Virus record (IMG/VR): IMGVR_UViG_3300027908_000032
Location: 1-48,520 of that record
Direction: 5' to 3' (one strand)
From: a virus
DNA length: 48,520 bases
Shown: in pieces, positions 1 through 48,520 of the stretch
Layout of the letters: every line of letters starts with the position of its first letter
How positions within the stretch are numbered: the first letter of the stretch is position 1
Program-made: the position numbers and the translations under genes
Notes under the pieces: model-generated
The model's input: only the letters and a program-made list of their open reading frames with translations
Database searches by the model: none
Told to the model about the DNA's origin: nothing

Positions 1-26
1 GCGTGATTAATGGTTAGATTTTGCAC

Positions 27-58
27 TTGCGCGATTTGGACGTTGCAGTCAAGCGCAA
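27..58 (+). repeat. Dispersed stem-loop element, copy A
   Basis: A 6-bp inverted repeat TTGCGC/GCGCAA (27-32 and 53-58) encloses a 20-nt loop beginning GATTTGGAC. Positions 27-56 match the reverse complement of 43311-43340 with a single mismatch, and a diverged copy lies at 46395-46425. It stands about 40 nt upstream of the first small gene. A regulatory DNA or RNA role is inferred; no function is established. Confidence 0.6.
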
Positions 59-72
59 AGCAGTTGATTTTT

Positions 73-99
73 GCGGGGCAGAAAGGGGAGCGCAAGTGA
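73..99 (+). repeat. 27-bp ribosome-site/start repeat, left copy
   Basis: These 27 bases are identical to 48422-48448 at the right end. The first 17 bases, GCGGGGCAGAAAGGGGA, recur at 326-342. The repeat contains the purine-rich ribosome site (AAAGGGGAG) and the GTG start of the next gene. At the other two sites it also encodes the C-terminal residues AGQKGE of the upstream gene. It looks like a translation-start cassette copied between small genes, possibly by recombination. Confidence 0.7.
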
Positions 100-242
100 G
101 CGTGCTGTCGAAAGAAGAAACGGATGACCTGCGTGAAGATAATCTGTTCAAAATGTACTGGACTCGCAGGCTCAGGGAAGACCTTTTAGATACGATTGAT
201 GCTCTTCGCAAGCAACTTGTTGAACTTGGGAGAAATACATGA
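96..242 (+). CDS. Small hypothetical coiled-coil protein
   Basis: A 48-residue protein starting at GTG 96, chosen because AAAGGGGAG lies just upstream; a TTG further left would run through the stem-loop element. It is highly charged: an acidic N-terminus (KEETDDLRED) is followed by a Leu/Arg-rich helix (RRLREDLLDTIDALRKQL) that is probably a coiled coil. The stop overlaps the next ATG (ATGA). Function is not recognised. Confidence 0.6.
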   Translation: MSVLSKEETDDLREDNLFKMYWTRRLREDLLDTIDALRKQLVELGRNT

Positions 243-355
243 ACTTGGGTGCATTTCTTATCGGAGTTTTTGTGGGGCTAGTTTTATCGTGCGGCCTAGC
301 GTTAGTTATTCTCGCCCTGATTGGAGCGGGGCAGAAAGGGGAAAAGGGAAAATGA
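239..355 (+). CDS. Small single-pass membrane protein
   Basis: A 38-residue protein from an ATG overlapping the preceding stop. Residues 4-29 are almost entirely hydrophobic (AFLIGVFVGLVLSCGLALVI), then a basic tail GQKGEKGK follows, so one inner-membrane helix with a cytoplasmic C-terminus is likely. The tail is encoded by the 17-bp repeat that also gives the next gene its ribosome site. Role unknown; such microproteins often sit in phage accessory operons. Confidence 0.6.
   Translation: MNLGAFLIGVFVGLVLSCGLALVILALIGAGQKGEKGK
326..342 (+). repeat. 17-bp ribosome-site repeat, middle copy
   Basis: GCGGGGCAGAAAGGGGA repeats the first 17 bases of the 27-bp element at 73-99 and 48422-48448. Here it ends the 38-residue membrane-protein gene and supplies the ribosome site of the zinc-ribbon gene at 352. 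Confidence 0.65.
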
Positions 356-801
356 GCACACTACAAAATCTTCCGCGTTGTCCAAGCTGTAAGAGTGCAT
401 GGATAGTTAGGCAGACTCGCGGTACCTTGCCAGAGGACTGGCACTGTGAACATTGCGGGCATAACTTCGATGAGCCATTGAAGGAAATTACAGAGCCTCC
501 AACCAGCGAGCCGCCACAGTTTCCATCAAAGGGGACTCTGGAAGCCGATATTCACGAATTGCGAGGTCACTCTTTCGTCAGTTACAGCCTGCGAGAGAAG
601 GTGCTGCGCGTATGCAAAGTAGCAGAAGAATCGAGCCACGCAGCGTCATCCCATACAGTGGCAAAGGCGCGATTAGAAGAAGCAAAGTGGTGGGCGGATT
701 ACCACAACGGTTCTTGGGCTGGAAAGGGATGTGAACAATGTAAGCGAATCGCTGCGCTGGAGGCTGCCTTATCTGGCGCGGAGCAGGGAGGGCACAAGTG
801 A
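352..801 (+). CDS. Zinc-ribbon hypothetical protein
   Basis: A 149-residue protein. ATG 352 overlaps the previous stop and follows AAAGGGGAAAAGGG. Residues about 8-40 form a zinc ribbon with CPSC and CEHC pairs. The middle is Pro/Glu-rich and the C-terminal half helical, with a further CEQC pair near residue 131. Probably a metal-binding protein that contacts nucleic acid or protein; function unknown. It is translationally linked to both neighbours. Confidence 0.65.
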   Translation: MSTLQNLPRCPSCKSAWIVRQTRGTLPEDWHCEHCGHNFDEPLKEITEPPTSEPPQFPSKGTLEADIHELRGHSFVSYSLREKVLRVCKVAEESSHAASSHTVAKARLEEAKWWADYHNGSWAGKGCEQCKRIAALEAALSGAEQGGHK

Positions 802-926
802 TAATTTTAATCGTACCTTTTCTACTTCTCGCATTCTTCGCCTACCTGGATTATCGCAGGGACGTGAAGAGTATGGAGATGCGTAAATCGCGGCGCACCG
901 GGACACAGCAGGCGGGCGAGCGGTGA
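798..926 (+). CDS. Small membrane protein
   Basis: A 42-residue protein from GTG 798, overlapping the preceding stop and preceded by GGGAGGGCAC. An N-terminal hydrophobic helix (IILIVPFLLLAFFAYL) is followed by a basic, polar tail. The layout resembles small holin or spanin-like and superinfection proteins, but nothing specific is recognisable. Its stop overlaps the GTG of the nuclease gene. Confidence 0.55.
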   Translation: MIILIVPFLLLAFFAYLDYRRDVKSMEMRKSRRTGTQQAGER

Positions 927-1321
927 GATTCGACCCTGCCAAGATTAAAGAGTACGAAGGCGCTACTAGAGACGGCCCGCGAGAAGTGGATATTATACTT
1001 AGTGCTGACCTTAGAGCCTTACATCTCGGATGCGTAGAGAGGGAGGTGCGCTTTCATGCCATCAGAAAATGGACATTCGACTTTGCAATCAGAAAGGTGC
1101 ATCTCGCTTGCGAAATTGAAGGAGCAGTCTGGACAATGGGAAGGCATACCCGAGGAAGTGGTTTCGTTGCAGATTGCGTTAAATACAATAATGCAACTGC
1201 GCTGGGATGGACTGTGTTTCGTTTCCCGACGCAAGCTATCCTGGTGGGAGAGGCTCGTGAGATTCTTTTACTTTGGAAGAAGAACGCGCTTGACAATCAG
1301 GTAAAGACTGTATCAAGATAG
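923..1321 (+). CDS. PD-(D/E)XK-like phage endonuclease (VSR/DUF559-like)
   Basis: A 132-residue protein from GTG 923, overlapping the upstream stop. Residues about 48-105 carry the pattern WTFDFA..., ACEIEGAVWTMGRHTRG, DCVKYNNATALGWTVFRF. This matches small phage nucleases of the PD-(D/E)XK/VSR type: the D of FDFA and the E-x-E of CEIEG are the probable metal-binding residues. It may resolve recombination intermediates, act in packaging, or restrict foreign DNA. Family recognition is from the motif pattern only. Two perfect hairpins follow the stop directly. Confidence 0.72.
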   Translation: MRFDPAKIKEYEGATRDGPREVDIILSADLRALHLGCVEREVRFHAIRKWTFDFAIRKVHLACEIEGAVWTMGRHTRGSGFVADCVKYNNATALGWTVFRFPTQAILVGEAREILLLWKKNALDNQVKTVSR

Positions 1322-1364
1322 CCGCGACTAGAGAGCAACACGCGGCTCACCAGGCGTTCTGGTG
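1320..1364 (+). other. Two tandem perfect hairpins
   Basis: AGCCGCG/CGCGGCT (1320-1326, 1341-1347, 14-nt loop) is followed with no gap by CACCAG/CTGGTG (1348-1353, 1359-1364, 5-nt loop). There is no T-run, so this is not a normal intrinsic terminator. It could stabilise or process the mRNA. It overlaps the nuclease stop codon. Confidence 0.5.
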
Positions 1365-1395
1365 CACCCAATCGATTGAAAGCTAACGCACGCCT

Positions 1396-1509
1396 ATGCA
1401 TCTTAGCTTACGGGTCATCTGGACATATTGGGCCTTCGCAATGCTCTTCCTTACCTCCGCACTCGCATTATTCTCCTGGACGTGTGAAAGAGATGATAGC
1501 AAGAGGTGA
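1396..1509 (+). CDS. Possible small membrane protein
   Basis: A 37-residue reading frame with one hydrophobic helix (VIWTYWAFAMLFLTSALALF) and a charged tail. The ribosome site is weak (GAAAG about 20 nt upstream). It overlaps the start of the next small frame. Supported mainly by its clean membrane-helix profile and its place in an otherwise empty 300-nt gap. Confidence 0.4.
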   Translation: MHLSLRVIWTYWAFAMLFLTSALALFSWTCERDDSKR

Positions 1510-1621
1510 ATTACGAGAATCGAACGGGGTATTTCGCAAGACTTTAAGACATGCAGATAGGTTGACTTGGGCACCGCGCATAAGCGGGCTTTACGGCCCC
1601 ACGGTGATGCAGAGCGTATGA
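1493..1621 (+). CDS. Possible small basic protein upstream of terminase
   Basis: A 42-residue frame beginning MIARGELRES, basic and without membrane segments. Its stop overlaps the ATG of the terminase-small-like gene (ATGA), the same coupling used across this genome, which argues that it is translated. An in-frame GTG at 1484 is another possible start. No family is recognised. Confidence 0.4.
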   Translation: MIARGELRESNGVFRKTLRHADRLTWAPRISGLYGPTVMQSV

Positions 1622-1983
1622 GCGAAACACAGACAAATCTCTCTGGTATCAATGAAAATAGCCTACGCAACCTCATTCCCTATAAGCCCGGACAATCTGG
1701 CAATCCTTCAGGACGCCCCAAGAAGAAGCCTCTCACTGAAGCACTGGAAGCTGAGTTAACTCCTGAGGTTTGTAAGCGCATAGCTCAGAAGTTCGTATTG
1801 GCTGCCGAGATAGGTAGTGTTCCTCACTTCGAGCAGGTAATCAATCGCGTAGAAGGTAAAGCAGACTCAGGAGACGGTGAAGGGTCAGGCAATGTCTCTA
1901 TTACCATCCGACTCGACGTACCGCGCCCAACAGTACTGGGGCAGACGGTATCTCTCAAAGCGCAAGATGACAACGCCGGTTGA
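1618..1983 (+). CDS. Putative terminase small subunit (DUF5681-like)
   Basis: A 121-residue protein from ATG 1618. Residues 20-39 contain YKPGQSGNPSGRPKKKPL, the hallmark of DUF5681-like proteins often found directly upstream of large terminases. The central region is helical (EALEAELTPEVCKRIAQKFV) and could bind DNA. Position two genes before the large terminase supports a role in recognising packaging DNA. The call rests on motif and synteny; the ribosome site is weak. Confidence 0.6.
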   Translation: MSETQTNLSGINENSLRNLIPYKPGQSGNPSGRPKKKPLTEALEAELTPEVCKRIAQKFVLAAEIGSVPHFEQVINRVEGKADSGDGEGSGNVSITIRLDVPRPTVLGQTVSLKAQDDNAG

Positions 1984-2200
1984 TGCAGCAATACTCGCGG
2001 AGATTGGTCTGCTATACCTGCGGAATAAGAATCTTGAGTCGCAGCTCGCCAGCGCAAAGCATTATGTCGAGAAGGCGGAAAAGACCGCTTATCCTAATGG
2101 TTGCCAAGTTGCGGTCCCGCCGTATTGGGATAGGACAATAGAGGCAACGACTGAGACATGCCATCGACCACTGCCTTGCATAGTTCACGATGCCAGTTGA
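1967..2200 (+). CDS. Small helical protein between terminase genes
   Basis: A 77-residue protein; ATG 1967 lies inside the end of the preceding gene. The N-terminal half is a probable coiled coil (LRNKNLESQLASAKHYVEKA). The C-terminal half has three Cys and a CHRPLPC motif. It overlaps the large terminase start by 11 nt. A terminase accessory function is possible but not shown. Confidence 0.5.
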   Translation: MTTPVDAAILAEIGLLYLRNKNLESQLASAKHYVEKAEKTAYPNGCQVAVPPYWDRTIEATTETCHRPLPCIVHDAS

Positions 2201-3698
2201 AGTAAGCACGGAGGAAATACGAGTAAGCAGCGTTTACCAGCCGTGGCCGAAGCAAGCAGTCTTCCACAGCAGCCCGGCACGTTTCCGTTTATTTGGTGGA
2301 GCGCAGGGACCTGGGAAATCATTGGCCTTACTATGGGAAGCGATACTCCACTGTTTGCAATATCCTGGCTCGAACGCGCTCTTGCTGAGGCGCACATGTC
2401 CAGAATTAGACAGCACGCTAATCGACCATTTCCAGAAGCACGTACTGGGCAAGATACCTGACACTGCAGCATGGAGGGGAACATTTGGAGGTCGTAAGTC
2501 GTTCAATCAGACGGCAAGATTACACCGCTTTCCTAATGGCAGTGTATTACGTTTTGGGTATTGTGAACGTTTTTCACATGTCTACAATTACGATGGAGCC
2601 GAGTACGTATTCATTGGATTTGATGAGCTTACACAATTTCCTTTTCGCATCTGGGAACATCTTCGCCTCAGGAACCGCTGCCCTGTCCCCGGCGCACGTC
2701 CATGTATGGCAGGAGCAACCAATCCTGGCGGTGAAAACTCCGAATGGGTAAAAGCCCTGTGGATAGACCGCAAGCCATTCATGGGCATGGAAGCGTACCA
2801 GTATGACCCAGGGGACTATGAGTTCATTCCGGCTTCCGTGTGGGACAACCCTATCTTTGCAAACGATGCTGAGTACCTCAAGAACCTCCAGCAGATGTCG
2901 CCCGCGTTGCGAGCCCAGAGACTTGAGGGAAGGTGGGATAAATTTGAAGGACAGTTCTTTTCTAACTTTCATCCTCTGCGTCATGTGTGGGACACTCGAA
3001 ATAACCCGTTCAGAATCCCCGTATGGTGGCCCAAATGGATTGGAATTGACTGGGGCTTCGCGCATCACAGCTCTATCGGCTGGTACACGACAGGCAATGT
3101 TACGATGGGCAAAGAGGTTCGCAAGGTCAATCTCAAATATCGTGAGCTTGTCACCAAGGAAAAGACAGCAGAGCAGCTTGCCGAGATGATAGCCACGATG
3201 ACGGAAGGCGAAGTGATTAGCTCTATCTACCTGAGCCCAGACGCTTTCGCTCGCAAGGATAACTTCCGCACAGTAGCCATTCAGATGTCAGAAGCCCTAC
3301 AGAAGCATGGTTTACCCTTCTGCGCTGCTGCGGATAACGACCGAGTAGGAGGCTGGAACCTGATGTACCAGCTAATCGAGATGGACGACTTCATGGTGTT
3401 CGATACCTGCCCTTATACGATTAACGCTATTCCCGCGGTGATGCGCGACCCTGAGCACCTTGAGGACGTGAAGAAGTCGGAGTCTATTGCCGATGACATC
3501 TGCGACGAGACGCGGTACGCACTGAAGAGCTATTTGCAGCCGCGTAATATCCCTGCCGAGATTGTGTACCAGGAGAAGCTGGCAGCGATTGCTGACCCGA
3601 CAAGCAAGGTGTTCTTCGCGTATCGCCATTTAATGGAGCAACAAGCTGATGGCCCTGTGAAGATGAACTCTAAGCCAAGATGGGCGGTGAATCAGTGA
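2190..3698 (+). CDS. terL: Terminase large subunit
   Basis: A 502-residue DNA-packaging motor. The ATPase half shows Walker A GGAQGPGKS (36-44), Walker B VFIGFDE (140-146) and coupling motif GATNPGG (175-181). The nuclease half begins IGIDWG (284-289), whose Asp is a metal ligand, with a second Asp in LSPDAF (351) and an acidic SIADDICDE near the C-terminus. All motifs are intact and the length is typical. It cuts concatemeric DNA and drives it through the portal using ATP. Start ATG 2190 overlaps the previous gene. Confidence 0.95.
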   Translation: MPVEVSTEEIRVSSVYQPWPKQAVFHSSPARFRLFGGAQGPGKSLALLWEAILHCLQYPGSNALLLRRTCPELDSTLIDHFQKHVLGKIPDTAAWRGTFGGRKSFNQTARLHRFPNGSVLRFGYCERFSHVYNYDGAEYVFIGFDELTQFPFRIWEHLRLRNRCPVPGARPCMAGATNPGGENSEWVKALWIDRKPFMGMEAYQYDPGDYEFIPASVWDNPIFANDAEYLKNLQQMSPALRAQRLEGRWDKFEGQFFSNFHPLRHVWDTRNNPFRIPVWWPKWIGIDWGFAHHSSIGWYTTGNVTMGKEVRKVNLKYRELVTKEKTAEQLAEMIATMTEGEVISSIYLSPDAFARKDNFRTVAIQMSEALQKHGLPFCAAADNDRVGGWNLMYQLIEMDDFMVFDTCPYTINAIPAVMRDPEHLEDVKKSESIADDICDETRYALKSYLQPRNIPAEIVYQEKLAAIADPTSKVFFAYRHLMEQQADGPVKMNSKPRWAVNQ

Positions 3699-3970
3699 CG
3701 GTACAGAACCTTAGAGACTTCCTACGCATCCTGTTCCGCTCTACGGCAACACGCCTGCGCGAAGAACGCATTGCAGACCTTGAGCAGCAGCGGGATTACT
3801 TCAAGGGACGGGCAGAGCGGCTAGAGCTAATGATGATGAGGCCAGGACTTCTGAGTACTCCGTCTAGACCTGAGCCAGACGCACAGACTTTTCGACCTTC
3901 CAGGCCCAGCCTTGCGCAGTTGCAGCAAGAACTAACCGAACGTGAAACTCAACAGGAAAAGGAGAACTAG
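3680..3970 (+). CDS. Small coiled-coil protein after terminase
   Basis: A 96-residue frame from ATG 3680, or 91 residues from GTG 3695, which overlaps the terminase stop. Residues 20-55 are a charged coiled coil (RLREERIADLEQQRDYFKGR). The C-terminal half is Pro/Ser-rich, ending in a Gln/Glu-rich helix. Not recognised; probably a minor head or assembly protein given its place between terminase and portal. Confidence 0.6.
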   Translation: MGGESVTVQNLRDFLRILFRSTATRLREERIADLEQQRDYFKGRAERLELMMMRPGLLSTPSRPEPDAQTFRPSRPSLAQLQQELTERETQQEKEN

Positions 3971-3972
3971 CT

Positions 3973-4251
3973 ATGGCAGCGATAATTGCAAACGTATCAG
4001 GGGTGAACACGGAACGCATCGTGCTGACCTCGAATAGCTCGCTACAGATTATCGGGGGCTATGACGGACAGTTGCTGAACCTGATTATCCAGCAGGACGG
4101 CACAGGCTCGCGCACGCTGTCTTACACGAACGTGCCGAACGGTACGACCGTGAACTCGACGGCAGGCAACAGCACGAGCCAGTTGCTTACCTACAACATC
4201 ATCAGCGGAAATTGGGGCTTCTACGCAGTATCAGTACCAGCAGGCGGCTAA
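3973..4251 (+). CDS. Beta-rich structural protein, possible decoration protein
   Basis: A 92-residue protein with a strong ribosome site (AAAAGGAGA). The sequence is mostly short beta strands with Gly/Asn/Thr turns (LLNLIIQQDGTGSRTLSYTN). This pattern is common in tail-fibre and capsid-associated beta-sandwich domains. No signal peptide. Its place before the portal gene suggests a head decoration or fibre-cap role; this is inference. Confidence 0.55.
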   Translation: MAAIIANVSGVNTERIVLTSNSSLQIIGGYDGQLLNLIIQQDGTGSRTLSYTNVPNGTTVNSTAGNSTSQLLTYNIISGNWGFYAVSVPAGG

Positions 4252-4368
4252 GGAAGTGGAGCACGTGTTGTTTATACTGGATGCGTGCCAAGCTACCCCA
4301 GTTCCCACTCTTCTCAGCGATAAAGCATCGAAGAATGTCGTGGATAATATAGCACAAAGGAGAATCGC

Positions 4369-4647
4369 ATGTCACACGTTGAGATTGAAAGGCGAGTCAG
4401 CAAGGCTGCATATTCAGGGAAGGAACGGCGTTTGCCACCTAAGCCCGCGGTAGAAGCGAAGTGGTCAGGATTGGAGCGGCGCATGAAGGTTGGTGTCTCA
4501 CCGACAGGCAAAGAGCGTCGAGTGGCAAAGGCTGCCGCACCTCCAGTTCCAGCAGGGCTGCATTCCCAAGCTGTGTACAGCGGACCGGAACGGCGCAGAG
4601 CGGCTGGCGTTGGTCCAAACGGCGTAGAACGACGCAAGGTGCTCTAA
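4369..4647 (+). CDS. Repeat protein with GxERR motifs
   Basis: A 92-residue, strongly basic protein with a clear ribosome site (AAAGGAGA). It has six ERR tripeptides, five in the form G-x-E-R-R: YSGKERR, WSGLERR, PTGKERR, YSGPERR, PNGVERR. Regular spacing implies internal duplication. Single YSGPERR-type motifs occur in many bacterial signalling proteins, but an array in a phage head operon is unusual. Likely intrinsically disordered and nucleic-acid or partner binding. About 117 nt between 4252 and 4368 hold no convincing gene. Confidence 0.65.
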   Translation: MSHVEIERRVSKAAYSGKERRLPPKPAVEAKWSGLERRMKVGVSPTGKERRVAKAAAPPVPAGLHSQAVYSGPERRRAAGVGPNGVERRKVL

Positions 4648-5000
4648 TGGCGTATCAGGCCAAGAGTGGCAAGAGATACGAGAACCACGAGATAGGCCGC
4701 TCCGCCGACCGCTCTGGTGGTAGTCCGATGCCCCAAGCTAAAGCCATGCCGCAAGGCGAGGAACAGCCTGGACAGGGCAATATGGAGCAGCCTATCGAGG
4801 AAGTGGTTGGCGCTCACGGGCCAGCCGATGAGATGGAGATTCACTCGAAGCATCGGGATGGTCACGTGCACAAGGCCAAGCACCACGACGCACATTCGGC
4901 TCATCACCACGTCGATACCGCGATGCCTCAACAGCAAGAGGAGCAAGGCGGTGGAGATATTGGCGGGATGTCGGAGCACAAGGGCTTTCAGGCTGTCTAA
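4647..5000 (+). CDS. Histidine-rich hypothetical protein
   Basis: A 117-residue protein whose ATG overlaps the previous stop (TAATG). Residues about 67-93 are exceptionally His-rich (HSKHRDGHVHKAKHHDAH), a likely metal-binding stretch. The flanks are Gln/Gly/Met-rich and probably disordered. It could bind divalent metal in the virion or during assembly. No family is recognised. Confidence 0.6.
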   Translation: MAYQAKSGKRYENHEIGRSADRSGGSPMPQAKAMPQGEEQPGQGNMEQPIEEVVGAHGPADEMEIHSKHRDGHVHKAKHHDAHSAHHHVDTAMPQQQEEQGGGDIGGMSEHKGFQAV

Positions 5001-5043
5001 CCTTGCAACGAGAGGGACGCTTGAGACAGGGGGTAAGAGCGTA

Positions 5044-5223
5044 GTGGACTCCTCCGAAGTGAAACGTGAAGATGGCATCTTGCAAGGTGCCCCCGAACAC
5101 AACCCGATGGAATGCCGCGGCGACAATGGCGGAAAATGTTGCGCCGATGACCCATGCTGGAGTTGTATCCAGTGGGCCTTCGACACGCTAGAGGATATAC
5201 AACGTGCCTTGGCTACCCGGTGA
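5044..5223 (+). CDS. Cysteine-rich microprotein
   Basis: A 59-residue protein from GTG 5044 after GGGGGTAAG. The middle contains six Cys (MEC...GGKCCADDPCWSC) consistent with one compact metal site or disulphide knot. The C-terminal helix is amphipathic. It overlaps the next gene by 20 nt. Function unknown. Confidence 0.55.
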   Translation: MDSSEVKREDGILQGAPEHNPMECRGDNGGKCCADDPCWSCIQWAFDTLEDIQRALATR

Positions 5224-5386
5224 CGCCAGCGCCAAGACTCACAAAGCCGACACGCCCAAGAAGAAACGACAGTGGGCGCACGTTGCTGACTCTGCCCTGT
5301 CTCGCACTGGCGATGAAGGGTTGGCAGTCCGCGAAGCTAACAGCGTCATAGACAAAGCCAAGAAACGGGCCAAGAGTGGATACTAG
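5204..5386 (+). CDS. Small conserved phage protein (KRQWAHVA-type)
   Basis: A 60-residue protein from GTG 5204 after GAGGA. The second half, KRQWAHVADSALSRTGDEG then AVREANSVI, matches a pattern I recognise from many short phage proteins near portal genes, of unknown function. Basic C-terminus. It overlaps both neighbours, so it is co-translated with the portal. Confidence 0.6.
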   Translation: MPWLPGDASAKTHKADTPKKKRQWAHVADSALSRTGDEGLAVREANSVIDKAKKRAKSGY

Positions 5387-7907
5387 CCAACATACCGACA
5401 AGCAGCAATTAGCGCCGGGTATCGCTGCGCCTTATGAAGTATTCGAGGAGCAGCCCGTAAAGCTGGTTGACACGCAGATTGCGATTATCAAAGCGCAGGT
5501 GCAAAAGGTCGGCCAGAAGGACTTACCAGCATGGCGCGAGGAGATAATCAGCGCGTGGGAGATGCGGCTATTTGATAGAGGCTTTCAGAACCTGCTCTAC
5601 TCAAAGACACAGGGCTGGACGCTTCCCGCGCTAGGCTCAGGCTACCATCCGAACGATGCAGGCAGCCGGGCGATGTTCAACGCCAATATATTCTCTTCGT
5701 ACAAGGAAATGATTGTCTCGGCGTTATCGAGGCAATTCCCACCGACACGCTTTGAGCCAAACGACGAGCAGAACGATATAGACATCACCGCGGCAGAAGC
5801 AGCTTCTGACTTGCAGGACTCGGTAGAAATTAACATCGGCGGTCGGTCGTTGCTTCAGGACATAGACAGGCTGCTTTGCACCGATGGCCGCACAGTACTG
5901 GAGACGAACTATGTCAAAGACGCCCAAAAATACGGGTACGAAACAGACAGCACAGGAGTCGTCCCAGAGGATGAAGGAATTGGGGGAGAAGCTGGTGGAA
6001 GTGTTCAACCGGGAATGGGAGCCGAGGGTGGAGCAGGACAAGAGAATCCAATCTCTGATAATCAGGCTACACCGGAAACGGACGGGATGCAGCAAGGCGA
6101 AGCCATGCAAGGAATGCCTAGCAGCGAGGACGCGACCGTTCCGAGTGCCAGAACGCCGCGGGGCCGTGAAACCGTCGTAGCGCATGGCTCGCTAGAATCC
6201 AAACTCCCCATGAAGGCGAACTGTCTGGGCGACTGCGATTACGCCCAGATAAGCAAAGAAGTTCCTATCTCGATTGCTAAAGCGGAGTTCCCCGATAAGG
6301 CTAGCCAAATCTCCACATCAAGCGCCGGGCCGGGCGGGGATAATATCGCGCGGCTCGCGCGGGTCAATGTTAAGTTAGGCGTTGAGAACAACTTCCAGAC
6401 TTCAGACTCCGTGGCTTACGACGTTACGAGACAAGTAACCTGGTTCCGGCCTTCGATATTCTACGACCCTGACATCACCGAACCTATGCGTGACGACCTG
6501 CTCAAGATGTTCCCGAACGGCTGCCGTGTGGTCTACATGGGCGAGACGTTCTGCGAAGCGCGTAATATCTCTATGGATGACCACTTGACGCTGATACACG
6601 CAAGGTCGGGCGATGGAATGCACCGGGCTAGCTTGCTCAAGTGGCTGCTACCGATTCAGAAGGTGCTGAACAATCTGCTAGACCTTGCGAATGATTATCT
6701 GGTGCGCGGCGTTCCGATGACCTGGTTCCCAGCAGAGGCGTTCAGTAAAGAAGGCATCAAGGCGCAGACTAGAGTGCCGGGAGGATTTGACTTCTATGTG
6801 CAAGACCCCGGTAAATTCCCGAACGGAGTCAGAGAAGCAATCTTCGTCGAAGAGACTCTCCCCTTCCCAGAACAGCTTGTCGCCATCATCCAATGGTTAT
6901 CTGGAGACCTTGCTCAATTACTCACCGGATGTTTCCCTGCTCTATTCGGGGGCGACACCGGAAGCAATGACACAATGGGAGGAATCGAAATCCAGCGCGA
7001 CCAGGCTTTGGGTAGACTCGGGCCAGTCTGGGGACGTATCAAAGAAGGACTCTCTAGCGTAATGCGGCAAGCGGTGATGTGTCTTTCAAAGTCTGGGCAG
7101 GACGTAATCAAGACAGTAGGCAAGGATGCCGTGCGCGTCGAAACTGCCGACCTCAAGGGCAACGTGTATTGTTTCCCTGAGACGGATGAGAACTTCCCGC
7201 TAACCTCCGCACAAACCGCCCAGAAGATTGAAGCCGCAATCCAATTAGCTATTACCAATCCTATGTTCTTGCAGATTGTAGATGACCCAGGGAACCTGGA
7301 ACTGGTCAAGAACACGATAGGAGTTAGTTCTCTGATTATTCCGCAACTGGCTTCCCGCGACAAACAACTAGGCGAGATAGAGATACTTCTCAAGGGCCAG
7401 CCTCTCCCTAATCCTAAACTCGATGAAGCGATGCAGAAGGTAGCGGAGATGGGGCCGCCCCCGCCGACACCGGAAGGCCAGCAGGTAGCACAGCAGATGC
7501 AACAGGCTATTGCGCAGATTCCGCCCGATACATCGAGCGTTCCTGTAAATCCCTGGGATGACCATGACATTGAGTCGATGACCTGCTTGGGAAAGATGCG
7601 TTCCCCGGAAGGCCGGGCGATGCAGAACGGGACGCAGGAAGAGCAGATGGGATTCCAGAATCTTGTGCTGCATTACAACGAGCACGAAGCATTGCGACAG
7701 AAGAACCAGCCTCAGCAACAGAAGCCGCCGAGCGTGAGCATCAACCTCAAGGATTTGCCACCGAAGGGCGCAGCGCAAGCGGCAGCGAAAGCAGGAATAG
7801 TAGAAGGCCCAGAGGACTTTGAAGCTCAGGACGTGCAGCAGGCTGCGGAGAAGCATCCGCAAGTGCCTATTCCGGTCGTACCGCAACAGTCGGAGAAAGT
7901 ACAATGA
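5376..7907 (+). CDS. Portal protein
   Basis: An 843-residue protein from GTG 5376. Size, position after the large terminase and before scaffold and capsid genes, and segments such as LPALGSGYHPNDAG, FSSYKEMIVSALSRQFPP and VPMTWFPAEAF fit a large podovirus-type portal, the dodecameric ring through which DNA passes. Residues about 195-275 are a Gly/Glu/Gln-rich low-complexity insertion that coincides with a second open frame. The C-terminal 130 residues are Gln/Pro-rich and probably disordered. The stop overlaps the next ATG. Confidence 0.85.
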   Translation: MDTSQHTDKQQLAPGIAAPYEVFEEQPVKLVDTQIAIIKAQVQKVGQKDLPAWREEIISAWEMRLFDRGFQNLLYSKTQGWTLPALGSGYHPNDAGSRAMFNANIFSSYKEMIVSALSRQFPPTRFEPNDEQNDIDITAAEAASDLQDSVEINIGGRSLLQDIDRLLCTDGRTVLETNYVKDAQKYGYETDSTGVVPEDEGIGGEAGGSVQPGMGAEGGAGQENPISDNQATPETDGMQQGEAMQGMPSSEDATVPSARTPRGRETVVAHGSLESKLPMKANCLGDCDYAQISKEVPISIAKAEFPDKASQISTSSAGPGGDNIARLARVNVKLGVENNFQTSDSVAYDVTRQVTWFRPSIFYDPDITEPMRDDLLKMFPNGCRVVYMGETFCEARNISMDDHLTLIHARSGDGMHRASLLKWLLPIQKVLNNLLDLANDYLVRGVPMTWFPAEAFSKEGIKAQTRVPGGFDFYVQDPGKFPNGVREAIFVEETLPFPEQLVAIIQWLSGDLAQLLTGCFPALFGGDTGSNDTMGGIEIQRDQALGRLGPVWGRIKEGLSSVMRQAVMCLSKSGQDVIKTVGKDAVRVETADLKGNVYCFPETDENFPLTSAQTAQKIEAAIQLAITNPMFLQIVDDPGNLELVKNTIGVSSLIIPQLASRDKQLGEIEILLKGQPLPNPKLDEAMQKVAEMGPPPPTPEGQQVAQQMQQAIAQIPPDTSSVPVNPWDDHDIESMTCLGKMRSPEGRAMQNGTQEEQMGFQNLVLHYNEHEALRQKNQPQQQKPPSVSINLKDLPPKGAAQAAAKAGIVEGPEDFEAQDVQQAAEKHPQVPIPVVPQQSEKVQ
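5911..6180 (+). CDS. Possible overprinted gene inside portal
   Basis: An 89-residue frame inside the portal gene in another frame, with GGAG 8 nt before its ATG. The product is protein-like: basic, helical (RMKELGEKLVEVFNREWEP) and with a CSKAKPCKEC cluster. The portal frame here is low-complexity, as expected if it is constrained by a second coding frame or is tolerant of one. Not proven to be translated. Confidence 0.3.
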   Translation: MSKTPKNTGTKQTAQESSQRMKELGEKLVEVFNREWEPRVEQDKRIQSLIIRLHRKRTGCSKAKPCKECLAARTRPFRVPERRGAVKPS

Positions 7908-8206
7908 AGCCAATCGAACTTAGCATCGAGCTTGAACTTATCAGACATGCACTTCCCGAAAATATAGAAATGCAGGATTTAAGCCCGCAAGGACATCAGG
8001 TTTATGCATTACCGTTGTACGGACAAGACGGTAGGCCAACCCCTGACCAATATGTTTCCTACTTAAAAGAAATTAAAAAAGGACAAGGGGAAAAATATTG
8101 GTTTTATGGTCTAGAGTTTTCAATGTCTGGATCCCCGGAAGCTTTAAGGAAGAAGTTTTCTGACGCTGTACTAGCTTTTCAGGAGAAGATAAATGGCAGC
8201 AGGTGA
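7904..8206 (+). CDS. Hypothetical protein between portal and scaffold
   Basis: A 100-residue protein whose ATG overlaps the portal stop. Mixed alpha/beta, no membrane segment, with the aromatic stretch EKYWFYGLEFSM. The DNA is visibly more A-rich (around 8060-8100) than its neighbours, so it may have been inserted later. It overlaps the scaffold start by 14 nt. Function not recognised. Confidence 0.6.
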   Translation: MKPIELSIELELIRHALPENIEMQDLSPQGHQVYALPLYGQDGRPTPDQYVSYLKEIKKGQGEKYWFYGLEFSMSGSPEALRKKFSDAVLAFQEKINGSR

Positions 8207-9467
8207 TGCAGCACTCATGGATGTTGGGGCCGTAGAAGCCCCGGTAGTCGATACACCCGAAGTTGATTCTGGCGCAGTCGAGCAGGTTGACCAACCGGAA
8301 CAGCAGCAACAAACTGACGGAGCGCAACAACCGCAGCCTTCCTTTGAAAAAGACGGAAAGCCTTCGCAGGCTGCGCTCAAGTCAGCATTCCAGAAGCTGC
8401 GAGAGATAGACCCTAAGCTGGCCGAGCATATCCGCGGGCAGTACCACTTGGAAGGTTCTATCCGCAGCATGTTTCCCGGTGGAGTGCAAGAGGCCCGCGC
8501 ATTAAAAGAAACATTCGACACGCTCGGCGGTGAAGAGGGCATTACCACTCTCCGCACTGAGGCGCAGGAATATGCCGACGAACTGGCGATGGTATCGGAA
8601 GGCAATCCGAAGGTCGTAGATAATATCTTCGCAAGCTCACCGGAAGGCGCAGCGAAACTTACAGAGTATTCCTTCAGTAAGCTGCGCAATGTTAACCCGG
8701 AACGCTACGCCGCTATTTCGATGTCGGGATTCTCTGACGTTCTCAGGCAGAACGGATTCCCTGATGGCGTGAACACGATGGCCGCTGCTATCGGCGCACT
8801 CGTTGAGGACATCGCCAACGGCAAGCAGGAACGCGCACACGACCAAGCAAGCAATCTATCAGCATGGTTTAAGAAGTTCCAGCAGATGGGAGCAAAACCT
8901 GCTGGACAGCAGGACGTTGACCCGCGGCAGAAGGAACTCGACACCCGCGAGCAGACTATCAAGCAGCAAGAGGAAGCCAACTTCCGTACGGGTTTCAATA
9001 CGAAGCTGAACTCGGAACTTGTCATCCCTTCCTTTAAGAAAATGATGGGGGAGTTCTTCAAAGGCAAGAATCTGACCACCGAGCAGAAACAGCGCATTGA
9101 GAAGAACTTCTACACCGACTTGGCCGAGGAAGTTGCGAAGGATGAAGCGTTCAAGTCTAAGCGCGACATCGTGCTGAAGCGCAAGGACGAGAAGGCGCTG
9201 ATGAATCTGTACCGTCCGCGTCTTGAGGAACTTGCGCCGAAGGTATTCAAGTCGGTTACAGCAGGGCTAGGCTGGCGGCGTGCGCCGAATGCAACGGACA
9301 ATCTAGGAAATGGGAATGGCAACGCTAATCCCGCCATGCTAGGCGCCAAGCCCCGTAGCGAGGACATCAACTGGGATAAAGACAAGTCTCGCGCCCGCTT
9401 CATGCGCGGAGAAGCCACCTTGCGAAATGGCAAGGAAGTGAAATGGGACTGGAACGCCGTAAAATGA
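8193..9467 (+). CDS. Putative capsid scaffold protein
   Basis: A 424-residue protein. It has an acidic, Gln-rich N-terminus (1-60), a largely helical middle, a charged coiled coil around 245-330 (KELDTREQTIKQQEEANF) and a basic C-terminus that could bind the capsid shell. Position directly between portal and major capsid genes, plus this charge layout, is classic for scaffolds that template the prohead and then leave. Assigned by context and composition, not by a sequence motif. Confidence 0.75.
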   Translation: MAAGDAALMDVGAVEAPVVDTPEVDSGAVEQVDQPEQQQQTDGAQQPQPSFEKDGKPSQAALKSAFQKLREIDPKLAEHIRGQYHLEGSIRSMFPGGVQEARALKETFDTLGGEEGITTLRTEAQEYADELAMVSEGNPKVVDNIFASSPEGAAKLTEYSFSKLRNVNPERYAAISMSGFSDVLRQNGFPDGVNTMAAAIGALVEDIANGKQERAHDQASNLSAWFKKFQQMGAKPAGQQDVDPRQKELDTREQTIKQQEEANFRTGFNTKLNSELVIPSFKKMMGEFFKGKNLTTEQKQRIEKNFYTDLAEEVAKDEAFKSKRDIVLKRKDEKALMNLYRPRLEELAPKVFKSVTAGLGWRRAPNATDNLGNGNGNANPAMLGAKPRSEDINWDKDKSRARFMRGEATLRNGKEVKWDWNAVK

Positions 9468-9577
9468 TTTTCCGACACAACCGCGACGCAGGTCCACGCC
9501 TGCGATACCAAAAAGCGCAAGCGGAAGTGTCTTCAAAAGCGCGAATCATTAGAGACGCGCTGAAACAGGAGAAGTAG
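9464..9577 (+). CDS. Basic microprotein after scaffold
   Basis: A 37-residue, very basic frame whose ATG overlaps the scaffold stop (ATGA). Sequence features: RHNRDAGPRLRYQKAQAEV and a C-terminal helix. Possibly a minor head protein. The following 84 nt hold a small hairpin (GGCGG/CCGCC near 9582-9598) and a strong AGGAGG. Confidence 0.45.
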   Translation: MIFRHNRDAGPRLRYQKAQAEVSSKARIIRDALKQEK

Positions 9578-9661
9578 AGCGGGCGGCTGGAAACCGCCTG
9601 AGCCATTGCCCTGAATCTACAGGAGGATTCCGGCGAATGAGAACGAGTATGAGAGCACCAC

Positions 9662-11005
9662 ATGGCCTCACCAGTTGCAGAAGCAGCGGTAGAGGGAATC
9701 GAGCTAGAAGCATACATGAAGCAGATTCCCGACCTCATCGGGAAGTTCAAGACGCTGTACAACAAAATCAAAGGGGCGGTTAAGACTTATCCGACTGCCT
9801 ACATCACAGCAGCACCCGGCAATATCGGAGCGACGACAGGCGTGGCGCAACGACCTGCCTTCCGCGTTCCGATGCGCATTCAGTCCGGCTCTCCCATCCA
9901 ACAGAATACAGGTGACGGTGACTCACTAGGGCGCGGAACCGGCTCGCAGTGGGTATCGGGCGACATTCAGCCTGTATTCGTGGTGGGCGGCTGCGAAATT
10001 ACCTACCTTGCACGCCGTGCAACTGACGGTGGCAAGCGTGCAATTACCACAGTCCGCTCTCAGGAGCTAAAGAACGCTCTTGAAGTATTCATTCACGGAC
10101 TGGAAACATTGTTCAACCGCGACGGTTCGGGAACGCTCGACCAGATTCCCACGACTGCCACGGTAAACAACTCAACCGGAACGGGCGTGCAATACAGCTC
10201 GATTACGGGCATGAACAATGCGAATCAGTTCACCGACCAGCAGGTTGTGCAAGTATTCTCGGCGGTAGGCGGCACAAACCGCGGCTCGTTCACTATCAGC
10301 TATGTGGACGGCGTGGCGAATGCCATCTACAGCTCGCAAGCACTGCCTACCGGCACAACTACCGGCGACTTCCTGATGATTGCAGGAACCACCGGAGCCA
10401 CCAATTCAAGCATCGCGGGAATTCAGACTTACCAGGTCAACGGAAACTCAGGGACAGTGCTCGGTATCACACGCGCTAACTTCCCTGGCCGCTTGTCCAC
10501 TCCCACGATTAACTTGGCAGGCGGCGCTTTGACTCCCGTCGTTCCGTTCCGTGCGCAGGTGTTAGTTGACCGCGCATTAGGGCCGGACACCGAGGAAGCA
10601 GAGTCCATGATTTGGTACACAGGGCCGGGCCAGCAAATCCAAATCAACAACCTGTACCAGAACGTGGTCATCGCCAATGCTCAGGAGATTAAGGGCGATG
10701 AGCAGCTTGACATGGTTAAGAAGTACATGCCGCAAACTTTCGGGGGCCGTGAACTGCTTATCGGCTACAACGCTTCACCCGGAAGAGTTGACGGACTGTG
10801 CCTCTCGACTTGGGGGCTGACAGAGTTGATTGAACCGTCACTGTACGATTTTGGCAACGGCGTAACCACGATGCCGGTGCCCGACCCGTCAGGAAATGGC
10901 TGGCTTACCAGCAACATCTTCTATCATCACGCATCTTTGAATCTTTTCAATTCTAATATGCGTGCTGGAGTGTATGTACAAAACGCGGCCGAACCTGTAA
11001 TATGA
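9662..11005 (+). CDS. Major capsid protein
   Basis: A 447-residue protein directly after the scaffold gene. The helical N-terminus (YMKQIPDLIGKFKTLYNKIK), a central insertion rich in Thr/Gly/Ser (about 155-260), and the C-terminal beta-rich part fit an HK97-fold shell protein of P22-like size. Start ATG 9662 is forced, because an in-frame stop lies at 9638, but the strong AGGAGG at 9621 is 35 nt upstream and points to a different ATG at 9637. No stretch by itself proves the fold, so the call rests on context and size. Confidence 0.8.
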   Translation: MASPVAEAAVEGIELEAYMKQIPDLIGKFKTLYNKIKGAVKTYPTAYITAAPGNIGATTGVAQRPAFRVPMRIQSGSPIQQNTGDGDSLGRGTGSQWVSGDIQPVFVVGGCEITYLARRATDGGKRAITTVRSQELKNALEVFIHGLETLFNRDGSGTLDQIPTTATVNNSTGTGVQYSSITGMNNANQFTDQQVVQVFSAVGGTNRGSFTISYVDGVANAIYSSQALPTGTTTGDFLMIAGTTGATNSSIAGIQTYQVNGNSGTVLGITRANFPGRLSTPTINLAGGALTPVVPFRAQVLVDRALGPDTEEAESMIWYTGPGQQIQINNLYQNVVIANAQEIKGDEQLDMVKKYMPQTFGGRELLIGYNASPGRVDGLCLSTWGLTELIEPSLYDFGNGVTTMPVPDPSGNGWLTSNIFYHHASLNLFNSNMRAGVYVQNAAEPVI

Positions 11006-11017
11006 TGATATAGTATC

Positions 11018-11052
11018 CCTAGCGGCTGGCTACAATCAGGCTGTCCGCTAGG
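11018..11052 (+). promoter_or_regulatory. Hairpin occluding the endonuclease ribosome site
   Basis: CCTAGCGG (11018-11025) pairs perfectly with CCGCTAGG (11045-11052). The 3' arm carries the start of the AGGAG ribosome site for the ATG at 11060. Folding in long transcripts would hide the site. Such sequestering hairpins are known in front of phage homing-endonuclease genes such as those of T4. Confidence 0.6.
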
Positions 11053-11059
11053 AGATGCT

Positions 11060-11527
11060 ATGCCACTTAAAGACCGCGATGCTTACAATGCATATCGAAG
11101 AGAGAAGTACAAAAACGACCCAGAGTTCAAGAAGAAAATACTTGCCCACACAACAGCGTGGTACGCTAAAAACAAAAAACGTCAGAATGCGTACCGCGCT
11201 GCTTGGGCAAAGAAAAACCGCAACGAGAACATCGAATACTTCAGGAATTATGAATTTGAACGGGAACTCAAGAAGTATGGAGTTAATCGAGAGTGGTATG
11301 ATGCAAAGCTCGCAGAGCAAAATGGAGTCTGTGCGATTTGCCTTCAGCCCGAAAAGTCCGTTGATTTCAAGTACGGAAGGGTTCGGAGACTGGCAATCGA
11401 CCATGGACACAAAAGCGGTAAGGCTCGTGGACTACTTTGCGGGAGATGCAATAAGTTTTTGTTCCCATTTGAAGAAGTTGAAAATTGGGCCGAGCGAGCT
11501 TTGCAGTATTTGAAGTCGTATGAATAA
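11060..11527 (+). CDS. Endonuclease VII-type HNH endonuclease, probable homing enzyme
   Basis: A 155-residue protein. The basic, helical N-terminus (1-70; KNDPEFKKKILAHTTAWYAK) probably binds DNA. The C-terminal His-Me finger domain has zinc pair CAIC (91-94), catalytic LAIDHGH (111-117) and RGLLCGRCN (123-131), the standard pattern of the recombination endonuclease VII family. It splits capsid and GroES genes, its DNA is A-rich, and it has its own hairpin-controlled ribosome site. All three point to an inserted free-standing homing endonuclease rather than a structural gene. Confidence 0.88.
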   Translation: MPLKDRDAYNAYRREKYKNDPEFKKKILAHTTAWYAKNKKRQNAYRAAWAKKNRNENIEYFRNYEFERELKKYGVNREWYDAKLAEQNGVCAICLQPEKSVDFKYGRVRRLAIDHGHKSGKARGLLCGRCNKFLFPFEEVENWAERALQYLKSYE

Positions 11528-11541
11528 ACAGGAGGCATTGT

Positions 11542-11575
11542 GTAGGGAGAGGCACATCCCGTTGTTTCTCCCTGC
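11542..11575 (+). other. 9-bp hairpin upstream of the GroES gene
   Basis: GTAGGGAGA (11542-11550) pairs with TCTCCCTGC (11567-11575) with one G-T pair and a 16-nt loop. It lies between the inserted endonuclease and the GroES ribosome site (AGGAGAA). No T-run follows, so an mRNA-processing or stability role is more likely than termination. An AGGAGG at 11530-11535 in front of it belongs to no evident gene. Confidence 0.5.
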
Positions 11576-11595
11576 ATGATGTATCAGGAGAAAAC

Positions 11596-11994
11596 ATGAA
11601 ACAGGCAACAGTAGAAACGCTAGCAGGCGCAGGATGCGAAACACCAGCGTTCAAGATGGAGGAATTCCCTCTTGAAGCATTGAATGATTTCGTCATCGTG
11701 CAGCGCAGGCAGTCGGCGGCAGTTATCAAAGAGGGGCAGCTTTATCTGAAGGATGAAACACTCTTTACCGCTCCGGGCGAGGCAAAGAAAAGCAATATAG
11801 GGAAAGTAATCGCAGTAGGAGAGGGGCGCATCATCGGAGGCAATTTGGTTCCTTTGAGTTTGAAAGTTGGGGACGAAGTTGTCATCACGAAGTACGGCGG
11901 TACAGATTTTGAACTAGATGGCGAGGAGTTTGTGCTGTTGAGAGTTGGTGAAGTGTACGCTCGAAGGAAAAATGCTGACTATTCCGCGACATGA
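11596..11994 (+). CDS. groES: GroES-like co-chaperonin (Cpn10)
   Basis: A 132-residue protein with a strong ribosome site (AGGAGAA). After an N-terminal extension of about 24 residues comes a Cpn10 fold: PLEALNDFVIVQRR, a variable mobile-loop region (about 47-66), GKVIAVGEGR (69-78), VPLSLKVGDEVVITKYGGT (85-103) and DGEEFVLLR. Cpn10 caps the GroEL barrel. T4 gp31 shows that phages can supply their own for capsid protein folding, and the location next to the capsid gene fits that role. The N-terminal extension is unusual. Confidence 0.88.
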   Translation: MKQATVETLAGAGCETPAFKMEEFPLEALNDFVIVQRRQSAAVIKEGQLYLKDETLFTAPGEAKKSNIGKVIAVGEGRIIGGNLVPLSLKVGDEVVITKYGGTDFELDGEEFVLLRVGEVYARRKNADYSAT

Positions 11995-12655
11995 ACGATT
12001 AACCTGCCCTCCTGAATTTCAGGAGCTAATCACCGAGCGATTTGGACTCAATCGCTTCGATGAACCGAACTTCAAGATTGTGTGGGGGCAGACGGAGACA
12101 ACGACAGTCGCAGGAATGGGAGTGTATGAACCGAGATTGCTTTGCAGTGGTGTAGCCTGCTGGAACATTCTTAGGTGGAAAGCACCGGAAGCGTTCGGGA
12201 CGCCGGAGTCTTGGTATGCGGAGAACGCCGACCCGGACAACCCAGGATTTTCTATCCTCGGCCCTTACCCGGAGAAGGGAGCTTATGAAGTTCTCACTCC
12301 ACTCGTTGAACAAAAAATAGTCGATGGAAAGTTGTCCGTGAAGTCTCTTCCTCTTGAGCACGTAATCATCGACACTATGATTCCTTTGATTGAAATGGCT
12401 CAACATCTATCTAAATTTGAACTCATGGCGCTCAAAGCAGAAGAGGAGAGAAAAGAAAACGAGCGCATGGTGAACGAAATAGCCGACCGCTTAGAGAGCG
12501 ACCTACCTGCTTTCTATGGCCCGGTTTCCTATGAAGGCCAACGCAATCGGACGGCTCTGATTACCCGCAAGATGGAAGATGTAGAAAGAGTGTGGAGAAG
12601 CATTCCCGACAAGGTGCTCAGGAACCCGAGGCGCGGACTGTTTCAGAAGAACTAA
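11972..12655 (+). CDS. Conserved phage hypothetical protein
   Basis: A 227-residue protein from ATG 11972 (AAGGAAA upstream), overlapping the GroES gene end. The N-terminal half is rich in Trp/Pro/Glu (FKIVWGQTET, WNILRWKAPEAFGTPESWY); the C-terminal half is a long charged helix (LKAEEERKENERMVNEIADR). No membrane or catalytic motif. Probably a head-assembly or virion protein by position. Confidence 0.65.
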   Translation: MLTIPRHERLTCPPEFQELITERFGLNRFDEPNFKIVWGQTETTTVAGMGVYEPRLLCSGVACWNILRWKAPEAFGTPESWYAENADPDNPGFSILGPYPEKGAYEVLTPLVEQKIVDGKLSVKSLPLEHVIIDTMIPLIEMAQHLSKFELMALKAEEERKENERMVNEIADRLESDLPAFYGPVSYEGQRNRTALITRKMEDVERVWRSIPDKVLRNPRRGLFQKN

Positions 12656-12671
12656 ATTCAGGAGGAACTAA

Positions 12672-13454
12672 ATGGCCGTAAACGCGACAATATCGAACGA
12701 CAGCGACAACGCAGTAAGAATGAGCAAAGCGTTAGAGAAGCAGATGTCCGACCCTCCGCGCATGGTAGGCGACATGAACGCAGGAAGGGAAATAAAGTAC
12801 TGGGTTTACATATTCAATCTTAGCGCCATCGAGCAACGCATCCAGAGGCCGTGGGCGCACGGCGGATGCGTAGTTATCCCGGCACGAGAGGAAGGCAAGG
12901 AGTACAGCGAGCCTTACGCAATTCCTGATGTGATTCAGGAAAAGAGATTCATCTCCGGGGCTAGCGAATTCTCAACTGTTGGCCGGGACGGTAAGTTCTA
13001 CGCCCAAGACGTTCTGAACCCAGACGACCCGATGGGAGATTGGAAGTCAGTGCGGCCAATCAATCAAGGACAGACGACCAACATAGGAACGAACCTGTAC
13101 AACTTCGGATGCTTCTGGACGCTCTCCAATCCACCGGAGCCGAAGGCGCTGGCAAAAGCGAAAGAGCGCATGGAGGCTTTCTACAATCAGAAGCTGCAAG
13201 AGGCCGAAACACTGTATGCGGCGCAGCAAGACCCGAAATACAACGGCGACCGCGTAGGCCTCGTTCATCACACCGCGGCTGACTACTTCAAGATTGAAAC
13301 TGTGTGGCATCGGAAGTTCACGGCTACTCAGGATTGCCCCGGATGTGGAGGGACAATCAAGCAGGGCATCGTGCTCTGCCCGCATTGCAAAGCGGTGCTG
13401 GACGAGAAGCAGGCTAGGAAACTTTACCCGGAGATGTTTGCGGGGAAGGCCTAA
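12672..13454 (+). CDS. Virion-operon protein with C-terminal zinc ribbon
   Basis: A 260-residue protein with strong ribosome site AGGAGG. The main body is mixed alpha/beta (YWVYIFNLSAIEQRIQRPW). A charged helix lies near 165-190. The last 40 residues form a zinc ribbon, CPGCG...CPHC. This arrangement is uncommon in capsid operons and suggests a metal-stabilised contact domain. Exact role unknown. Confidence 0.7.
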   Translation: MAVNATISNDSDNAVRMSKALEKQMSDPPRMVGDMNAGREIKYWVYIFNLSAIEQRIQRPWAHGGCVVIPAREEGKEYSEPYAIPDVIQEKRFISGASEFSTVGRDGKFYAQDVLNPDDPMGDWKSVRPINQGQTTNIGTNLYNFGCFWTLSNPPEPKALAKAKERMEAFYNQKLQEAETLYAAQQDPKYNGDRVGLVHHTAADYFKIETVWHRKFTATQDCPGCGGTIKQGIVLCPHCKAVLDEKQARKLYPEMFAGKA

Positions 13455-13461
13455 AATCTTC

Positions 13462-13542
13462 ATGGGAAGGATTGCATTCAACGAACTCCCTCCTGAGGGT
13501 TTGCGTGCGGTTCTTCCCATGATGCTTACATATGCCCGTTAA
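13462..13542 (+). CDS. Possible 26-residue microprotein
   Basis: A short frame, MGRIAFNELPPEGLRAVLPM and six more residues, filling the gap before the connector gene and overlapping its start by 11 nt. There is no clear ribosome site. It may be translated by coupling or be only a leader. Confidence 0.3.
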   Translation: MGRIAFNELPPEGLRAVLPMMLTYAR

Positions 13543-14323
13543 TCCAGTCCAGGCTTATCCGGTAGTCGAACAAGTTATGAATCGCGCGCGCGCGTACATC
13601 AACGACGCCTATCAGGGCGGAGCTGGACGCATTCTCACCGACACCGCTCCTTTCACTATCGAATACCTAAACGGCGCTTTGGAATATCTTCAGGACGAAC
13701 TGCGCGACTACGATTCCATAACATTAGTGCGCGACAACTACATCATGACGCCGATTACTCCGGTCGTGAATGTTGACCCCAGCGTTCAGATTAACGTGAG
13801 CTTCACGGGATTCTTCGATGGAACTATTCAGCATGCGCTGCCTACTCTTCCTTCAGATATGCTTGTGCCTCTTCAGCTATGGGAAAGGCAAAATGGTTCG
13901 GGCCTTCCGTTCACGTTGATGTTCCAGCCCCAAAACGGACTCTGTTCAGACTATCAAGGACAGATGCTCTATAACTGGGAGTGGCGGAATGACGCAATCT
14001 GGATGCTCGGCTCAACCAGCATCGAAGACTTAAGACTTCGCTATCAGGCGCAGCTATTGCCTTTGTCTCCCTCCAGCACGCAAAACCCATTCTCAGAAGT
14101 AAGCATTGTGATTCAAGCCTCTACGGAAGCTATGGCGCACCTAGTAGCCTACCGTTACGCACGCGCCCGCGGTGCGCAGATGGCCCAACTCTTCAAGGCG
14201 GATGCCGATGACGCCTTGCGCAGCATCATGAATCGGTACGTAAAGCAAGACCAGGGAATCCGCCACGAGCGGCAGCCGTATAACCGTGATTCTGATGGGT
14301 GGAAGATTCCGGGGATGATGTGA
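13532..14323 (+). CDS. Putative head-tail connector/adaptor protein
   Basis: A 263-residue protein. The N-terminal helical part (EQVMNRARAYINDAYQGGAG, EYLNGALEYLQDELRDY) and C-terminal helical part (ASTEAMAHLVAYRYARARGA) flank a central beta region. This helix-beta-helix layout and the position after the capsid genes resemble podoviral adaptor proteins (P22 gp4 or T7 gp11 position) that sit under the portal. Assigned by context. Confidence 0.65.
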   Translation: MPVNPVQAYPVVEQVMNRARAYINDAYQGGAGRILTDTAPFTIEYLNGALEYLQDELRDYDSITLVRDNYIMTPITPVVNVDPSVQINVSFTGFFDGTIQHALPTLPSDMLVPLQLWERQNGSGLPFTLMFQPQNGLCSDYQGQMLYNWEWRNDAIWMLGSTSIEDLRLRYQAQLLPLSPSSTQNPFSEVSIVIQASTEAMAHLVAYRYARARGAQMAQLFKADADDALRSIMNRYVKQDQGIRHERQPYNRDSDGWKIPGMM

Positions 14324-14380
14324 ACAGAAGCCTTCGAGGAGAGGGCGCAACCTTAACGCTGACCGAGGAGGTCACCTAAC

Positions 14381-15274
14381 ATGGCGTACACAGCTACCAA
14401 GACTCTGAATCTAGCACTTTTCCAGTTTCCGCAGGGAGTGGACAACACCGAACACACCGTTATTCTGCGCGGTAACGTAGTCGAGAACGACACAGCGACG
14501 GAATACGTTCCGGGCGGAGTGGGCAGCACCTCTTTTCAAGTGACGGCATTTTCCGCAGTCGGCCTTGTCACTTACTCGTCGCTAAAAGGAATCCAACTCG
14601 TCAACGGACAAACTGTGGTGATTTACAACACCGCCTCGAACACCAATGACGGAACATTCACGGTATCAAACGTCGTCGCCTCTAGCACCAGCGCCGGCAC
14701 GTTCACCGCAGTTCCGCTCGTAGGAAAGACTCTTTCAGGAACAGGTCAGACCGGGCAGACTGCGCAAGGCGTAGGACAGTTGCACTTCGGAGTTCAGGCG
14801 CTTATCCCGCAGACATTCACCGTTACCGCTGTTTCCAATACGGGCGGGCAGGTGACTTACACTTACACGACACTGGTAGGACCGCAGCTTCAGGCCAGCC
14901 AGTTCGTAACCATTGCCGGATGCACCAACGCCGCCAATAACGGGACGTTTTCTATCAACTCAATTACGCAGACTTCCTCGACGGCAGGCTCTTTCATCGT
15001 AACCAACTCTGCGGGCGTGACGACCGATTCAGGGACTGGTTCTGGTAACTTTCAGGCTGGACTTCAGACCTTTGCCAGAAACGGGCTACCCGTTGTGCAG
15101 ATGACTTTCTTCTCCATCAAGGGCTACACCTACGTTTGGAATCCGACCAACTCCACCGTTCAGATTTTCTTGACCGGAACAAGCTCAGGGTCAGTACAAA
15201 ACGAGGCCGGGTTAGGACCAACTGTAGCTTTTGACAACACGATTCGATTTGAGGCCATTTACATTCGAGGCTAA
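14381..15274 (+). CDS. Structural protein with two Ig-like repeats
   Basis: A 297-residue protein with strong ribosome site GAGGAGGT. Two homologous beta-sandwich repeats (about 49-128 and 145-228) share the pattern VTYSSL...QTVVIYN...NDGTFTVSNV and VTYTYT...QFVTIAG...NNGTFSINSI. The same module recurs in the next gene and in the fibre at 22.8 kb. The C-terminal 65 residues are distinct. Probably a virion surface protein. It shares its last base with the next start. Confidence 0.7.
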   Translation: MAYTATKTLNLALFQFPQGVDNTEHTVILRGNVVENDTATEYVPGGVGSTSFQVTAFSAVGLVTYSSLKGIQLVNGQTVVIYNTASNTNDGTFTVSNVVASSTSAGTFTAVPLVGKTLSGTGQTGQTAQGVGQLHFGVQALIPQTFTVTAVSNTGGQVTYTYTTLVGPQLQASQFVTIAGCTNAANNGTFSINSITQTSSTAGSFIVTNSAGVTTDSGTGSGNFQAGLQTFARNGLPVVQMTFFSIKGYTYVWNPTNSTVQIFLTGTSSGSVQNEAGLGPTVAFDNTIRFEAIYIRG

Positions 15275-18200
15275 TGCCTAACACGCAATTTGAACCTGAC
15301 TCAACGCTGACTACCTTTGGTGGACTCGTAACAGAGTTGAACCCTGCCGACTTGCCCGCAGGCTCTTCGCCTCTGTGTTGCGATTGCGATTTCACCATCG
15401 GTTCGGTAAAGACACGCCTGGGCCTATCGAGCGTCTATATGCCCGTCGATACAGGACAGAACTTCAATTACGTAAAGTCCTATGAGACGGGGGATGGAAG
15501 CGTGCTTACGCTGGCGCTCGATACTGCCGGGAATATGTGGTACGAAGCAGTTGCGGGGATGGATGAAGGCTCCGACCCTGGCGTGCTGACGCCGTTCTTT
15601 TCAGGAATCGACCCGAACTCTTTTGCTAAATCCGTTACCTACGATGACCGGGAATTCATTGCTATATCGGACTTGCAGGAAGGCACGGACATTCCGCGTC
15701 AGTTCAGTGTCAATGACAATGGAATCGGTTTCAACTTCGACAGGATTTCGCAAGTAGGGCCGGGCGCGGGATGTCAGATAACCTCGACTACGCTAAGTTA
15801 TCCAGTCAATCCCATCTTCCAGATTGCTCCGCAGACTTTGGGTGATGGAAGCAGCAACTATTACATGCTGTGGTCTGCCGGGCCGACGTTGAACACGCCG
15901 GGAAACGTCATCACATTTTACGGGCTTACCGGAACGACCTGGGGTGGAGCGCAGGTTGACCCTCCGGCGAGTAACCAGCTTCAGCCTGGGGATAACGTCG
16001 TCATTACGGGCCTTCAGACTATCAGCGGATTCAATCCGAATAATGGCGCAGGGGGAAACCCGGTTTATTACACGGTGACAAGCATTGGGACGGCGAGGAC
16101 TTCAGGCGGCACGATTCATCCGATATTCACGATTCAAGTAAACCAGATTGGATTCTTTTCTGGGCATCCGCAAGCAGGCTCGACTTACCAGCCCACGCTA
16201 GCAACGGTCGTGGCATCGACACCCGTGCCGAACCTTCAAGAAGGCCAGCAGTTGACTATCTCAGGAGCTAGTCCTTCGACCTGGGACGGAACATTCACTG
16301 TCCTGTTCACGCTGAACGCCGCGCAGATGTCGATTACAAACACGGAGTTGTTGAGTAATGAAGCGACTTATGCCTTTACGCTAATCAGCGGCGTTACTCC
16401 TGCAGTCGGGCAAATGGTAACGGTAACAGGAACATCCAATGGCAACGGAATATTTAATGTCACCAGCGCAATTATCACCGCAGCTACATCTTCGACGTTC
16501 AGCGTGGCGATTGTTTCACCGAACATTGCATCGGCCCCGGAAACAGCTTTTGCGATTATTAACGGAACCAAGTTCCAATTTGACCCTTTGCAGATTATTG
16601 CCACATCGACCACGGGTTCTCTTGTCGTAGCAGGACTGTTGGGCGCGGGAGTTCGCGGAGCTGTTGTACTTTTTCTTACCACCAACGGCTACCTGACCGC
16701 ACCTTCTCCCCAGACTATTTTTACGCTGAGCGGTTCGGCCAACTCCATCATCGCATCTCAGATTCCCATTGGCCCGGATAACGTCGTGGCACGAGTAATT
16801 GCTTTTACCGGAGCAGGGGGAGCAACGCTAGCCGGAGGCGGTGGGTACTACTACTGGATTCCAGAGGATGTAAGTGTCATCAGCAACAATCAAACAGTGA
16901 ACTACACCAAAACAATCATCAACGACAATACATCCACTTCGGCCACGTTCACCTTCACGGACGCTGTTCTATTAGGTGCGTTAAGCATCAGTTTTCAAGG
17001 CACAAACAACTTCGCGCAGATAGAGCTGGGAAGTTGTCTAGGAACAATCGCCTACGCCAATCGTCTGTTCGTTTGGGGAGAGAACAACAAAATCCAGAAC
17101 CTGATAAACATGACCTTTGACGGCGGAGCAGGTAAGGTTCTGCCTGTTCCGACCGACCCTAGTACAATCGTTTCCACTTATCCTCTCGGTTGGACACCCG
17201 ATAGCGTATACGGAGCGGGGATTGTCGGCGGCGGCATTACCTCAGTCGTGGATTCTCCGGTGTTCGGAGATGCTTACCAGATTCAGACTATTTCCGGTGG
17301 GCTAGTGATTCAAGGGATGATTGAGCAGCCTGCCTTTGAAGATTCCTTCACGGCGCAGACGATTAAATTCAGCGGCACAGGAACGCATCATCATACCCGC
17401 CCCACCATCAGCATAACGAATTCCCGTGGTGGCGCACCAATCATCCAGACAAACACGCAATATAGCATTAGATTTACTGCGCAACTAACTGCTGGGTCTA
17501 ACTCTGATTCTGGGCTGAACGTAGATTTATACAGCCCTTCTTTCGGTAAGACCTATGGGATTTTCGGCTGCACCCCTACCGCGGCAATGCAAACCTTTGA
17601 AGCCGACTTGCTAGATACTCCGCTCGCGACCGTTCCTACCGATTTGATTTTAAGAGTTTACGCCATCAGCCATGAGCCTTTCATGGGAGTAAATTTCTAT
17701 TTCGTTCCTACTTACCTAATCGACCGCATAGAGATTTATCCAACCCAGCAGCCCGTGCTCAACACGCAGTTGCGCGGCTCTTACGTAGACAATTTTGAAG
17801 CCTTCGACGGCGTGACCGGAAACCTTGGAGTCGGCACGCAAAACCAGCAGCCCGTTAGTGCCGCTTTCACTCTGTTTGACAATCTATACGTAGTTCGGAC
17901 TCGTTCATTCTGCTCGACTTCGGACAATGGCATTACTGAACCTGACGGTTGGACGATTAAAGAGATTGCGGGCATCGGGACGCCTTCTATAAATGGTGTG
18001 GATTATTCGACCGACAAAGACAGTGAAAGTTGGGCGCTGATTGCAGGACAGGCAGGACTCTATCTCTTTGACGGAGGGAAGCCGCAGAAACTTTCCCCTG
18101 AAATAGATACTCTTTGGAATGCCATCAACTGGAAATACGGCTACACCCTGTGGGTCAAGAACGACATCATCAACCGCAGAATATGCATCGGCGTTCCTCT

Positions 18201-18882
18201 TGCGACGCCTAACCAGTGGATGCCGAACTTCCCCGTAAACGCGAATCCTACATCACCTAACGTAGTTCTGATGCTGTCCTACAGAGAACTCATGTCTAGC
18301 GGTGCGTTGACCAGCGAAGGCCCGATACGGCAGAGCTTCATGGGAGAACTTAGGACTTTTCAGCTAGGCCGCAAGTGGAGCGCGTGGTCGATTCAGGCTT
18401 CTTATGCGGATTTCATTACTCGAGCCGATACAACCCAGCCTTTGTTCTACTGCAACAACCAGTTTCGCGGGAAGATTTACCAGCAACTCACCGGAAACTA
18501 CCTTGATGACGGAGCTTTGATGCCCTGGGACTACATCACCAGCCCGATGCCAAAAACGCAAGAGGCGCAAGCTCTGGGAATGGGCAATCAGATGCTTGAC
18601 GCCGACATGATTACCGCCTTGCTCACAGGGAACGGAAATGCACAGGTCAATATTTATCCCGACACGATTACTTCGCCGTATGCGCTCACTCTGGGCACGT
18701 ATCCTCTCTCGCCTTCGCCAGCTTACGGGGACACGGAAATACCAGTCCTCCAAACTGGGGCGCGATTCTTCTTAGAGGTAACTAACGGAGGAACAACGCA
18801 AGCGCCTGCTAATTTTGAACTTTCTCGCGTGGTGATGACTATGAAGAAAGCAGCGTGGGCTGCATATCGAGGAAGCAATTAG
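15274..18882 (+). CDS. Large tail hub/nozzle-like protein
   Basis: A 1202-residue protein. The N-terminus (FGGLVTELNPADLPAGSSPL, CDFTIGSVKTRLGL) has the opening seen in many podoviral tail proteins related in place to P22 gp10 or T7 gp12. Residues about 190-440 hold several Ig-like repeats (LTISGASPSTWDGTFTV; VTVTGTSNGNGIFNV). Residues about 660-830 look like a carbohydrate-binding beta-sandwich. Residues 830-1100 have propeller-like blades (GQAGLYLFDGGKPQKLSPEI). Probably forms the tail tube/nozzle, with added surface domains. Assigned by context and pattern. Confidence 0.65.
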   Translation: MPNTQFEPDSTLTTFGGLVTELNPADLPAGSSPLCCDCDFTIGSVKTRLGLSSVYMPVDTGQNFNYVKSYETGDGSVLTLALDTAGNMWYEAVAGMDEGSDPGVLTPFFSGIDPNSFAKSVTYDDREFIAISDLQEGTDIPRQFSVNDNGIGFNFDRISQVGPGAGCQITSTTLSYPVNPIFQIAPQTLGDGSSNYYMLWSAGPTLNTPGNVITFYGLTGTTWGGAQVDPPASNQLQPGDNVVITGLQTISGFNPNNGAGGNPVYYTVTSIGTARTSGGTIHPIFTIQVNQIGFFSGHPQAGSTYQPTLATVVASTPVPNLQEGQQLTISGASPSTWDGTFTVLFTLNAAQMSITNTELLSNEATYAFTLISGVTPAVGQMVTVTGTSNGNGIFNVTSAIITAATSSTFSVAIVSPNIASAPETAFAIINGTKFQFDPLQIIATSTTGSLVVAGLLGAGVRGAVVLFLTTNGYLTAPSPQTIFTLSGSANSIIASQIPIGPDNVVARVIAFTGAGGATLAGGGGYYYWIPEDVSVISNNQTVNYTKTIINDNTSTSATFTFTDAVLLGALSISFQGTNNFAQIELGSCLGTIAYANRLFVWGENNKIQNLINMTFDGGAGKVLPVPTDPSTIVSTYPLGWTPDSVYGAGIVGGGITSVVDSPVFGDAYQIQTISGGLVIQGMIEQPAFEDSFTAQTIKFSGTGTHHHTRPTISITNSRGGAPIIQTNTQYSIRFTAQLTAGSNSDSGLNVDLYSPSFGKTYGIFGCTPTAAMQTFEADLLDTPLATVPTDLILRVYAISHEPFMGVNFYFVPTYLIDRIEIYPTQQPVLNTQLRGSYVDNFEAFDGVTGNLGVGTQNQQPVSAAFTLFDNLYVVRTRSFCSTSDNGITEPDGWTIKEIAGIGTPSINGVDYSTDKDSESWALIAGQAGLYLFDGGKPQKLSPEIDTLWNAINWKYGYTLWVKNDIINRRICIGVPLATPNQWMPNFPVNANPTSPNVVLMLSYRELMSSGALTSEGPIRQSFMGELRTFQLGRKWSAWSIQASYADFITRADTTQPLFYCNNQFRGKIYQQLTGNYLDDGALMPWDYITSPMPKTQEAQALGMGNQMLDADMITALLTGNGNAQVNIYPDTITSPYALTLGTYPLSPSPAYGDTEIPVLQTGARFFLEVTNGGTTQAPANFELSRVVMTMKKAAWAAYRGSN

Positions 18883-19437
18883 ATGCTCGACGGTGGAAGC
18901 TACCTGAGCGAGATACGGGAAGAGAAGCCCAGAACTGCATTGCTTCTTGAGAAAATCATCAACGGCGTTAATCAATTAGGAATATCAGTAGGGGCAGACC
19001 CGACTGGTCACACGTCTCCCCCAGACCCTCCTCAATCTATTCAGGTTTCGGCAGGAAGCGACCACGTACACGTCACGCTTACCGATAGCGCACAGAGAAG
19101 TCGAGCACTTAACTATTTCCTGGAGTGGAGTGCAAACGACCCTGCGTTTATGAAGCCCAACGTGGAGCATTTAGGAGCGAGTCGAGGACGGGTTATGGCT
19201 TTGCCTGCAAAGGACGGTAGCGGGGACGTAATCAGTTATTACTTCCGCGGATATTCGGCTTATCTCGGTTCTGAAGTGGCGTCCGACAAGATTTACAACG
19301 GGCCGAACCTGAATCCTACGCCTGTGACGCTCACAGGAGCTTCGACGCTGAATCTGTTGACCTCGACAGGAGCAGGAACAGCCCCAACGAGCGGAGAAGT
19401 GGGCGGTCAGGGCTTTGGGACAGACCAATTCGCATGA
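18883..19437 (+). CDS. Fibronectin-III-like virion protein
   Basis: A 184-residue protein whose ATG abuts the previous stop. After a helical N-terminus comes PPDPPQSIQVSAGSDHVHVT, the typical entry of a fibronectin type III domain, followed by strands ending near residue 140. A Thr/Gly-rich tail (TSTGAGTAPTSGEVGGQGFG) follows. Fits a minor tail protein with a surface-binding domain. Overlaps the next gene (ATGA). Confidence 0.6.
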   Translation: MLDGGSYLSEIREEKPRTALLLEKIINGVNQLGISVGADPTGHTSPPDPPQSIQVSAGSDHVHVTLTDSAQRSRALNYFLEWSANDPAFMKPNVEHLGASRGRVMALPAKDGSGDVISYYFRGYSAYLGSEVASDKIYNGPNLNPTPVTLTGASTLNLLTSTGAGTAPTSGEVGGQGFGTDQFA

Positions 19438-19829
19438 GAATACGAGAATTCACGTTAAAAGATATTCCTGACATGCGCAGAATCCATGCGGAGTCAGGAC
19501 TTCCGCAGAACTGCTTGCCGGACTTTGAGAGTCCGCTATTTGTGGTGAAGAAAGTAGCGGAAAACGGCTCAGGGCCAGCTATCGGCGGTTTTTTAAAACT
19601 AAATGGAGAAATATTTCTTTTGCTCGACCACAGCAAGGGAACGCCTGAGTCAAGATGGGAAGCACTGGAAGAACTGACCGGAGAAGGTCTGCATGAAGCC
19701 TATAAAGTGGGACTGGACCATGTTACTGCTTGGTTGCCACCAGAAGTAGAAAAACAATTTGGCAAAAGATTAGAATCTTTAGGATTCCAAAGAAGTCCCT
19801 GGAATTCGTATACGGCAATTTTAAGATAG
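19434..19829 (+). CDS. GNAT-like acyltransferase domain protein
   Basis: A 131-residue protein opening MRIREFTLKDIPDMRRIHAE, a typical GNAT first strand and helix. Later come strands GGFLKLNGEIFLLLD and the C-terminal GKRLESLGFQRSPWNSYTA pattern. The classic acetyl-CoA loop (Q/R-x-x-G-x-G/A) is not evident, so activity is uncertain. Similar short GNAT-like genes occur among tail and ejection genes of podovirus-type phages. Overlaps the preceding stop. Confidence 0.6.
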   Translation: MRIREFTLKDIPDMRRIHAESGLPQNCLPDFESPLFVVKKVAENGSGPAIGGFLKLNGEIFLLLDHSKGTPESRWEALEELTGEGLHEAYKVGLDHVTAWLPPEVEKQFGKRLESLGFQRSPWNSYTAILR

Positions 19830-19839
19830 AGGAGGTCCG

Positions 19840-20409
19840 ATGGAGAGCGCGGACCGCAGTTTACAGCAGCAGGCCGAAAACGCAGGGAATACAGCATCAA
19901 CTACAGGCGGAAACTACGGTGCCGCGGCATCTGGTATCGGTGCTTCGTTAATCCCGCAGCTTCAGCGCGAAGCAACAGGCAATGTCGGCCTAACTCCTAC
20001 ACAGGCGAATAATGAGCTAGTAGCAGGAGAACAAGGAGCGGGCGGCGCTAATGCAGGCGTGGCAGGGGCTGCGGGGCTAAACGCGGCACGCACGCGCAAC
20101 TCCGGGGCGCTATCAGGAGTTCTAGACCAAGCATCGCGTCAGAAGGGCCAGCAGATGTCGCAGAACGCACTCGGTGTGCAACGGCAATCTACCGACCTAG
20201 CCCAGCAGAATAAGGAACGAGCACAATCTGCACTAACCGGGCTTTATGGAACAGACGTGGGCGCACAGATGCACGCAATGGGATTAGAAGCACCTGACAT
20301 CAACGCTGGCGTAAACGCAGGTAATTCCGGGTGGTTTCAGGACGCCACTCAACTGATAAATTCATTTGCAGGAAACGCTAAGGCAGCAGCGCAAGTGGCG
20401 AGCGGATAA
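19840..20409 (+). CDS. Putative internal virion/ejection protein, small
   Basis: A 189-residue protein with strong ribosome site GAGGAGG. The composition is Ala/Gly/Gln/Asn-rich and helical (GVAGAAGLNAARTRNSGALS, QQNKERAQSALTGLYG) with no Cys. Composition and its place as first of three genes between tail hub and fibres match podoviral ejection proteins that enter the cell with DNA. Assigned by context. Confidence 0.6.
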   Translation: MESADRSLQQQAENAGNTASTTGGNYGAAASGIGASLIPQLQREATGNVGLTPTQANNELVAGEQGAGGANAGVAGAAGLNAARTRNSGALSGVLDQASRQKGQQMSQNALGVQRQSTDLAQQNKERAQSALTGLYGTDVGAQMHAMGLEAPDINAGVNAGNSGWFQDATQLINSFAGNAKAAAQVASG

Positions 20410-21749
20410 TGGCAACTGACCCGGTAACAGGACAACCTATTTCTGACGAAGAACTGCGTAATCGTAGGAATGCGATGGGGCCAGCTCCCCCAACGATACC
20501 TGCTAGTCGCATCGCAGAAAGCGCGGCTCAGCCTCCTCGTCCTTCGATTCCTTCGCCCAACGCGATACCGCCAGCACCACCCGTTCATACCATGCCCGCG
20601 GTAACAGTTCCCGTGTCCGCAACTCCGCCACCGGTAGGCGCACCGGCGTCACCGCCTAAGCCGCCTCAAACTGCGTGGCAGAAAATAGGACACGGGATAA
20701 ATCGTGCTGCAAACATCGCTGGGGACGTTCTGGCTCCGAACATCACGGCGCTAATACCAGGTTCTGACCTCAACAAGAACCTAATGGAGAATAGGGCAGC
20801 AAATTTAGCCGCAAAGGGTGCAAGAACAGGGTTAGAGAACGCGCAGGCCGAAGGAATCACCGAGGGTAATAAGGAAACCGATTGGACTCCGCTCGGCGCA
20901 GACCAGCCCATAAAAGTACCGTTCAAGTCCGTTGCCCAATTACAGGCAGCCGAGGAGCGAGCAAAAGCACAGCAAAACGTAGCAACCACGCGAGGTGATA
21001 CGGCAGAAACTGTTGCGGGAATTAACACAGGTAGTAAGGAAAAGATAAACACGGCAACGAATCAGTCTCGCGAAAATATAGCTACGACCAATCAAGCGGC
21101 AGCAGACTCACGAGCGGAAGCACAGCGAGATAATCAGTTCAAGATTGCCCAGATGCGCGACAGTCTGGAGAACATCATCCACGGTCGCCACGATGAGACG
21201 CAAAAGCAAATAGCTACTCAGGAATTTGGCACACCGGATAAAGATTTAGGACCAGCCCCAGCAGGAAAGCAGGAAGGCGCACGTGGAACGATGGGGGACG
21301 GAACTCCCGTGATGGTTAAGAATGGACGGCTCGTACAGCCCGGACAGGCAGGGGCAAAAACTACTGGAGGCCCAGGCGGCAAGCTCGGAGCGCAGAATCA
21401 GAACAGGGCTGAATTCGCCAAGACGGTCATCGACCAGATTCCGAACATAACCAGCGAGGTTGACGCTCTTGCAGCGAAGATTGGCCCCGGAGCAGGACGC
21501 TGGAACGATTTCTGGGTCAAGAAAGTTGGAGCGAACGACCCGGATTATGCTGCGCTAGACCAGGACTTGGGATTATTCGCATCAGCGGTCGCTGTGACGC
21601 ACTTCGGAGCGCGTGGTGGTGGGCAGCACTTCATCGAAGCATTGAAGAAAGATTTCGGACAAGCGCAATCGCCAGAAGATTTGAAGGCCCGCATAAAGTC
21701 TGCGGATAAGTGGCTGACGGGCTACGCCCACATGGGCCAACAGAAATGA
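20409..21749 (+). CDS. Putative ejection protein, Pro/Ala-rich
   Basis: A 446-residue protein sharing a base with the previous stop. Residues 25-90 are Pro-rich and probably disordered. 130-250 are a long Ala/Gln/Asn-rich helical region (NVATTRGDTAETVAGINTGS). The C-terminal domain (GPGAGRWNDFWVKKVGANDP) is better ordered and might be peptidoglycan- or DNA-interacting. No transglycosylase motif found. Grouped with its neighbours as an ejection protein. Confidence 0.55.
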   Translation: MATDPVTGQPISDEELRNRRNAMGPAPPTIPASRIAESAAQPPRPSIPSPNAIPPAPPVHTMPAVTVPVSATPPPVGAPASPPKPPQTAWQKIGHGINRAANIAGDVLAPNITALIPGSDLNKNLMENRAANLAAKGARTGLENAQAEGITEGNKETDWTPLGADQPIKVPFKSVAQLQAAEERAKAQQNVATTRGDTAETVAGINTGSKEKINTATNQSRENIATTNQAAADSRAEAQRDNQFKIAQMRDSLENIIHGRHDETQKQIATQEFGTPDKDLGPAPAGKQEGARGTMGDGTPVMVKNGRLVQPGQAGAKTTGGPGGKLGAQNQNRAEFAKTVIDQIPNITSEVDALAAKIGPGAGRWNDFWVKKVGANDPDYAALDQDLGLFASAVAVTHFGARGGGQHFIEALKKDFGQAQSPEDLKARIKSADKWLTGYAHMGQQK

Positions 21750-22738
21750 GCAGCGCAGCAATAACCTGGGAAGACGAAAAGAAAGCGCCCCTCCCTGAGA
21801 TTAAATGGGAAGACGAGAAACCGACGCCCGCAAAACCGTCAGGCCCGGCACCAACTACCGCGAATAATTCGATAGAAAACGCGGTGAAAGAAACAAATGC
21901 AATGCCTGCCTGGAAACGTCTTGGCTCTGGATTGTGGGACGCTACAAAGGGATTGGTCGGAGGTCTAACTTCGGTAATTCCTGACGCTGGCTCCGCAATG
22001 GTTAGCGGCGCACGTATGGCGGGGGATGATGCTATTCGTAAGGCACAGGGGCGCAGCGTACCGTATCGAACCGTCGCTGGACTTGGAGAAGGCTTGGGAA
22101 TAAATGCTCCGGGCATGGAAGATGCAGCAAGTCGCGGAGATATGGCTGGAATCATAGGGCAATCAATACCCCCGGCAGCCGCAGCTACTTCATCTCATTG
22201 GATACCACCGATTGCCGACAAAATTGGGGGGATTCCCGATGCTCTTGGTGAAGCGACTAGGATGCAAGAGACTGGCAAATTAAAACCTTCAGTTAGAGCA
22301 CTCAGTCGTGCGGCTGGCGCAGGAGTTGGAGGAATGGCGGCAGGTGGCCCAGGCGCTGTTGCCGGAACACTTCTAGGCCCTAGCCTAGCGGATATGCTTC
22401 TGCCTGAGCATCCTAATCCATACGGAGAGTTTTCCAAACTGTCATCGAAGTTCCCAAAATCATCTATTCCTTCTGCAATGGGGATACCCAACGCGCTAGA
22501 AACTTCCGCAGCGCGGCCAGCAGGTCGCATGGTTCTAACTCCCGGTGAATTTAACACTCGTGACGTATTGGGAGATTTAGCCAAGAAGAACGCCAGCCGT
22601 CGAGGAATGGACTTCGCAGGCGGTATGACTCCAATGGAAGGAAGGAAAGTACCGAGATTCCCGACTGCGACACAGGAAGCGGAGTATCCGAGGCCGCGGG
22701 AGATAACCAAGTTCCCGAAGAAGGATGACGACGAATGA
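21746..22738 (+). CDS. Putative ejection protein with WEDEK motifs
   Basis: A 330-residue protein whose ATG overlaps the previous stop. It begins with duplicated short motifs ITWEDEKK and IKWEDEKP. The middle has Gly/Ala-rich, weakly hydrophobic helices (GAGVGGMAAGGPGAVAGTLL, ATKGLVGGLTSVIPDAGSAM) that could insert into membranes. The C-terminus is basic and ends in Lys/Asp. Third of the presumed ejection trio. Confidence 0.55.
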   Translation: MSSAAITWEDEKKAPLPEIKWEDEKPTPAKPSGPAPTTANNSIENAVKETNAMPAWKRLGSGLWDATKGLVGGLTSVIPDAGSAMVSGARMAGDDAIRKAQGRSVPYRTVAGLGEGLGINAPGMEDAASRGDMAGIIGQSIPPAAAATSSHWIPPIADKIGGIPDALGEATRMQETGKLKPSVRALSRAAGAGVGGMAAGGPGAVAGTLLGPSLADMLLPEHPNPYGEFSKLSSKFPKSSIPSAMGIPNALETSAARPAGRMVLTPGEFNTRDVLGDLAKKNASRRGMDFAGGMTPMEGRKVPRFPTATQEAEYPRPREITKFPKKDDDE

Positions 22739-22788
22739 GTTACAACCCGAGCTTATCTAACTGCGGCGACAAGAAGAAAGCAATCAGC

Positions 22789-25700
22789 ATGATTAAGAGA
22801 ATAGTCGTAGTAGTCTCCTTTCTGCTTGCCATGTTATGCCCATCTGCGGCTTTCGGGCAACAGCCCGTTTTCCGTCTGCAAGGAACAGTACAGACTCCTC
22901 TTGGCGCTGCGGTAGCCGGAGCGAATGTCGCCATCTGCTCGCAGCCAGCTACGTTGACTTCTCAGCCCTGCACTCCGCTTGCGACTCTGTACAACGCTCC
23001 TAGCACAAACACGACATCTCTAACCGGAGCTTCTTATGCGGTGCAACAGATTACCTTCGCGCTAGCCATAGTTCCTTCTGATGTTGTGGCAGGCTCTTAC
23101 ATTTCCATCACGGGAGCAAGCCCGTCTGGATATAACGGAGTATGGCTCGTAGCTTCCGTCTCAGGTCTGAACGTGACGATTGCCAGCGTGTTCTCTAATC
23201 CCGGCAGCTACATAACAGGGGGAACGGTAACAACGAGCGCCCTGCCCAACCCCGTACAGACGAACGGCAACGGGTATTTTTACGCATACGTGGCATCAAA
23301 TCCGTACACCGTTCAAGTCTATTCTTCTACCATTCAGACGCTGGTTTACGCAGACCAGTACCCGTTAGGCGGAGGTGGTGGAGGTGGCGGGACTCCGGGT
23401 GGCGTTGATACCAACGTGCAAGTTAACGGCTCTGGAGTTTTCATCGGACCTTCAGGTCTTATTTATACTTACGGTGCGACTCCTCCAGTTTTTTCAATAC
23501 CGGGAAACCTGCAAGTCAAAAGCGGACAGCCGTGGTACGACGTAACAGCGTGGGGAGCGAAGGGCGACGGCGTTACGGATGACACGGCTGCAATCACTGC
23601 AGCCTACACCCAAGCAGCTTCGGACTTGCACGCTGCTGGTTTTGGTGGTGGCGGTACTGTCTATTTCCCGCATTCATCGGGATGCTACAAGTTTTCTACA
23701 CTCACGATTCCGAGCGGGTCAGCGAATGGTGGATGGATAGTCTCGTTATTTGACAATGGAATTTGCGGCAGCACGATTTATCCCGGCAATTATACGTCTT
23801 TCATCGGACGTTCCGGTAGCTTCCAAGGGCTAGGAGGAGCTTTCGGATACGCCAATTACACTACCTGGACCAATCTAGTGGACCAATCGGCTCCACTGGT
23901 GGATTTGTTTGGTGTAGGAACTGTATACTTTGAAGGCATAAATATTGAATGTTACTCTTCTACAGAATGCGTTCACATGCACGACAACTCCGGTACTGGC
24001 ACCGTTGAAGTTACACTTAACAAATCACTCATAAATAATAACGTCTCATCCGGGTACGATGTTGTGGCAGACTCCTCCAGTTCCAGTCAGGTATCGGGAT
24101 TTGGTTTCCGCGCTGAATATACTTCGTTCAATGGGCCTCATACATTATCGTTCACTAATTTTGGCGAGGTCATCATCGAACACTCATTTATAGGCAGCGG
24201 TACTATCACCGCCATGAACATAGGCATTCCATCCAATGGAGATTTTGTATTTAACGACATCTTGTCCGAGGGTCTTACTAACAATGATTTTTTTGTTGCC
24301 AGTGGTTCGTATGTGAATGATTTTACCTTCCGCGATGTCAAAATAGCAGACCAGACAGGAACGGTATACCTATTCAACAATCAGACTACTGGTGGACCTA
24401 CGGGGCCAGTTCATTTCGATATGAATGTGACGCATGAGATAGGTAGTGGTCTGATGGACCCTGCTGGGTCTTATCCTTACGTGTTCTGCGAGGGTGCTCC
24501 TGCTAGCGGTAATGTCGGATGCCCACCTTGGACAGACACCCTCCAGCAACTTTCCCCTTCCTCTCCACCACCAAACCCTGGAGCTTCTCAAGATAGGCAG
24601 TGGTGGGATACTAGCGATAACTGGAGATGTATCACGCATGGCGGAACGGCCTGTGGCATCATCGTAGGTAGCGCAGTTGCGGCTAGCTTTGCTAATGCTT
24701 CATGGTCTACCTCTACTGGCCTTTGCACTGATACCAGTTCCCCGCCAAAAATAGTAACGGCAGGCTGCTCTCCCGGCGTAGCGAATCTAACGCCAGTACC
24801 AAGAGTGATAGTAAACGGTGCGAATAGCGGTACGTTGCTGACAACCACGGCAGGCCAATGCCCCGGAGGTTCAGGAAGCTCTGCCAGCTACCTCTACGCA
24901 GCCTCAGACTTCTCCTGCATCGTGACACGCGGAGCATCAACGGCAATGACGGACACGTTGCCGCAAGCAGGGAGCGCGGGATTTGCAAGCAATTTCTACC
25001 TCAGTATCTCAAATACGGGGACAGCTTTAGACACTATCACCACGACCATTAGTACTTTCACCTGCGTTGATAATTCACCTTACTGCTCCGGTTCAACGCT
25101 CAAGATTCCCGCAGGAAAGCTCGCTACAATCTGGTCGCCCGACAACGCCAACTGGAACGTAGCAATGGGCGGAGCCATCGGCACGCAAGACTATAGCCCG
25201 AACTCCTACGCAATAGGCGGTGGAACGGCTAACGTGCAGACGGTTACTCTTCCCGTGGCTCCGACCGCTTATATGCAAGGGATGCGCGTCTGCTGGTTGC
25301 CTTCAAATGCCAATACTAGTGCTGCAACTCTAAACGTAAATGGCCTAGGAGCTTTCCAGATTGAAAAGCAAACAATCGGCGGTGTCACTCTCATAACTTC
25401 GGGAGATTTGAGTACTACGGTGCAAGCATGCGCCGATTATATCGGCACCCACTTTCAACTTGAAAATCCACAATCTGTTTACAGTGGTTCAGCATCTTCC
25501 ATCTTCCTTAATTTCGGTGTTCCAGCTGGCGGGAGCGTGGCAGTTGTAGCAAACCAGCAATTGGCTGCCCAAATCTCTACCGTGGCCCAGATTTCATTCG
25601 GTCATATCGCCTGGGATATTACCACGCTTGATGCTACAGGTGGCGACCTATACGACATCGGAGTTTACACCGCAAACGGAGTTTTGGTCTGCGACATTGG

Positions 25701-25968
25701 CCCTACGGCCATGACTTCAACGGGAGTTCAGACGGCGGCGTGTGTTCAGGGTTCCGTACTGCTGCCCGCAGGGAATTATTACATCTGCACGACAGGCAAT
25801 GCAGGAACCGCGAAGTTTGGCATCATGAACAACTCATCAAGCACCAGCGTTATTTCAATCACAGCGAATATTGGAACGACCAGCGGTGGGCAATTGCTTT
25901 CTTCGTTTATCGGTGTCTCACCGTCCCCTGCTCTAACAAGCGTTCCTTGGGCAGCTTTGTATCCATAA
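22789..25968 (+). CDS. Secreted tail-fibre-like protein with pectate-lyase-fold domain
   Basis: A 1059-residue protein from ATG 22789; an upstream in-frame ATG at 22735 adds 18 polar residues. The N-terminus MIKRIVVVVSFLLAMLCPSA then AFG is a textbook signal peptide. An Ig-like module (about 75-150, ISITGASPSGYNGVWLV) is followed by a Gly hinge and, from about 250, VTAWGAKGDGVTDDTAAI, the start of a pectate-lyase right-handed beta-helix to about 520. The C-terminal 400 residues contain fibre-type beta domains. The lyase fold suits a glycan depolymerase or receptor-binding fibre. A signal peptide is abnormal for a virion protein. Confidence 0.8.
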   Translation: MIKRIVVVVSFLLAMLCPSAAFGQQPVFRLQGTVQTPLGAAVAGANVAICSQPATLTSQPCTPLATLYNAPSTNTTSLTGASYAVQQITFALAIVPSDVVAGSYISITGASPSGYNGVWLVASVSGLNVTIASVFSNPGSYITGGTVTTSALPNPVQTNGNGYFYAYVASNPYTVQVYSSTIQTLVYADQYPLGGGGGGGGTPGGVDTNVQVNGSGVFIGPSGLIYTYGATPPVFSIPGNLQVKSGQPWYDVTAWGAKGDGVTDDTAAITAAYTQAASDLHAAGFGGGGTVYFPHSSGCYKFSTLTIPSGSANGGWIVSLFDNGICGSTIYPGNYTSFIGRSGSFQGLGGAFGYANYTTWTNLVDQSAPLVDLFGVGTVYFEGINIECYSSTECVHMHDNSGTGTVEVTLNKSLINNNVSSGYDVVADSSSSSQVSGFGFRAEYTSFNGPHTLSFTNFGEVIIEHSFIGSGTITAMNIGIPSNGDFVFNDILSEGLTNNDFFVASGSYVNDFTFRDVKIADQTGTVYLFNNQTTGGPTGPVHFDMNVTHEIGSGLMDPAGSYPYVFCEGAPASGNVGCPPWTDTLQQLSPSSPPPNPGASQDRQWWDTSDNWRCITHGGTACGIIVGSAVAASFANASWSTSTGLCTDTSSPPKIVTAGCSPGVANLTPVPRVIVNGANSGTLLTTTAGQCPGGSGSSASYLYAASDFSCIVTRGASTAMTDTLPQAGSAGFASNFYLSISNTGTALDTITTTISTFTCVDNSPYCSGSTLKIPAGKLATIWSPDNANWNVAMGGAIGTQDYSPNSYAIGGGTANVQTVTLPVAPTAYMQGMRVCWLPSNANTSAATLNVNGLGAFQIEKQTIGGVTLITSGDLSTTVQACADYIGTHFQLENPQSVYSGSASSIFLNFGVPAGGSVAVVANQQLAAQISTVAQISFGHIAWDITTLDATGGDLYDIGVYTANGVLVCDIGPTAMTSTGVQTAACVQGSVLLPAGNYYICTTGNAGTAKFGIMNNSSSTSVISITANIGTTSGGQLLSSFIGVSPSPALTSVPWAALYP

Positions 25969-25981
25969 ATTAGGAGGCTCG

Positions 25982-28294
25982 ATGCACAAAAGACACTTAA
26001 TCCTGCTCACCTTTCTGCTGCTGGTAGGCGGATGGCGTGCGCAGGGGCAGAACATCACGGCGGCAGGCTCAAGCTGCACGACGGCAGGGGCTTGCGCAGT
26101 AATTCAACTCAGCACCACAAATACCGGAAGCGTGACGTTCACTATCTCTGGAACCTTTTCGGCTACGCTACAATTTGAAGTCCTTGCAGACGGCACGGAA
26201 GCTAACAAATCCTCGGTGAACTGCGTTCCGCCTAACTCTACCACTGCGGTTACGAGCACGACGGCAGCAGGGACGTGGACGTGCAACGTACCGGGAGCGC
26301 AAGTCTTCAGGGTGCGCTGCTCGGCTTACACTAGCGGCACGGCAGTGGTGGCACTGAACGCATCGAATGCTATCGACACGGCGCTATTGGGTAGCGGTGG
26401 GGGCGGAGGCGGCAGCGGAACAGTAACCAGCGTGACCTTCACCGGAGATGGCGCCGTTCTGAGCGCAACGCCATCCTCGGCAGTTACGACCAGTGGCACG
26501 CTAACCGCTACGCTTGCCAATCAAACAGCCAATACGGTCCTGGGGGCGTTAACGGCCACAACGCCCTCAGACCTAGCGCTCCCATCATGCAGCGCGACCA
26601 CTAGTGCCTTAATTTGGACATCTGGCACCGGGTTTGGCTGCCACACGATAACTCCGGGGACAGGCACCGTTACAAGCGTGACTTTTACTGGTGACGGAAT
26701 CATCGACAGTTCGACGCCCTCAACGGCAGTTACCACCTCAGGAACTGTGGCCGCTACTCCTCTAACGCAAACTGCAAACACCGTGTTAGCTGGCCCTGCA
26801 TCGGGTTCTGCTGCGAACCCCGCTTTCCGGGCGCTAGTATCCTTGGATGTTCCAGATAACGCGGCGAATACGAGCGGTACGGCAGCCAATGTTACCGGCA
26901 TAGTGGCGGCTGCCAACGGTGGTACCGGAGTTGCAAATACAGCTACGCAGACGCTGGGAACCTCGAATATAAATTACGCAACGCAGGCCACTGGATTTGA
27001 TTATGTGACGACAACGACCGGAGCGCACGCAGCGGCCACGGCTGCTCAGGCTGCGACGCTCATTCAAGGACTGACAGGATGCAACACGGCTAACTTTGTG
27101 TTCACTCCGCAGGCAAGCGATTGCGTGGCCCAGAGTGGAAGTGGACTCTCGGGAATGACGGCTGGGCAGGTAGCAATCGCCGCCACCGCGAGCACAGTTA
27201 CATCTTCCAAGGCAATCGTGGGTACAGATACAGGCTTGGCGAGCGCCGCAACGATTTCGACCACAGCGGGCACCATCACTTGCTCCACGGCAAACGGCGG
27301 AGTCACTACGACCGGATGTCCTGCATCTCTGCCTGCGGTGACGAACACAACGGCAGTTACAGTCAGCAATCCGACCGCAGCGACAGACACGATTTTGATG
27401 GCGCTCTCCCTGCCCGCTGGATACTTGAACGTGGTAGGGCAGCCATTTATTGTTCATGGTTCGGGAGTACTCACGACAACGACGGCAAGCGTTCCGCAGG
27501 TAACGATTACTCCGAAGCTCTGCTCTGTAGCCGGATGTGCTACAGGAACTGTCACGCCACTGGCCGCTATTCAGTCAGCAGCATTGAATAGCGTAGCGAT
27601 TTCTAATGCTACTTGGGCCATTGATTTGACTATGACTGTTGTGGCGAACGGGTCAAGCTGCAACCTGATTGTGAAAGGTTCTCCGGGCCTCATAATTGAG
27701 GCAGGAGCCAGCGTAGCCACTGCCGATAGCGTCTATGCAGACGCCAACACTGCCGTTTCATCCCCCAATCAGAATTGCGCGAATGCCCTATTTCTGGATT
27801 TCTTCGTGCAGCAATCGACTACAGGCGCGTCCAACTCTTATAAGCAGCTTGAGGCTGTGATTGCTCCACCGTCAGGCGTAGGGGGAAGCAGTGGTAGCGG
27901 AATAACCAGCGCGACGATGGGCGGTAGCAGTTCCGCCATTGTTTGGTCAACTTCACAGCAAATTAGAAATATTTACGGGGGACCACAGGCCACCAATACC
28001 ACGGTAGCCATTGACGAAGTTCCGCAGGGACGCGCGAAAACTATCATAGGAATTCAATGGGCGCTGAGCGCAGCGCAGGCTAGCGCGACTACTAACCTGA
28101 CATTCACCTTCGTGGATGCTACGGCCAGCACTAGCGCAGTCTGTCAAGTTACTACCAATGTTACTACCACAACCACTTGTTCCTCGGTAGTCTCTCTTTC
28201 CGTTGCTCAAGGCGATTTATGCTACGTGGAATTTGCCCTAGGTGGTGGCACGGGCACATCAGCCGCTTTAGGGTGGGAGATTACCTACCAATGA
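25982..28294 (+). CDS. Secreted tail-fibre repeat protein
   Basis: A 770-residue protein with strong ribosome site AGGAGG. Signal peptide MHKRHLILLTFLLLVGGWRA (about 22 residues). Residues 140-330 contain canonical phage tail-fibre repeats: GTVTSVTFTGDGAVLSATPS and GTVTSVTFTGDGIIDSSTPS, each followed by TSGT and QTANTVL. A Gly-rich hinge (GSGGGGGGSGT) precedes them. The C-terminus has further beta-sandwich domains (MGGSSSAIVWSTSQQIRN). Repeats argue for a virion fibre; the leader argues for export. The stop overlaps the next ATG. Confidence 0.78.
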   Translation: MHKRHLILLTFLLLVGGWRAQGQNITAAGSSCTTAGACAVIQLSTTNTGSVTFTISGTFSATLQFEVLADGTEANKSSVNCVPPNSTTAVTSTTAAGTWTCNVPGAQVFRVRCSAYTSGTAVVALNASNAIDTALLGSGGGGGGSGTVTSVTFTGDGAVLSATPSSAVTTSGTLTATLANQTANTVLGALTATTPSDLALPSCSATTSALIWTSGTGFGCHTITPGTGTVTSVTFTGDGIIDSSTPSTAVTTSGTVAATPLTQTANTVLAGPASGSAANPAFRALVSLDVPDNAANTSGTAANVTGIVAAANGGTGVANTATQTLGTSNINYATQATGFDYVTTTTGAHAAATAAQAATLIQGLTGCNTANFVFTPQASDCVAQSGSGLSGMTAGQVAIAATASTVTSSKAIVGTDTGLASAATISTTAGTITCSTANGGVTTTGCPASLPAVTNTTAVTVSNPTAATDTILMALSLPAGYLNVVGQPFIVHGSGVLTTTTASVPQVTITPKLCSVAGCATGTVTPLAAIQSAALNSVAISNATWAIDLTMTVVANGSSCNLIVKGSPGLIIEAGASVATADSVYADANTAVSSPNQNCANALFLDFFVQQSTTGASNSYKQLEAVIAPPSGVGGSSGSGITSATMGGSSSAIVWSTSQQIRNIYGGPQATNTTVAIDEVPQGRAKTIIGIQWALSAAQASATTNLTFTFVDATASTSAVCQVTTNVTTTTTCSSVVSLSVAQGDLCYVEFALGGGTGTSAALGWEITYQ

Positions 28295-29073
28295 GAATAG
28301 CTCTCTTAATTACAGCTTTATTTGTGGCGGCGCTTCCCGCACACGCGCAATCCTGCGTGAGTCTATCGCTGATGGGAGCAGTGTTTCCAGACCCGATGCC
28401 CCTTACCAATCCCATCACTAAAATACAGTTCCCCGTGCAGATAATAAATAATTGCTCGCAGACTGTTTACTACGGGAAAAGCACCTGGGCAGGATTGGAA
28501 AGTGCAGACGATACGTGGTGGTCTGCGAACGGTTGCACGACGCTTCTTCCCGCTGCGGTATGCTACGGCTACACCGGAGCGGCGGCAGACCCCGATGACC
28601 CGATGATTTGCCAGCCGCCCAACGCACCGAGTGAAAATTGGTGTGTTGATACGCTGACAACTATTTGGTGCTTTTCTAAACCGTGTCCGGGGAGTGCTGG
28701 CCCGACTGCCACGCTGACATTTCAGTGGACGGTGGACAATCCCAAGGTAGAAGGGGACGTGGAACCAGCCTCGCTGACCTTCACCGGGCCAGTAGGGGTG
28801 CGCACACCAGACCAGACCATCACGGGCAGCAACTCGGAAACTTGTGGGGCTGACTGCACGGGACTCGTCACCTTCGGGCAGGTGACTGTACCGCCCAACG
28901 TCTACATCGACGTGGACAATTGCTCCGGCCAGTCCGTCCCGCAGAGTCAAACCTGCACAGTCACGGTGTACGCCATCCCTGTTGTTGCAACACAAACATC
29001 GCCGGGGCCAATCAACATACCGAACAATCTGGGCAACAACGGACGCAGCAAGGTGTATACGACCATAAACTAA
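28291..29073 (+). CDS. Secreted Cys-rich protein
   Basis: A 260-residue protein from ATG 28291 (ATGA overlap). Signal peptide MRIALLITALFVAALPAHA with cleavage before QS. The mature part is beta-rich, with at least 14 Cys in pairs suited to disulphides (NGCTTLLPAAVCYGY, WCFSKPCPG, ETCGADCTG), consistent with folding in the periplasm or outside the cell. No enzymatic motif seen. Between two large secreted proteins, it may be an adaptor or chaperone for them. Confidence 0.65.
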   Translation: MRIALLITALFVAALPAHAQSCVSLSLMGAVFPDPMPLTNPITKIQFPVQIINNCSQTVYYGKSTWAGLESADDTWWSANGCTTLLPAAVCYGYTGAAADPDDPMICQPPNAPSENWCVDTLTTIWCFSKPCPGSAGPTATLTFQWTVDNPKVEGDVEPASLTFTGPVGVRTPDQTITGSNSETCGADCTGLVTFGQVTVPPNVYIDVDNCSGQSVPQSQTCTVTVYAIPVVATQTSPGPINIPNNLGNNGRSKVYTTIN

Positions 29074-32000
29074 TGAAACGACTTCTTATTATTCTTTTGT
29101 GGGCCTTTCCTGTCTTCGCGCAGAACACCATTCCCATCATCATCATGCCCGCCGAGGGTCCGTGGACCGCGCAGACTCTCGTAGGCGAGCGCCTGAACGC
29201 GCCGGTGACCTTCGGTGTGGGCATCCCGGATGCATGGAATATCGACTGCCCCGGCACGCAACTCCATCCTGAGAACGAGCAAGCGCCGACTAAGCTCATC
29301 CTGAAGTACGCAGGTACGCAGGTGACCTCGCAATTCCGCTGCATGGCCCACTGGCCGTCCGGCAACGCGGAATGGGTGCAGGTGGACTCGCAGCTGCCGT
29401 GCTTCAGCGAAGTGGGAAACGGGTCGTGCGCGGCGACATCTTCTCTCGCGGGAAACCTAAATTACGACCTGAACCTGACCATCTCGACTGTGTCGTCTGG
29501 TGGCGGGAACGTACTGTGCTCGCCGACCTGCACCACGAGTTTCACTCCGATGGCCGTAGACTCCAATCCAGGGTCACCGAATACAGGAACAATCACAGTC
29601 ACGACCGGGGCAGCCACATTCGTAATCCAGAAAGCCAACTTCGACGGCTACCACGACGCAGCAATCGGCGCACTCCATGAAATAGCAGGGAACAACCACG
29701 GCCCCTACGATGGCTTCACGCTCTACGGACCATCCGACTCGCTCATCCCGCCGACCGCATCCAGCCCCACCATCGCGGGAGTGTCCTGTGGTCCCGGCCC
29801 GGTGCCCACGAATTACACGGGCGCGGCCTGCACCACGCCCTATTCGTCGCAGAACGATTCTGCCTCTACCGCTATTATCGAGGAAAACGGACCCCTGCGA
29901 GCGGCCATCACAGCCAATTTCGATTTCAAGAACTCATCCGGGCATGCCTACTTTCACGGGCGCGTGCGCATGTTTTTCTGGCGCAACCGCACGGACTCCA
30001 AGACGGAAATAATCAACGAGAACGCCTACGTGCCGGTGGTCACTGGAGTCACTGGAGTGGGCTGCTATCCCAACGGCATCGCATCGTCATCCTGCTCGCC
30101 GACTGACCAGTGGAATGTGGCCTACAAGGAATTCAACCAAGAGGAAATGCGCGAGACCGATAACCTGTCAGGCGCCACGCGCGATTTCCAATTCGCAGAC
30201 GATGCCACCGGCACCACGGTCTCGGCTACCACAGGAACCATGTCCTCGGCGCAATCGGCGTATCTATTTCAAGGCTACTCCAACGATGGCGAGTGGTTTG
30301 ATTGGCCGGGTGGGACTCTTTGCGGAAGCGGCGTTACCGGGGCATCGTCGGTCGGCAACAGTTGTGTGGTCTCCTACATTTCGCGTTCCGGCTCCTCAAA
30401 CAACTGGCAGTACGCGCTCCTCGGCTATCAAGACACTGGGCCGACCGGCGCAGGCATCAAGCAAGGCGCGTCCACCGTATATCCCGTAGGATGGTCGGAT
30501 TTCGATGACGGCGCAAATGGAATCGAGACCGGCGTGTATCAGCTCGCGATGTACTGGCCGAAGTCGCTCGAATATCAGCCGGGGAACACATCAGCGGGAT
30601 GTGGGGGCGTGTCGCCTTTCTGCGGCAACAATAACGAAATCCGCATAGGCATCTGGCCGAACCAGCAACTGTGGAACACATCCGGTACACCATACGTGAC
30701 AAATCCCAGCTACGTTACGACGCAAGCGTCCGGGCCGTGCAAGGGGTCGTTTCCGTGTCAGGCGCAAATATCCTACGTCATCGGCTGGCCGCAGACGCAG
30801 ATTCACGACATCTACTGGAACTTCCACACGGGTACGCAATCGGCGGCGACGGCGCAGGCCAATTTTCTATATTTCCAGCATCGGCTCCTCGCCAAGCCTC
30901 AGTCCTCCACATATTGGAACTCCGTGGTCGATGCGACCTATTCCATTCCCGCGCTGTGGTATCCCATGCCAGACCCGGTGACCGAGGACACTTTCTACAA
31001 AGGCGCAGGCAGTACGGTATGCCCGAATGCCATCGGCTCGTGTTTGGGAGACGTGGGCGGCACTGGATTCGCCTACACCGGCAGCACGAACAAAATGACC
31101 ATCTGGAGGTATTTTGGGTGGATAGCCGGAGGCGGCTCACAGGGCAACCAGTTCGAGCAGCGCAATTCCTTCGACCTGCAATGGCTGCAACGCGGGTGCG
31201 CCGTTAGTGGGAGCGTGTGCGGGGCGGCGAGCACACTAGGCTCTCTCGCAGGACGCTTCATTTGGGTTGACCACTTTGACCGCATGCAGACCGAGAAGAC
31301 CTTGCCGCGGTCGAATACGGTGAATAAGTCTGGACCCAACGCGGGATTCCGGTCGATGTGCACGAGCGACCCGGAATGTAACAGCGCGGGACTGCAATTT
31401 TTCCTCTACGGCGACCCTCGCAGCGCATCATTGCCATCTAATTGGAACGGCGGCATGCAGAACTTCGGTGATGACGACGATGGTGGGGACCACAACGTGA
31501 TGTGGGGGCAATATCTCCACTACTTCCTGACCGGCGACGAGACCATCCGCGAGCAGTTAATGGAAGGATTCAAGGACCGCTTGCAGAATCCGTTCGTATC
31601 GTGGTTCAACGTGCAAGCCAACGCGCCGGGGAACACGTCTCCGGGGCATGGTCACGTGGGAGCAATACGCGCAGAGGGTCACATGTACTCTACTGCTGCG
31701 CGTGCGATGGACTTCGAGAATTCTATCAGCGACCCAGACGCCGACACATTAGCCACAATCACCGGAGGAAATTTCACCTCGCCGGGGCAGGTGGCTAACA
31801 ATGCCTGCACGTCGGTTGCGTACGGCTCTACCTCCAATACCTGCGCTACTGTGCTCGAAGGATTGCTACAGGACCTCGCGGTGTATCAAGTGCTGCCGCT
31901 AGTGAACGCTGGTTATCCTACGGGATTCACCGACTGGCTAACCACTAAGGCCGATTGCTTGACCAACACACCTCCGACAAACGGTTGCTCGCAGGGGCAA

Positions 32001-35000
32001 TCGCCCACTCGCGGATTCCCGATTACGTTGGCTTCGGGGGAGAACTGTAACTATGCGGCGTGGAAGGCCAGCACAGTTTCGACACCATCAAATTATTCCG
32101 TATCGCCCTACAACATCGCTGCCATCGTGGACTCCAATAATAACTTGGAACTGGTGCAAACCGCTGGTACTGCTGGAATGGGTACGCATCCTACCTGGTG
32201 CACCACGCCTATAAACTGCACGACAAACGACAATACGGTCGTGTGGCAGATGATTGGTCCCACCATCCCCCCGTGCAATACGGCTAGTGGAGGCGTCGGT
32301 GGGGGCGTAGGCTTCCGTCACCTTAGCGGATTCATGAACGGCGTGCATGTGAACGGCATATACGATGTCTGGACTGAGATGCGCAAGATTATGGGCCTAA
32401 ACTGGCATCTCATTGTCGGCCAACTCTCTGGAATGCCGCTCACGTCGGCGTCCTATAACACTGGGTGCGGAGTCCCTGGGAATCAGGGCTACCTGTGGGA
32501 CGGCTGCACCACACTCAACAATGCCACGGTGAGCGAAAAGGGCCTACTAGATAATATTTACGGCGACTGGCTCCAGATGGCACAGGAGAGCTGCGTCAAC
32601 ACGAATCCGCTGGGCGTGTACACCGCACGCGCGGGATGCAACTACGACCAATCTTTGGACTATATAAATTCCGCTCCCGGCTGCTTCGGCGGACAGAACT
32701 GCCTGCGCGTTTACCCAACCGGAGCATCGGCATGCGTCGTCGGCTGCGGCGGCGCGACCATGTTCCCTGCGATTGGCGGAGCGGGCCTGGTGACCAATGG
32801 CATCACCGACATCACCGGGGACAGCCATAATAACTATCAGTTCCCGTTCGAGAGTCAGGCCGCGAACAACGGTATTATCGGTCAGGAACTTGGCTCGCAC
32901 GAAATGAAAATGATTGAGCAGTTTATCCTGGCGAACAACAGCACGCGCACGGCTGGTTATGTCATCAAGGCTTCTCTGCCACAGTTGCTCGCGGTGCCCG
33001 GAGGACTAACGCTCACGAGCGGGACGAATTGTACCGCGCACACGACGTATATCGTAATCGGACCTACGACCACAGGGACATGCACTATCACATGGGCTAC
33101 GCCACCGGGACTGTCCTCGGTAAATGGAGTGAGTTACCGACTGAAATATTATCCGTGTCAGACTGGCGCGCTCACGATATACGGCAATGGGAGCGAATGC
33201 CCCACTGCGGGAAAGACCCTCGTGCCCACGCTGGGCTTTCGCTCGGACTGTGTGGTCAGCTCAGGATGTAACTCGCAACTGGCTATCGGAGGAACGCAGC
33301 CTGCTACTACGGTGAACTCTCTGAATAGCTATGTGCCTACGCCTGCAAATATCGGCTCCTTCGTGCTCAGTCCGGCTAGCAATGCCAACTGGAACAATGG
33401 CATGGACCTACCGGACTGTGGAAACGGGACGCCGACTACAGGTTCCGGCGCTTATCCCGCATGGGTACCTATTCAGGCCGCGCCGTTCGTACCTGGATGC
33501 AATTCGGCGGTACCTTCGGGAACCAGTTACACATTTGTAGGGCAGCCGAATACAACTTACACTTTCGCCAATTATGCGTTTCAGAATTCAGCGGCATCGC
33601 TAACGCCTGCCTCGCAAGCGTTCTTTTCCGCGGCGGTGGGTACATCCAGCGGAGACAGTCCCCGCTCTTTAACTCTGACAGCAGGTCCAAGCAATCTCAC
33701 CTCGCTGGTTATTTCAACCACGGGAGATTTCTCACAGACGAACACCTGCTCCGGCACGTTGACGGCGGGAGCAAATTGCACTATCAGCGTGACTTTCACG
33801 GCAACCGCTACGGGAACACGTACTGGCACGGTGGTAGCGACTTACACAGGTGGCTCGCTGAGTTCCACTCTCTCAGGATTCGGTTTGGCGGCAGGTGGTG
33901 TGATTATTATTCCGCCTAACCCTTGCGTGCTTTCACTGCCAGCTACAGCGAATGGGACTTGCACTTTTCAATCTCAGACCGTAGGACTCCCTAGCTCCGA
34001 TAGTCCTGAACCGGAAACCTTGTCGAACACTAGTGGAGCCGGACTTACGAGCATCGCCTGCTCCACTACTGGAGCGAATAGTTTGGACTTTACTCTTAGT
34101 GGAACGTGCGCCACGACCCTCTTGAACAACTCCACCTACAGCATCCCCACCACTTTTACTCCGGGTGGAATAGGCTCACGGACAGCCAATTTGAAAGTGA
34201 GCTACGGAGGGGGCGGAGGCCCGACCATTGGACCTCTCGCGGACTGCAATGAACCGACACTTGCAACTGCGCTTACCTCTGTCTCAGCCGACAACACGAC
34301 GGTTCTAGTGCCTTCTGGAACTTGCACTTGGACTTCTCCACTCATTTATAACCCGACCTTCACTACGTATGTCATCTTTGGCAACGGAGGCACTACAACT
34401 CTTAACGACGCGGTTATCCACAGTTCAGGCTCAATGTTTCAAATCCAAATACCAGTGGGAAAGACTTTCCGGCTTTCGGGAGCGACCATTCAGCCCTTGA
34501 GCACCAATCCAGCCAACTACCTGGACGATATGGTTTCCGTTCTAGGAACCTGCAATTCGAGCGGCTGTCCTAATTTCCGCCTAGACCACATGGTATTCAC
34601 TGGCTCTACTGGCTCCACTTGGAACTCCGGTTCCGGTTGGCAAATGGATGTCGCCGATGTATTCGGCGTAGCAGACCACAACACAGTCACCTACCCATCG
34701 GGCGGCGGTATCTTCGGAAACGTCAGCCACGCTTCGTATTTGGGAGTGGGCCAGTACGGGGATAACTCTTGGACGCAGCCGGATTCCTTGGGAACAGGCA
34801 ACGCTTTTTACTTCGAGGACAACACAATTACAGCCGGAGGCAGCGCCCCTCAGCCAGCCCTGATTGTAGATTGTGACCACAGCGCATTTGGAGCGCAGCA
34901 TGTCGGAGCTTGCCGCATGGCCCTACGCCATAACACACTCATCAGCGCAGGAGGCACGGTACACGGCACAGAGAGTGGAGGCAGGTCTCGCGGTGGCAGG

Positions 35001-36356
35001 CAGATAGAGATTTACGACAACCAATTCACCTGCAACACTACAGCGGGATGCTCGAACGGATTTCAGGCTCGCAGCGGAGTCGTTTACCAGTTCGGGAACA
35101 CTTATACCACCGGCGCCGGTTCATTTTTCAACGGGTTCCTGCAACTCGCAGAGTTTAGGCGTTGGGCCAATCTCGGCGGATGGGACACCTGCAACGGCGC
35201 GGGTCCGTGGGATAACAACGATGGCGTGGTATATGCCTCGGGGACCATTACGGCGACGTCCGGCTCTGGCGGGGCACACACTTTGGTTGTCACCGATACT
35301 TCGCAAAGCTGGACAACGAACCAGTGGGCACCGGGGAACGGTTCGTCCTACAGCATCGTTAACCTCACACTCGGGAATACCTACGGATGGGAAATCAGCA
35401 GTAGCACATCCAATTCGGTTAGCTCCACTCTCTACTCCCAGGATTCCTATAATAGCTGGCCCACCTTCAATGTCGGCGACCATTACCAAATCCTGAAAGC
35501 ATCCGTGTGTATCGACCAGCCATCGCGAAGCCTCAGCACGCTGCTTTCGGGAGCCACACCGCCTACTGGCTGGGTCAATGAAGTTTTGGACCCTTCCTAC
35601 GAGTGGAACGACACACTTTCTCCCGGCTCTATTATCAATTTTGGGTTGATGGGTTCGCAGACTCTGAGCTTGATTGCGAATCGTGACTGGTATCAGGAAA
35701 GCGCCACTTCGCAGACAGCAAACACTAGTCCGACTTCGCCATTCAATGGCACAAGCGGAACGGGCTGGGGTATCGGGGCCAATCGCCCAACAAGTTGCTC
35801 TCTTTCCGTGAGCTACTTTTCTACGAACGTTGGCTCGCAAGGAACTCTATATCAATGCCAGTCTGGGTCGTGGGTTTCTATCTACACGCCCTATACCTAT
35901 CCGCATCCGCTGACGACTAGCAGTGGAGGTTCAGTCTCGGCACCACTCGCAGGAACCGGACTAGGCGCTACTGTGACGCTCGCGCCATCCACCTATGCTT
36001 TCAATTCAACCGTAGCAGGCAGCGGAAATAGCAGCGACAGCCCTCAGACTTTTATCTTCACCAATGGCACGGCGGGAACGGTCACTCCGGGTACAGTGTC
36101 CTTGAGCAACGCGGTGGACTTCAACATCCAATCGAACGGATGCACGGCACCAGTAACGGCAGGAAATACTTGCCTCGTAACAGCGAACTTCGCGCCGGCC
36201 ATCACCGACATCGGCACGCTGACATCAACACTGAGCATTGCATTCACAGGAGCATCGGGAAGCCCGGTTACGGCGGCGCTATCGGGAGTCAGTACATCAC
36301 CCACGACCGTATTTCCAAACAATCCAATTACACCACTAGGAATCGCGGTACGATGA
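29073..36356 (+). CDS. Giant secreted multidomain protein: PcRGLX/YetA-like lyase plus beta-helix
   Basis: A 2427-residue protein; ATG 29073 overlaps the previous stop. Signal peptide MKRLLIILLWAFPVFAQN. Residues about 20-900 resemble the PcRGLX/YetA-like rhamnogalacturonan-lyase family: QFRCMAHWPSGNAEWVQVDS near the N-terminus, then GPLRAAITANF and YFHGRVRMFFWRNRTDSKTE, then HYFLTGDETIREQLMEGFKD. Residues about 1500-1605 and 1615-1715 are choice-of-anchor-D-like (TCSGTLTAGANCTISVTFTA). About 1720-2140 is a beta-helix (FRLDHMVFTG). About 2300-2412 is another anchor-D-like domain. Probably an exported polysaccharide-degrading adhesin. Family calls are from pattern memory. Confidence 0.72.
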   Translation: MKRLLIILLWAFPVFAQNTIPIIIMPAEGPWTAQTLVGERLNAPVTFGVGIPDAWNIDCPGTQLHPENEQAPTKLILKYAGTQVTSQFRCMAHWPSGNAEWVQVDSQLPCFSEVGNGSCAATSSLAGNLNYDLNLTISTVSSGGGNVLCSPTCTTSFTPMAVDSNPGSPNTGTITVTTGAATFVIQKANFDGYHDAAIGALHEIAGNNHGPYDGFTLYGPSDSLIPPTASSPTIAGVSCGPGPVPTNYTGAACTTPYSSQNDSASTAIIEENGPLRAAITANFDFKNSSGHAYFHGRVRMFFWRNRTDSKTEIINENAYVPVVTGVTGVGCYPNGIASSSCSPTDQWNVAYKEFNQEEMRETDNLSGATRDFQFADDATGTTVSATTGTMSSAQSAYLFQGYSNDGEWFDWPGGTLCGSGVTGASSVGNSCVVSYISRSGSSNNWQYALLGYQDTGPTGAGIKQGASTVYPVGWSDFDDGANGIETGVYQLAMYWPKSLEYQPGNTSAGCGGVSPFCGNNNEIRIGIWPNQQLWNTSGTPYVTNPSYVTTQASGPCKGSFPCQAQISYVIGWPQTQIHDIYWNFHTGTQSAATAQANFLYFQHRLLAKPQSSTYWNSVVDATYSIPALWYPMPDPVTEDTFYKGAGSTVCPNAIGSCLGDVGGTGFAYTGSTNKMTIWRYFGWIAGGGSQGNQFEQRNSFDLQWLQRGCAVSGSVCGAASTLGSLAGRFIWVDHFDRMQTEKTLPRSNTVNKSGPNAGFRSMCTSDPECNSAGLQFFLYGDPRSASLPSNWNGGMQNFGDDDDGGDHNVMWGQYLHYFLTGDETIREQLMEGFKDRLQNPFVSWFNVQANAPGNTSPGHGHVGAIRAEGHMYSTAARAMDFENSISDPDADTLATITGGNFTSPGQVANNACTSVAYGSTSNTCATVLEGLLQDLAVYQVLPLVNAGYPTGFTDWLTTKADCLTNTPPTNGCSQGQSPTRGFPITLASGENCNYAAWKASTVSTPSNYSVSPYNIAAIVDSNNNLELVQTAGTAGMGTHPTWCTTPINCTTNDNTVVWQMIGPTIPPCNTASGGVGGGVGFRHLSGFMNGVHVNGIYDVWTEMRKIMGLNWHLIVGQLSGMPLTSASYNTGCGVPGNQGYLWDGCTTLNNATVSEKGLLDNIYGDWLQMAQESCVNTNPLGVYTARAGCNYDQSLDYINSAPGCFGGQNCLRVYPTGASACVVGCGGATMFPAIGGAGLVTNGITDITGDSHNNYQFPFESQAANNGIIGQELGSHEMKMIEQFILANNSTRTAGYVIKASLPQLLAVPGGLTLTSGTNCTAHTTYIVIGPTTTGTCTITWATPPGLSSVNGVSYRLKYYPCQTGALTIYGNGSECPTAGKTLVPTLGFRSDCVVSSGCNSQLAIGGTQPATTVNSLNSYVPTPANIGSFVLSPASNANWNNGMDLPDCGNGTPTTGSGAYPAWVPIQAAPFVPGCNSAVPSGTSYTFVGQPNTTYTFANYAFQNSAASLTPASQAFFSAAVGTSSGDSPRSLTLTAGPSNLTSLVISTTGDFSQTNTCSGTLTAGANCTISVTFTATATGTRTGTVVATYTGGSLSSTLSGFGLAAGGVIIIPPNPCVLSLPATANGTCTFQSQTVGLPSSDSPEPETLSNTSGAGLTSIACSTTGANSLDFTLSGTCATTLLNNSTYSIPTTFTPGGIGSRTANLKVSYGGGGGPTIGPLADCNEPTLATALTSVSADNTTVLVPSGTCTWTSPLIYNPTFTTYVIFGNGGTTTLNDAVIHSSGSMFQIQIPVGKTFRLSGATIQPLSTNPANYLDDMVSVLGTCNSSGCPNFRLDHMVFTGSTGSTWNSGSGWQMDVADVFGVADHNTVTYPSGGGIFGNVSHASYLGVGQYGDNSWTQPDSLGTGNAFYFEDNTITAGGSAPQPALIVDCDHSAFGAQHVGACRMALRHNTLISAGGTVHGTESGGRSRGGRQIEIYDNQFTCNTTAGCSNGFQARSGVVYQFGNTYTTGAGSFFNGFLQLAEFRRWANLGGWDTCNGAGPWDNNDGVVYASGTITATSGSGGAHTLVVTDTSQSWTTNQWAPGNGSSYSIVNLTLGNTYGWEISSSTSNSVSSTLYSQDSYNSWPTFNVGDHYQILKASVCIDQPSRSLSTLLSGATPPTGWVNEVLDPSYEWNDTLSPGSIINFGLMGSQTLSLIANRDWYQESATSQTANTSPTSPFNGTSGTGWGIGANRPTSCSLSVSYFSTNVGSQGTLYQCQSGSWVSIYTPYTYPHPLTTSSGGSVSAPLAGTGLGATVTLAPSTYAFNSTVAGSGNSSDSPQTFIFTNGTAGTVTPGTVSLSNAVDFNIQSNGCTAPVTAGNTCLVTANFAPAITDIGTLTSTLSIAFTGASGSPVTAALSGVSTSPTTVFPNNPITPLGIAVR

Positions 36357-36367
36357 GAGGGAAAATC

Positions 36368-36784
36368 ATGAAACGCAGAATACTTGTAACGGTATTTGTT
36401 GTGGTCTTGGCGTTCATCGTAGGCGCAAAGGCTCAGAGCAGTGGCATCTGGTCTAACGCGGCTATCAACTTTCCGATTCAGGCGAGTGTGACGCCTGCCA
36501 GTTGCACTGCTCCGGTCACGGGAGTTACGAATTACTGTACTACGGGCACAGTGGGCATGCTCATATCTTGCAACGGAAGTCCGTATGTTGCCGGTGTAGT
36601 GTGCGGCGGCGCAGCGGGGGGAGTTTCCTCGGTCAGTGTGAACGGAGGGCCGCTTCAGACCGGAGCGGTACAGCTAAAGATTCCTTCGACAGCGACCTCT
36701 ACGGCGACAGTGCCGGGAGCTAGTTTCTCGCAGAACGGGGCATTGACGCTTACAGCACCAACGGTAACGACGGTTATTCAGTAG
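36368..36784 (+). CDS. Secreted beta-rich small protein
   Basis: A 138-residue protein; ATG 36368 follows GAGAGGGA. An in-frame ATG at 36353 overlapping the previous stop is an alternative start. Signal peptide MKRRILVTVFVVVLAFIVGA then KA, cleaved before QSS. The mature part has a Cys-containing beta region and a fibre-like tail (GGVSSVSVNGGPLQTGAVQL) resembling the end of tail-fibre repeats. Possibly a fibre tip or cap for the preceding secreted fibres. Confidence 0.65.
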   Translation: MKRRILVTVFVVVLAFIVGAKAQSSGIWSNAAINFPIQASVTPASCTAPVTGVTNYCTTGTVGMLISCNGSPYVAGVVCGGAAGGVSSVSVNGGPLQTGAVQLKIPSTATSTATVPGASFSQNGALTLTAPTVTTVIQ

Positions 36785-36823
36785 TGCCGCGACCTGGAAC
36801 GCGGTAGGACCAAAGGGGACCAC

Positions 36824-37174
36824 ATGCTGACTGCTTTCATGAATGCTTCAAAGTACGATTGGGGTACGTGGTTTTTGGGCATTATGAGAGCGCTCATCAG
36901 TGGGGGTTCGTCCGCTATGGTATCTGGACTGGCCAGCATGGGTATCGCTCCCGGAACATTTAACCTCACCAATTCTATCAGCAACACATTCAAGCTGATG
37001 GGCGTGATGTTTTTGTTTCAAGGGCTTTACCGTATGTTTGAGTTCCTTCAGTTGCATGGAGCACCGGACCCCATAGCGCAACAGGTAGCTTTGCAGAAGG
37101 CTGCTGAAGCGACGAAAGAAGCACAGGGCGCGATTGCGGAAGCCAAAGCAACCGCTCCCAAGGCAGACCACTAA
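36824..37174 (+). CDS. Putative holin
   Basis: A 116-residue protein with GGGGACC upstream. Hydrophobic segments about 16-38 and 58-74 (NTFKLMGVMFLFQGLYRMFE) are followed by a charged Ala/Glu/Lys-rich cytoplasmic-type tail (AAEATKEAQGAIAEAKATAP). Size, topology and position just before the wall hydrolase fit a holin that permeabilises the inner membrane at lysis. Confidence 0.65.
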   Translation: MLTAFMNASKYDWGTWFLGIMRALISGGSSAMVSGLASMGIAPGTFNLTNSISNTFKLMGVMFLFQGLYRMFEFLQLHGAPDPIAQQVALQKAAEATKEAQGAIAEAKATAPKADH

Positions 37175-37187
37175 AGGAGACGCATCA

Positions 37188-37487
37188 ATGATTCTATTCC
37201 AGGTTCCCCCTGCACCCGTTCCGTTCTGGGAGTCTTCGGCGTTCACTACGGCGGTTGTACTGCTAATTGGCGCGGTGATGGCTTATTTTCAGTCCCGCAC
37301 CACCGCCAAGGTGGACAAAACTGCCGCAAAGGTGGACACCATCGAGACCCATACCAATGGGATGCTTACCGCGCTTCAGAACAAAGTGGACTTGCAGGAG
37401 AAAGACCGAATGCACTTGGCGGAGATTACCGAGAAGGATAAACAGATTGCTTCTCTCACTGCCAAGCCAGACGCACCAACACCTTAA
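37188..37487 (+). CDS. Membrane-anchored coiled-coil lysis protein
   Basis: A 99-residue protein from ATG 37188 (AAGGAGACG upstream). An N-terminal membrane segment (AFTTAVVLLIGAVMAYF) is followed by a long charged coiled coil (KVDKTAAKVDTIETHTNGML to DKQIASLTAKP). The shape matches i-spanin or phage hemolysin-type lysis proteins. Its place between the holin and hydrolase supports this. Confidence 0.6.
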   Translation: MILFQVPPAPVPFWESSAFTTAVVLLIGAVMAYFQSRTTAKVDKTAAKVDTIETHTNGMLTALQNKVDLQEKDRMHLAEITEKDKQIASLTAKPDAPTP

Positions 37488-37497
37488 AGGAGAAACT

Positions 37498-37650
37498 ATG
37501 AACGCACCGTGGAAGTTAATCTGCCTGATTCTAGCTTTGGTTCTGTTCGCCATTTCCGCGTGGGCTTATGAGCCTACAGGAGGTCCGTGGTACGGGCGCT
37601 TCATCGCGGCAGGGCTGTTTTTCTTTACCCTGAGCATGATTATTAGCTGA
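37498..37650 (+). CDS. Small two-helix membrane protein, holin-like
   Basis: A 50-residue protein with good ribosome site AAGGAGAAA. Helix 1 (LICLILALVLFAISAWA) could also act as a signal peptide (AWA/YEP). Helix 2 is FIAAGLFFFTLSMIIS. It shares its last base with the hydrolase start. Probably a second holin, antiholin or pinholin. Confidence 0.6.
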   Translation: MNAPWKLICLILALVLFAISAWAYEPTGGPWYGRFIAAGLFFFTLSMIIS

Positions 37651-38075
37651 TGAACCCGGTTCCCTACGAAGAACTCACGCAGTCCGACCTAATGAAGCTG
37701 TGTGTCTGGCGGGAAGCGCGTGGCGAGGGACTGCTAGGTAAAAGAGGCGTGGCCCATGTAATTTTGAACCGGGTAGCTGAACCTTGCTGGTGGGGAGACG
37801 ACATACCCTCGGTGATTCTGAAGCCGTGGCAATTCAGTTCATTTAATCCTTCAGACCCGAACTCTGATAAATGGCCTCTCGACGTTGACCCTAGCTTTGT
37901 GGATTGCTCGGATGTTTGCAACGCCGTGTTGCAAGGCACGGATAAAGACATCACCAGTGGAGCCACGTTTTACTGTGATGTGAGCATCAACGAGCCAGAG
38001 GACTGGGTAAAAGCTGGCTACCTTTTGAAATTGCAGGTGGGACGCTTGAGATTTTACGTTCCGCCGACGAAATGA
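37650..38075 (+). CDS. SleB/CwlJ-type cell-wall hydrolase (endolysin)
   Basis: A 141-residue protein of the Hydrolase_2 family. WREARGEGLLGKRGVAHVIL then NRV (20-42) holds the presumed catalytic Glu22, followed by PSVILKPWQFSSFNPSDPN with the family's Q-F-S pattern. These enzymes cut peptidoglycan glycan strands. There is no signal peptide, so release needs the adjacent holins. Length is typical of a single-domain enzyme. Confidence 0.85.
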   Translation: MNPVPYEELTQSDLMKLCVWREARGEGLLGKRGVAHVILNRVAEPCWWGDDIPSVILKPWQFSSFNPSDPNSDKWPLDVDPSFVDCSDVCNAVLQGTDKDITSGATFYCDVSINEPEDWVKAGYLLKLQVGRLRFYVPPTK

Positions 38076-38114
38076 TGTTGCTTTGGGCCAAAATCATATT
38101 ACTATGGAGCCACT

Positions 38115-38732
38115 ATGAAACACGCACTCCGCTTGGCAGTACTTCTACTCTGTACGACACTTCCCGCATTCGCACAGACAGCTCTCAGCAACGCATCTAT
38201 CTCAGGCAGCTTCACAGGCTTCTCTGCTGGCAGCGGCGGATGGCAACCAGCAGTACTCGCTAGCGCCAGCTATCAGGTAACGCAGCGAGTGACCGGAGCC
38301 TACTGGGAGATTTCCGTTCCGTCCCTCTCTCGCAACTACAACCTTGGAGTCGGCACGTACACGCTGCCACTGTCTTCGATTCTCGGCAAGACAATTAGCT
38401 CCAAGCTCCTTTTTGACGCCTCGGCTATCCCTGTGGGATTCAGCGCCGGAGCTGGAGAAGTTGTGCAACTAGGAATCACCCATGCGGCGGGAATCGCTGG
38501 CGCTAGCTTTGGCATCCCTGTTAGTGAATCGACTACGCTGAACGTGCTGGAAATCTATGGCGTCTTTGGCGGCGGTCACGAGAGCGGCGTATTCTCGAAC
38601 ATTTCCTTAAGCTCTTTCACGATGGCAACTGGATTGACCGTGCATCTGGCTCCGCTCGGCGCTCAATTCAAGCATCGCTTTGTAGCAAAGAACAAGGCCC
38701 ATGTGAGACTCGGTAAGTGCGAGCAATGCTAA
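38115..38732 (+). CDS. Secreted beta-rich protein, possible outer-membrane or surface protein
   Basis: A 205-residue protein with signal peptide MKHALRLAVLLLCTTLPAFA then QTA. The mature part is built of alternating beta strands with Gly/Ser turns (SGSFTGFSAGSGGWQPAVLA, YQVTQRVTGAYWEISV), like small outer-membrane barrels or autotransported domains. The C-terminus is basic and ends in CEQC. Encoded after the lysis enzyme, it could alter the host surface (superinfection exclusion) or belong to the fibre set; not decided. Confidence 0.6.
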   Translation: MKHALRLAVLLLCTTLPAFAQTALSNASISGSFTGFSAGSGGWQPAVLASASYQVTQRVTGAYWEISVPSLSRNYNLGVGTYTLPLSSILGKTISSKLLFDASAIPVGFSAGAGEVVQLGITHAAGIAGASFGIPVSESTTLNVLEIYGVFGGGHESGVFSNISLSSFTMATGLTVHLAPLGAQFKHRFVAKNKAHVRLGKCEQC

Positions 38733-38915
38733 GTGTTCGACAAGCACATTACACTAACTAGCACGGACAGTTCCGTGAGCCTTCAGATTGTAGCAGGCAC
38801 GGAAGGGCTAAAGAGCCTGACAGTTGTAGCGGGCAGCAAGAGCCAGCAACTCACAGCGCAGAAACTAATCGACCTCGCAGCACCCGCACTGAAGGAGTAC
38901 ATGAATGGCGTTTAA
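38733..38915 (+). CDS. Small hypothetical protein
   Basis: A 60-residue protein from GTG 38733 directly after the previous stop; the ribosome site is weak, so coupling is likely. Beta-rich N-terminal half, helical C-terminal half (LIDLAAPALKEYMNGV). Overlaps the next gene by 11 nt. Not recognised. Confidence 0.5.
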   Translation: MFDKHITLTSTDSSVSLQIVAGTEGLKSLTVVAGSKSQQLTAQKLIDLAAPALKEYMNGV

Positions 38916-39660
38916 GACTGGAAAGAAAGCCCCCAAGTGGCATCCTAAAACGCTGATGCTATCGAAGTACACGCAGAAGGGCGGAGTCATGCTGCCGCCA
39001 CCCGAGAAAATTTATCTAGAATATAAAATACCCCCGGCAACAATCGGTATGGGCTTGAACGACCAGCTATCGGACTGCCTCGCAGCTTACGCAGCCCATC
39101 ACTTGCAAGTCATCACGGGGCATGTGGGAACAGCGGTATTCGCAGAGGACTCCGAGATTCAAGCATTCTACTCCGCATTCTCTGGCTACGTTCCGGGCGA
39201 CCCCTCGACCGACAATGGCGGATACTTCGTTGATATGTACAACTGCTGGCAGACGCGCGGACTCGCTGGATTCAAGATTGACGGATGGGCGCAGATTGAC
39301 ACGAAGGATTATGCCAAGCGCCAGATTGCCATTCGCCTGTTCCTCGGTTGCGGAGTCGGTGTGCAACTACCAGCATCGGCACAGACGGAGTTCGAGGCAG
39401 GGCAAGATTGGACGATGCAGCCCGGCGATGTACCCAAAGACGGCCATGCCATTCTAGAATCGGGGGAGGGCGCGAAGGGCCATAACTTTGCTACGTGGGG
39501 CAAGGGCGACCAGAAGGCCGATAATAACTGGGACTTACAATGCACCGACGAAGTGTACGTCCCTCTAACGAAGGCAGTCATCAGCGCAGCCAACGACGTA
39601 GCGCCTCAATCGCTAGACTACGATGCACTGGTTGCAGACCTAGCCGCACTGAAGGCGTAA
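38905..39660 (+). CDS. Papain-like cysteine peptidase candidate
   Basis: A 251-residue protein. NDQLSDCLAAYAAHHLQ (Gln54, Cys58) followed later by DGHAILESGEG (His181) and HNFATWGK (Asn194, Trp198-Gly199) reproduce the order Gln/Cys, His, and the Asn-x-Trp-Gly-like motif of C1-type peptidases, though Gln-Cys spacing is shorter than in papain. It could cleave peptide stems, process a virion protein, or act on host proteins. No signal peptide. The starting ribosome site is weak. Confidence 0.55.
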   Translation: MAFKTGKKAPKWHPKTLMLSKYTQKGGVMLPPPEKIYLEYKIPPATIGMGLNDQLSDCLAAYAAHHLQVITGHVGTAVFAEDSEIQAFYSAFSGYVPGDPSTDNGGYFVDMYNCWQTRGLAGFKIDGWAQIDTKDYAKRQIAIRLFLGCGVGVQLPASAQTEFEAGQDWTMQPGDVPKDGHAILESGEGAKGHNFATWGKGDQKADNNWDLQCTDEVYVPLTKAVISAANDVAPQSLDYDALVADLAALKA

Positions 39661-39662
39661 AC

Positions 39663-40091
39663 GTGCACGACCACGAACTAAGAGAGCTATACCGAGCGGA
39701 GACGGAGTTTTTCCGAGAACTGACCAAGATTCTGAAGCATCAATTTCCGCGTAAGGCGGAGTCGTTAATCTCACAAATCGAAGTAGGAGGATTAGATATG
39801 GGAGCACCAGCAAGTATTCACCTGAATAGCACGACAGCGCAAGTCACGTTTCAAGAGTTCGATGGCCCGAACGGAACAGGTAATCCACTGCCTCCGGTCG
39901 GCCCGATGAGCTATGCCAGCGATACGCCAGCTACGCTGACCGTGGACCCGGCTTCGGGAAAAATCTCTCCTGTAGCCGTAGGAACCGCAACGATTACGAC
40001 CACGGACACCGGAAACGGATTGTCTGACACGAACCTTGTGACGGTCGTAGCCGACACAGCGGAAAGCCTTGTAGCAAGCATAACCCCCTAG
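39663..40091 (+). CDS. Ig-like (Big2) domain protein with internal start
   Basis: A 142-residue frame from GTG 39663. The first 45 residues are a charged helix (HELRELYRAETEFFRELTKI). A strong GTAGGAGG precedes an in-frame ATG at 39798, which would give a 97-residue protein that is only the Big2-type Ig domain (YASDTPATLTVDPASGKISP, VAVGTATITTTD). Both products may be made. Big2 domains bind glycans or capsid/tail surfaces. Confidence 0.65.
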   Translation: MHDHELRELYRAETEFFRELTKILKHQFPRKAESLISQIEVGGLDMGAPASIHLNSTTAQVTFQEFDGPNGTGNPLPPVGPMSYASDTPATLTVDPASGKISPVAVGTATITTTDTGNGLSDTNLVTVVADTAESLVASITP

Positions 40092-40092
40092 G

Positions 40093-40108
40093 TTCCTTCC
40101 CCAAGGAA
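40093..40108 (+). other. Perfect hairpin after the late block
   Basis: TTCCTT-CCCC-AAGGAA is a 6-bp perfect stem two nt after the stop of the Big2 gene. No T-run follows, so it is at best a weak or factor-assisted terminator. It marks the boundary between the virion/lysis block and the early-type operon. The rest of 40109-40182 shows only C-rich and G-rich tracts. Confidence 0.4.
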
Positions 40109-40182
40109 AGCGCGGGGCTGCCCTAGCTGGGTAGCGGTGGCCTCGCGTGCTTTACCCCCCTCCCTGCAATTCCGTTGCCAAC

Positions 40183-40244
40183 TATTTTAGCCTACCTGTA
40201 CGATTTCTCTTGCATTGATTCCCTGATAAGCGTACGGTGTACGC
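40183..40244 (+). promoter_or_regulatory. Promoter and operator of the repressor operon
   Basis: CCTACCTGTACGATTT (40191-40206) is followed by -35-like TTGCAT (40210-40215), 17 nt, and -10-like TACGGT (40233-40238). The same upstream block and -35 recur at 43689-43743. A perfect inverted repeat GCGTAC-GGT-GTACGC (40230-40244) covers the -10 and abuts the ATG, a natural operator for the encoded Cro/CI-type protein. The -10 is weak, and a start near 40245 would give an almost leaderless mRNA. Confidence 0.65.
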
Positions 40245-40457
40245 ATGACGCTTACATCATTCAGAAAGCACCTAGCGAAGCTAGCTGAAGAGGCTGGCTC
40301 CCAGAGGAATCTAGCCAAGCGCCTCGGTATCTCTCCAATGTTCATTTGCGACGTGTTGAAAGGACGCCGCGACCCCGGAGACAAGATGCTCAAGGCGATG
40401 GGCTTCGAGCGCAGGGTCTCTATTCGCAGGACAGTAGAAATAACGGAGGTACCATGA
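40245..40457 (+). CDS. Cro/CI-type helix-turn-helix regulator
   Basis: A 70-residue protein consisting of an XRE-type helix-turn-helix: SQRNLAKRLGISPMFICDVL then KGRRDPGDKMLKAMGF. It lacks a CI-type oligomerisation or cleavage domain, so it is Cro-like in size. It directly follows a perfect palindrome at its own promoter and probably represses itself. No ribosome site precedes the ATG. The stop overlaps the next ATG. Confidence 0.85.
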   Translation: MTLTSFRKHLAKLAEEAGSQRNLAKRLGISPMFICDVLKGRRDPGDKMLKAMGFERRVSIRRTVEITEVP

Positions 40458-40639
40458 GCCTACGCAGCCAAACACCAAAGTGCAAGAACTGCGGAGCGGA
40501 GCTTCACGAGAAAGAAGAGCGCGTAACCGAGTACTGCATCAACTGCATATGCTCCGACAAGCAAATCGAGGCGGATGCTTCCAGTGCGTGGGAAAGCTAC
40601 CTGAACGAGAAGTATGAAACACGCGAGGCAAACTCATGA
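40454..40639 (+). CDS. Zinc-ribbon microprotein
   Basis: A 61-residue protein, ATG overlapping the preceding stop. CKNCGAELHEKEERVTEYC then INCIC gives two CxxC pairs about 16 residues apart, then a charged helix (SSAWESYLNEKYETREANS). Likely a metal-binding regulator or inhibitor; second gene of the repressor operon. Confidence 0.65.
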   Translation: MSLRSQTPKCKNCGAELHEKEERVTEYCINCICSDKQIEADASSAWESYLNEKYETREANS

Positions 40640-40878
40640 CATGCCCTCAATGCGCATTTGACGGAATGGTCGAGAAGGGCGACGGGCAATTTCCAGAGTG
40701 TCCAGACTGCGGATTCGTGGCCTACGACGCAGAAGCCCTAGCCCTAATGCGAGAAGTAGAGCGCGAGTACAAGCAAGCCCAACGCGAGTGCTGGCCGGAG
40801 CCTGTACCTGCCGACTACCACACGCAAGAGGCAGAGACGGAGAGGATGCGGGAGGCGTGGAGGTTGAAAATACAATGA
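40636..40878 (+). CDS. Zinc-ribbon microprotein with helical tail
   Basis: An 80-residue protein (ATGA overlap). CPQC and CPDC pairs at residues 3-6 and 22-25 form a zinc ribbon, followed by a long acidic/basic helix (EALALMREVEREYKQAQREC). Adjacent to another zinc-ribbon microprotein of similar plan. Function unknown. Confidence 0.65.
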   Translation: MTCPQCAFDGMVEKGDGQFPECPDCGFVAYDAEALALMREVEREYKQAQRECWPEPVPADYHTQEAETERMREAWRLKIQ

Positions 40879-40952
40879 GCTACTTCCTACTAATTCTTTT
40901 TGTGATGCTGGCGCTGCTGCTCAGTGGCCCCAAAGATAATCGGAGGCTCTAA
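40875..40952 (+). CDS. 25-residue membrane microprotein
   Basis: ATG 40875 overlaps the preceding stop and the stop overlaps the next ATG (TAATG). One helix, MSYFLLILFVMLALLLSG, then a short basic tail KDNRRL. The double coupling supports translation. Role unknown. Confidence 0.5.
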   Translation: MSYFLLILFVMLALLLSGPKDNRRL

Positions 40953-41290
40953 TGGACATCTGCCAATCACGTCACCGGGGCAACCCTGAATCGGTAGCGG
41001 CGAACGAGCGCGTACAGGACTTCAAGAGGGGCGACCAAGCTCGCATCTGGCTATTTCTAAAACGGTCAGGACCATGTACCTGCAAAGAATTGGAATATTG
41101 CTTGGAAATGAAGCACCAGACCTGCTCAGCCCGACTCAGTGAACTCAAGGCCGATGGATGGGTCGTGAAAACAGGCAAGCGCAGAGACGGTGCAGCCGAG
41201 GTACGAGCGGTGACACAAGGAGAACGCGATGCTGCTAAGAATCTGCAACTGGATTTGGGAATGGGAACTTCCGCACCATCAAGTCACTAG
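40952..41290 (+). CDS. Winged-helix DNA-binding protein
   Basis: A 112-residue protein. QARIWLFLKRSGPCTCKELE then CLEMKHQTCSARLSELKADGW and a VVKTGKRRDGA hairpin follow the helix-turn-helix-wing order of small winged-helix (MarR/DprA-C-like) domains. Probably a second transcription regulator of the early operon or an accessory recombination protein. Confidence 0.65.
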   Translation: MDICQSRHRGNPESVAANERVQDFKRGDQARIWLFLKRSGPCTCKELEYCLEMKHQTCSARLSELKADGWVVKTGKRRDGAAEVRAVTQGERDAAKNLQLDLGMGTSAPSSH

Positions 41291-41317
41291 CCGCCTACGC
41301 AGGCTAAGGAGAAAGCC

Positions 41318-41578
41318 GTGAAAACTCCCAAAGGTATTTGCCCAAGCTGTCGAGGAAATCGGCATCACCCTTTGCACGCGGTGAGGCACGAGCGGTATGC
41401 CAAACGTCACACTTTGGCCGTAATGAATATTCAAAGGAAGTACATTAAAACCCGCAGCGGCTGCCGCTATTGCGGAGGGAAACTTAACCGCTACTCAACG
41501 ACATGCGATTATTGCCAGTTGCGCAGAAACAAGAAGAAACGGGAGCGCTATCACGAGCAGAAAGAGCCTAGAGCATGA
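41318..41578 (+). CDS. Basic zinc-finger protein
   Basis: An 86-residue, strongly basic protein from GTG 41318 after AAGGAGAAAG. An N-terminal CPSC pair with His residues (CPSCRGNRHHPLHAVRHERY) and a C-terminal CRYCGGKLNRYSTTCDYC give up to two zinc sites. The Lys/Arg tail favours nucleic-acid binding. Not assigned to a family. Confidence 0.6.
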   Translation: MKTPKGICPSCRGNRHHPLHAVRHERYAKRHTLAVMNIQRKYIKTRSGCRYCGGKLNRYSTTCDYCQLRRNKKKRERYHEQKEPRA

Positions 41579-41733
41579 AACATCCCTTCGATTGGACTAC
41601 CGACAGCCCAGAGCAGGTAAGTGCCCTGACGTTTCGCGTGTTTGAGTACTGGCGCAAGCAGCGGGAGCCGGAGCCGCAGATGGAAAGCGAACTGGAAATT
41701 TTACTTCATCCGATTACTTTGGGGGAGAAATGA
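41575..41733 (+). CDS. Small acidic hypothetical protein
   Basis: A 52-residue protein coupled by ATGA overlap to both neighbours. Aromatic N-terminus (FDWTTDSPEQVSALTFRVFE) and Glu-rich C-terminus. It directly precedes the ERF gene, so may be an annealing-protein partner; this is positional inference only. Confidence 0.55.
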   Translation: MKHPFDWTTDSPEQVSALTFRVFEYWRKQREPEPQMESELEILLHPITLGEK

Positions 41734-42521
41734 GCGAAGCAACAAGTCTGGTAAAGAAACTCTGCGAGATTGGCGCGACACTGAGCTTCATTCAGAAGCG
41801 CGGGAAGAACGAGTTCCATGTCTATAAATACGCAACCGAGGCCGACATAGTTTCAGCCATTCGCCTAGAAATGTACAAGCGCCACGTGTTCCTGATTCCC
41901 AACTTCATCTCGCACACTCGTGAGCAGATTGAGCGCCAGTCTGGTAAGGGCGACCAAGTGAAGATTACACGGACGGCGCTAACTGACGTGATGATTCAGT
42001 GGACATGGCACGACGGCGAGACTGGCGAGACTCTAGCATGCCACGTGCCGGGCTGTGGGGAGGATTCTGGCGACAAAGGAACGTACAAGGCATTCACAGG
42101 CTCAGAAAAGTATTTATTGCTTAAAACGTTCCTAATCCCCACCTACGACGATGCAGAGCAGCTAACCCCGGCGGACAAGAAAGCCCTTCAGCAGCGCATA
42201 GCCGCAGAGAAGAAGGCTGAGGGTGAGGCGCGTAAGGCCGTGCGGGAGTCCACAAACCCAGAGGAAGCCCAGCGCGAGGCGCAGCGGGGCTTCGTAGTTT
42301 TCATTACCATGCCAGACAGGTTCCACGGGGAGTACGTCGCCGTCTATGGAACAGGCATCAACGATTCAAAGCTACAAACCTTCATGGAAGATTGCGGAGC
42401 GCAGCGATTCAAAGGGCCAGAAGGTATTCTCTACAAGCTACCCGTCGAGTACGCATCGGACTGCAAATCACTAGTCACCAAGCTCAACATGACGCTGGAG
42501 GCGAAAGATGCCGGAGCCTAA
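41730..42521 (+). CDS. ERF-family single-strand annealing protein
   Basis: A 263-residue protein with GGGGGAG upstream. VKKLCEIGATLSFIQKRG, then EFHVYKYATEADIVSAIR and, after a central strand region, TYKAFTGSEKYLLLKTFLIP follow the ERF core in order (about 8-145). A charged linker (160-190) leads to a C-terminal domain. ERF proteins form rings on single-stranded DNA and drive RecA-independent recombination, often at genome circularisation. It is the only replication/recombination protein recognised here. Confidence 0.85.
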   Translation: MSEATSLVKKLCEIGATLSFIQKRGKNEFHVYKYATEADIVSAIRLEMYKRHVFLIPNFISHTREQIERQSGKGDQVKITRTALTDVMIQWTWHDGETGETLACHVPGCGEDSGDKGTYKAFTGSEKYLLLKTFLIPTYDDAEQLTPADKKALQQRIAAEKKAEGEARKAVRESTNPEEAQREAQRGFVVFITMPDRFHGEYVAVYGTGINDSKLQTFMEDCGAQRFKGPEGILYKLPVEYASDCKSLVTKLNMTLEAKDAGA

Positions 42522-42711
42522 ATTCCATCCCGGCGACCGCGTGAACTTCCTCTACGGCTCGATGGAGCTACACACAGGGGTAGTGCGAAAGTATCACGGG
42601 ACAGACTCTACCAAGCGGGAAATCTACTCGGTGGATGATGAGACTACGCGGTACTTGAACATGCCAACGCAACGCTATCTTTACGATTCGGAGCTTCGCC
42701 TTGCCGAGTAA
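42508..42711 (+). CDS. Small SH3-like protein
   Basis: A 67-residue protein overlapping the ERF gene end. KFHPGDRVNF, HTGVVRKYHG and QRYLYDSELRLAE give the strand pattern of a small SH3/KOW-like barrel. May bind nucleic acid alongside ERF. Function unproven. Confidence 0.55.
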   Translation: MPEPKFHPGDRVNFLYGSMELHTGVVRKYHGTDSTKREIYSVDDETTRYLNMPTQRYLYDSELRLAE

Positions 42712-43024
42712 GCGGCATCTGCTGGAAGTCCTCAAGTACGAGGTCGAGGTCAAAGGTGAGGGAGAGCACCGCTGCTATTACGGCGACGTGGAGAAGGAAC
42801 AGGCCGTCCGTGCAATGAACGATAAAAAGCAAACAAGGTTCGTGCTACCAACAGACGACTGGGAACTGTGCGCCAGACTCAATGCTCACAAACAGCGCAT
42901 CTACAAAAAAACTCACAACAAGGCGATTATGCTAAGTCTCATGGAAAAAGCATGGGCCGAAGCGTTGAGCGATTCAGAGCTTGACCGCGTGATGGCAGCT
43001 TTAGATGCCGTGGAGCACACATGA
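42701..43024 (+). CDS. Hypothetical helical protein
   Basis: A 107-residue frame starting TTG 42701 with GGAG upstream, overlapping the SH3-like gene. It begins with strands (LEVLKYEVEVKGEGEHRCYY) and ends with helices (AIMLSLMEKAWAEALSDSEL). The stop overlaps the next ATG. Not recognised. Confidence 0.55.
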   Translation: MPSKRHLLEVLKYEVEVKGEGEHRCYYGDVEKEQAVRAMNDKKQTRFVLPTDDWELCARLNAHKQRIYKKTHNKAIMLSLMEKAWAEALSDSELDRVMAALDAVEHT

Positions 43025-43224
43025 ACATCGAGCTAGAACTATGGCAGCTAATAGAGGGTATTCCTCACAAGAGATGGTTTCACGCTGTCGGGCCGCTGGG
43101 AGTGAAGGAATACGATTCGAGGTGCTTGCGTTGCAGGACTGTGCGAATAATCGAACAAATCCGCGACGAAGCCAAGACACAGAGGTGCGTGAGTCAGGGA
43201 TTCAACCCGTACCCGTCAGATTGA
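43021..43224 (+). CDS. Small CxxC protein ending the early operon
   Basis: A 67-residue protein, ATGA-coupled to the preceding gene. A single CLRC pair plus a further Cys (QRC) and an N-terminal acidic helix (IELELWQLIEGIPHKRW). Last gene before a 540-nt control region. Function unknown. Confidence 0.55.
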   Translation: MNIELELWQLIEGIPHKRWFHAVGPLGVKEYDSRCLRCRTVRIIEQIRDEAKTQRCVSQGFNPYPSD

Positions 43225-43242
43225 CTTTCACAGCGGAGTGAA

Positions 43243-43291
43243 TTCGCACCGTTTCCGCGCAGGGACTCTCCCTGTTGATTGGCGGTGCGAA
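43243..43291 (+). other. Nested perfect hairpins, candidate structured RNA or origin element
   Basis: TTCGCACCG (43243-43251) pairs perfectly with CGGTGCGAA (43283-43291). Inside the loop CAGGGA-CTC-TCCCTG (43260-43274) forms another perfect stem. An A-rich stretch follows. The nested 9-bp and 6-bp stems in a gene-free stretch are unlikely by chance. Could be a DNA origin/cruciform or an RNA switch. Confidence 0.6.
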
Positions 43292-43308
43292 AAAGAACAG
43301 CAAAATAT

Positions 43309-43343
43309 TCGCGCTTGACTGCAAAGTCCAAATCGCGCAAAAT
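43309..43343 (+). promoter_or_regulatory. Repeat element copy C with promoter-like spacing
   Basis: On the + strand TTGACT (43315-43320), 17 nt, CAAAAT (43338-43343) is a plausible sigma-70-type promoter. The same bases, read on the - strand from 43340 to 43311, match positions 27-56 with one mismatch, including the inverted-repeat ends. A transcript from here would run about 345 nt to the terminator at 43694. Confidence 0.5.
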
Positions 43344-43420
43344 CAACCCCGATAAGTCGCCTACGTCTTCTCAACTCACAATGCCTTGTGCGCTGAGCGG
43401 TAGGAAGAAGGACAACCGAG

Positions 43421-43546
43421 ATGGCGCACCAACCAAACGTACCTGCTCTGCTACCGCCGCAACAGGTCTCCCATAACGCCTTGCTCGGACGCTCTACGGG
43501 TGTATTCGTTCTCCCGCAAGGCCGAGATTACGGGGGTCTCGCCTAA
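43421..43546 (+). CDS. Possible 41-residue protein in the control region
   Basis: ATG 43421 is preceded by GGAAGAAGGA. The product, MAHQPNVPALLPPQQVSHNA and on to DYGGLA, is Pro/Gln-rich. A second frame across 43404-43655 is also open but has no start codon. Could be a short protein or part of an untranslated RNA; low certainty. Confidence 0.3.
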   Translation: MAHQPNVPALLPPQQVSHNALLGRSTGVFVLPQGRDYGGLA

Positions 43547-43653
43547 ACGAATTGAGGCAGTGAATAGCGCTTGCAAATTCCCTGAAAGATGGGAAAATGG
43601 CGGTAATCTGCCCACAACAGGCGCAGGTTCGGTAGTCCATCGCACAAGGCACT

Positions 43654-43694
43654 GAGGCTCTCCTCGTTGAACCGGGAGGGCCTCTTTTATTTTT
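43654..43694 (+). terminator. Strong intrinsic terminator
   Basis: GAGGCTCTCCT (43654-43664) pairs with GGGAGGGCCTC (43674-43684) through 11 bp with two G-T pairs and a 9-nt loop, followed by TTTTATTTTT. This is the clearest rho-independent terminator in the window. Its T-tract runs into the upstream block of the next promoter. Confidence 0.9.
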
Positions 43695-43743
43695 ACCTAC
43701 CTGCACGATTTTACTTGCATTTGCCCAAACGCTTGGGTATTCT
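43689..43743 (+). promoter_or_regulatory. Promoter with the shared CCTACCTG upstream block
   Basis: CCTACCTGCACGATTT (43696-43711) is followed by TTGCAT (43715-43720), exactly 17 nt, and TATTCT (43738-43743). The spacer holds CCCAA-ACGC-TTGGG, a 5-bp inverted repeat that could be an operator. The upstream block and -35 nearly match 40183-40215. It sits directly behind a terminator and 20 nt before a good ribosome site, so it is convincing. Confidence 0.8.
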
Positions 43744-43763
43744 CTCGTTCGGAGGAATTAAAG

Positions 43764-44321
43764 ATGAGCATTACAATCACTGAAGCACTCGCAGAGATTA
43801 AAACAATCGGGAAGCGTCTGGAGAAAAAGAGAGCGGCAATCCTGTCGAATCTCGGACGAGATAGCCGTTTTGTTGACCCACTGGACGGCGGAAGCGTGGA
43901 CTACGTGAAGAAAGAGCGCCAAGCCATTCAGGATTTGGAGAAGCGCATTGTGGCTATTCGCACGGCCATTCAGAAATCTAACCTAAGCACTCCCACTACA
44001 GTAGGGGATGTGACTCAGACCGTAGCGGAGTGGCTCACTTTCAGGCGTGAAGTCAGCACCGGACGTCAACAGTTCCTTTCTTTGCTCAATAACACAATCC
44101 GAGGAATCCGCGACAAGGTGACAAAGGAAGGCGGACGTGTCAATTCGGTGGGCATGAACGCGACTGCAATCGTGGAAGCAACGGCAAAGCCTACTCCAGA
44201 GGTTTTGATTTACGTCAATGAAAAGGAACTTCTGGACGAGCAAGAACAACTAGAAAAAACTCTTGGAGATTTGGACGGGAAACTTTCGCTCCTGAACGCC
44301 ACAACTTTAATCGAAGTCTAA
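43764..44321 (+). CDS. Hypothetical coiled-coil protein, first gene of the right operon
   Basis: A 185-residue protein with ribosome site GGAGGAAT. Helical throughout: N-terminal coiled coil (AEIKTIGKRLEKKRAAILSN), a central helix (FRREVSTGRQQFLSLLNNTI), then a C-terminal coiled coil (EKELLDEQEQLEKTLGDLDG). No Cys and no catalytic motif. Having its own strong promoter implies high or early expression. Function not recognised. Confidence 0.75.
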   Translation: MSITITEALAEIKTIGKRLEKKRAAILSNLGRDSRFVDPLDGGSVDYVKKERQAIQDLEKRIVAIRTAIQKSNLSTPTTVGDVTQTVAEWLTFRREVSTGRQQFLSLLNNTIRGIRDKVTKEGGRVNSVGMNATAIVEATAKPTPEVLIYVNEKELLDEQEQLEKTLGDLDGKLSLLNATTLIEV

Positions 44322-44344
44322 CCCGAACTGCCTTCGGTGGCGAA

Positions 44345-44609
44345 GTGAGAAAACGCATGGGACACCTGCCAAGGTTACTTGGCTCAATGGAACAACGGCC
44401 TTTGGAGCCGTTTGCGTTCAAATCGCAGACTCCGACGAAGAAGCTAAGAGTTGAAAGGTTAAAGCTCTCTATGCTAATAAGCGAAGAATTGAAAGTCCAA
44501 AGTTGCGCAAAATCAGCCGCATCCGTGGTTCCGTCAGAGATGCCGGAAATGAGCGCCCTGTGTGGCTCACTCTCAACGTGGCTGCTGCGACTTGGAGGCA
44601 GATTCTAGT
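44345..44609 (+). pseudogene. Likely decayed small gene
   Basis: One frame reads as credible protein but has no start codon and one internal TGA: GTPAKVTWLNGTTAFGAVCV, DSDEEAKS, stop, KVKALYANKRRIES, then GNERPVWLTLNVAAATWRQI. A different frame is open from GTG 44345 for 87 residues, but its composition is poor. A frameshift just after the start plus a nonsense change would explain this. It could also be two tiny coupled genes. Confidence 0.4.
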
Positions 44610-44729
44610 ATGAAGAACTCGCACGCGGTCGCATTAGGAAGGCGTGGAGGAAAATCCACAAGCAAGCGCAAGGCAGCCGCAGCACGCCGTAACGGGAAAC
44701 TCGGTGGCCGACCAAAGACTATTCGCTGA
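44610..44729 (+). CDS. Basic Gly/Arg microprotein (RRNGKLGGRPK type)
   Basis: A 39-residue, very basic protein: GRRGGKSTSKRKAAAARRNG then KLGGRPKTIR. The ARRNGxxGGRPK ending is a pattern I know from short phage and plasmid proteins, probably DNA- or RNA-binding. No strong ribosome site. Function unknown. Confidence 0.55.
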   Translation: MKNSHAVALGRRGGKSTSKRKAAAARRNGKLGGRPKTIR

Positions 44730-44760
44730 CGCTTGGAGTGGCCGTCAACTGATTGTCTCG

Positions 44761-45003
44761 ATGGAGACGCATGATCTACTTGCTGAGTTGTTTCCTGAAG
44801 TGGACAGGCCATCGAGCTACCGCGATGCGGATTCTTGGCTACTGACCTGCGCACCGTCTCGTAGGCCGAGGAATGTTAGGCGCTTCCTTGTTTCCTGGTT
44901 CAGGCGGCAGAAGCGATTCGAGCGCGGTGCTCAGTACGTTGTGGAGGATGGCGTGAGATGCAAGCTGCGGCAGTCAGACTTCAACACGGGGCGTGTGCGA
45001 TGA
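44761..45003 (+). CDS. Small hypothetical protein
   Basis: An 80-residue protein from ATG 44761; in-frame upstream codons extend it, but into the preceding gene. Acidic N-terminus (METHDLLAELFPEVDRPSSY) and a basic C-terminal half (RRPRNVRRFLVSWFRRQKRF) suited to nucleic-acid binding. Overlaps the next start by 4 nt. Confidence 0.5.
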   Translation: METHDLLAELFPEVDRPSSYRDADSWLLTCAPSRRPRNVRRFLVSWFRRQKRFERGAQYVVEDGVRCKLRQSDFNTGRVR

Positions 45004-45194
45004 GTTTTCATTACACGAAAGATACGACCTCGGCTCCTTCTTGGTGCGGAAGATGCGACAGGGTTACCGAGCATTTCGTGAGCGACGGAAGACTAGGGCA
45101 TTGCTTAGAACACATTTCACAGAAACATACCAAGGCGCAGTTAAAGGCAATTAAAAAGAAGAAAGAAGACGAAGATAATCCGAAGTTGTTTTGA
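45000..45194 (+). CDS. Small CxxC protein with Lys-rich tail
   Basis: A 64-residue protein (ATGA overlap). SWCGRCDRVTEHFVSDGRLG then HCLEH gives a CxxC...H/C zinc-ribbon-like core, followed by a highly charged tail (AQLKAIKKKKEDEDNPKLF). Probably nucleic-acid binding. Confidence 0.6.
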   Translation: MSFHYTKDTTSAPSWCGRCDRVTEHFVSDGRLGHCLEHISQKHTKAQLKAIKKKKEDEDNPKLF

Positions 45195-45248
45195 GGATGC
45201 GCGTGCTACTGCTGTGCGTAGGGAGATACAGGTGGGAGAGTGGCGAAG

Positions 45249-45419
45249 ATGAAAGAACCATACATAAGAATTTCCATGAAGCATTGGGCTAGTCTGCCGT
45301 GGGAATTAAAGCAGGGACTATTGCTGCATCTACCTCAAGTTTGGTGCATTTGGAAACCGTATGTTCGCTGGATTCCTAAATGGGGGCGTTGGGTGCCTAA
45401 CAACGTGGACTTAAAGTGA
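45249..45419 (+). CDS. Tryptophan-rich microprotein
   Basis: A 56-residue protein from ATG 45249 (weak GGCGAAG upstream). It has seven Trp and several Pro/Lys (MKHWASLPWELKQGLLLHLP, WCIWKPYVRWIPKWGRWVPN), an amphipathic, membrane-active-looking composition. The stop overlaps the next GTG. Role unknown. Confidence 0.5.
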   Translation: MKEPYIRISMKHWASLPWELKQGLLLHLPQVWCIWKPYVRWIPKWGRWVPNNVDLK

Positions 45420-45823
45420 GCCGTCTAAAGCACCTAAAAGTTCTCAAGCCTCCGCAGAAGGCAGGCTGGGGCATGCGTGGCTACAAACGAGATACAGTAG
45501 CGACCGACCAGCGCCACTTCCTAGACCCGCGCAGCTACATAAGCTGGCCGAAGAACGGGCAAGCCCATGAAATTTTATTCGGTGAGGACAAGCGCATCCG
45601 GCGTATGGAAGTCTGCGATCACTTCGGAGGTATCTGTACGGTGTGCGGTGAGTACGCCAGTCCGCAAGTAGGATTCAATCAGGGCAGCTGGGACCATAAG
45701 GACAACTCGGCAGGTAATCGGTGCGACTGTATGCACAATGCGCTCTGGAAACATTTAATTACGTGCCATCTACCGAGGCACCCGCAGGTAAGACTGAGAA
45801 GCATACCAATGGAGGAAAGATGA
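45416..45823 (+). CDS. HNH-like endonuclease candidate
   Basis: A 135-residue protein from GTG 45416. A basic N-terminus is followed by ICTVCGEY (zinc pair), then SWDHKDNSAGNRCDCMHNAL and WKHLITCHLPRH, resembling the D-H...N...H order and paired Cys of HNH domains. Possible homing or packaging nuclease. The C-terminal end overlaps the next gene by 4 nt. Catalytic integrity is uncertain. Confidence 0.55.
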   Translation: MSRLKHLKVLKPPQKAGWGMRGYKRDTVATDQRHFLDPRSYISWPKNGQAHEILFGEDKRIRRMEVCDHFGGICTVCGEYASPQVGFNQGSWDHKDNSAGNRCDCMHNALWKHLITCHLPRHPQVRLRSIPMEER

Positions 45824-46041
45824 AAGAAGCAGTAGATTCAGCCGCACGAACTCGAATAGACCAGCTTCGGTCGGAGTTTAACGCTCTAAGAGACGAGGCG
45901 AGGCAGCAGCATGGAATCGAGAGGGTTGAGACGTTAGAGAAAACAATTCTTAATCTAACTTTGCGACTGCGAAAACTGGAAGATGCAACGGGCTATGTTC
46001 CGAAGTGCGAATCTTGTAAGCAGGAATTGCCGAGGGGCTAA
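45820..46041 (+). CDS. Coiled-coil protein with terminal CxxC
   Basis: A 73-residue protein with ribosome site GGAGGAAAG. A continuous charged coiled coil (TRIDQLRSEFNALRDEARQQ; LEKTILNLTLRLRKLED) ends in CESCKQEL, a half zinc-binding site that could dimerise. Function unknown. Confidence 0.6.
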   Translation: MKEAVDSAARTRIDQLRSEFNALRDEARQQHGIERVETLEKTILNLTLRLRKLEDATGYVPKCESCKQELPRG

Positions 46042-46091
46042 GAGGTACAAGGCCGTGCTGCTGCGAAATTGCTGGTCAAGGAGCGTATGAG

Positions 46092-46385
46092 ATGGCGATT
46101 AAAACTGGACTGACGCACCAAACCACCGGAAAGCAAATGAGTACTGAGGAAGCGCATGCTGCAATAGCCGAGACTATCAAGAGGTGCGGAAGATTTATCT
46201 TGGCTGCTCCGATAGCTCCAACGCTAGGTGAGATTCAGTCATTCGCGGGACTGCCAATGCGCGCCGTCCGCTACGTGACATTTGAAGAGTACAAAAACGA
46301 CTCGGATGCGAGTCTAGATATTTGGGGAGTTCTGTCTCCGGGGCAAGGGGATGATTCCTTCTTCGAGGTCGAGGTTGCGGATTAG
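46092..46385 (+). CDS. Hypothetical protein
   Basis: A 97-residue protein from ATG 46092 (GGAGCG upstream). Helical N-terminus (EEAHAAIAETIKRCGRFILA) and acidic beta-rich C-terminus (DSFFEVEVAD). No motif recognised. Followed by 92 nt that contain copy B of the stem-loop repeat. Confidence 0.55.
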   Translation: MAIKTGLTHQTTGKQMSTEEAHAAIAETIKRCGRFILAAPIAPTLGEIQSFAGLPMRAVRYVTFEEYKNDSDASLDIWGVLSPGQGDDSFFEVEVAD

Positions 46386-46394
46386 CTTTTGACC

Positions 46395-46425
46395 TTGCGC
46401 GATTTGGACTTCGCTCTTACGCGCA
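46395..46425 (+). repeat. Dispersed stem-loop element, copy B
   Basis: TTGCGCGATTTGGAC matches copies A (27-41) and C (43340-43326, reverse strand) exactly over 15 nt, then diverges. The arms TGCGCG (46396-46401) and CGCGCA (46420-46425) still pair perfectly, so the second half has changed while the stem was kept. It lies upstream of a small-gene cluster, as copy A does. Confidence 0.55.
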
Positions 46426-46477
46426 GATGATTTTGAACTTTATTTTGTGGTGCTGAACTAATAAAGGGGGATGGGGC

Positions 46478-46666
46478 ATGAGCGGGAAAATCAAGGTTCT
46501 TGTCGAAGGTGCTTCGGCTTTCAACATCGAATGCACGGTTAGCGCGGACGAATTAAAGCAATGGGATGCAGAGAGAATCACGCGGTTCTTTGATGGGGTG
46601 AGTGCGGTATTGAAAGCGAAATATGGAGAAGCGAGCGCCGCGCCCCGAGGAGGCCAAAGAGAATGA
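46478..46666 (+). CDS. Small hypothetical protein
   Basis: A 62-residue protein with strong purine ribosome site AAAGGGGGATGGGG. Beta strand then helix pattern (SGKIKVLVEGASAFNIECTV; ELKQWDAERITRFFDGVSAV). First gene after repeat element B. Function unknown. Confidence 0.6.
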   Translation: MSGKIKVLVEGASAFNIECTVSADELKQWDAERITRFFDGVSAVLKAKYGEASAAPRGGQRE

Positions 46667-46878
46667 GCGCCGATGCAATGAAGCCGATGCTGCAATTTAA
46701 GATAGACAGCGCAGTGAGCTATACGGTTCACAAAGGCCGAATGCCAAAGGATGTTCACGAGCTGCGGGAATGGCTGCGTGAGTTCGCGGAGTGGGAAGGG
46801 AAGCGAGCGGATGCGGTGACGGAAGCCTATAAAGAGCACATGAACACGTGCATTAGGCCGCAAATTATTACGTACTAG
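46663..46878 (+). CDS. Small hypothetical protein
   Basis: A 71-residue protein, ATGA-coupled, with GGAGGCC upstream. Helical and Trp/Glu-rich in the middle (VHELREWLREFAEWEGKRAD). Not recognised. Confidence 0.55.
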   Translation: MSADAMKPMLQFKIDSAVSYTVHKGRMPKDVHELREWLREFAEWEGKRADAVTEAYKEHMNTCIRPQIITY

Positions 46879-46886
46879 GAGCTGCG

Positions 46887-47060
46887 ATGACCCAAGCTGA
46901 CAGGAAGCCGAAGCGCAAGCCGAGCATTCACAGGGCAATCGCCCTATCCCAAAGCATTCAAGGGATGTGCGTGGACGGTGAATCATTTGAAGAAATTCGG
47001 CAGCGTGCGATTAGGCTAACTAAAATTCTACACGGAATAGCGCAACGCGGCCCGCGCTGA
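46887..47060 (+). CDS. Small basic hypothetical protein
   Basis: A 57-residue protein with AGGAGCTG upstream. Lys/Arg/Pro-rich start (DRKPKRKPSIHRAIALSQSI) and a C-terminal amphipathic helix (SFEEIRQRAIRLTKILHGIA). Probably nucleic-acid binding; no family. Confidence 0.55.
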   Translation: MTQADRKPKRKPSIHRAIALSQSIQGMCVDGESFEEIRQRAIRLTKILHGIAQRGPR

Positions 47061-47085
47061 TGCCGCCGATTCAAGGGGAGGGACG

Positions 47086-47451
47086 ATGAGAAGAGTTGAG
47101 AATTGGCTAGAGCTTTGTGGTGATTTGCCGAAGATAGTTTGCTTGTGTGGCTCTACGCGCTTCTATGAGACGTTCCAGCGGGCCAATTACGAAGAGACGA
47201 TGCTGGGCAATATAGTTCTCTCGGTTGGATTCTACCCGCACGCGCAGAAGGAAGTTCATCATAGCGAAGATGTTGGATGCACGCCTGAGCAGAAAATAAA
47301 ATTGGACGAACTCCACAAGCGCAAGATCGACCTCTCGGATGAAGTGTTTGTGCTGAACGTGAACGGCTACATAGGTTCAAGCACGCGCAGCGAGATTGAT
47401 TATGCAGAAGAACGCGGAAAGATAATCAGATATTTGGAGACGCGTCCATGA
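47086..47451 (+). CDS. Nucleoside 2-deoxyribosyltransferase-like protein
   Basis: A 121-residue protein with GGGAGGG upstream. KIVCLCGSTRFYETFQRANY opens like the nucleoside-binding fold; DELHKRKIDLSDEVFVLN then VNGYIGSSTRSEIDYAEERG holds the typical S-T-x-x-E-I/L-x-Y-A segment with a candidate catalytic Glu. Members swap bases or hydrolyse nucleotides. In a phage it might tune nucleotide pools or counter a nucleotide-signal defence. Family resemblance only. Confidence 0.65.
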   Translation: MRRVENWLELCGDLPKIVCLCGSTRFYETFQRANYEETMLGNIVLSVGFYPHAQKEVHHSEDVGCTPEQKIKLDELHKRKIDLSDEVFVLNVNGYIGSSTRSEIDYAEERGKIIRYLETRP

Positions 47452-48251
47452 CCCAACCAAGTGACGTGAGGAGAGCGCAAGTGAAGATGACATCTGAACA
47501 GCGAGAAGCATTGGACATCATCCTCTCGAACGGAGAGTTTGAGACTTTGGTGCAGCATATCGAATTTCTGCTGTCCGAACGCTCCCTCGCACCCGCCACG
47601 CCCACGGAACAATGTGGCATCGACGGAGTGCCTTGGTCTGCATCTATAATGGCCAGCGGAATAGCAGAAGAAATCGTTAACCACTTTTCCAAGGTTGTTC
47701 CAGAGTTGATGGCGTCTCGCTCTGGAGTTGTGACAGAAGTTGAACACGAATCGCTTAGCGAGGAATTTCTCAATGAGATCACACAAGATTTGACCGAAGT
47801 GCTAATGGGCCGCGACAGTGGATGCATGGACCCAGAAGACCTAGACGAGACGAACTGCTCGTTTCACTTCGTAGAAGAAAAACTGCGAGGACTGCTAGTA
47901 TCTGCGACGGCCCCACCCGCCACGCAGACAGGTGAGGTGCGGAAGGCCGCGAGGCAGCGGCATATAGATATAGCTTCAGGGATGTTCAGGCATTGGATTG
48001 CGGATTACGATGGCTCCCCACTAGAGCAACGCGACCGCATGATTCAGATGATAGCGAATGCCCTAGACGAAGTGGCAGCCAGTGCAGCGCCCACGCCGGA
48101 GCCAACGGGAGCGGATGAAATTGACGTACGGAAGTCCGCGCTATGCGAATTTAGAAGGGAACTCGTAGGTGGTGCGCTCCCTAGCGAGGAGAAAGATTTG
48201 ACAATGGAAATTAAACGCGTACTGCATTGGGTGGATTCCCAAATAAAATGA
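47448..48251 (+). CDS. Hypothetical multi-segment acidic protein
   Basis: A 267-residue protein (ATGA overlap). Three helical acidic segments are joined by Pro/Ala/Thr linkers (SLAPATPTEQ, TAPPATQTGE, APTPEPTGAD). This low-complexity modular build is common for phage genes of unknown function carrying repeated helical bundles. No catalytic motif. Confidence 0.55.
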   Translation: MTQPSDVRRAQVKMTSEQREALDIILSNGEFETLVQHIEFLLSERSLAPATPTEQCGIDGVPWSASIMASGIAEEIVNHFSKVVPELMASRSGVVTEVEHESLSEEFLNEITQDLTEVLMGRDSGCMDPEDLDETNCSFHFVEEKLRGLLVSATAPPATQTGEVRKAARQRHIDIASGMFRHWIADYDGSPLEQRDRMIQMIANALDEVAASAAPTPEPTGADEIDVRKSALCEFRRELVGGALPSEEKDLTMEIKRVLHWVDSQIK

Positions 48252-48448
48252 GCGACCGACCTACGATGAGAGAACTGGATTGCTTATCTCGGATTCTGAA
48301 TAAGGCGACTCATCGCAAAGTTGCAGACGCCTTGATGAAAGGTTTTTTGTGGGCGTGCTGGCCGGAGTGGTACGAACGTAACAAGTGGGAATATTACGAG
48401 TCGAAATGGCTGGCCGCACAGGCGGGGCAGAAAGGGGAGCGCAAGTGA
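48248..48448 (+). CDS. Small Trp-rich hypothetical protein
   Basis: A 66-residue protein, ATGA-coupled. Helical with many aromatics (MKGFLWACWPEWYERNKWEY). It ends AGQKGERK, encoded by the 27-bp repeat also present at 73-99. The stop overlaps the GTG of the last frame. Confidence 0.55.
   Translation: MSDRPTMRELDCLSRILNKATHRKVADALMKGFLWACWPEWYERNKWEYYESKWLAAQAGQKGERK
48422..48448 (+). repeat. 27-bp ribosome-site/start repeat, right copy
   Basis: Identical over 27 bases to 73-99. It supplies the end of the preceding gene, a ribosome site and the GTG start of the frame at 48445. Confidence 0.7.
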
Positions 48449-48520
48449 AGCTGGAATATTATGTGGTTGTGCCGGACGAATTGGGCGCAGGGATTCGCGG
48501 ATTAACCGATGAGATAACTG
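48445..48520 (+). CDS. Partial small gene running off the right end
   Basis: GTG 48445 after AAAGGGGAGCGCAA opens VKLEYYVVVPDELGAGIRGL, still open at the last base. If the right end is joined to base 1, the frame continues five more codons and stops at TAG 15-17, giving a 30-residue protein. Partial as presented; the circular reading is inference. Confidence 0.45.
   Translation, partial: MKLEYYVVVPDELGAGIRGLTDEIT

Follow-up and report, generated by a model that had tools for sequence, protein, structure and literature searches.

The results of this analysis showed that an uncultured tailed phage, represented by a 48,520-bp virus record (IMGVR_UViG_3300027908_000032; the whole of this stretch is the window referred to below), encodes a 2427-residue modular protein, P0001, whose residues 1-1509 have been exchanged between phages. 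The protein appears to be a distant PcRGLX-like protein and to carry an export signal. Based on these results, it was hypothesised, with about even confidence, that P0001 is a Sec-exported protein which would act on host-envelope or matrix glycans through an interchangeable PcRGLX-like module. Its parts, which are supported to differing degrees, are listed below; G001 denotes a related phage.

29073..36356, + strand: P0001, 2427-aa modular protein, predicted exported (translation; homologue in G001)
29073..29120, + strand: predicted Sec signal peptide, residues 1-16 (MKRLLIILLWAFPVFA, predicted cleavage before Q17; sequence, N-terminus scan)
29187..30905, + strand: PcRGLX/YetA-like domains 1 and 2, residues 39-611 (hhalign, HMM ranking, motif; PF21345 in G001)
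30906..33002, + strand: probable divergent alpha/alpha-toroid (PcRGLX domain 3-like), residues 612-1310 (weak hhalign match)
33003..33599, + strand: putative linker or Fn3/Ig-like region, residues 1311-1509, where the exchanged segment ends (sequence; divergence profile)
33600..34220, + strand: two choice-of-anchor-D (ASH/HYDIN Ig-like) domains, residues 1510-1612 and 1613-1716 (NF012200)
34221..35492, + strand: probable right-handed beta-helix, residues 1717-2140, best supported to about 2020-2040 (low-confidence model)
35907..36353, + strand: weak C-terminal anchor-D-like domain, residues 2279-2427 (NF012200, 16.2 bits, below cut-off)

The initial annotation had described one 2427-residue gene behind a signal peptide, and both points were borne out. 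The ORF of 2427 codons has no internal stops and has a homologue in G001. Its ATG overlaps the upstream stop codon (TAATG) and its own stop codon overlaps the next ATG (ATGA), while the ATG of the G001 homologue likewise abuts or overlaps the upstream stop; given the overlap with the upstream stop, the start codon of P0001 is well placed. The N-terminus reads as a classical signal peptide, MKRLLIILLWAFPVFA followed by Q, in which n-, h- and c-regions and an AxA-Q type cleavage site were recognised by sequence and a heuristic scan, and it is conserved in G001. Export was predicted from these sequence features with a rule-based scan. P0001 is rich in Thr, Ser and Gly. No match was obtained in isolate phage or plasmid collections, nor in PHROGs or PDB sequence searches. 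One match among the genome contigs (L010) was rejected, being a 25-aa stretch matched by chance within an ORF that resembles acyl-CoA dehydrogenase.

The window contains a terminase gene (PF03237; PHROG terminase large subunit) and genes for a portal-like/head-tail adaptor protein, an SU10-type adaptor and tail proteins. Head and tail genes are followed by a block of large genes (22.8-36.8 kb) and then by a cell-wall hydrolase gene (PF07486) and an ERF gene. A clearly different relative, G001 (IMGVR_UViG_3300050821_001314; 49,153 bp), was found in IMG/VR and derives from another assembly; core proteins of the two phages are 90-100% identical. Because its contig begins and ends (start of L011, end of L013) with an exact direct repeat of 97 bp, G001 is probably a complete genome; its record is classed as linear, and the P0001 homologue spans the contig ends. 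Near-identical fragments of the window phage also occur in IMG/VR (G002, from 3300001471, and 3300002245), and G002 contains the N-terminal 683 residues of P0001 in an identical context. Two more distant relatives found by a capsid-protein scan, G299 and G300 (71% capsid identity), are fragments without P0001. Beyond G001 and the same-phage fragments, the architecture of P0001 was seen in no other viral record in searches of limited sensitivity, and literature searches returned no report of such phage proteins. The earlier impression that two potential polysaccharide-active modules in one exported phage polypeptide look new agrees with this outcome as regards the architecture, within the sensitivity of these searches.

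The N-terminal module was compared with cellular PcRGLX-like proteins from Actinomycetota, comprising a canonical group, whose match to PcRGLX (PDB 5xq3) has an E-value near 1e-270, and a divergent one (L036-L042). Profile-profile alignment with hhalign matched the two phage sequences to the divergent group collinearly over phage residues 39-611 (probability 97.3, E 1.7e-11), with a score of 101 as compared to a maximum of 25 for reversed and column-shuffled controls. The divergent group in turn matched the canonical group with a probability of 99.5. With an HMM of the phage region, all of the top 27 ranks among 526 ORFs went to PcRGLX-type proteins; some of these ranks repeat one protein because several loci overlap. 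Besides, the first-domain motif of the phage proteins (HWPSGNAEW / RWPSGHAKW) resembles HWPDGSLKW of the canonical members. The homology of residues 39-611 to PcRGLX/YetA-like domains 1 and 2 is thus well supported, though distant, and the divergent actinobacterial proteins, themselves homologous to canonical PcRGLX, appear to be its closest cellular relatives found. These actinobacterial proteins retain the toroid motifs described below and carry other C-terminal repeats instead of the anchor-D and beta-helix modules. As a separate observation, L036-L042 are exported PcRGLX-like proteins joined to WYFAEG(C/T)T-type repeats and are apparently poorly covered by Pfam models.

The initial annotation had placed a PcRGLX/YetA-like lyase module at residues 20-900; while the homology held for residues 39-611, the word lyase and the extent did not. 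The region of ca. 612-1310 gave a short, weak hhalign match to the toroid (E 0.0016, probability 16; none of 60 shuffles was as good), which suggests a module nearer 1300 residues in length. Two toroid motifs, D[YF]G[DE] and RHxxxxDxxH, each missing from only one of the distinct full-length cellular proteins examined, were absent from both phage proteins. Comparison with PF19501-type families and CAZy PL26 had also been proposed. No Pfam PcRGLX model matched P0001 of the window, PF19501 matched neither phage, and PF21345 was found in the G001 homologue only, at 11.8 bits against a cut-off of 23.5 (E 0.12 with Pfam, 0.002 when searched per genome); the curated cut-offs of the Pfam PcRGLX domain models were reached by neither phage protein. 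Since the toroid is only weakly supported and its motifs are missing, P0001 was not filed under PL26; neither PL26 membership nor lyase activity is supported, and we regard P0001 as a distant PcRGLX-like protein on sequence grounds. What it shares with the PcRGLX/YetA-like family (PF19501, PF21345, PF21346; PL26; 5xq3) is the order and profile similarity of two N-terminal beta-sandwich domains and a W-P-x-G-x-x-x-W motif, followed in matching order by LTG and, in the window protein, NWHL blocks. It differs in falling below every Pfam cut-off tested, in the two lost motifs, in large insertions (about 1300 aa as compared to 850-900), in its fusion to anchor-D and beta-helix modules and in being phage-encoded. 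Canonical and divergent PcRGLX proteins had no match in isolate phages, and a pattern search of IMG/VR, of limited sensitivity, found none.

Structure prediction by domain, which had been proposed earlier, was carried out with AF2 on residues 30-1229 and 1330-2427 and gave low confidence for both. For residues 30-1229 the alignment was too shallow (pLDDT 27), and Foldseek found no matches to that model. For residues 1330-2427, pLDDT was 30.7 overall, again with a shallow alignment, and 40-53 over about 1719-2020, where the model has short, regular strands after a cap helix, the pattern expected of a beta-helix. About 45 of the 50 PDB matches listed by Foldseek for this model were beta-helix or beta-solenoid proteins, nearly all right-handed beta-helix enzymes and tailspikes, and none was significant (best E 0.22); a viral structure library gave nothing interpretable. 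Residues 1717-2140 had no Pfam match and no meaningful PDB sequence match. The previously proposed beta-helix at 1720-2140 is therefore plausible from the low-confidence model and its fold matches, without a family match or a significant hit, and residues 1717-2140 likely form a right-handed beta-helix. Among the weak, non-significant Foldseek matches was WceF of Pantoea stewartii (6tgf), a bacterial tailspike-like glycan-modifying enzyme. WceF is secreted, and its tailspike-like beta-helix, which acts on a biofilm glycan, would correspond to the probable beta-helix of P0001; it differs in being a bacterial, single-module protein without a PcRGLX-like part. The anchor-D domains fared unequally. 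The proposed pair was confirmed by NF012200, which scored 62.5 bits over two stretches of residues 1510-1716 (curated cut-off, 45) and 41.6 bits on the whole of P0001, while the terminal one scored below that cut-off, as listed above, and is 96% identical in G001.

Comparison of P0001 with its G001 homologue revealed a sharp boundary. Residues 1-1509 are 35-53% identical, and synonymous sites are near saturation (pS 0.63-0.79). Residues 1717-2427 are 96-98% identical, with dS 0.5-0.6 and dN/dS 0.02-0.05, a conservation similar to that of the scaffold, portal and terminase genes; the beta-helix region (1717-2140) is strongly conserved (dN/dS 0.02-0.04). The replaced stretch runs from ca. 26.65 kb to 33.6 kb and takes in the gene at 28291-29073. 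In the genes at 22789 and 25982, the first 225 residues, signal peptide included, are kept (92-100% identity to G001) and the rest has been swapped. These two genes thus show the pattern of tailspikes, a conserved N-terminal and a variable C-terminal part, and P0001 shows the reverse. Since the exchange resembles that of receptor-binding regions, the PcRGLX-like module may be the host- or substrate-specific part; the C-terminal beta-helix/anchor-D part, being conserved like core genes and unlike the exchanged N-terminal part, may have a fixed role.

A rule-based signal-peptide scan of ORFs of 90 aa or more on the coding strand matched only six genes, five of which are consecutive (22789-36784) with P0001 as the fourth; the sixth starts at 38115. 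The other members of the run are as follows.

22789..25968, + strand: tailspike-like protein, predicted exported, with a signal peptide and CarboxypepD-like and pectate-lyase regions (PF12708, scan)
25982..28294, + strand: fibre-like protein with repeats, predicted exported; residues 1-225 conserved, remainder swapped (scan, G001 comparison)
28291..29073, + strand: 260-aa protein, predicted exported (scan; no homologue found in G001)
36353..36784, + strand: 143-aa protein, predicted exported; start overlaps the P0001 stop (scan)

The last four genes of the block (25982-36784) are linked by overlapping stop and start codons, and the block lies downstream of the tail genes, which it adjoins, and precedes the cell-wall hydrolase gene. 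The protein at 22789 matched PF12708 above the cut-off, and a short part of it resembles proteins annotated as tail fibres; the domain after its signal peptide recurs in a tail-region protein of G300 that itself has no signal peptide. G300 also encodes, upstream of its terminase gene (L058:733-2709), a 650-aa signal-peptide protein whose C-terminus weakly matches a gp53-like tail-fibre domain. The beta-helices of P0001, 22789 and G300 showed no mutual sequence relationship. Signal peptides across a run of five genes are unusual for tail-fibre-type proteins. Because five consecutive genes carry them and G300 encodes an exported fibre-like protein, export signals on fibre-type proteins appear to characterise the lineage and not just a single gene. 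The earlier view of P0001 as a lone fusion protein had overlooked both this neighbourhood and the exchange of residues 1-1509, which together suggest a setting of the tail-fibre type, concerned with host interaction, and not a stand-alone fusion enzyme. The 205-aa signal-peptide protein at 38115-38732 had no family match; its sequence resembles a small outer-membrane beta-barrel, and it is possibly a surface or exclusion protein.

Phage proteins active on sugars are usually tailspikes, assembled within the cell. The favoured hypothesis, that P0001 is exported and acts on glycans, is supported by the signal peptide, the codon overlaps, the PcRGLX-like homology, the anchor-D domains, the exchange and the position ahead of the hydrolase gene. 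P0001 would be expressed late, and its signal peptide would carry it across the inner membrane. The PcRGLX/YetA-like module, exchanged between related phages, would contact, and possibly cleave, a polysaccharide whose identity varies between hosts; the anchor-D Ig-like domains may act as spacers, and the C-terminal part may serve one constant function, for instance as a binder of a conserved glycan or of a co-exported phage partner. In this way, P0001 would probably assist progeny phages in leaving host polysaccharide or in crossing it to reach cells. The missing toroid motifs and the low confidence of the structure models weigh against this hypothesis, as do the tail-fibre traits of 22789 and 25982, which mean that the set may be virion parts.

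If they are, P0001 would be part of a virion tailspike or tail fibre and the block a receptor-binding cassette, with N-terminal hydrophobic segments that stay uncleaved or serve an unusual assembly route. This explanation is possible but on the unlikely side. It accounts for the location downstream of the tail genes, the pectate-lyase domain and tail-fibre-like matches of 22789, the kept starts and swapped remainders of 22789 and 25982, the signal-less G300 copy of the 22789 domain and the gp53-like end of the exported G300 protein. However, five consecutive genes have canonical signal peptides, the conserved part of P0001 is C-terminal, and export would take P0001 away from virion assembly in the cytoplasm. 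Phage tailspike depolymerases with a pectate-lyase-like beta-helix do share with P0001 a probable beta-helix, proximity to tail genes and domain swapping, but P0001 has a signal peptide and an inverted order of variable and conserved parts, is much larger and contains a second sugar-enzyme-like module.

The lineage might instead export its whole tail-fibre-type set via Sec, the proteins joining the virion or coating the cell outside the cytoplasm. We consider this decidedly unlikely; to our knowledge, no such assembly route for tail-fibre-type proteins has been described in tailed phages. The signal peptides of the fibre-like and PcRGLX-like block in two phages, together with an exported fibre-like protein in a more distant relative, suggest that some tailed phages either secrete glycan-active proteins set-wise or put fibres together outside the cytoplasm.

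It is improbable that P0001 lacks catalysis altogether and serves as an adhesin or decoy whose two modules do nothing but bind glycans, for instance to tether phage products to the cell surface or to prevent superinfection. The lost toroid motifs, the several Ig-like domains and the Thr/Ser/Gly-rich composition would fit, but motif loss may simply reflect another substrate, and the beta-helix part is strongly conserved. A secreted auxiliary enzyme that degrades environmental pectin-type polymers (rhamnogalacturonan) for the nutrition of the infected host is highly improbable: P0001 has a PcRGLX-like fold and PcRGLX (5xq3) is an established rhamnogalacturonan exolyase, but the family's toroid motifs are missing, the module is exchanged in the manner of receptor-binding regions, the gene sits in a tail-fibre-type block and the module is fused to a second one under strong purifying selection. 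An origin of the gene by misassembly or by fusion of phage and host DNA, which the lack of matches in isolate phage and plasmid collections might suggest, was rejected as next to impossible, as independent records contain the same N-terminal 683 residues in the same context (G002) and the same full architecture (G001, from another assembly), and the C-terminal part is under strong purifying selection.

The analysis also places a PcRGLX-type fold, which was found in none of the other viral records searched, in an exchangeable phage module, and such modules could yield new depolymerases.

Three other genes of the window deserve mention. Directly after the major capsid gene, an Endonuclease VII gene (PF02945; 11060-11527) encodes a protein 43% identical to that of G001, as compared to 95-100% for the adjoining genes; given this low identity, it is probably a mobile endonuclease. 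A 92-aa protein (4369-4647) consists of repeated GxERR-type motifs (GKERR, SGLERR, SGPERR, GVERR) and had no family match. Finally, a 251-aa protein (38905-39660) belongs to PHROG 19005 (unknown function) and has a Cys...GHA arrangement, which suggests a papain-like or C39-like peptidase.
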